IMG/VR virus record: IMGVR_UViG_3300001847_000277
Span: 1 to 29,498 of that record
From: a virus
Reading direction: 5' to 3' (one strand)
Length of the DNA: 29,498 nucleotides
Part shown: positions 1-29,498 of the stretch, in pieces
Position numbering within the stretch: the stretch's first letter is position 1
Layout: each line of letters begins with the position of its first letter
Notes under the pieces: generated by a model
What the model saw: the letters and a program-made list of their open reading frames with translations, nothing else
What the model was told of the DNA's origin: nothing
Database searches by the model: none
Position numbers and translations under genes: made by a program

Positions 1-56
1 GCGTGTTGCGTGGTGCGGTGCGTGTTGCGCTTGTGTTGCGGTGCGGCGTGTTGCCG
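1..56. repeat. GT-rich irregular repeat at the left edge
   Basis: The first 56 bases are built from two interleaved short units. GTGTTGC occurs at 3-9, 22-28, 33-39 and 48-54, and GGTGCGG occurs at 12-18 and 40-46. The stretch is much richer in G than the AT-rich DNA that follows. It is cut by the window edge, so its full length and role are unknown. It could be a terminal repeat, an iteron-like array or a low-complexity genome end. Confidence 0.5.
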
Positions 57-227
57 ATGAGATAACTATAAGCGATATGGTTACACTAATGCAAGTGTTT
101 TATGCAAAATAGTTATGACTTTTTTTCGTTTCATTATATACGAATTTTGACTATGTATGTGATGTGGTTTATCTGAAGGGAATGCGGTATGCTATCGCTT
201 TTCACAAGTTGGTCATATATTACCTTA

Positions 228-241
228 TGTAAGCGCTTTCT
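228..241. promoter_or_regulatory. cre-like operator, 13 of 14 matches
   Basis: TGTAAGCGCTTTCT matches the CcpA cre consensus TGWAANCGNTNWCA except at the last base. It is one of three such motifs within about 430 bases. LacI/GalR-family regulators bind this kind of CG-centred dyad. No gene starts next to it, so what it would regulate is unknown. Confidence 0.35.
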
Positions 242-586
242 TCATAATTGTATTTGACTGAATACGGTATCGAATTGTAGGTATCATTTGATGAATAATC
301 TGTAGGTTGACATTATGCCGTTGCACGGGAGGGTACATGTAAAAGTGATTTTTGCGATTTTTTTACTATTTCCATATATTTCAATATAATGGAAGCATAT
401 GGGCTAGGACAGATGAAAGGTATAACGTGTCAATGTGTGTATATGGAATGTTTGGTTAGGGGGGGAGTGTGTCTGTGAGTGTTCACAATTTGGACAAAAT
501 CGTGTAGCACATATTCGAAAAAAACGTGTAGATTGACGGTTATTGTAGAATGTTGTGGACGGCTTATATATGAACGTGCATGCAAG

Positions 587-600
587 TGTAAGCGTTATGA
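587..600. promoter_or_regulatory. cre-like operator, 13 of 14 matches
   Basis: TGTAAGCGTTATGA matches the cre consensus except at the thirteenth base. It overlaps the second copy of the nine-mer TGCAAGTGT and lies 45 bases left of the perfect cre-like site. Confidence 0.3.
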
Positions 601-641
601 GAGAGTACCAAACATATGTTCTATTTTGCATAAATTCTTCC

Positions 642-661
642 AAATGTAAACGCTTACATTT
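642..661. promoter_or_regulatory. Near-perfect dyad matching the cre operator consensus
   Basis: The core TGTAAACGCTTACA (645-658) fits TGWAANCGNTNWCA at every position. It is extended on both sides by AAA/TTT, giving a 20-base near-palindrome. This is the recognition pattern of CcpA and related LacI-family repressors in Firmicutes. A phage-encoded repressor with similar specificity is an alternative. The dyad sits where the -10 region would fall for a leftward TTGACA at 678-683, the geometry expected of a repressor site. Confidence 0.5.
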
Positions 662-683
662 GACGACTGACGCGCCTTGTCAA
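655..683 (-). promoter_or_regulatory. Possible leftward promoter overlapping the cre dyad
   Basis: On the minus strand a consensus -35 TTGACA (683-678) is followed after exactly 17 bases by AATGTA (660-655), a poor -10 that lies inside the cre-like dyad. Only the -35 is convincing. No gene lies downstream on the left, so a transcript would be non-coding. Confidence 0.2.
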
Positions 684-842
684 CCCAAAACGGGGGCAAC
701 GCCTCCATTTTCTACAGATTCTGCCGCGAAACGCGAAACGCGCGAAGGGAACCCCCCAGACCCCGAATATAAACCCCCCGATAACCGATAACCGTCATTT
801 TTTGGGTCGGGCTTGCCCCACCGTCGCAGGCAGGGCATCCCT

Positions 843-911
843 TTAGTTCTTCTTGCGCAAGTAGATGAAGGTCATGCCGACGATAGTCAGCATCACTAGC
901 GCGTACGTCAC
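843..911 (-). CDS. 22-residue membrane peptide, holin-like toxin type
   Basis: This very short leftward gene has a GTG start and encodes 22 residues: a Thr-Tyr start, a single hydrophobic segment (about residues 3-17) and the basic tail LRKKN. It is preceded by GAAAGGGGGTGA, a near-complete match to the Firmicutes Shine-Dalgarno sequence, five bases from the start codon, which argues that it is translated. Size, layout and the short hydrophobic helix with a Lys-rich end resemble the putative holin-like toxins and other type I toxin peptides of Bacillales phages. That likeness was judged by eye. The ribosome binding site lies in a hairpin (919-932), so translation may be controlled by RNA structure. 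It could also be a small holin or a membrane accessory peptide. It is the last gene of the leftward operon, 34 bases after the preceding stop. Confidence 0.5.
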   Translation of the reverse strand: MTYALVMLTIVGMTFIYLRKKN

Positions 912-918
912 AGCGTCA

Positions 919-947
919 CCCCCTTTCGGGGGAGGGCTTGCGCCCTC
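919..947 (-). promoter_or_regulatory. Two GNRA-loop hairpins, one hiding a ribosome binding site
   Basis: Read on the minus strand, GAGGGC-GCAA-GCCCTC (947-932) is followed directly by CCCCC-GAAA-GGGGG (932-919). The two share one base at 932, so they abut. Both loops are GNRA tetraloops. The 3' arm of the second hairpin is the GGGGG of the Shine-Dalgarno sequence of the 22-residue peptide, so folding would mask it. The first hairpin overlaps the stop codon of the upstream gene. No T-tract follows, so this is not a typical terminator. Confidence 0.55.
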
Positions 948-1236
948 ACTTGTAGTTCCGTGCAATCTCTATCAGCTTATCGCCAGTACCTAGACCGAAT
1001 ATTTGAATGATGTAAAGGTATTGAGCTAACGCTTCACGATGCAACATGTTCTGAATCTTCGACGTTGTTACGCTGTACTTTGAACAGTTGATGAACAGGT
1101 AGCCGTTGTGCCAGTATGCAATCGTTGTGCGGTAGTTCGTTAGCGCTGTTCCGTCCGTGTGCAGGTTGCCAGTGTGTGACTCGGCACGGCGATTGTTTAA
1201 GAATCTTTCAATGACTTCGGCGTTCTTCAATTTCAT
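946..1236 (-). CDS. Hypothetical protein, 96 aa, leftward operon
   Basis: No family is recognised. The protein begins MKLKNAEVIERFLNNRR and contains a Thr/Asn/His/Tyr-rich central part (about residues 15-55) with alternating polar and aromatic residues, then a helical C-terminal part ending in KLIEIARNYK. The start at 1236 is preferred over an upstream in-frame ATG at 1278 because AAGGAG lies eight bases before it and because the same leader layout (A-rich stretch, Shine-Dalgarno, ATCCC, ATG) precedes the three other small genes of the operon. The upstream ATG would also place the GTGACAG-loop hairpin inside the coding region. It is the fourth gene in the leftward transcript and is followed by the two GNRA hairpins and the membrane peptide. 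Short leftward genes beside the late module of a phage are often host-takeover or regulatory proteins, but nothing here proves that. Confidence 0.75.
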   Translation of the reverse strand: MKLKNAEVIERFLNNRRAESHTGNLHTDGTALTNYRTTIAYWHNGYLFINCSKYSVTTSKIQNMLHREALAQYLYIIQIFGLGTGDKLIEIARNYK

Positions 1237-1264
1237 AGGGATTCGCTCCTTAGTTTTTGTAGTA

Positions 1265-1285
1265 GGGGCATCTGTCACATGCCCC
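1265..1285 (-). promoter_or_regulatory. Intergenic hairpin with GTGACAG loop (copy C)
   Basis: On the minus strand GGGGCAT-GTGACAG-ATGCCCC forms a seven-pair stem with a seven-base loop. It lies between the 84-aa and 96-aa genes, upstream of the A-rich leader and Shine-Dalgarno sequence. It is one of three copies with identical loops and different but fully paired stems. Confidence 0.7.
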
Positions 1286-1292
1286 GTGTTTG

Positions 1293-1547
1293 TTAGATTC
1301 CACGATTGCGGTACGCTTCAGCCGCTTGTTCGAACGTTGAGCAGTATGTTCCGTTGCCAGTTCCGAAGTATTCTTCGCGTGTGTTCAAATCCCACACGAC
1401 GTAAGGTGAAGCCGTGTCTTTCACTTGCTTGCACAGTACCACGAACAGGTGGTCATCGTTCGGGTGTGTGGAGATTGGCTTGCTTGCAATCACTTCGCAA
1501 CCTTGCTTTACTTCTTCGAGACGTTTAACAGCTTCTTTGATTTTCAT
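1293..1547 (-). CDS. Hypothetical protein, 84 aa, leftward operon
   Basis: No family is recognised. The protein starts MKIKEAVKRLEEVKQGCEV, an amphipathic helix, followed by a stretch rich in beta-forming residues (HLFVVLCKQV, SPYVVWDLNTREEYFG) and a short C-terminal helix with Phe/Glu/Ala. An alpha-beta fold of this size would fit a small regulatory or inhibitor protein, but this is inference only. The start at 1547 is chosen because AGGAGG lies seven bases upstream. A longer in-frame extension to 1601 would run through the hairpin at 1585-1605 and lacks its own Shine-Dalgarno sequence. It is the third gene of the operon, preceded and followed by GTGACAG-loop hairpins. Confidence 0.75.
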   Translation of the reverse strand: MKIKEAVKRLEEVKQGCEVIASKPISTHPNDDHLFVVLCKQVKDTASPYVVWDLNTREEYFGTGNGTYCSTFEQAAEAYRNRGI

Positions 1548-1584
1548 GGGATAGCCTCCTGATTTTTTGTAGGTTTTATATGAA

Positions 1585-1605
1585 GGGGATGCTGTCACCA
1601 TCCCC
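1585..1605 (-). promoter_or_regulatory. Intergenic hairpin with GTGACAG loop (copy B)
   Basis: On the minus strand GGGGATG-GTGACAG-CATCCCC forms a seven-pair stem with the same loop as copies A and C. It sits between the stop of the 89-aa gene and the leader of the 84-aa gene. Its stem differs from copy C at three positions on each arm, all compensated. Confidence 0.7.
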
Positions 1606-1611
1606 GAATTT

Positions 1612-1881
1612 TTACAGGTCTTCCAAATGGTCTTTGATGAATTTTGCTTTCATCTTGAAAAGCTCAACGTCTGACAGGTAACGCGCTTCACCATTCGTTG
1701 TCTCATACTTAACTTCCGCCGTCACATGTACCTCATCGTCAGGGAAAAGCGCGTCCGCCATTCCTTCAAGAAAGTTTTTCATATCTTCTTGCTCTTCAAA
1801 CATGATGCAACGTGTTGCCCACTTGTCCTGCGTTACAAAGATTCTCAACATTACGTTGAAGTGCTCAGCTATCATTCTCAT
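1612..1881 (-). CDS. Hypothetical protein, 89 aa, leftward operon
   Basis: The protein is not assigned to a family. It begins MRMIAEHFNVMLRIFVTQDKW and contains an acidic middle (EEQEDMKNFLEGMADALFPDD) and a C-terminal helix rich in Lys, Leu and Asp. Short beta strands alternating with helices (MLRIFV, EVHVTAEVKYE) suggest a compact alpha-beta domain. The start at 1881 follows AAAGGATGG, a weaker Shine-Dalgarno sequence than those of its neighbours, with the conserved TATCCC just before the ATG. It is the second gene of the leftward operon. A GTGACAG-loop hairpin lies on each side (copies A and B). Confidence 0.75.
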   Translation of the reverse strand: MRMIAEHFNVMLRIFVTQDKWATRCIMFEEQEDMKNFLEGMADALFPDDEVHVTAEVKYETTNGEARYLSDVELFKMKAKFIKDHLEDL

Positions 1882-1908
1882 TGGGATACCATCCTTTGTT
1901 TTTGTATT

Positions 1909-1929
1909 GGGGGCGCTGTCACCACCCCC
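1909..1929 (-). promoter_or_regulatory. Intergenic hairpin with GTGACAG loop (copy A)
   Basis: On the minus strand GGGGGTG-GTGACAG-CGCCCCC pairs over seven positions, one of them a T-G (U-G in RNA) wobble. On the plus strand the same position would be a C-A mismatch, so the structure makes sense only as RNA from the leftward transcript. It lies between the 66-aa and 89-aa genes. Confidence 0.7.
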
Positions 1930-1934
1930 GAATT

Positions 1935-2135
1935 TTAGAACGTTGCCTCGCTATAGTTGTAAGTCCCAGCCGTTACTTTTTTGAAAATCAATTCCGCCGT
2001 GTCCAGTGCATCGCGCTTATCATCCGTGTAATACCAGCCGCCGTTTTTGTCTCCCGTCACTTTCACTATCCATTCATTCCATTGAGTGTTTCTGTAAACT
2101 TTGACCTTACCGTCAAGGTCTTTGACTTTGTACAT
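1935..2135 (-). CDS. Hypothetical protein, 66 aa, first gene of the leftward operon
   Basis: The protein reads MYKVKDLDGKVKVYRNTQWN at its N-terminus, followed by EWIVKV, GGWYYTDDKRDALDTAELI and a C-terminal Thr/Tyr-rich tail. The pattern of short beta strands with a Trp/Tyr-rich turn and then one helix is typical of small phage proteins with a single alpha-beta unit. No specific family is recognised. The ATG at 2135 follows AGGAGGATATCCC, a full Shine-Dalgarno sequence at good spacing. It is the first gene of the leftward operon and lies just downstream of the divergent control region. Its upstream hairpin (2163-2175) differs from the GTGACAG type. Confidence 0.8.
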   Translation of the reverse strand: MYKVKDLDGKVKVYRNTQWNEWIVKVTGDKNGGWYYTDDKRDALDTAELIFKKVTAGTYNYSEATF

Positions 2136-2200
2136 TTGGGATATCCTCCTGTTTTTTAGTGTGCTACTTTGTAGCTGTTATCGTGTCCCCCTTTCGATGT

Positions 2201-2233
2201 ATATATCGTCTCATATATCGTTACACAAGTCAA
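2201..2233 (-). promoter_or_regulatory. Candidate promoter and operator for the leftward small-gene operon
   Basis: TTGACT (2233-2228, minus strand) is a good -35. At 17 bases spacing the -10 would be GACGAT, with only three matches to consensus. AT-rich TATATA alternatives lie at non-standard spacing. The ACGATATAT direct repeat (12-base period) overlaps this area and may bind a regulator. The exact promoter is uncertain. Confidence 0.3.
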
Positions 2234-2481
2234 CACGTTTTATACGTTTTATTTAAGAAAATGAAAATATTTTTTAAAAATATGTTTACTAATAATGAAA
2301 CAAAAACCAAAATCCCCATCACCTACCCCTATTCGTTTGAATTTTCTGACGACTTTGCCTACACATACCCATATGGAAAAAATACCCATAAGGTAGGGGG
2401 ATGGGCTGGAAACTACCCCCCTATATTCGCACTAGCCCCGACGGGCGGCGCGAACTTTGTGATGCAACCCCCCTCACCCCA

Positions 2482-2510
2482 TTCCCATTTTTCACACTAT
2501 GACATACAAT
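2482..2510 (+). promoter_or_regulatory. Candidate promoter for the terminase operon
   Basis: TACAAT (2505-2510) is one base from the -10 consensus, and TTCCCA lies 17 bases upstream with four matches to -35. It lies just upstream of the AAGGAG and ATG of the small terminase gene. Confidence 0.3.
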
Positions 2511-2531
2511 ATACTAAAAAGGAGTTGACAC

Positions 2532-2945
2532 ATGATGCTAAACCCTCAACAACTTGCTGAACAGAAACTTACAAAAATTGCCAGTGAGATTCCAGACATA
2601 CACCGCATAACACCAGAAGAACTCGAACAGCGCACAGGCATACCCCAAGCGACTTGGTTAGCTTATCTGAATCAAGAGTCCATTCGTCAGATGATACACA
2701 AGCGAACCGTGGAAGATGTAGAGTTCGCACAGCGTAAGGCACTAGCCGCCCTCTCGAAAGAAGCATCGCGAGGAAACGTCCAAGCTATTAAAGAGATTAA
2801 CCAACTTAGCGGAATCCTAAATCAAAACAACAACAAGCAATTTATCACGCACTACATCCCTAGACCAACAACAAACACCCCAACACCCCCAAAAGTAGGG
2901 GAGGTGACACAACCAGATGCAAATGCAAACATGCCCGAAATGTAA
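2532..2945 (+). CDS. terS: Terminase small subunit
   Basis: The small terminase recognises phage DNA and loads the large subunit on it for packaging. This 137-aa protein has a helix-turn-helix-like stretch at about residues 26-47 (ITPEELEQRTGIPQATWLAY), followed by a helical segment at about 50-97 of the kind used for oligomerisation. A Pro/Thr/Asn-rich disordered tail contains PRPTTNTPTPPK. The layout fits phBC6A51-type helix-turn-helix proteins annotated as terminase small subunits in Bacillus phages, a likeness judged by eye. AAGGAG lies seven bases before the chosen ATG, and a second ATG follows immediately. The gene directly precedes and overlaps the large subunit gene by 29 bases, which strongly supports the call. 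It is the first gene of the rightward late region. Confidence 0.75.
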   Translation: MMLNPQQLAEQKLTKIASEIPDIHRITPEELEQRTGIPQATWLAYLNQESIRQMIHKRTVEDVEFAQRKALAALSKEASRGNVQAIKEINQLSGILNQNNNKQFITHYIPRPTTNTPTPPKVGEVTQPDANANMPEM

Positions 2946-4440
2946 CATCAGCAACTTAATCACACCGCTAAGCGAACAGCACAAAAAGTTCCCGACATAC
3001 CTTATATGTAGAGGCTGTAACAACATTCACCTAACGTATCAACCACTCGAACACCAAGCAGAGTTCCACCAAACCGAACAACGGCAGAACCTAGACGAAA
3101 ACGGCAACCCAGACGGCACATTAAAAACGCAAATCATAGGTGTGTTCGGTGGATACGGTTCAGCTAAATCCAGAGCAACGCTTCAAGAAATCTTTCTAAG
3201 AGCCTTAAACAACCCGAACGGAACGGGTCTATTAACCGCACCGACTCTCTTACAGCTAAAACGAACAACCATCAAAACGTTTATAAATGAAATCGTACCG
3301 CCACCGATTATTAGAAGCTACAACAAAGCAGAGGGCGAACTGACGCTAGAAAACGGATTCACGTTCTACCTCATTCCTTCAGATGACGAGGAAAAACTGC
3401 GAAGTCTAAACGCTGGTTTAGTTCACATCGAAGAGGCTTCAGGTATTTCCCGAAGCATTTATGACCAAATCCTCACACGGATGCGTGACCATTCAACACA
3501 CGACAAGCTAGTAGTTGTCTGTTCCAACCCCGACTTAGGATGGATTCGTAGCGTCTTTTATGAAAACGAACAACGTAAAAACCCGAAACACCCAGAACAT
3601 CACATGCACAACCCGAACATTAAAACCTATATCTGGAAGTCCACCCAGAATCCATTCCTACCGAGAGACTTTGTAGATAACATATCAAAAGGGAAACCTG
3701 AATGGTGGGTCAAACGATATGTGGACGGTAGCTTCGACCATGCGGAGGGAATGGTTTATCCGAACGTAGCCAAATCCATCATCGAATCACACCACATCAG
3801 CGACACATGGGAACGTGCGGTCAGCCTAGACCACGGTTTACGGAACCCAACCGCATGTCTACTTGCGGCTATAGATGAACAAAAAGGCGAAGTGCACATC
3901 TTCAAGGAATATTACGAACCGAACCGATTAGTGCCAGAACACGCACAGAACATTAAGCGCATTTTAGATGAAAATAAAGTTACAGCAGGTAACACGAGAT
4001 TCATGATTATCGACCCATCAGCCAAAAACAAGACAGACCCGATTAACGGTAAGTCCGTTCAGGCTTTATATCAAGAGTACGGTCTATATTTTCAGCCAGC
4101 TAACAACGCGATTGAAGCAGGGATATTAAAGGTAAATAGCTACATTGAACGTGGTAAGCTAAAGATTCACGACACCTGTCCGAACTTAATCAGAGAGCTA
4201 CAGAACTATAAGTATCCAGACCAGACGACAGATGATACGGACAAGAACCTGAAAGAAAACCCTGTCAAAGCAAACGACCATGCGGCAGATGCCCTAAGAT
4301 ATATGTTAATGCGTTTGCCAGATGACCCGAACAACTTAAAAACAAGTAGCCACAAACCACCTGAACGGTATATAATGGGGATAGATGAGGAAGAAGACGA
4401 CTTAAAAGGGGATAAAACAAACTTTTTAAGCTATATTTAG
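2917..4440 (+). CDS. terL: Terminase large subunit with N-terminal zinc ribbon
   Basis: This ATP-driven DNA packaging motor and nuclease acts at the portal of the procapsid. The 507-aa protein has Walker A GGYGSAKS (78-85), a Walker B-like segment LVHIEE (168-173) with the catalytic Glu, and the coupling-motif region VVVCSNPD. The RNase H-like nuclease acids are Asp305 in SLDHG, Asp366 in MIIDPS, and Asp454/Asp458 in NDHAADALRY. In front of the ATPase is an unusual Cys4 pair, CPKC (6-9) and CRGC (31-34), which looks like a zinc ribbon. GGGGAGGTGA lies nine bases before the ATG at 2917, so the Cys residues belong to the protein. The first CPKC is encoded in the overlap with the small subunit gene. 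The gene ends in TAG. Confidence 0.93.
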   Translation: MQMQTCPKCNISNLITPLSEQHKKFPTYLICRGCNNIHLTYQPLEHQAEFHQTEQRQNLDENGNPDGTLKTQIIGVFGGYGSAKSRATLQEIFLRALNNPNGTGLLTAPTLLQLKRTTIKTFINEIVPPPIIRSYNKAEGELTLENGFTFYLIPSDDEEKLRSLNAGLVHIEEASGISRSIYDQILTRMRDHSTHDKLVVVCSNPDLGWIRSVFYENEQRKNPKHPEHHMHNPNIKTYIWKSTQNPFLPRDFVDNISKGKPEWWVKRYVDGSFDHAEGMVYPNVAKSIIESHHISDTWERAVSLDHGLRNPTACLLAAIDEQKGEVHIFKEYYEPNRLVPEHAQNIKRILDENKVTAGNTRFMIIDPSAKNKTDPINGKSVQALYQEYGLYFQPANNAIEAGILKVNSYIERGKLKIHDTCPNLIRELQNYKYPDQTTDDTDKNLKENPVKANDHAADALRYMLMRLPDDPNNLKTSSHKPPERYIMGIDEEEDDLKGDKTNFLSYI

Positions 4441-4451
4441 GAGGAACTTAG

Positions 4452-4787
4452 ATGGCAACACCAAAGAAAAGGTACAGATACACATTTTTATACACCGACC
4501 AAACGTACTTAACCTACGAACTGACGCGAGAAGACTTTCAAAGAATTGAAGAAGGTTTAACGTATCAAAACGCAAACGAAGATGGACGAGCGTGGATAAA
4601 GCCAGAAAAGAAATTTGTTGCAGTTTCTATAGGTATTATCGGACTAGAGAACATCCGTTCCATCATCGAACAAAAGGAAGAAGAGCTAACAGAGGAAGAA
4701 GAAACAGAAAAGGCACTAACAGACCTGCCAGTATTAGACCAAGAGTCATATAACTGGTTGAAGCAGTATGTTGGGGAGGATAAATAA
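4452..4787 (+). CDS. Hypothetical phage protein, 111 aa, between terminase and portal
   Basis: Function is unknown. The basic N-terminus (MATPKKRYRYTFLYTDQTYL) leads into beta-strand-like segments, a central strand-rich part (KKFVAVSIGIIGLENIRSII), a strongly acidic stretch at about 75-86 (EEELTEEEETEKA) and a C-terminal helix. GGAGG lies seven bases before the ATG. Its stop shares one base with the portal start (TAATG), so the two are probably translationally coupled. Its position between terminase and portal suggests a role in packaging or head assembly, but no motif proves this. Confidence 0.8.
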   Translation: MATPKKRYRYTFLYTDQTYLTYELTREDFQRIEEGLTYQNANEDGRAWIKPEKKFVAVSIGIIGLENIRSIIEQKEEELTEEEETEKALTDLPVLDQESYNWLKQYVGEDK

Positions 4788-6736
4788 TGGATAAAGCGAC
4801 ACAACCAAGCGACCAAGCAACAAATGCTGTAGATAAAGCCTACGGCGACCAGCAGGATATTCAAAAATACTATAAGCGGTTTCTAAACGCGAACAACGCT
4901 GTGTCGAAAAAGCACGAAACTTGGAAGATTCTTGACTTGTTTGACCGTGGACAGCAGTGGGATGGTGCGGCACTTCCACCGTGGGTACCTAAGCCAGTAA
5001 CAAACTACGTTAGATACTTCCGCACAATCAAACGTGCAAACCTTGCATCCAGTATTCCATCTGCAAATTTTTACGCAGAGCATCATAACGATGATGAAAC
5101 CGTGGCAAATTTGCAAAAAGCCTATGAGCATGTGTGGCATATGGAGAAAGTTGACCGTACCGTTCGTCGATGTATCGACAGAGCACTGCTTCAAGGAACC
5201 GCTGTAGCTTATGTGTACAATGATGATACTTATGTAGGTGGTAAATATTATGGCGAAGAAGACCCAGACAACCACCTGTACGTTGGTAAAATCTGCGTGA
5301 AACGCATTCCGAACGGTAACTTTTTTCCAGACCCGAATGCTTACAGCATTGAAGAATGTAAATATATTGAGGTTACTGAAGTCATTCCACTTAAAACGGT
5401 TAAACAAACACCAGCGTTTAAGAAGTATGCAGGGCAAAAGCTAAAAGATTATAACATCAACGACCTAGACTTTAACACCGATGCGTCTGGCGACTTCTAT
5501 ACACGGACAACAACCAAATTAAACACGTCTTTAACAAACATCAAAGGCGATGAATTGGTTACAGTGCACACGCACTGGGAGCGATACTTAAATGAAAGCG
5601 GAGCATGGCAGGTTGACGTTAGTTACTACCTCCGTAATTCGGATTTCTTCCTATTAAGAATCGAAGACGTGAAGCCAAGTGAGTACCCATTCGCAATTAT
5701 GTACGATGAAGAAGAAGAAAACGACTTCTGGGGTCGTTCAACATGTGAGGATATCCTTGAAAACAGTAAAATTGTAAACCGTACTGCGCAAACTGCGGCT
5801 ATTTTAGCTACTTTGCATCAGAATCCACAGAAAGTGGTGTGGAAAGAGTCGGGAATTAACGCACAAGAACTCGCAAAAACAGGCAACTTAGCAGGAAAGA
5901 CGATGCAGTCTAACGTTCCTGCGTCACAAGCGGTTCAATATATCCAACCACCTGACATTTCACGAGCAATGCTTGAAGTTGAAGACAGATTAAAAGCAGA
6001 TATGAAGGAAATTGTAGGTATTAACGAGGCGTACACAGGTCAATCGGTAGGTTCGTTGACTACATCCACAGGGGTAAACAGCTTAATTGAGCGCTCGTCT
6101 GTCCGTGACAAAGACAAGATGATGCAAATTGACGATTTTGTGGAGCGTATTAGCTACTTAATTGCCTTAACAATTATGTATCAATGGGATAGAGCTAGAC
6201 CTGTTATGAATATTCAAGCAAACGGACGAGCACGGTACGATGTGTTTGAACCAATCGACCAACTTACTGCGGAAAACTTAACGCTTCGTGTGCGTTCAAA
6301 TGTCTACAGTAAAGCACCGATTACACAAGAAAGTAAGCGTCAACAAGCTGACAAACTTATGCAAATGCAAGGTCAATTCCAGTACAACCCACCGATTATC
6401 ACACCTGAAGAGTGGTTAAAGTTCCAAGACTTCGACATTCAGGATGAAATCATGCAACGTATGGAGCAAGACCGTCAAAAAGCAGACCAAAATTCTGTGG
6501 ACAACTTGGCGAAAAAAGCACTAGAATTAGGTGTAATGATTTCACACATGCTTGAGCAAGGAGTTTCAATGGAAGAGGCGCAAGTTGAGGCGATGAAACA
6601 AGCGCAACAAATGATGTCTGGTGAAGAGCAAGGCGAAGGGCAAGGACAGCAACAGCCAAGCGCACCTGCGCAACCACAGCTTCCACAGGGAGCCACTGAT
6701 GCTGTAGCTATGCAAAACATGGCACAAGGGATGTGA
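4787..6736 (+). CDS. Portal protein
   Basis: The portal forms the dodecameric ring at one capsid vertex through which DNA enters and leaves, and docks terminase and the tail adaptor. The 649-aa length, the position immediately after terminase, and segments such as LDLFDRGQQWDGAALPPWVPKP and TIKRANLASSIPSANFYAEH near the N-terminus fit portal proteins of podovirus-like phages. A helical stem-like region with a conserved Asn/Arg patch (EDILENSKIVNRTAQTA) lies in the middle, and the last 50 residues are low-complexity Gln/Gly/Ala-rich. GGGGAGG precedes the ATG. The family was assigned from context and general pattern, not from a diagnostic catalytic motif. The HNH gene follows after a four-base gap. 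Confidence 0.88.
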   Translation: MDKATQPSDQATNAVDKAYGDQQDIQKYYKRFLNANNAVSKKHETWKILDLFDRGQQWDGAALPPWVPKPVTNYVRYFRTIKRANLASSIPSANFYAEHHNDDETVANLQKAYEHVWHMEKVDRTVRRCIDRALLQGTAVAYVYNDDTYVGGKYYGEEDPDNHLYVGKICVKRIPNGNFFPDPNAYSIEECKYIEVTEVIPLKTVKQTPAFKKYAGQKLKDYNINDLDFNTDASGDFYTRTTTKLNTSLTNIKGDELVTVHTHWERYLNESGAWQVDVSYYLRNSDFFLLRIEDVKPSEYPFAIMYDEEEENDFWGRSTCEDILENSKIVNRTAQTAAILATLHQNPQKVVWKESGINAQELAKTGNLAGKTMQSNVPASQAVQYIQPPDISRAMLEVEDRLKADMKEIVGINEAYTGQSVGSLTTSTGVNSLIERSSVRDKDKMMQIDDFVERISYLIALTIMYQWDRARPVMNIQANGRARYDVFEPIDQLTAENLTLRVRSNVYSKAPITQESKRQQADKLMQMQGQFQYNPPIITPEEWLKFQDFDIQDEIMQRMEQDRQKADQNSVDNLAKKALELGVMISHMLEQGVSMEEAQVEAMKQAQQMMSGEEQGEGQGQQQPSAPAQPQLPQGATDAVAMQNMAQGM

Positions 6737-6740
6737 GGAA

Positions 6741-7010
6741 ATGGCTGGAAAAAATAAGATATACGGCCCGTATAAGGGGTCTGCGAAGAACGGTGGACGT
6801 GAAATCTATGCCATTCGTAAGCCAGATGGTTCGATGACATCCACTGACCGCGCTCGTTTAGATTACGAACGTAAAGTTGGGAAGTCGCTACCAAAAGGTA
6901 CAGACGTTGACCATAAGGATAACAATAAAAGTAACAACAGTTTGAGCAATCTTCAGGCAATGTCCAAAAGTAAGAACGTTGCTAAAGGAAACCAACATCG
7001 CAAAAAGTAG
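6741..7010 (+). CDS. HNH-type nuclease-like protein
   Basis: This 89-aa protein has a C-terminal half typical of short HNH domains: DVDHKDNNKSNNSLSNL at residues 55-71, with the metal-binding His58, the Asn-Asn pair and NL, followed by SKSKN and a basic tail. The N-terminal half (IYGPYKGSAKNGGREIYAI) is strand-rich and may be a DNA-contacting element. Such proteins are found in phages either as free-standing homing endonucleases or as HNH factors that help terminase during packaging. The location between portal and scaffold, on the same strand and tightly packed, favours a packaging role but does not prove it. GAGGAA precedes the ATG. Confidence 0.78.
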   Translation: MAGKNKIYGPYKGSAKNGGREIYAIRKPDGSMTSTDRARLDYERKVGKSLPKGTDVDHKDNNKSNNSLSNLQAMSKSKNVAKGNQHRKK

Positions 7011-7020
7011 GAGGGATAAC

Positions 7021-7299
7021 ATGGCAAAGACACCAGCATGGCAACGCTCGGAAGGTAAAGACCCGAAAGGCGGCTTGAACGCCAAAGGTCGCGCCAGTTA
7101 TAACAAAGCTACTGGCGGTCATTTGAAAGCACCTGTTACCAAAGCAGAAGCGGCTAAATCACCAGAAGCGGCAAAGCGTAGGGATGCTTTTATCGCGAGA
7201 ATGGAAGGTATGAAAAAGAAATTAACCAGCGCGAAAGTAGCCAACGACCCGAACTCCCGAATCAATAAGGCACTTCGGGCTTGGGATGCAAATAAATAG
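7021..7299 (+). CDS. Small basic protein of DUF6321 type, 92 aa
   Basis: The sequence MAKTPAWQRSEGKDPKGGLN, then AKGRASY, LKAPVTK, RMEGMKKKLTSAKVANDP and NSRINKALRAWD matches by memory the conserved pattern of DUF6321 proteins. These are known from unrelated phages, including marine ones, and have no assigned function. The protein is Lys/Ala-rich and strongly basic. The ATG at 7021 follows GGAGGGATAAC. An earlier in-frame ATG at 6979 overlaps the HNH gene and has no ribosome binding site. It is the first of three consecutive basic miniproteins that all start MAK. Confidence 0.8.
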   Translation: MAKTPAWQRSEGKDPKGGLNAKGRASYNKATGGHLKAPVTKAEAAKSPEAAKRRDAFIARMEGMKKKLTSAKVANDPNSRINKALRAWDANK

Positions 7300-7313
7300 G
7301 AGGTGGTTTTACG

Positions 7314-7469
7314 ATGGCAAAAGGCATGGGCTTCAAAGCGGCGCAAGCAAACATCGCTAAGAAACAGGGTATTCCAATGAAAAACGCAGGTGCAATCCTA
7401 GCGGCGAGCACTCGTAAAGCTAGTCCTGCGGCAAAGAAAGCAAATCCAAACTTGAAGAAGGTGAAATGA
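7314..7469 (+). CDS. Small basic protein, 51 aa
   Basis: This short gene encodes 51 residues beginning MAKGMGFKAAQANIAKKQG, with a middle part AGAILAASTRKASPAAKK and the tail NPNLKKVK. AGGAGGT lies nine bases before the ATG. About a quarter of the residues are Lys or Arg and a further quarter Ala, with no acidic residue at all, so it should be a very basic, helical, probably nucleic-acid-binding or capsid-binding peptide. No named family is claimed. It sits between two other MAK-starting miniproteins, 14 bases after the first and 1 base before the next, and all three are probably made together. Confidence 0.75.
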   Translation: MAKGMGFKAAQANIAKKQGIPMKNAGAILAASTRKASPAAKKANPNLKKVK

Positions 7470-7470
7470 C

Positions 7471-7656
7471 ATGGCGAAAAAACCAGCAGGTTACGGAAAG
7501 ATGGAATCAAGTAAAAAAGACATGATGGCTGACAAAAAAGCAGGCATCAAAGAGGGCGGTAAAAAAGATACGAAGATGGACAATGCGATGATGCCAAAAG
7601 GTAAAGGTATCGGCATTATGGTTGCTATCGGAAAAGCGCCGAAGGGCAAGAAGTGA
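7471..7656 (+). CDS. Small basic Lys/Met-rich protein, 61 aa
   Basis: This 61-aa protein begins MAKKPAGYGKMESSKKDMM and ends GKAPKGKK. It is rich in Lys, Gly and Met, looks mostly disordered and would be strongly basic. GAAGAAGGTGA precedes the ATG, overlapping the end of the preceding gene. The strong terminator at 7718-7746 follows, so it ends the first rightward unit. It could be a DNA-condensing or minor virion component. No domain is recognised. Confidence 0.7.
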   Translation: MAKKPAGYGKMESSKKDMMADKKAGIKEGGKKDTKMDNAMMPKGKGIGIMVAIGKAPKGKK

Positions 7657-7717
7657 TTGACTTCTTTAGGTTTTCGGAGTAATCTAAGAGTACCTTTTGT
7701 TTGGCTGTTTTGTTAAA

Positions 7718-7746
7718 GGCGCTATGTGTAAACATAGCGTCTTTTT
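7718..7746 (+). terminator. Intrinsic terminator after the packaging genes
   Basis: The stem 7718-7726 / 7733-7741 (core CGCTATG / CATAGCG, loop TGTAAA) is followed by five T at 7742-7746. It separates the terminase-portal unit from the scaffold-capsid unit. Confidence 0.85.
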
Positions 7747-7749
7747 CTG

Positions 7750-7778
7750 TTGACAGAAATTTCGAGAAACTGTATTCT
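7750..7778 (+). promoter_or_regulatory. Vegetative-type promoter for scaffold and capsid genes
   Basis: A perfect -35 TTGACA (7750-7755), a 17-base spacer and TATTCT (7773-7778) form a good sigma-A promoter. It begins four bases after the T-tract of the preceding terminator. A leader of about 75 bases follows before the scaffold ATG at 7861. Confidence 0.7.
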
Positions 7779-7860
7779 TAGATTGTCGGGTGACTCCGCA
7801 AAAAGTCATGAACGGAAAACTTTCGCTACCCAAGCGCAAAAAGGGAAAGGGGAACTGAAT

Positions 7861-8691
7861 ATGAGTATCGAAAAATGGCTGGAAATGTACGGTGTAGAAG
7901 AAGAAGCTCCGCAGGATGAAGACGTGGAGCAAGAAGAAACTCCCGAAGATGAGCCAGAACAAGAAGATATTCAAGAGCAAGACCATGAACCAGAACAGGA
8001 ATCTGAAGAATATGAGGAAGAACCTGTTCAAGAGGAACAAAAACGGAAGCAATCCCGTGAAGAAAATGCTCGATTCGCAGAGCAACGCAGACAACAACAA
8101 CTAGAGCAAACTGTTCAAGACCGTTTGCGTCAAAGCAAAGAATACCAAACGTCCAAGCTTTTAGCTGAAATGTACGGCGTTCCTGAGTCAGAGCTTTATG
8201 ACAAGCTCTATGAGGCAAAGTTGGCACAGGAAGCAAAGAAACAGAATGTTCCAGTTGAGTTTGTTCGTGAACGTGACGAGCTTCGAAAACAACAAGAAGA
8301 ACTCCAAGAGCAGATTCAAAATATTAAGTTTCAACAATGGCAAGCTCGTATAGATGGCGAGAAAGCTGAGTTGAAGCGACAATTTAATAATCTTACCGAT
8401 ACTGACCTTGACGATGCGGCATTCTACATGTTAGATACGCTTGGTCGTACAGATTTGCCACTACAACAAGCAGTGTTTGCATTGCATGGTCATAAACTTC
8501 TTGGAACTTTGAAAGAAGTTGCAAAGAATGAAGCTCTTGCTGAAGTTAGCGGTAGAAAGAAAAGCCCCCTACCTGCTGGCGTAGGTAAGGCTCCTGATAG
8601 TGCACCTTCACTGACGAACGAAGAACGTTACATTGCGAAGAAACTCGGACTGACAGATAAAGAATACTCTAAATGGAAAGAAGGGAATTAG
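7861..8691 (+). CDS. Capsid scaffolding protein
   Basis: Scaffolding proteins guide the capsid protein into a closed shell and are then lost. This 276-aa protein is highly charged: residues about 13-60 are almost entirely Glu, Asp and Gln, followed by long coiled-coil segments (about 60-180) rich in Gln, Glu, Arg and Leu, and a compact C-terminal part (about 185-276) ending in a basic short helix, EYSKWKEGN. This layout and the location just before the capsid genes are characteristic. GGAAAGGGG lies shortly before the ATG at 7861. The open frame extends upstream to 7750 through the promoter, which is not credible as coding. It ends in TAG, two bases before the next gene. Confidence 0.82.
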   Translation: MSIEKWLEMYGVEEEAPQDEDVEQEETPEDEPEQEDIQEQDHEPEQESEEYEEEPVQEEQKRKQSREENARFAEQRRQQQLEQTVQDRLRQSKEYQTSKLLAEMYGVPESELYDKLYEAKLAQEAKKQNVPVEFVRERDELRKQQEELQEQIQNIKFQQWQARIDGEKAELKRQFNNLTDTDLDDAAFYMLDTLGRTDLPLQQAVFALHGHKLLGTLKEVAKNEALAEVSGRKKSPLPAGVGKAPDSAPSLTNEERYIAKKLGLTDKEYSKWKEGN

Positions 8692-8693
8692 AC

Positions 8694-9203
8694 ATGGCGT
8701 TTTCATTTGCTTACAGCTTGGGCGGTTCGGACGCTCCAGTAACAAAAGACTATTCAATTAGTTCTGGTACACCTGCTATCGGCGACTGTTTGGTCATTTC
8801 CGCAGGAGGTACTGGCGCAAAAGTAAGTAACACAACTGTTGTTGCTTCTAAAGTCGGTGTTTGTATGGGTCAAAACTTCTTAGGTCTTGCAACTGGTGGT
8901 ACTTATGCGGCTACTAACTCCAGTATTTACAATCCGTCATCGCTTGCAAAAATCATTTCCGACCCTAACGCAGTTTATCGCGTACCTTGGGCGGCAGATG
9001 CTTCTGCGGCAGTAATCGGTAACACTTACCTGCTTTCGAGCGCAACTGACCAATCTCTGTCTTTGACAGCAGGTGGTTCGACTTACGTTCCATTCCAACT
9101 GGTTGATTCCGACACTTCTGCACAAGCAAAAGCGGCATCTTCAACTGGTTATGGTTTCGCATTTGTAACAATCCAATCCGCTAACCGTGTGGTTCAATCC
9201 TAA
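8694..9203 (+). CDS. Probable head decoration or minor capsid protein, 169 aa
   Basis: The protein is Ser/Thr/Ala/Gly-rich and appears almost entirely beta, with no charged helices. It starts MAFSFAYSLGGSDAPV. Repeated strand-turn elements (GDCLVISAGG, SKVGVCMGQNFLGLA, GNTYLLSSATDQSLSL) fit capsid-surface decoration proteins, which are usually encoded directly before the major capsid gene as here. The start at 8694 is chosen because AGAAGGG lies eight bases upstream. An in-frame ATG at 8673 lies inside the scaffold gene. The capsid gene follows after 29 bases. The specific family could not be identified. Confidence 0.65.
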   Translation: MAFSFAYSLGGSDAPVTKDYSISSGTPAIGDCLVISAGGTGAKVSNTTVVASKVGVCMGQNFLGLATGGTYAATNSSIYNPSSLAKIISDPNAVYRVPWAADASAAVIGNTYLLSSATDQSLSLTAGGSTYVPFQLVDSDTSAQAKAASSTGYGFAFVTIQSANRVVQS

Positions 9204-9232
9204 TAATTGACTGATAAAGGAGGGAAATAACA

Positions 9233-10237
9233 ATGGCAATTCAACAAGGTAACTATGGTCGCTTACTGGAGCCAGGTCTCCGTAAGATTTTTATGGAAAC
9301 ATACCAAGAAAAACCAGAGCAATTCAGCCAAGTTTTCAACGTTACAACATCTGACAAAGCAATCGAAACAGACTTCCGTATGGGTGGTTTCGGATTGTTC
9401 GATACAAAAGAGTCATTGGGTGCTGTGAAATATCAAGACCCAACAACTACGAAAGCACTGCAATATGTTCACCAAGAGTTTGCAAGTGGTTTCACTGTAG
9501 AGCGTAAATTGATTGATGACGAGCAATACAACACCATCAACAAAATGTCCTCTGCTCTTGCTCGTGCGGCTCGCGCAACAGTTGAAACACAAGCGGCTAC
9601 CGTGCTGAACACAGCAATTCAAGGTGGTACTGGTGTGAATGCTCCAACAAACGGTTTCGATGGTCTTCCATTGATTGCATACAACCACGTTCGCTTGGAC
9701 GGTGGCTTGATGTCTAACCGTCTTGGCTATAAAACAGATGGTACAGCAGGTACAACTTCCGTTCCAGTTTACGGCGGTGTAGCTGACGGCGCATTGTCCG
9801 ACCGTAACTTGAAAGCGGCTTTGATTCAAGCACACGCACAAGTTGATGACCGTGGTATCTTGATTCAATGTAAACCAACTGTATTGGTTGTTCCTCCAGC
9901 TTTGGAGTACACAGCGCGTACATTGGTAGGTGGACAAAACCTTTCCGTTCTTGGTACTGGTGTACTTAGCGGTGGTTCATCTGATGCGACAACTGCGAAA
10001 AACACGCTTCCTGCGTTCAAAATCGTGGTTATGGACTACCTCACTTCTTCGACTAACTGGTTCATTTTTGACCCAACTTTGATTCAGTTGAACTTCTTCT
10101 GGCGTAAAAAATTGGAGTTCAAAAACATGGAAGACTTCGACACTATGCAAGCGAAGTACCGTGCATATATGCGCTTTAGCGCAGGTTACTCCGACTACCG
10201 TGGTATCGTTGGTTCACTCGGAACTGGCGCGGCGTAA
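9233..10237 (+). CDS. Major capsid protein, Mu gpT-like
   Basis: This is the shell-forming protein of the head. At 334 aa it starts MAIQQGNYGRLLEPGLRKIF. The order of elements (N-terminal arm, FRMGGFGLFDTKESLGAVKYQD, VHQEFASGFTVERKLIDDEQY, ALARAARATVETQAATVLN with a spine-helix character, GFDGLPLIAYNH, and a C-terminal YRAYMRFSAGYSDYRGIVGS) resembles the Mu-type gpT capsid family with an HK97-like fold, a call made by eye. A full AAAGGAGGG precedes the ATG. A strong terminator (10259-10292) follows the stop, which suits a gene whose product is needed in hundreds of copies. Confidence 0.9.
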   Translation: MAIQQGNYGRLLEPGLRKIFMETYQEKPEQFSQVFNVTTSDKAIETDFRMGGFGLFDTKESLGAVKYQDPTTTKALQYVHQEFASGFTVERKLIDDEQYNTINKMSSALARAARATVETQAATVLNTAIQGGTGVNAPTNGFDGLPLIAYNHVRLDGGLMSNRLGYKTDGTAGTTSVPVYGGVADGALSDRNLKAALIQAHAQVDDRGILIQCKPTVLVVPPALEYTARTLVGGQNLSVLGTGVLSGGSSDATTAKNTLPAFKIVVMDYLTSSTNWFIFDPTLIQLNFFWRKKLEFKNMEDFDTMQAKYRAYMRFSAGYSDYRGIVGSLGTGAA

Positions 10238-10258
10238 TCTTAGAAATACAATAAAGAC

Positions 10259-10292
10259 AAGCCCCTCCCTCTATTTGGTGAGGGGCTTCTTT
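10259..10292 (+). terminator. Intrinsic terminator after the major capsid gene
   Basis: AAGCCCCTC (10259-10267) pairs perfectly with GAGGGGCTT (10280-10288), followed by a short T-rich tail. Partial read-through would feed the downstream virion genes at a lower level. Confidence 0.85.
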
Positions 10293-10309
10293 AGATAAGA
10301 GGGGTAACT

Positions 10310-10483
10310 ATGGAACGAGAAAAGCCAGAATTGCTAACTCGCGGCGATGTGTTCATGGACTATTACTTCATGGAACTCATCGAAGAACAACGTAAAACCA
10401 ACGCATTACTTGAACAGTTGTTGGGTATTAAACCAGAACAACCGATTCAAAAGACGTTTTTCCAACGCTTATTCGGTAAATAA
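10310..10483 (+). CDS. Hypothetical protein, 57 aa
   Basis: This short gene encodes MEREKPELLTRGDVFMDYYF, then MELIEEQRKTNALLEQLLGI and a Phe-rich basic end FFQRLFGK. The middle looks like one amphipathic or coiled-coil helix. AGAGGGGT precedes the ATG at good spacing, and its stop overlaps the AAGGAGG ribosome binding site of the next gene. It is located between the capsid gene and the small beta-rich virion genes and could be a minor structural or assembly factor. No family is recognised. Confidence 0.72.
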   Translation: MEREKPELLTRGDVFMDYYFMELIEEQRKTNALLEQLLGIKPEQPIQKTFFQRLFGK

Positions 10484-10495
10484 GGAGGTCATTTT

Positions 10496-10912
10496 GTGTC
10501 ACAATCAGTATTTGTACAGCAAGACTATAACGGAAACTGGGCAGGTTCCTCAGGCTATAACGGCTCTGGATATGATGCTCTACGCTCCGCTTCAGTATAT
10601 AAAACACTAACACCAACATCTGTAGCTACTGTGTCTGCTGTAACCGTATGGACACCTGCATCAACTAAAAAAGTTCGCTTGATGAACATTACGGTTTCAT
10701 CTAGTGGCGCAGGTCTAATCTATGTTCGTATCGGTGTAGCAGGTTCTGGAACAGTGGTTATCCCAATTCAATTTACTGGTGCAGACACCAAGCAAATTGA
10801 CTTAGGTAATGGATACCTTGCATCAACTGCTACGACATTTGTCGTTGAACTCTATAACACCACAGCAGGAGCATTGACGCTTGGAGCGTTAGCGTGGGGA
10901 ACGGAGGAATAA
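10496..10912 (+). CDS. Beta-rich virion protein, 138 aa, WGTEE family
   Basis: The GTG start follows AAGGAGGTCATTTT. After an N-terminal polar stretch (SQSVFVQQDYNGNWAGSSGY) the protein is a beta-sandwich-like domain: VWTPASTKKVRLMNITVSSSG, an IPIQFTG strand, DLGNGYLAS, and the last residues LAWGTEE. The same domain with the same WGTEE end closes the 488-aa protein that follows, so the two are paralogues or share a duplicated module. Small domains of this kind are common in head fibres and tail-fibre components, where they bind host surface sugars. This is inferred from composition and neighbours. Confidence 0.75.
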   Translation: MSQSVFVQQDYNGNWAGSSGYNGSGYDALRSASVYKTLTPTSVATVSAVTVWTPASTKKVRLMNITVSSSGAGLIYVRIGVAGSGTVVIPIQFTGADTKQIDLGNGYLASTATTFVVELYNTTAGALTLGALAWGTEE

Positions 10913-10915
10913 TCC

Positions 10916-12382
10916 ATGTACGCAAATGTTCGTCCAGACGAAAATGGTAATTGGGGCGCAATCGGTGTTAAAAACAGTACGACAGGAAATGAACTTGCTG
11001 TAAACGCCGATGGCTCAATCAATGTGAGCAGTAGCGGTGGTGGGAGTGGCGCGATTGTCAGCAATGCTTCAGATACTGTAGCAACAACAAGTACAAATCA
11101 AGCCGTTGCTTCGTATGGTTATGGGTTCAACGGTACAACTTGGGATAGGCTACAAGTAGATGCTAGTAAAAACTTGAAGGTAGCTATTCAAGGAACGCCG
11201 AATGTAAACGCGACAATTAGTGGAACACCGAATGTTGCAGTTACAAGTATGCCAACCACAACTGTCACAGGTAGTGTCGGGATAACAGGTACTCCGAATG
11301 TAAATGCAACAATTACAGGAACTCCTAGTGTATCTGTTACTTCCATGCCAACGACAACTGTTACAGGTAGTGTAGGTATCACAGGTACGCCTGCGGTAAC
11401 TGCTACAGGTTCTGTTGCAAATAGTTCTGATACGGTAGCAACTTCCGCAACAAACTTAGGAACAGTCGGATACAATTTCGGGTTTAATGGTACGACTTGG
11501 GACAGATTGCAGGTTGACGCAAATAAAAACTTGAAAGTTATTGCAACACAGGGTGCTGTGGATTCAACAGCACTGAAGCAGTTGACTTTTCAAACTGCGG
11601 CTAGTGCATTAGGCGCAGTCACGGTGGATATTAGTGGATACAATACAGTGTCGCTTGATGTCGTCATCACAGGAACTGCTACAGTACAATTTAACGTTAG
11701 TAATGATGGAACGAACTTTACGCTTATTCAATACCAGACCCCACAAAACACAACAGCTTCGTCAACGAGTGTAGGTAATACAACTACGCGCGGACTTCGG
11801 TTTAACGTTTCAGGATATAAGTATTTTCAATCAAATGTTTCACAATATACAACTGGTAGCATAACTGTTTCTGGTTTTGCTTCAACAGGAACTACGTCAC
11901 AATCCTTATACACATTGTCCGCTACTGGAGGACTCATTGTTACTCCTAGATTAGCGGCAGGAACAGACCAAGCGGCGATGTCGCAGATGGTCGATGGTCA
12001 AACAACAGTTAGTGGATTAACCGCCACAGGTTCGATGGGGTTTACTGGCTCTGCTTACGATAAGATACGTATCGGTAAAGTATATAAGTGGTTTGAATTT
12101 ATTCTTTTCGCGGCAGGTGCGACACAAGCCGTTTGGACTCCAACAGCAGGTAAAAAGTTTCGTATCATGGGTGTTCAAATTTCCTCAGGTGGTGCGGCAT
12201 TTTTCTACTTGCAAGATGCTACAACTACGTTCTATGCTGTTCGTATGGGCGGTGTCGATACCAAAGACTTTAGTTTTGGTAACGGATACTTATCCAGTGC
12301 GGCGAATAACGTGCTAAACGTTTACAATAACACAGGTTCGCAAGTTGCTGTGGATGTTGTGGTTTGGGGAACGGAGGAATAA
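10916..12382 (+). CDS. Repeat-containing fibre-like virion protein, 488 aa
   Basis: This protein has a modular fibre layout. An N-terminal part contains NASDTVATTSTNQAVASYGY, and the same segment recurs as NSSDTVATSATNLGTVGYNF. Both are followed by GFNGTTWDRLQVDA and NLKV. Between them lies a shaft of short beta repeats built on GTPNVNATI and VTSMPTTTVTGSVGITGTP, present twice. The middle (about 220-330) is a separate beta domain. The last 110 residues are homologous to the 138-aa protein before it and end WGTEE. GGAGGAATAATCC precedes the ATG. Its most likely role is a head or tail fibre with a C-terminal binding domain. Confidence 0.75.
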   Translation: MYANVRPDENGNWGAIGVKNSTTGNELAVNADGSINVSSSGGGSGAIVSNASDTVATTSTNQAVASYGYGFNGTTWDRLQVDASKNLKVAIQGTPNVNATISGTPNVAVTSMPTTTVTGSVGITGTPNVNATITGTPSVSVTSMPTTTVTGSVGITGTPAVTATGSVANSSDTVATSATNLGTVGYNFGFNGTTWDRLQVDANKNLKVIATQGAVDSTALKQLTFQTAASALGAVTVDISGYNTVSLDVVITGTATVQFNVSNDGTNFTLIQYQTPQNTTASSTSVGNTTTRGLRFNVSGYKYFQSNVSQYTTGSITVSGFASTGTTSQSLYTLSATGGLIVTPRLAAGTDQAAMSQMVDGQTTVSGLTATGSMGFTGSAYDKIRIGKVYKWFEFILFAAGATQAVWTPTAGKKFRIMGVQISSGGAAFFYLQDATTTFYAVRMGGVDTKDFSFGNGYLSSAANNVLNVYNNTGSQVAVDVVVWGTEE

Positions 12383-12384
12383 CG

Positions 12385-12732
12385 ATGGCGAATGCTACAT
12401 TTGTTAGAACAGGTTTAGCCGATACCACAGGTCAAATTAAATCACAAGCGGTTATTGATGTGGATGGTGAAGAAGTAACCGTTGAGTTTTGGTACGACCT
12501 GATTGAGCAATGGGGTAAAGATGGAGCAAAACAATATCTTTGCGCTGAAGCTCTTTGGCAAACAGGAAACTATGCCGATGCCCAAGCTATCATTTATCCA
12601 AATGCAACAGGTTTAATTGGTCAAGATATGTCTGGCGCACCTACAGATACTCGAAACTGGCAACAAAATTGGTTAGACAACCATCCAATTCCAGCCGTTC
12701 TTTCAGAGCTTGAATTAGACCCTTTGGTGTAA
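12385..12732 (+). CDS. Hypothetical protein, 115 aa, DVDGEE family
   Basis: The start at 12385 follows CGGAGGAATAACG. An earlier in-frame ATG at 12364 is inside the previous gene. The N-terminal 60 residues contain ATFVRTGL, IDVDGEEVTVEFWYD and KQYLCAEAL. The same pattern appears in the 64-aa protein encoded next, so the two are paralogues. The C-terminal part (SGAPTDTRNWQQNWLDNHPIP) is specific to this copy. The function is unknown. The two genes lie between the fibre-like gene and the head-tail adaptor, so they may be accessory or chaperone proteins for fibres. Confidence 0.75.
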   Translation: MANATFVRTGLADTTGQIKSQAVIDVDGEEVTVEFWYDLIEQWGKDGAKQYLCAEALWQTGNYADAQAIIYPNATGLIGQDMSGAPTDTRNWQQNWLDNHPIPAVLSELELDPLV

Positions 12733-12744
12733 GAGGTGACTTAA

Positions 12745-12939
12745 ATGCCAGAAGCAACATTTATTAGGCATCAACTTTCTAGCGAAGACATGTACAAATG
12801 TACATCATATGTGGATGTTGACGGAGAAGAAATTGCTGTAGACTGGGTTACAAGCCAAGTCATCGTAAACACAAAGCAAGAATTGTTTGATTATCTATGC
12901 AACGAAGCAATTAAGAAGTACAATCAAACTAGACAGTAA
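12745..12939 (+). CDS. Hypothetical protein, 64 aa, paralogue of the preceding one
   Basis: MPEATFIRHQLSSEDMYKCT, then YVDVDGEEIAVDWV and FDYLCNEAIKKYNQTRQ align along their whole length with the first part of the 115-aa neighbour, keeping ATF-R, DVDGEE and YLC-EA. This copy lacks the C-terminal extension. AGAGGTGA precedes the ATG. A terminator follows directly. It probably arose by tandem duplication, with one copy either shortened or extended. Confidence 0.75.
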   Translation: MPEATFIRHQLSSEDMYKCTSYVDVDGEEIAVDWVTSQVIVNTKQELFDYLCNEAIKKYNQTRQ

Positions 12940-12946
12940 TAATAAT

Positions 12947-12979
12947 AAGGCTATGTGGGAAACTGCATAGCCTTTCTTT
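12947..12979 (+). terminator. Intrinsic terminator before the head-tail adaptor gene
   Basis: AAGGCTATG (12947-12955) pairs with CATAGCCTT (12966-12974), followed by a T-rich tail through 12979. Confidence 0.8.
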
Positions 12980-12996
12980 AGGAAGGGGGAAGTCGT

Positions 12997-13632
12997 GTGA
13001 ACGTTCAGGATATGATTAACGCAGTCAACCGCCGTATTGATGATACGATTGATTCAACAACGATTGTAGATTATTTGAACGCTGGTCAAAATGTCATGGG
13101 GATGCAAGTCAACGCATTGTTTACGTCACTGTCTGCAGGTACTACAACATATACGCCAGTGTACGATACAAAGTATCATGAGATTCCTGTGCTGTATGCG
13201 TGTATGCGTATCAAAGAAATGGATTCTGTATTAACCGAAGCACAGAATTTCAGAGACCAGTTCGAAACACAATTAAAATACTTTGTATTAAACTATCGTG
13301 TACCGCCGTCATTACGAGATGACCGTATGTCTCAACAATATACAGCTTCTTCAGGTCAAACAGCGTTTGTTATCTCTAAGCTAACCTATGACCCAGATTC
13401 ATCTACGATTACGGTTTATAAAAATGACCGTGAGTGGTTGGGTTGGTCGAAGGTAACGAGCACGGTTTCAGATAGCTCATCCATTGTTACTACAACAACA
13501 TCAACAAACGACCCGAATGGAATTATTCTAAACACGGCTTGTACTGCAGGAGATTTAATCACACTTGTATGGGATGAACATTCGGATGTAGCGAATCCTC
13601 CGTATTCGTGGTGGTCAGGACAGGGGTGGTAA
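12997..13632 (+). CDS. Head-tail adaptor (tail tubular protein A-like), 211 aa
   Basis: The N-terminal about 110 residues are helical (VQDMINAVNRRIDDTIDSTT, then YEIPVLYACMRIKEMDSVLT-like and RDQFETQLKYFVLNY helices), which fits ring-forming adaptors such as T7 gp11 and P22 gp4 that join the portal to the nozzle. The C-terminal part is a beta domain containing SSGQTAFVISKLTYDPDSST and ITVYKNDREWLGW, a pattern also seen in phage fibre-attachment domains. The GTG start follows GGAAGGGGG. The nozzle gene begins after a three-base gap, so the two form the neck-tail unit. The assignment rests mainly on gene order and secondary-structure pattern. Confidence 0.7.
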   Translation: MNVQDMINAVNRRIDDTIDSTTIVDYLNAGQNVMGMQVNALFTSLSAGTTTYTPVYDTKYHEIPVLYACMRIKEMDSVLTEAQNFRDQFETQLKYFVLNYRVPPSLRDDRMSQQYTASSGQTAFVISKLTYDPDSSTITVYKNDREWLGWSKVTSTVSDSSSIVTTTTSTNDPNGIILNTACTAGDLITLVWDEHSDVANPPYSWWSGQGW

Positions 13633-13635
13633 TCT

Positions 13636-15882
13636 GTGCGTTCAAATATTAACGTCAATTCATCATTAAAGCTGTTCGAGGTTTATAATAACTTCAGTGA
13701 TGGATTGAATACCGAACAATCAAACGAGTTGATGAAAGATAGCGAATTAACCGTTATGCAAAACGTTGACCTGCTTAACACGTCTTCCCTTAAAAAACGT
13801 AGTGGTCGTTATCAGTTGGCTGGATTTTCGGGAAGTATTCAAGGTGCATTTAATTATCGCTCATCTTGGTCAGGCGATACTCGGCAATTTATTATATGCG
13901 CAAATAACGGGTATCTATACATTATGGGAGAGTATCTTGGAGAAAGTTATGGCATTTTTGGATGGTACTATATTCCTATCACATACAACTCGCTACCTTT
14001 TCAGTTTCAGACAGAATATTGTATCGAAGCTGTTCAATACAAAGAGTGGTTATATATTGCTACAGGCACTCGTTTAGTTCGATTCAAGTTAGTTTATTCT
14101 GGTTATAGCACCTATACGTCAACGGTTGAAGTAGTAACTCCTGCAACTACAACATTTCAGCAAGTCATGTATCAAGGGATGAACGCTCTGTCAGACACTC
14201 CTGCTGGAATGATTGTGGATAATGACAATGCAACAACGTTTTATGCGGCAGGTATTATCCCAACGGAGACATCGACAGGCAAGATTCTTTCAGGTCAAGA
14301 GCTTCCTGTAAGTAAGGCATTTACACTCACTGCATACTATGGTCGGTTATCCACGACAGGTACTCCATTAAAGTATAAGTGGGAATATAAGCTCAGTGGT
14401 GTTCAATCACAAACTTGGGCGGCAGTGTCTGGCGCAGGTGCAATTTATGCAACCACAAACAAAACGATTTCCTTTACACCTGAAGTTGTAGGAATGTACG
14501 ACTTCCGTGTTTTTATTCAGGACAGCACAGGTGCAACTACGGTTACGACATCACTTTCAGGATTCAACGCCGTGCAGAAGCCGCCGAACTATGAACTTGA
14601 AGTTCCTGATATTACAACAACAGGTTACAATCAGCTTCAACGTTGCACACGTTGTTTAGTTTATAAAGACCAACTCATGTTGTACAATCCAGTTTACCTT
14701 AGTGGAGATTCTGCGTTACCAGACTTGAGAGACCGATTGTACATTTCAGATATTGCAAAGTTTGACTACTTTCCACAAGCATATATCTGGAGTTTTGCTT
14801 CGGCAGGCGGTCAGTCAGTTCGTAAAGTTGTACCGTATCGTACCTCTTTGCTTATTTTTACTCAGGACACTGTACAGATGCTACAAGGCGATGACCCGTC
14901 GAACTTTAGTCGTTCGATGATTAACACACAGTTAGGTGCTCACTTTTTCGGAAGTGTGCAAGTTGTACAGAACCAAGTGTTCTTTTTCTCAAAGCAAGGA
15001 TTGATGGCGATTCAACCGAATCCATATGTCGTTGACAACCTAAATGTTATTTCGATAGATGCTCAAATTAAGACGCAACTTGCTCAAGACTTTTTGTATG
15101 CGTCTAACAATTCAAATATACCACCAAACACGACGGGTTCACCAACAAGTTCCGTCTTTAGTATAATGTACAAAGACCAATATTGGTTGTACAGTCCACA
15201 CGGATTCGTGTACAGGTATCATTATAAAAAAAAGATATGGACAAAAGACACGTTTGACAAGATGACAACCAACACTGGAGCAATCTACCCTGTCATGTGT
15301 TACTTCGCAAACCCGTCCACTGGATTTTCTGTAGCTATTGGAGAGCTCCATAACAGTACGGGTAAGTTCTTAGTTCAAGATGCCAATGTTTACTCAGATG
15401 ATGGAACATATGCTACTACCGTACAGCTTGCAAGTAACACCTATACAAACGGTAATGGATACACCATGCAGGCTACGACAAAGTATTTTGATTTTTCGGC
15501 TGGCTACAATTTCAAAAAATTAAAAAGATTCTATGTAATGGCGAAACATTTCAACTCAACAACGAACTTATATGTTACGATACAAGCAGATGCTCAAGTT
15601 GTGTTGACACCAGATGATGGAACAGCAAGTACGTCATTGACGGTGAACGGAGACACAACGACTTGGACGGTAACAACTACACCAAACATCAAAGACTATG
15701 TGGGCACAATCGTCGGAAGCTGGATAGTCGGAACGAGCGCTTTAGGTGATTTCCCAACGTCTGTAAGTAAAACAGGCGTTCGTGGAAAAGCGAGAAGGAT
15801 TGCTGTGACAATCGAACATAGCGACACTGAACCTTGTGAAGTGTATGGGTTCGGTTTTGAGTTTAGAGCAAAACGCCCATAA
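13636..15882 (+). CDS. Tail nozzle protein (tail tubular protein B-like), 748 aa
   Basis: Nozzle proteins form the short conical tail tip of podoviruses. The N-terminus carries the usual pattern NNFSDGLNTEQSN, TVMQNVDLLNTSSLKKRSG and RYQLAG. The rest looks like beta-propeller strands (TRQFIICANNGYLYIMGEY, EWLYIATGTRLVRFK, KDQLMLYNPVYL, RTSLLIFTQDTVQMLQGDDP, NQVFFFSKQGLMAIQPN). An inserted immunoglobulin-like domain is likely at about residues 220-320, around FTLTAYYGRLSTTG and YDFRVFIQDSTGATTV. The C-terminal part is beta-rich. The GTG start at 13636 has only a weak GGTGG upstream and is probably coupled to the adaptor gene. Confidence 0.85.
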   Translation: MRSNINVNSSLKLFEVYNNFSDGLNTEQSNELMKDSELTVMQNVDLLNTSSLKKRSGRYQLAGFSGSIQGAFNYRSSWSGDTRQFIICANNGYLYIMGEYLGESYGIFGWYYIPITYNSLPFQFQTEYCIEAVQYKEWLYIATGTRLVRFKLVYSGYSTYTSTVEVVTPATTTFQQVMYQGMNALSDTPAGMIVDNDNATTFYAAGIIPTETSTGKILSGQELPVSKAFTLTAYYGRLSTTGTPLKYKWEYKLSGVQSQTWAAVSGAGAIYATTNKTISFTPEVVGMYDFRVFIQDSTGATTVTTSLSGFNAVQKPPNYELEVPDITTTGYNQLQRCTRCLVYKDQLMLYNPVYLSGDSALPDLRDRLYISDIAKFDYFPQAYIWSFASAGGQSVRKVVPYRTSLLIFTQDTVQMLQGDDPSNFSRSMINTQLGAHFFGSVQVVQNQVFFFSKQGLMAIQPNPYVVDNLNVISIDAQIKTQLAQDFLYASNNSNIPPNTTGSPTSSVFSIMYKDQYWLYSPHGFVYRYHYKKKIWTKDTFDKMTTNTGAIYPVMCYFANPSTGFSVAIGELHNSTGKFLVQDANVYSDDGTYATTVQLASNTYTNGNGYTMQATTKYFDFSAGYNFKKLKRFYVMAKHFNSTTNLYVTIQADAQVVLTPDDGTASTSLTVNGDTTTWTVTTTPNIKDYVGTIVGSWIVGTSALGDFPTSVSKTGVRGKARRIAVTIEHSDTEPCEVYGFGFEFRAKRP

Positions 15883-15896
15883 AAGGAGGGTTTACA

Positions 15897-16133
15897 ATGA
15901 GTCAGATTCTAAATGGTACACTTCACACGTTTGTGGATGGAGAAGTCGCCACTGCTTCAATTATGAATCAAGATAATACCGTTATTCAAACGGCAGTGAA
16001 TGATAACTACGCTCGAATCACTGCTTTAGATGCCGTTGTAAAACAAGCAGGTTTTACTCCAACAAGCGCATATGATTACTTTCAAACAAACTTTAGCAAC
16101 GCAAACGCACTTTACTGGATGGGGGCGGTATAA
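15897..16133 (+). CDS. Small virion-associated protein, 78 aa
   Basis: The protein starts MSQILNGTLHTFVDGEVATA and continues with SIMNQDNTVIQTAVNDNYAR, then an Ala/Phe/Tyr-rich C-terminus. The pattern FVDGEVATASIMNQDNTVI is like the N-terminal or collar segment of phage tail fibres and spikes, here encoded as a separate short protein. A full AAAAGGAGGG precedes the ATG. The next gene starts immediately after its stop codon. Its probable role is anchoring receptor-binding components to the tail. Confidence 0.7.
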   Translation: MSQILNGTLHTFVDGEVATASIMNQDNTVIQTAVNDNYARITALDAVVKQAGFTPTSAYDYFQTNFSNANALYWMGAV

Positions 16134-16466
16134 ATGGCTGTTTACACGCCGAAACGTTTTTACATCAATCAACCTTCAACAAGCAACGCAACACTATACA
16201 CAGTAACAACAGGTGCTTCGCAAATCATCAAAAACATTTTGCTGAACAATACGACCGCTTCAGACGCTACAATCACATTGAACATCGTTCCTACAGGTGG
16301 CTCCGCTAGTACAACGAATCGCCTTTTGTCAGCATACACTGTAAAAGCAAATGACACGGTTGCGATTGACTGTAGCATTGTTATGAACTCAACGGACTTT
16401 GTTTCTGGTTTACAGGGTACTTCTGGGGCAATTACGGCGATTATTAGCGGAGTAGAGGTGGTGTAA
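16134..16466 (+). CDS. Small beta-rich virion protein, 110 aa
   Basis: After MAVYTPKRFYINQPSTSN the sequence alternates strand-forming and small polar residues (ATLYTVTTGASQIIKNILLN, ATITLNIVPTGGS, VAIDCSIVMNSTD), typical of a single beta-sandwich domain. The overall pattern resembles the domain of the 138-aa and 488-aa proteins near 10500-12380, but the WGTEE end is missing and the likeness is weak. GGGGGCGG from the end of the preceding gene serves as the ribosome binding site, and the ATG follows the preceding TAA directly. It may be a receptor-binding or fibre-tip component. Confidence 0.7.
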   Translation: MAVYTPKRFYINQPSTSNATLYTVTTGASQIIKNILLNNTTASDATITLNIVPTGGSASTTNRLLSAYTVKANDTVAIDCSIVMNSTDFVSGLQGTSGAITAIISGVEVV

Positions 16467-16468
16467 TT

Positions 16469-16882
16469 ATGGGAATCACATCACTAACATCCTCCTCAAG
16501 TATTCAACCAACGAAGCCGTACTCTGCATACTTGAACGGAGCTTTAAGCGGATACACAACTGTGCTGAACATTACTGCAGGTAAAGGGATGGTTTCAAAA
16601 ATCGTATTTGCGGCGGCAACATCTGGCACATTTCAACCAAACTCGAACTATACGATTCGCATTACAGTTGATGGTGGGTCTGCGCTTACTTTATCTAGCG
16701 CAAGTTATGCGGCTTTAAGGGGATACGAACACAACTCAGGAAATACAACGACCACAGTTCCTCAATCTCAATATACTTTTGAATATCTACAGCCAATTTA
16801 TTTTTCAAAAAGTATTCTGGTTGAAGTCCAATCCAGTGCAAATGGTACAGGATATGGTTATGTAGACTATGCTTTAGTTTAG
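16469..16882 (+). CDS. Small beta-rich virion protein, 137 aa
   Basis: The sequence MGITSLTSSSSIQPTKPYSA leads into strand-rich segments (YTTVLNITAGKGMVSKIVFA, YTIRITVDGGSALTL, YTFEYLQPIYFSKSILVEV). No charged helices are present. It looks like a carbohydrate-binding or fibre-tip type beta domain. AGAGGTGG lies before the ATG in the end of the preceding gene, with two bases between the genes. The cluster of three small proteins after the nozzle is where receptor-binding proteins are expected in a podovirus. Confidence 0.7.
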   Translation: MGITSLTSSSSIQPTKPYSAYLNGALSGYTTVLNITAGKGMVSKIVFAAATSGTFQPNSNYTIRITVDGGSALTLSSASYAALRGYEHNSGNTTTTVPQSQYTFEYLQPIYFSKSILVEVQSSANGTGYGYVDYALV

Positions 16883-16893
16883 GAGGTTAAATT

Positions 16894-17031
16894 ATGGACT
16901 TTTACTCTTTACCAACACGCACTCTTGAAAGCGGTCAAGTGCTTGTCGAGATTGAACCGAATGTCTGGGTAGATTACGAAACATATAAACCTAAGCCACA
17001 ACCGCAAGAAGAACAACAAACACAGGGCTGA
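16894..17031 (+). CDS. Hypothetical protein, 45 aa
   Basis: The ATG follows AGGAGGTTAAATT. The peptide reads MDFYSLPTRTLESGQVLVEI, then EPNVWVDYETYKPKPQ and a Gln/Glu-rich tail. The start looks like two short strands and the end is disordered. Its stop codon lies inside the left arm of the following terminator hairpin. The function is unknown. Short proteins with this Pro/Gln tail occur near tail-fibre genes and may be connector peptides. Confidence 0.65.
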   Translation: MDFYSLPTRTLESGQVLVEIEPNVWVDYETYKPKPQPQEEQQTQG

Positions 17032-17050
17032 TTCGTCAGCCCTTTTCTTT
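17025..17050 (+). terminator. Intrinsic terminator with TTCG loop
   Basis: GGGCTGA-TTCG-TCAGCCC (17025-17042) is a seven-pair stem with a very stable TTCG tetraloop, followed by TTTTCTTT. The stop codon TGA of the 45-aa gene (17029-17031) is part of the stem. Confidence 0.88.
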
Positions 17051-17073
17051 AGATAATGAAAGGATGTGAGATA

Positions 17074-19218
17074 ATGCAAGCAACGCCACAGCAACAGCAG
17101 GCATTTAAGCAAGCACAAGCTAAGAAACAGACGTACGATGTTTTAGATAAAAACATGCAGTCTTTTCAAAAAGACCAAACGCAGGGAACAGGTAAGAGGG
17201 TAGTACCTGACTTGGGGAACGTATACGCTAAGTCACAAATGCCTTATGGCGCTACTGCACAAGCTGACAAATCATTTGTCGCTTTTCAAAAAGCAACGAA
17301 TGGTGGATTGCCTGAGTTCAATCCGAATAAGCCAATTAGTATGGTTACGAAAGATAACGTTCCGAAACTCACTGCCGATAAAACGAACGGTGTAAGTAAA
17401 CCAGACGCAACAAAAGTAACGGGCAGTACATACGTTAGCCCATCACTTGGAACAAATACAAAAGGTCAAAATCAAGGCACGACAGCTCAAGGGCAGGGTC
17501 AAAATCAAGGCAACGGAACGGTCGTTAAAGATTTAACAAAGCCAGTTAGTTTCTACACGCCGCCTGCTCAGAAAAACGACGTTCAAGACCCACTAGATGT
17601 GTACAAAAACCACAACGACTGGGTGGATTCTGTCGGTGGAGACGTTGACTACAACAAATTGACTCCAGCCATGCGTAAAAACGTTGACTCGGTTAGAGGT
17701 TTAATCACAAACGACTCTCGCTTAACGCTGATGGAGATTGACCGAACAAACAAAAAGATTGCAGATATGAAAGCAAAAGGTCTCGATACAACTGCTCAAG
17801 AGAAATATCTTAAGTCTATGAACGACAATCTCGGAAGATTGAAAATGAATCCGAACTTAGATACTGGAGCAAAAGATTCGATTGCAAGTAAGTATAAAAC
17901 TCCTGCCGAGATTGCCGCAGAAGCAAGCAAAGGCGACGGAACTCCGCAAGGTGGTGCAACTGACAAACCGCAAGGTGGAGTGAATGACGAAGACACCACG
18001 AAAAAAGGTGACGGAACAGACGATGTTGTACTGGACGGCTTAAATGACAAACCGCAAGGTGGAGGCACGTCAGGAAGCAATTCTAATACACAGTCTGATA
18101 CACAAGCGTTCCTAGATGCTTACAATAAAAACTCACAAGACATGATGGACAACATCGACGCACAGGCAGAAACAGAGCGAAGAGACCTTGATAACCAAAA
18201 CTTCTTGAAAAATCTGAGCACGGTTCGTAACTTTGCTCGACGTGGCTCTTTGGATTCAGGGATGTATCAAAATGCTTTAGCTCAACAGGCTTTTGCTAAT
18301 GCGGCTAGTTTAGATAAGATTAACTCTCGCGCAGACTCAAACAAACTTAAACTGTCTAACAACTTGTTAAACAATCAGTTCCGTAACTACTCCAACAATC
18401 AACGTTTACAAACACAGCAAGACATTGCCAATAACAAAATTTCCGCAAATGAACGTATAGCAAATGCAAAACTCGACCAACAGCAAGCGAACAAAATTGC
18501 TGACATGCAAAAAGGCGTGTTCACAGAGTTGAGTAAAAACTACGACACAAGCCCACTTGCTCCAATTATGTCTGCTTACTTCTCAGGAAACTTGTCTGGT
18601 GAAGAGCTTCAAAACCAACTGAACAACTTCTACAAAACAAAACAAGTCGCACCACAAGACCAAGCAAAAATCGCCAAAGACATCGCTTTAGCTCAACAAG
18701 CGATTGAAAACTCACAATACATTGACGCAAAAACGGCTGGAGTTTTTAACGACCAAGACGGTTATATTCACGATGGAGCTGGTCAGTTAATTCTTGATGA
18801 AAAAGGAAACCCAGTCAAAACGTTAGCTTCTGCTTGGAAAGAAGCAGATTTAGGTATTAAAAGTAGACTTGCCGATGCTAGACAACAGTCCGTAATCAAT
18901 CAAGGTAAGAAAATGGCATCCGACGAAGGCTACCGTGCGGCTAACATTTCCATTAGACTGCAAAACTTGATTCGTCAAAATGCAGTCGATGTGAATAAAG
19001 CATCAAATGCCCCACTTAACTCTCAATTAAAGTTTATTAATTCGCGAATCTACGCTATTGGACAATCTGTTCAAAACGGAACACCAACACCAGAACAACA
19101 GCAAGAGTTGGCGAACTTGGCTGGTGCAGGTGTTAGTATCATTAACGACATGAAGAAAAATGCCAAAGCGACAACGGACGTGTTAAACACACAAACATCT
19201 AATGTGAAAGGTCAGTGA
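17074..19218 (+). CDS. Internal virion or ejection-type protein, 714 aa
   Basis: Podovirus ejection proteins are stored in the head and leave with the DNA to build a channel through the cell envelope. This protein is Gln/Asn/Lys-rich. The N-terminal 380 residues look disordered, with repeats such as GQNQG and DKPQGG (three PQGG copies at about 290-345). A long helical region (about 350-480) includes the pattern FARRGSLDSGMYQNALAQQA, which is common in phage internal proteins, and the C-terminal part is helical with Gln-rich linkers. The start at 17074 follows AAAGGATGTGA, and an in-frame ATG at 17056 lacks a ribosome binding site. It directly precedes an even larger gene of similar character. 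The specific family is unknown. Confidence 0.65.
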   Translation: MQATPQQQQAFKQAQAKKQTYDVLDKNMQSFQKDQTQGTGKRVVPDLGNVYAKSQMPYGATAQADKSFVAFQKATNGGLPEFNPNKPISMVTKDNVPKLTADKTNGVSKPDATKVTGSTYVSPSLGTNTKGQNQGTTAQGQGQNQGNGTVVKDLTKPVSFYTPPAQKNDVQDPLDVYKNHNDWVDSVGGDVDYNKLTPAMRKNVDSVRGLITNDSRLTLMEIDRTNKKIADMKAKGLDTTAQEKYLKSMNDNLGRLKMNPNLDTGAKDSIASKYKTPAEIAAEASKGDGTPQGGATDKPQGGVNDEDTTKKGDGTDDVVLDGLNDKPQGGGTSGSNSNTQSDTQAFLDAYNKNSQDMMDNIDAQAETERRDLDNQNFLKNLSTVRNFARRGSLDSGMYQNALAQQAFANAASLDKINSRADSNKLKLSNNLLNNQFRNYSNNQRLQTQQDIANNKISANERIANAKLDQQQANKIADMQKGVFTELSKNYDTSPLAPIMSAYFSGNLSGEELQNQLNNFYKTKQVAPQDQAKIAKDIALAQQAIENSQYIDAKTAGVFNDQDGYIHDGAGQLILDEKGNPVKTLASAWKEADLGIKSRLADARQQSVINQGKKMASDEGYRAANISIRLQNLIRQNAVDVNKASNAPLNSQLKFINSRIYAIGQSVQNGTPTPEQQQELANLAGAGVSIINDMKKNAKATTDVLNTQTSNVKGQ

Positions 19219-19223
19219 TAAAG

Positions 19224-22200
19224 ATGGGGTACAACTTAGCTCAGTTGGCAAGTGGTAAAGCACTTGCACCATACTTTGACAAAGGACTTTCACAGAAAAT
19301 TTACGATGAGGTCTCCCCAATTACGGAGACCTCTGTTCCAAACAAAGCTGTAGATGATGTCATCGCGAAGTCGATGGCAACGCCACTTACAAAAAACAAA
19401 ACAGCGCCAGCAGATGACCGTTCGCTGTTTCGTAAAGCAATAGACGTGGCAAGCGTTCCTGAAGCTCTGGTAACAAACTATCTTTACAACAAAACAAATC
19501 CTGATAGTGAAAATGACGTAAGCTCTTGGGATTTATTCAAACAAGGCTATGATAAAAACGGAATTATGGAAGGGCTTTATAATTTAGGTGAAAAATCTAA
19601 ATACGCTCCTGATATATCGAATAACTTGTTTGGTCAACAAAAAGATGCAAATGCAAATTATGACTGGGATTCATTTTTCAAAGGTCAAAAAGGTCACTTA
19701 GACCTTCGAGACATTGCCGAGTTTGCAGGCGACGTTGTTGCAGACCCACTTACTTACTTAACCTTCGGTGCAGGTTCTGTAGCTAAAGCAGGTCTCAAAG
19801 GTGCTGTTCAAGAGGGTGGCAAGGTTCTTGAAGAGCTTGCTAAAGACACAGGGCAACAAGTTAGCAGGTCTGTGGGTAAGGATGTTTTCAAAAGCGTTCC
19901 TGATAAAGTGAAGCAAGCAAGTTTAGCGGCAGGTAAGACGGAAGAAGATGCAGTCAAAGCCGCTAAAATCGCAGAACAGCGTGTACAAAATGCCGCAAAA
20001 ACAGCTCGTAAGAAAGCGCAAAACGCAATCATATCTTTAGATGTTCCGTTCACACGAGTGACTAAGCAGTTTGGTGATGTTGGTAAACTTCCGATTGTCG
20101 GTAAGTATCTAAAGTCTTCTCCAAGAACAATTACAAGACGTGGTGGAGAAGCGCTGATTGACCATTTCAACGAGTTAAAAGTTCCTGCACAGCTTCAAGC
20201 AGATATTATTGGAAAATATATAGAAGACGCAGGGCATACAGTCAACGGAACAACTCGCGAAGCTTTAGTTGATGCCGCAGGAAAACTATCTACCGATGCT
20301 TACGAAGACATCTTATCTAAGATTAAAAACATTCCTGAGAAAGACGTAACTCCTACGTTAGCTCAACATTTACAGAATACCCTAGCAGACCAAAGGTATG
20401 CCGACAGTACGCAAAAGGCTGTGAGCGATGCACTGTCTAAACTTCCACCAGACGCTACTGCAAAAGATATTGAGGAAGCGCTTACCCAAGCAAAACATGC
20501 TGATGTTTCTGCTTTTGATAAGTTGCCGCAAGATGTTGCGAACGCACTGGTTAAAGTAGGAGCTTTGGAGAAGACAGGAGTAACGCAAGACCTATACGAT
20601 GCTGTTCGACAAGCGCTCCAAACGACAGATAAAGACACTGTGTTAAAAGACCTTGCTGACCGTGCATCACAAGCAGGTAATGAAGTGGCTCGTCAAGAAG
20701 GTGTGAATTTAGATAGATTTATGTCATCTAAAGTCAGAGACGCTTTAGGTGCTAACAGCAGTCTTCCTAAGCTGGTTGATGAAGCAGACTTCTATGTTAG
20801 CCGTGCCTACGACAACATTCCTAAAGGTACTCCTAGCGTTGGTCTTCCTCCGCATGATGTTGTCATGATGAATCATGCTAGTAAGTCACCGTTACATTTA
20901 GAAATTTACAAAGCCCTCGTTGGAAAAGACCATCAGGCTCTGGTGGACGCTATTAAGGCAAATCCTAAAAAAGCGGCTAAAGCGCTTCGAGATATTATTC
21001 AAGATGTGAAAAGCGGTCAAATGTCTACATGGGATTATGGAAAAGAATATCAAAAAATTGCTGGATATCAAGACCTTACGCTGGACAGTTTGAAGTCTAT
21101 TAAAAATACACCTCAAGCGTTAAATGATGCTATGGAAGTTATCGCTCAAGGTGTTAAAGACGGTAAAGGAACGTTGGCTGACCTGCAAAACTTGGCTCGT
21201 AAAAACAACATCATTGAACGTAAGCGTATTCGCATGTTGAACAAAGCCTATGAAACAGCCGCCAACAAACTGAAATCTTTAGGCGATATTGAACCTGTGT
21301 TTTCGCGAGACCTTCAACCTGCGTTTGACGGGGTTAAATGGGTTGATGATATTGGTCGAAGTCCTTTAGGTAAATGGTTAAGTGAAGGGTTTTTATTAAA
21401 ACACTTTAACCCACGCACGTTCGGAACAAAGGATGACTGGATAAACTGGCTGGCGAAGCATATCACGGACGCAGATACAAAGCGATACAGTAATGCGAAA
21501 ATGATTGAGGGTGAGTTAGGTCACATCCAAAAGCTAAGCAAGGATATGAGCGAAACTGAAATCAGAAACGTTCAGTATCTCATTGAAAAACAGTTTCCCG
21601 AAAGTTCTTTAGATGATGCGGCTCGTAAAGAGTTGGACGACTTGTCCAAAAGTGGAAAGACTGCAGAAGAAATTGAGCAAGAGTCTTATCATATTAAAGA
21701 AGAATCTTTCATTCGAACAATGAATCACGACGCTGATGCTGTGCGACGTATGCGCAACTTGTCAGGTTCGATTGAATCCTTCTTAGATAAGCTAGGAAGA
21801 AAAGACTTGGCAGTCGGTGTACTTAGTCAAATACGAAAAGACTACTTTCCACATACCTTAAAAGTGACTGATGAAATTGTTCAGGAGCTGAGACGTAAGT
21901 ATAGTGGAGACCACACGCTCGGAGAGTTGTTAGATGATGCTGTTCGCAAATCAGACACATCTTTACGCAGTCGCCGTGCAACAATGTCGTCGTCGCAAAA
22001 GCGTAAAACGTTTCAAACGTTCGCAGATTTAGACAACTATTTAGACGAACAATATAAGATAATGAACGACGCTGGGGCTGACGAAGAAGCTAGAGCAATG
22101 GCTACGCAAAAGTTTAACGATATATCAAAGCTATTTGAACGTGATACTTTCCAAGCGTTAGCGGCTCGTGCCTTTCAATCCGTTCGTGCTCGTTCTATGC

Positions 22201-23510
22201 GTGAATTGTTTGACCAGTTCGTAGCTGATGGGGTTATTCGCAAAACAAAGCCTGCGGAGGAATACGCTTCAGATTTTGTGAAGTTGTTGCCTCATGAAAT
22301 GAGAGAGCTTGGGTTGCATCCGTCTTTGGGATTGGAGAGCGTTCTCACATCAACCAACAAAGCTGGAGAAACGATTGAGAAACTAAACAACGTTTCCGTT
22401 TACATCCACAAAGATATTTTGCACGGACTCCAGCAGATGAATCACATCTTTACTGACAAAGGGTTTAACAACGCAGTAAAGAACGTAAATGCGATTATTA
22501 ACATCTGGAAATATGGGAACACCGTATTAGTTCCTCGTCACTATATCAATAACTTTATTGGCAACATTTTCAACAATCAGATTGTCGGTGTAGATATCAA
22601 AAGCTATCGTCAATCAAAAGGATTGCTAGATAAGTTTTCTACAGACCCGAACAGCTTGAATAAAGAAGAGCAGAAACTGATTCAACAAGCGTTCGACCAC
22701 GGTATCATCGGACAGGGTTTCACAGCAGATTTTATCCGTGACAATCCGTTTCACAGACCAGACCCTAACGAGTGGTTGCTAAGTAAACTGCAAAGTATGA
22801 CGGACAGATTAGATAAGACCGCTTGGGTTAAAACGTGGCGTGGATTCGGTGAACGTGCCGATGACTTTACTCGTTTAGCGCTTTACCTCGATACATTACG
22901 CAAAACTGGTTCTATCGACATCGCGGCATCAACAGTTCGTAAGTACCTGTTTAACTACCATGAACTAACGAACACAGATAAAATCATTCGAGCGTTTGGT
23001 ATGCCGTTCTGGTCATGGACAAAAAACAACTTGCCGCTTCAGGTTATGACACTGTTGGAACAACCTCGATATATCAAAACAATCCAACAGCTAAGAGACC
23101 GTACCTTTGACGACAAAGAGTATCCTGAGTACGTCAAAGACGGTTACGTTATGGTAGATGGTAAGCCGTATCCAGTAACATTACCGATGCAGGATTTAAG
23201 CATACTTGGGGAAAAGGCAAAGTTCTTTGCATCATCTGTGAACCCACTGCTTAAAGCTCCGTTTGAATTGACGGCTAATAAAAATATGTACACAGGCTCA
23301 CCGATTGATATCGAAGCGTTTAAGAATCGCTCAAATGAAATCAGTACCGAAGCCTATTACAAATACTTGATGAAAAACTCAGGTATCGTTGGTCAAACTG
23401 CATACTCTATTTTCCCAGTAGGAAAAGATGAAAGCAGAAATATGGGCGACATTCTGGCAACGATGTTGACAGGAAACCCTTACGAAGACAAACGGCAGGT
23501 GAATAAATAA
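19224..23510 (+). CDS. Very large internal virion (ejection) protein, about 1430 aa
   Basis: This is the largest gene of the window. A segment at about 165-200 reads AEFAGDVVADPLTYLTFGAG, a pattern common in large phage internal proteins, and is followed by long helical regions rich in Ala, Lys, Asp and Leu. Near residue 1260 the sequence PFWSWTKNNLPLQ, preceded by TVRKYLFNYHELTNTDKI, resembles the conserved C-terminal segment of large ejection and polyvalent phage proteins. No lysozyme, polymerase or protease motif was found, so a structural or channel role fits best. Start: ATG at 19224 or GTG at 19215, which overlaps the preceding stop. Both have imperfect spacing from AAAGG at 19207-19211, and the ATG is preferred only slightly. 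Confidence 0.72.
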   Translation: MGYNLAQLASGKALAPYFDKGLSQKIYDEVSPITETSVPNKAVDDVIAKSMATPLTKNKTAPADDRSLFRKAIDVASVPEALVTNYLYNKTNPDSENDVSSWDLFKQGYDKNGIMEGLYNLGEKSKYAPDISNNLFGQQKDANANYDWDSFFKGQKGHLDLRDIAEFAGDVVADPLTYLTFGAGSVAKAGLKGAVQEGGKVLEELAKDTGQQVSRSVGKDVFKSVPDKVKQASLAAGKTEEDAVKAAKIAEQRVQNAAKTARKKAQNAIISLDVPFTRVTKQFGDVGKLPIVGKYLKSSPRTITRRGGEALIDHFNELKVPAQLQADIIGKYIEDAGHTVNGTTREALVDAAGKLSTDAYEDILSKIKNIPEKDVTPTLAQHLQNTLADQRYADSTQKAVSDALSKLPPDATAKDIEEALTQAKHADVSAFDKLPQDVANALVKVGALEKTGVTQDLYDAVRQALQTTDKDTVLKDLADRASQAGNEVARQEGVNLDRFMSSKVRDALGANSSLPKLVDEADFYVSRAYDNIPKGTPSVGLPPHDVVMMNHASKSPLHLEIYKALVGKDHQALVDAIKANPKKAAKALRDIIQDVKSGQMSTWDYGKEYQKIAGYQDLTLDSLKSIKNTPQALNDAMEVIAQGVKDGKGTLADLQNLARKNNIIERKRIRMLNKAYETAANKLKSLGDIEPVFSRDLQPAFDGVKWVDDIGRSPLGKWLSEGFLLKHFNPRTFGTKDDWINWLAKHITDADTKRYSNAKMIEGELGHIQKLSKDMSETEIRNVQYLIEKQFPESSLDDAARKELDDLSKSGKTAEEIEQESYHIKEESFIRTMNHDADAVRRMRNLSGSIESFLDKLGRKDLAVGVLSQIRKDYFPHTLKVTDEIVQELRRKYSGDHTLGELLDDAVRKSDTSLRSRRATMSSSQKRKTFQTFADLDNYLDEQYKIMNDAGADEEARAMATQKFNDISKLFERDTFQALAARAFQSVRARSMRELFDQFVADGVIRKTKPAEEYASDFVKLLPHEMRELGLHPSLGLESVLTSTNKAGETIEKLNNVSVYIHKDILHGLQQMNHIFTDKGFNNAVKNVNAIINIWKYGNTVLVPRHYINNFIGNIFNNQIVGVDIKSYRQSKGLLDKFSTDPNSLNKEEQKLIQQAFDHGIIGQGFTADFIRDNPFHRPDPNEWLLSKLQSMTDRLDKTAWVKTWRGFGERADDFTRLALYLDTLRKTGSIDIAASTVRKYLFNYHELTNTDKIIRAFGMPFWSWTKNNLPLQVMTLLEQPRYIKTIQQLRDRTFDDKEYPEYVKDGYVMVDGKPYPVTLPMQDLSILGEKAKFFASSVNPLLKAPFELTANKNMYTGSPIDIEAFKNRSNEISTEAYYKYLMKNSGIVGQTAYSIFPVGKDESRNMGDILATMLTGNPYEDKRQVNK

Positions 23511-23740
23511 TGGACTTCACACAGCTAGGTCAATATGGAATCGCCGCAGTTGCTTTAGGTCTTCTCGGTTACGCATTAAAATTGTTCCACGACTCGTATC
23601 AGCAAAATACAGAAGCTCTCCATCAGCTAACAACAGTGATGGAGAAGCAAGCTGTTCGAGAGCAGATGTTCATGGATATGATTTACCCAATCGCGAAGGA
23701 TACGAACGAACGTGTCCGTAGAATGGAGGAAAAAATGTGA
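23510..23740 (+). CDS. Holin-like protein of BhlA/UviB type, 76 aa
   Basis: The protein has one N-terminal hydrophobic segment (about residues 8-27, GIAAVALGLLGYALKLF) and then a charged helical or coiled-coil tail (HQLTTVMEKQAVREQMF and DTNERVRRMEEKM). This single-pass layout matches BhlA-type holins and bacteriocin-UviB-like proteins of Firmicutes. AGGTGAATAA precedes the ATG, whose A is also the last base of the preceding stop. Its own stop overlaps the GTG start of the amidase gene (GTGA). Location directly before an endolysin supports a role in cell lysis. Confidence 0.75.
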   Translation: MDFTQLGQYGIAAVALGLLGYALKLFHDSYQQNTEALHQLTTVMEKQAVREQMFMDMIYPIAKDTNERVRRMEEKM

Positions 23741-23928
23741 GTTACGACATCAAAGTTCAAATCATCGCAGACCTTCCAATGAAGCCTTATCGAAAAGGGA
23801 TGGGTAATTACGAAGGTGTTGTCGCTCATGCGACTGCGGTATGGGAAGATTCGGACGAGAATCAGTTAAAGTATTTCATCAAGAATTGGAAAGAACGTTC
23901 CGCTTTCGCACACTACTTCGTAGACTAG
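23737..23928 (+). CDS. Amino-terminal amidase fragment, 63 aa
   Basis: This is what standard translation yields from the interrupted amidase gene: 63 residues, from the GTG start behind GGAGGAAAAAAT to the amber codon. It includes the first zinc-ligand His (residue 31) and the HYFVD strand but none of the later ligands, so it should be inactive alone. The remainder of the gene (23929-24273) has no good internal ribosome binding site, and its first in-frame start-type codon is a GTG at 24043. Confidence 0.6.
   Translation: MSYDIKVQIIADLPMKPYRKGMGNYEGVVAHATAVWEDSDENQLKYFIKNWKERSAFAHYFVD
23926..23928 (+). other. In-frame amber codon within the amidase
   Basis: TAG replaces codon 64 between FVD and DSITQC. 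The context is GAC-TAG-GAT. In related amidases this position is usually an ordinary residue just after the V-D pair. One base change from Gln, Glu, Lys, Tyr, Trp, Ser or Leu codons would give TAG. Confidence 0.85.
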
Positions 23929-24272
23929 GATTCAATTACACAATGCGCAAACACGAAGTTTATTGCGTGGGCGGCAGGATACACAGCTAACCAACGCTTT
24001 GTCCATGTCGAACTTTGTCAGACCAAAGACCCAGACAAGTTCGTGCAAAGTTGGAAGCAGTACACTTGGCTGTTAGCTAAAATCTTGTTCGACAAGAAGC
24101 TTGGGGTGAAGGATGGTGACACCTTAGTGAGCCATAAGTTCTGCTCTGACACTTGGAAAGATACCGACCATCAAGACCCTATCGAATATCTAAAGTTCCA
24201 CAACAAAACGTGGCAGGATGTTATCGACTCGGTGACATGGTGGTACAAGCAAATGGAAGGAGGTCAAAAGTA

Positions 24273-24437
24273 ATGAACAAAGCCATTATTGCACCAATCA
24301 TTGCTTTAGTTATTTTGTTCTCACAGCGATTCTTCCACATTCAATGGTCTGACCAAGACTTACAAACGATTAACGACGGCGTACTATCTTTAGCTGTCCT
24401 AATTGGAATTTTCACAAACCCTAAAAAGTCCGAATAA
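24273..24437 (+). CDS. Holin, 54 aa
   Basis: A two-helix phage holin: hydrophobic segment one at about residues 4-19 (AIIAPIIALVILFSQ), a short polar loop (WSDQDLQTIND), hydrophobic segment two at about 36-48 (GVLSLAVLIGIF), and a basic tail (NPKKSE). Holins make the membrane lesions that release the endolysin. GGAGGTCAAAAG precedes the ATG, which shares a base with the stop of the amidase gene (TAATG). It is the last gene of the rightward late region and is followed by a strong terminator. It is the second holin-type gene of the cassette. Confidence 0.82.
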   Translation: MNKAIIAPIIALVILFSQRFFHIQWSDQDLQTINDGVLSLAVLIGIFTNPKKSE

Positions 24438-24443
24438 ATGAAT

Positions 24444-24470
24444 AAGACCCCTGTTCCGAGGGGTCTTTCT
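24444..24470 (+). terminator. Intrinsic terminator at the end of the late operon
   Basis: AAGACCCCT (24444-24452) pairs with AGGGGTCTT (24459-24467), loop GTTCCG, followed by a T-rich tail. It ends rightward transcription before the convergent leftward operon. Confidence 0.88.
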
Positions 24471-24535
24471 CATATGGACGGATATGAGCATGTCAGCTTG
24501 CTTTAATCATAATCGAATATTCTGAATTTGTAAAT

Positions 24536-24567
24536 AAAAAAAAATGACCCCGTGGTGAGCAGGGTCA
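24536..24567 (-). terminator. Intrinsic terminator of the leftward replication operon
   Basis: On the minus strand TGACCC (24567-24562) pairs with GGGTCA (24550-24545), followed by an uninterrupted T-run (plus-strand A-run 24536-24544). It faces the late-operon terminator across about 66 bases. Confidence 0.85.
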
Positions 24568-24589
24568 GTTCAGGAGTAAAAGGTTCATG

Positions 24590-24808
24590 TCACTCACTAT
24601 GATACAGCTTATACTTCAAACATTCAAGATAAACTAACAAGTCGATAATTTCCTCTTGAGCGTGGTCAATCCAATCTACAGTAGGAAGTCGGTCAGGTTC
24701 GACTATCGTGCCGTATTTTTTATAACCCTTCTCAGTCTGCTTCTTTAGCTTATCCTGCACTGCTTCTAACACTTCGTTATACTGAATCAGATTCAGCAAC
24801 CCCCTCAT
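24590..24808 (-). CDS. MazG-like nucleotide pyrophosphohydrolase, 72 aa
   Basis: The sequence KQTEKGYKKYGT, then DWIDHAQEEIIDLLVYLECL has the EExxD metal-binding motif (EEIID) of all-alpha NTP pyrophosphatases, a group that includes MazG and phage dATP/dGTP hydrolases. Such enzymes clean up or adjust nucleotide pools during phage replication. The protein is short, one helical pair plus an N-terminal helix. The ATG at 24808 lies inside the preceding gene and has no good Shine-Dalgarno sequence. The GAGGGGG at the start of the frame may instead serve a later, non-standard start near MIQYNEV-like codons, so the start is uncertain. It is the last gene of the leftward operon, with the terminator about 20 bases downstream. 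Confidence 0.7.
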   Translation of the reverse strand: MRGLLNLIQYNEVLEAVQDKLKKQTEKGYKKYGTIVEPDRLPTVDWIDHAQEEIIDLLVYLECLKYKLYHSE

Positions 24809-24983
24809 TTAGAAAACAAGCATCTTTAAGATACTCCAATGAATAATCTACTGCGGCTTCTACTGCGCCTTGTTTTGCGGCAATCCCTTCAGCAGTTAGC
24901 ATTGTCCAAACGTAATCAACCATTTCCTCAACATCAATTTTTACTTCTAATCTGATGAAAGCGTCACAACGTGGACACCGCAT
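24777..24983 (-). CDS. Small protein with CPRC motif, 68 aa
   Basis: The protein starts MRCPRCDAFIRLEVKIDVEE with a CxxC pair that could bind zinc with a partner or dimerise, followed by two helices (VDYVWTMLTAEGIAAKQGAV and AAVDYSLEYLKDACFL). AAGGTGA precedes the ATG. Its start overlaps the end of the resolvase gene by 37 bases and its end overlaps the MazG-like gene by 32 bases, so translation is probably coupled. No family is recognised. Operon context suggests a role in DNA metabolism. Confidence 0.65.
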   Translation of the reverse strand: MRCPRCDAFIRLEVKIDVEEMVDYVWTMLTAEGIAAKQGAVEAAVDYSLEYLKDACFLNEGVAESDSV

Positions 24984-25468
24984 AAGTCATTCACCTTCCC
25001 GTATTTGATAAAGTATATTCCATGCCTTATTGCATCTCGCATATGAAGATTAGTTGGCTTACCTAAGCAATAGTGCTTTCTTCCTTTGACTTCGAAGAAT
25101 CCCTGACGCACCAAGATAGGGTCTGTTACTCTAAGTTTATCCTTTGGGTCTTGAAATACAATAGGAATTTCCCACTTGTAACAGTGCATACGAATGTACC
25201 CAATGAGTTGTGGTGTTTCCATTAACGAATTGCTTTGCGCTTTCGCTTTACCTGCAAACAAACGGTAGGACTCACAAACCACAAGATTAACAGACAGGTC
25301 AATCAAGTCGGAAACTGCTTCCCAATACTTCTCAATGCGGTCATGACCAACTGCTTCCACATCCCCGAAGTCCTTCAACTGTCCATCCTCAAAGATAGCC
25401 CAACCAGTAGTTCCATCACCCTCCTTTTTCGAGAAGTTCCCCGAAGGGTCAAGTGTCAACATTTTCAT
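24947..25468 (-). CDS. RuvC-like Holliday junction resolvase, 173 aa
   Basis: Resolvases of this fold cut branched DNA before packaging and after recombination. The protein opens MKMLTLDPSGNFSKKEGDGT, with Asp7 in the first acidic strand, then TGWAIFEDGQL, a pattern close to RuvC. The second acidic residue is Glu66 in VVCESYRLF, and a C-terminal HMRDAIRHG (Asp145 with flanking His142 and His149) supplies the last one. GGAGGGGTGAAGT precedes the ATG, which overlaps the previous stop (ATGA). A phage enzyme of this size acting on branched replication intermediates beside a DNA polymerase is a natural fit. Confidence 0.78.
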   Translation of the reverse strand: MKMLTLDPSGNFSKKEGDGTTGWAIFEDGQLKDFGDVEAVGHDRIEKYWEAVSDLIDLSVNLVVCESYRLFAGKAKAQSNSLMETPQLIGYIRMHCYKWEIPIVFQDPKDKLRVTDPILVRQGFFEVKGRKHYCLGKPTNLHMRDAIRHGIYFIKYGKVNDLCGVHVVTLSSD

Positions 25469-25689
25469 ACTTCACCCCTCCGTTTCATTTCGTAAATGAT
25501 TTCATCGCGGTGAAGTAGCTCGTTGAACTTTTCGTCCACTTTATCTAGTCGCTTTTCACCGATACCTAACACAATGCACATCGCTTGTCGGTACACATTG
25601 AGGGCATACTTCGCGCCCTCCATGCGTATCTCTCCAAGCACTTTCTTATGTCTGCGAAGTTCTTTAGCTTTTAATTGCGCTCTGTTCAC
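25465..25689 (-). CDS. Hypothetical basic protein, 74 aa
   Basis: This GTG-started protein is Lys/Arg/Glu-rich and mostly helical (MNRAQLKAKELRRHKKVLGE, then YRQAMCIVLGIGEKRLDKVD). The GTG follows AAGGGG at about nine bases and sits right after the stop of the polymerase gene. Its stop overlaps the start of the resolvase gene. No domain is recognised. The position between polymerase and resolvase suggests a replication or recombination accessory role. Confidence 0.7.
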   Translation of the reverse strand: MNRAQLKAKELRRHKKVLGEIRMEGAKYALNVYRQAMCIVLGIGEKRLDKVDEKFNELLHRDEIIYEMKRRGEV

Positions 25690-25692
25690 AGG

Positions 25693-27759
25693 TCATTTCC
25701 CCTTATCCGCCCAAGTTGTGGTTGTTCTCTCCACTTCCGCAACAATCGGTACAAGAACGGTAGGAGCATCCTCCATGATTCTCTGTATTTCATGAATGTG
25801 ATGCTCTTCTCCTTTAGGAACGTCAAAAATCAATTCGTCATGTACGCACAGGACAACACTAGTCTTTAGTTTATTCTGTTGAACATACTTATCAATCAGA
25901 ATCATCTTCTCTTTCAGCATATCCGCACAGCTACCTTGAATGAGATAGTTTGCGCACTTGTAAAAGCGATTCGGATTGTTGATGTAGTAGCGGCGACCGT
26001 ACAAATTCTCAATATAACCCTGAGCATCCATTACAGTATCTACCCACTTTTGATAGCGTACGACGACAGGAAATGCTTCAGTATAACCACGATTCATCGC
26101 TTTAGCTTGTTCCAATTCAATCTCAAGCATTTGAGCCGCCATTGCATCCCCACCGCCATAGTTCCGCATGAAGTTGAATGACTTGCCAATGGAACGCCAC
26201 TTCTTAAACTCTTTTTCACTGATTGAATTGATGTCTATATCTAAAGCATGTAGCGCTTTAATGGTTGTGGCGCTATGAACATCTGTCGGTGTCCACGGTT
26301 TACCATCTTCCGTCAACCATGCCGAATCATTGTTAGCTTGTCGTTCATCCCAACGTGACAAGTCACTGAATCCTTCTCCAGTTACATAGTGCCTACACTT
26401 AAATGGCATATATGCGCGGCACATGTTTAAGTCGCCGCCGAATGGAAGTGTATAATGTGCCTGAACGCGAAGTTCAATCTGTGAAAAGTCGATGAAGTAT
26501 AGATAGTCTGACGTGGTGACAAACGCTCGGCGTGGATGGTATAGCTCTTCACCGTTCTCGTCCACAATTCTGTCTTTAGGGAATTGTTGAGCGTCTCCAC
26601 TAAAGCGTCCAGAGATAGGGTTGAACTGATTCATAGATGTGTAGAACCGTCCATCGTACTCAGATGCCTCAAGGATACGTTCAATGTAAGTCTCCAGCCA
26701 TTTCTCCATACGTCTGAGCTTAGATATTACCGTAGCCAATTCGTCACCTTCACGACCTTGTTGAGCTAAGAACTTTTTGTCAGTTGACTTAGGCTCGTAA
26801 CCTAGACGCTCCGCATATATACTTTTGATTAGCTTATGCTGACCAACATCAAAAGTTACACCTGCAAGCTGATGTGACAGCACCTTCAGGTCTTGTATGT
26901 ACTGCTCTAATTTATACTTGCACTCAAGCAGGTACTCACGATTAACTTTAATTCCACGACGCTCCATCTTGAATACGACTGGAATTAAGTCGAACTCTCT
27001 CATCATCGTGGTTAATTGCTGACGTTCTACAACGACAGGAAGTGCTTTGTCTACAAGGATTTTTGTGAGAACTACGTCCACAGCTAGATACGGTATCATG
27101 ATGTGCTGAGGCACGTCTTTGTATGTCGGTTTCGGATAGTGCCGATTCCAGTTGTTGTGTACTTCGACAACCTCCGCAGGAAGTTCCTCCGCACCGTCCA
27201 GCGCACGTTGCATCCGTCTCAACGACCAACCCACGCTTTTCAGCATTGCTATTAGAATCTTCTTGTCTGAATCCGCTTTTGCCTTCAACCACGACTTCAC
27301 GCCCTTTTCGTAATAGTCTGCCGCAGGGTCAATATACTTTTTAGATATATGCTTTAGAGCTAACGAATCTCCGCCGTCTCTTGATGATATTGCCTCAAAA
27401 GCTAGTCGAGACAAGCACATTGTGTCTCCCCAATTTTTCTTACTGTATACAAACGCATCGCCCATGACATTTGCAACCATGTGCATGTCGTATGTGGCAT
27501 TGTGTGCAAAGATTCGTTTCACCATTACTGACCAACTGCTGAGTGCTTTGAGGTTCATAAATGTCGGTTCAAACACACGAACCTTATTGTTCCAACATAC
27601 CGCCGCAAGAAACGGACGAGCCTTTTTAATATGAAGCCCATCCGTCTCTGTATCGAACGTAATAAAAGCAGGTTTATCGTTATGGATTTCTAACGTAACT
27701 TTTGTGGTGTCGTCTACGAACTCCACTTCAAACTGTTGCTTTGCAATTTCAATTTTCAT
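25693..27759 (-). CDS. Family A DNA polymerase with 3'-5' exonuclease domain
   Basis: This 688-aa enzyme is the likely phage replicase. The exonuclease domain has Exo I DTET (Asp36, Glu38), Exo II in IFAHNATYDMH and Exo III in YLAVDVV. The polymerase domain has motif A YFIDFSQIELR (Asp424), motif B R522-xxx-K526-xxx-F530-xxx-Y534-G535, and motif C VHDELIFD (His640, Asp641). All catalytic residues of both domains are present. There is no 5'-nuclease domain, as in T7-type phage enzymes. Phe530 matches the residue that disfavours dideoxynucleotides in E. coli Pol I. AGGAGGAAGTCTG precedes the ATG, whose A is shared with the stop of the ATPase gene. Confidence 0.95.
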   Translation of the reverse strand: MKIEIAKQQFEVEFVDDTTKVTLEIHNDKPAFITFDTETDGLHIKKARPFLAAVCWNNKVRVFEPTFMNLKALSSWSVMVKRIFAHNATYDMHMVANVMGDAFVYSKKNWGDTMCLSRLAFEAISSRDGGDSLALKHISKKYIDPAADYYEKGVKSWLKAKADSDKKILIAMLKSVGWSLRRMQRALDGAEELPAEVVEVHNNWNRHYPKPTYKDVPQHIMIPYLAVDVVLTKILVDKALPVVVERQQLTTMMREFDLIPVVFKMERRGIKVNREYLLECKYKLEQYIQDLKVLSHQLAGVTFDVGQHKLIKSIYAERLGYEPKSTDKKFLAQQGREGDELATVISKLRRMEKWLETYIERILEASEYDGRFYTSMNQFNPISGRFSGDAQQFPKDRIVDENGEELYHPRRAFVTTSDYLYFIDFSQIELRVQAHYTLPFGGDLNMCRAYMPFKCRHYVTGEGFSDLSRWDERQANNDSAWLTEDGKPWTPTDVHSATTIKALHALDIDINSISEKEFKKWRSIGKSFNFMRNYGGGDAMAAQMLEIELEQAKAMNRGYTEAFPVVVRYQKWVDTVMDAQGYIENLYGRRYYINNPNRFYKCANYLIQGSCADMLKEKMILIDKYVQQNKLKTSVVLCVHDELIFDVPKGEEHHIHEIQRIMEDAPTVLVPIVAEVERTTTTWADKGK

Positions 27760-29498
27760 CAGACTTCCTCCTGCGTCAGAGGTTTCATGTACAGTTTTTG
27801 CTCTGTACGTTTCACAGCATCAATCGCTTGCCTGAATCTTCGTGTAGCCTCGACACCTTCTTTAGTTACCTTAATTAAGAAGTTGGACGATAAGCTGTTG
27901 ATTGCACTGTAAAACTTATCGCGCTCCATGCCAGATATCGCTTGAAGATTGAACATAGGTACTGGCGTTGTTGCTTGGTGTACGGTTGTCACCAATATGC
28001 GATTCGTGCGAAGCAACGACTGCATAAGTTGATTCACTGAATCATTTGTTTCGTCTAACATACGACGCTCTTTCACATATTCACGAAGCCTGAATAAATC
28101 GTTGTCGTAACAGCGTCTTAGGAACTCTGCCGCCCAATCTATATGTTCTCTCTTTACGATGATGTTCTCTCCGTCATCCGTGGAGAATGTAGCCGCCGCA
28201 CACGATACGGCAATACGAGCGAGCTTTTTCCAAGCCTCCACTCCGAAAAACTTTATTCGCGAATCGAATAACTGGTTTAGTTGATTGGCTGTTTGGACAA
28301 CATACTCAGTAGCAGTGTCCTCAAAAATTACTTGGTCTTCATTACGAGACCACGCCCAATAAATTAAGTTACGATATAGTTCGGATGATAAGGCTTGCGT
28401 AGTTGGTTTATCTAAAGGTGAGGACGACTTTCCTTCCTCACGAACAATAAGCATACAAAAATCAAAACGTGCGATATCTTCATCAGAACCTACGAGGTCT
28501 AGGACAACATCGACACCAGACGGATATTCCTTGATATCCTTAGATGTACCGTTGTTCTGTACTCGTGGATTGGATAACCACAACATCCTTGTTTGTGCAG
28601 GTGCTTTACCTGCCGCAATCTTGTGTACGGTAGCTACACCTGACGAACGCATGTCCGTCAGTGTTGCCATTACTTCTCGGTGCATCCCTGACATTTCATC
28701 TAAAATGACGATTCCTTTGTTGTTGCGTGGTATCGTTCCCCATGCGATACGGAAACCGCCTGCTGGCATTTTCTCTGCACCGCCCAGTAGACCTGCTGTA
28801 GTAGCACCTTTGACGGCAAGCATATTACCAATCTTATAATGCTCCTGCAGTCGCTTAGCAGTTTCAGATTTACCTGTCCGTGACTCACCGACAATCAAGG
28901 CTTCTGGGTATCCCTTCAAGTCAACCTCATTCATCTTGAATTTGAGAGGTGAGTGGTACATAATGTTCACGGCATGAACAATCATATCAGGTGGTCGGAA
29001 CGTGCGAGTCAGTGCGTGAGCCTGTTCCACTCGTTCGCGCATCTTCTCAAACGGGTCTCCCTGAAATATCTTTAGTTGCTCATACATATCGGATGTCATT
29101 TGAAATGTATTCAAAGCGTTGTCTGAATCCTCCGACCTGTGTACAACCATGAATACACGCTGGTCATCTAAAGGGTGAGCGTAAGACTTGAAGAACACAC
29201 GGTAACGCTGACCTTCTTCCAAAGAGTGACCGACGACATACGCATACTGCTCGAAGTCTTTGAACTCGGTTTCCATGTCAGGTGTAAAAATAACCTTGTA
29301 GACTTCTTGTCTAGCTTTTACTTTGTACTCACCGTTCGGACACTTTGTGGGCATGTGGATAAACTTGTGGATAGCTTTTTTCTGATGGTCGGATGATATG
29401 TCAACAAGCTCCATGACTGTGTGTAGATTACTTTCGTCAAGTATCCAGTACCCTGAGCGATTGTTCAAAGGACAAGCGTTGCATACAGAATTGTTTGG
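27759..29498 (-). CDS. MCM-like AAA+ ATPase, probable replicative helicase (5' end outside the window)
   Basis: The visible part has Walker A GESRTGKS, Walker B IVILDE and a sensor 1 Asn in WLSNPR (about residues 194-201, 253-258 and 300 counted from a TTG at 29468). The order and spacing match MCM-type helicases and phage or prophage MCM homologues. The C-terminus has a winged-helix-like part. The reading frame stays open to the window edge, and upstream of the TTG it encodes PNNSVCNACPL, a CxxC element, so the true start and probably a zinc-binding N-terminus lie outside the window. It is directly followed by the polymerase, suggesting a helicase-polymerase pair. A non-replicative MCM-like role is possible. 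Confidence 0.78.
   Translation of the reverse strand, partial: PNNSVCNACPLNNRSGYWILDESNLHTVMELVDISSDHQKKAIHKFIHMPTKCPNGEYKVKARQEVYKVIFTPDMETEFKDFEQYAYVVGHSLEEGQRYRVFFKSYAHPLDDQRVFMVVHRSEDSDNALNTFQMTSDMYEQLKIFQGDPFEKMRERVEQAHALTRTFRPPDMIVHAVNIMYHSPLKFKMNEVDLKGYPEALIVGESRTGKSETAKRLQEHYKIGNMLAVKGATTAGLLGGAEKMPAGGFRIAWGTIPRNNKGIVILDEMSGMHREVMATLTDMRSSGVATVHKIAAGKAPAQTRMLWLSNPRVQNNGTSKDIKEYPSGVDVVLDLVGSDEDIARFDFCMLIVREEGKSSSPLDKPTTQALSSELYRNLIYWAWSRNEDQVIFEDTATEYVVQTANQLNQLFDSRIKFFGVEAWKKLARIAVSCAAATFSTDDGENIIVKREHIDWAAEFLRRCYDNDLFRLREYVKERRMLDETNDSVNQLMQSLLRTNRILVTTVHQATTPVPMFNLQAISGMERDKFYSAINSLSSNFLIKVTKEGVEATRRFRQAIDAVKRTEQKLYMKPLTQEEV

Follow-up and report, generated by a model that had tools for sequence, protein, structure and literature searches.

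A single in-frame amber codon in the Amidase_2 endolysin gene of a phage contig, probably a private nonsense lesion

Amidase_2 endolysins of Bacillota phages, such as PlyP100 and Ply511 of Listeria phages and the amidase of Phage Wrath, are the closest described relatives of the gene analyzed here, which lies in a contig of 29,498 nucleotides (IMGVR_UViG_3300001847_000277; the whole stretch is called the window below). The catalytic domain, the inferred zinc and catalytic residues and the position in a lysis block are common to all of them; the Phage Wrath amidase has 49.7% identity to the window endolysin, and the catalytic domain of PlyP100 (9htu) matches the window model with a TM score of 0.89. 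Unlike these amidases, the window endolysin has an internal TAG at codon 64 and no C-terminal domain. A TAG inside a coding frame is also found in TAG-reassigned phages (code 15, crAss-like, Lak), and an amber suppressor tRNA gene is present in about half of the code-15 phages (PMC11210395). The window differs from the code-15 phages in that it has one such TAG only, also uses TAG as a normal stop and yielded no suppressor tRNA gene. A third point of comparison is the engineered endolysin-null Staphylococcus aureus phage P954, which forms no plaques without complementation (PMC3224134). The same phenotype would be expected here if the TAG terminates translation, although the P954 lesion is a laboratory insertion, whereas that of the window is a nonsense codon.

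The interrupted endolysin gene and its lysis block

The phages closest to the window, IMGVR_UViG_3300045999_008377 (G001) and IMGVR_UViG_3300008267_000914 (G002), carry endolysins with 72-73% protein identity to that of the window, and the gene order around the endolysin is the same on both sides. The features of the locus are:

23510..23740, + strand: small gene before the endolysin, possibly lysis-related; kept in both relatives at 63-73% identity
23719..23736, + strand: endolysin ribosome binding site region, TGGAGGAAAAAAT, upstream of the GTG start; overlaps the end of the preceding gene
23737..24273, + strand: endolysin gene, Amidase_2 (N-acetylmuramoyl-L-alanine amidase); 178 codons, one internal TAG, ends with TAA at 24271-24273
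23737..23928, + strand: truncated 63-aa product if the TAG terminates; has H31 and is without E92, H133, H145 and D147
23926..23928, + strand: in-frame TAG, codon 64; predicted turn between model strands 60-62 and 67-69
24273..24437, + strand: probable holin of 54 aa; weak match to phrog_297 holin (E = 1.7e-4); kept in both relatives

Translation of the frame 23737-24273 (+) gave the TAG at 23926-23928, codon 64 of 178, as the only internal stop, the same result as in an earlier sequence-only reading of this DNA. That reading had also placed Amidase_2 features on both sides of the stop, and this was borne out: with X at the stop, Pfam PF01510 (Amidase_2) spans the TAG (residues 25-148, E = 1.3e-14; 55.1 bits against a curated cut-off of 26), and the post-TAG part by itself matches Amidase_2 (E = 2.8e-7, profile positions 52-129). 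Homology aside, the chance of 114 open codons after the TAG is P ~9e-4 at the base composition of the window; hence, given the domain match across and after the stop, the downstream frame is not open by chance. The GTG start is preceded by GGAGG and overlaps the stop of the preceding gene, and the start of 24273-24437 overlaps the endolysin TAA, so that the ribosome binding site and both overlaps proposed earlier stand. Of the two holins that had been proposed as neighbors, the identity is weak for 24273-24437 and was not upheld for 23510-23740, which has no PHROG match. The window gene is an ordinary Amidase_2 endolysin in a phage lysis block, departing from an active enzyme of this type in its frame, which is interrupted at codon 64; the host of the phage is probably a member of the Bacillota. 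Just before the lysis block, there is a 1,431-aa protein (19215-23510) that has no Pfam match and is only ~32% identical to its counterpart in G001 across half of the protein.

When the product was modeled with the TAG as a residue, a mean pLDDT of 89.4 and a pTM of 0.89 were obtained, and the best PDB matches were AmiE (3lat), AmiA (4knk) and the Listeria phage endolysin PlyP100 (9htu). The read-through product is thus modeled with confidence as an AmiE/PlyP100-type fold. From homology and the AmiE/AmiA-type fold, we take H31, H133 and D147 to be the zinc ligands and E92 and H145 to be catalytic. All five residues are invariant in a 14-sequence alignment, and the fold contains the three zinc ligands (H, H, D/C) and the catalytic Glu expected of Amidase_2, with roles assigned by homology. 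Codon 64 is placed by the model away from the inferred catalytic residues. The 63-aa product retains one of the three inferred zinc ligands and lacks all other inferred active-site residues, so it should be inactive; this part alone has no Pfam match.

The TAG column in relatives and TAG usage in the window

The endolysins of G001 and G002 have no internal stop, and both carry His at the codon-64 column. A stop was found in the matched region of 0 of about 90 homologous loci: among the 88 non-window matches, which include repeat fetches of the same contig, the column is Trp (TGG) in 81 and His in 7, and only the window has a stop. A scan of 399 genomes from the class to which Brevibacillus fulvus belongs gave 13 matches, likewise free of internal stops, and in five of these loci the column reads D, D, K, K and W. 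Judged from these alignments, the column tolerates several residues (W, H, D, K), and TAG is one transition away from TGG, its commonest codon. The earlier proposal to look for a conserved TAG in related phage amidases therefore gave a negative answer, and the conserved stop expected of programmed read-through is seen in no relative at up to 73% identity. No homologue closer to the window endolysin than 73% identity was found. The viral contig collection gave no second copy of the DNA around 23926-23928, whatever the codon there, and searches with both neighboring genes for contigs of near-identical strains reaching the endolysin returned known relatives only. Nothing direct was found in the literature on natural amber codons in endolysin genes. 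At its C-terminus the window endolysin ends at 178 aa (24255-24273), and those of G001 and G002 run 46 codons further; this extension holds a C-terminal repeat, present in two copies in locus L007 and possibly cell-wall-binding, of which no trace occurs elsewhere in the window.

TAG terminates six of the 34 called genes of the window (terL, the HNH gene, the scaffold-like gene and three others), which extends by three genes what the sequence-only reading had listed, and an in-frame TAG occurs once in the 34 genes. The relatives use TGA or TAA, aligned with the window TAG, to end terL, the HNH gene and 6979-7299, and terL read through its TAG would run past the start of the next gene. In-frame TAGs can mark recoding, as with code 15 in crAss-like phages (PMC9523058; PMC11210395), but a phage-wide use of TAG as an amino acid, at least in late genes, would show as many TAG-interrupted genes and no TAG terminators. 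Since TAG terminates six genes, general recoding, already considered unlikely in the sequence-only reading, is excluded.

Neither ARAGORN nor the Rfam model RF00005 detected a tRNA gene in the three sequences searched, namely the window, G001 (44 kb) and G002 (31 kb), and the suggested search for an amber suppressor tRNA was thus negative in each. The window is a genome fragment of about two thirds the length of G001. The two ends of G001, a record of 44,010 bases classed as linear, share 126 identical bases (L088:1-129 and the end of L090), so that G001 is probably complete and represents a full genome from this group of phages; a tRNA gene in the part of the genome missing from the window is unlikely. 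The 90 nt after the TAG fold no better than shuffled sequences (z = -1.03), so that no stimulating structure was recognized over this distance. An intron or other RNA element in the endolysin was also considered and rejected, as there is no Rfam match in the window and the frame aligns to its relatives without insertion.

Divergence around the stop and assembly quality

Before the TAG, the differences from the relatives number 12/10/45 at codon positions 1/2/3, and after it they number 20/21/61. Third positions thus dominate in both parts, with 45 of the 67 differences before the TAG and 61 of the 102 after it, and synonymous divergence is saturated in the window-relative pairs. At conserved columns the window departs in 7 of 52 cases after the TAG and in 1 of 24 before it, a weak test (Fisher p = 0.42) that agrees with the earlier statement that no further decay is present. 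The lack of a significant excess of departures, together with third-position divergence on both sides, indicates a stop that is of recent origin or does not terminate in every case. These results are compatible with a young stop, with an error and with routine read-through of the TAG.

A contig from another metagenome, IMGVR_UViG_3300047400_000025 (L107), aligns along its full length of 5,263 bases with window 5080-10342 at 99.85% identity, and ends short of the endolysin. Of the differences between both, all seven in coding sequence are synonymous and one is intergenic, a pattern that random errors would give with P ~6e-5. By its sequence, L107 is the same phage species in another sample, and the exclusively synonymous or intergenic differences imply that the assembly is good over 5080-10342 and that the population is under purifying selection. 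Random coding substitutions in the window yield a stop in ~4.7% of cases; hence, a lone nonsense change among many screened contigs needs no special mechanism.

Origin of the TAG

The reading that we prefer, with a probability of about 0.83, is that the TAG is a private nonsense lesion of a single codon that serves no regulatory purpose, either a recent mutation or a base error. We observed a stop with an intact frame on both sides, absent from the relatives and one transition from the commonest codon of the column; the recency of the lesion is what these data suggest. Of the options that the sequence-only reading had left, mutation and sequence error both remain and programmed read-through gained no support; its rejection of recoding holds. 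Between the two that remain, a recent point mutation is slightly the likelier over a base error in the metagenome. In the proposed course of events, a point mutation (or base error) turned codon 64 into TAG in an otherwise intact endolysin. If the TAG is real and unsuppressed, translation would end after 63 residues and no active amidase would be made; the genome bearing it would be unable to lyse the host alone, and would persist only with the help of intact phage in the same cell, or as a defective genome that has arisen only recently. As an endolysin-null phage of a Gram-positive host is plaqueless unless complemented (PMC3224134), a TAG that is real and not suppressed would be unlikely to endure in a free-living phage lineage. 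In one version of the preferred reading, the TAG came from assembly or base calling, and the phage itself encodes an intact endolysin; this is a serious possibility, though it falls short of even odds. The remaining major genes are uninterrupted and collinear with those of the relatives, the endolysin shows no other sign of decay, and an endolysin is normally required for the release of progeny from a Gram-positive host (PMC3224134). Against it, the 5.3-kb overlap with L107 contains no nonsynonymous discrepancy; this limits the scope for error but leaves room for a single one at a distance of 14 kb. The purged population and the low error rate at this overlap make a lethal mutation and an error both somewhat less expected.

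The intact downstream frame is also what would be seen if a low level of full-length endolysin were made across a real TAG, through an amber suppressor tRNA of the host or through leaky termination, and it is the only positive evidence for this alternative. The read-through product is predicted to fold well, and codon 64 is placed in a turn. Given the tolerance of the column, several inserted residues would probably be accepted, and near-cognate misreading of UAG, e.g., by tRNA-Gln, has been reported in Escherichia coli (PMC5289835). However, leakage is said to be lower at UAG than at UGA (PMC5289835), neither the window, nor G002, nor the apparently complete G001 has a tRNA gene, the structure after the codon is not significant and the TAG is kept in no relative, so that we consider read-through unlikely. 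The same findings weigh on the more specific proposal of the sequence-only reading, in which programmed read-through keeps endolysin low; that the TAG is fixed in the phage species and that suppression or leakage delays lysis in this way is quite improbable. A split into two genes, or a short functional product initiated separately after the TAG, is more doubtful still. ORFs of 63 and 76 aa can indeed be listed on either side of the TAG, but all the homologues form one continuous frame, none being seen as two genes with their own starts; the first common start after the TAG, GTG 24043, has no ribosome binding site recognizable by eye and skips E92, and the 63-aa part, as noted above, has no domain match of its own. 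If the TAG were fixed and read through, the locus would show in nature how leakage at a stop codon can time lysis; on present evidence, one assembled contig carries one nonsense lesion, and a lone in-frame stop of this kind calls for relatives and reads before a mechanism is proposed.

At the other end of the contig, the gene 27759-29498 (- strand), which is cut by the window end, matches the MCM P-loop helicase domain (PF00493, E = 1.6e-8). It adjoins a gene for a family A DNA polymerase, and an MCM-type match is unusual for a phage of such size.
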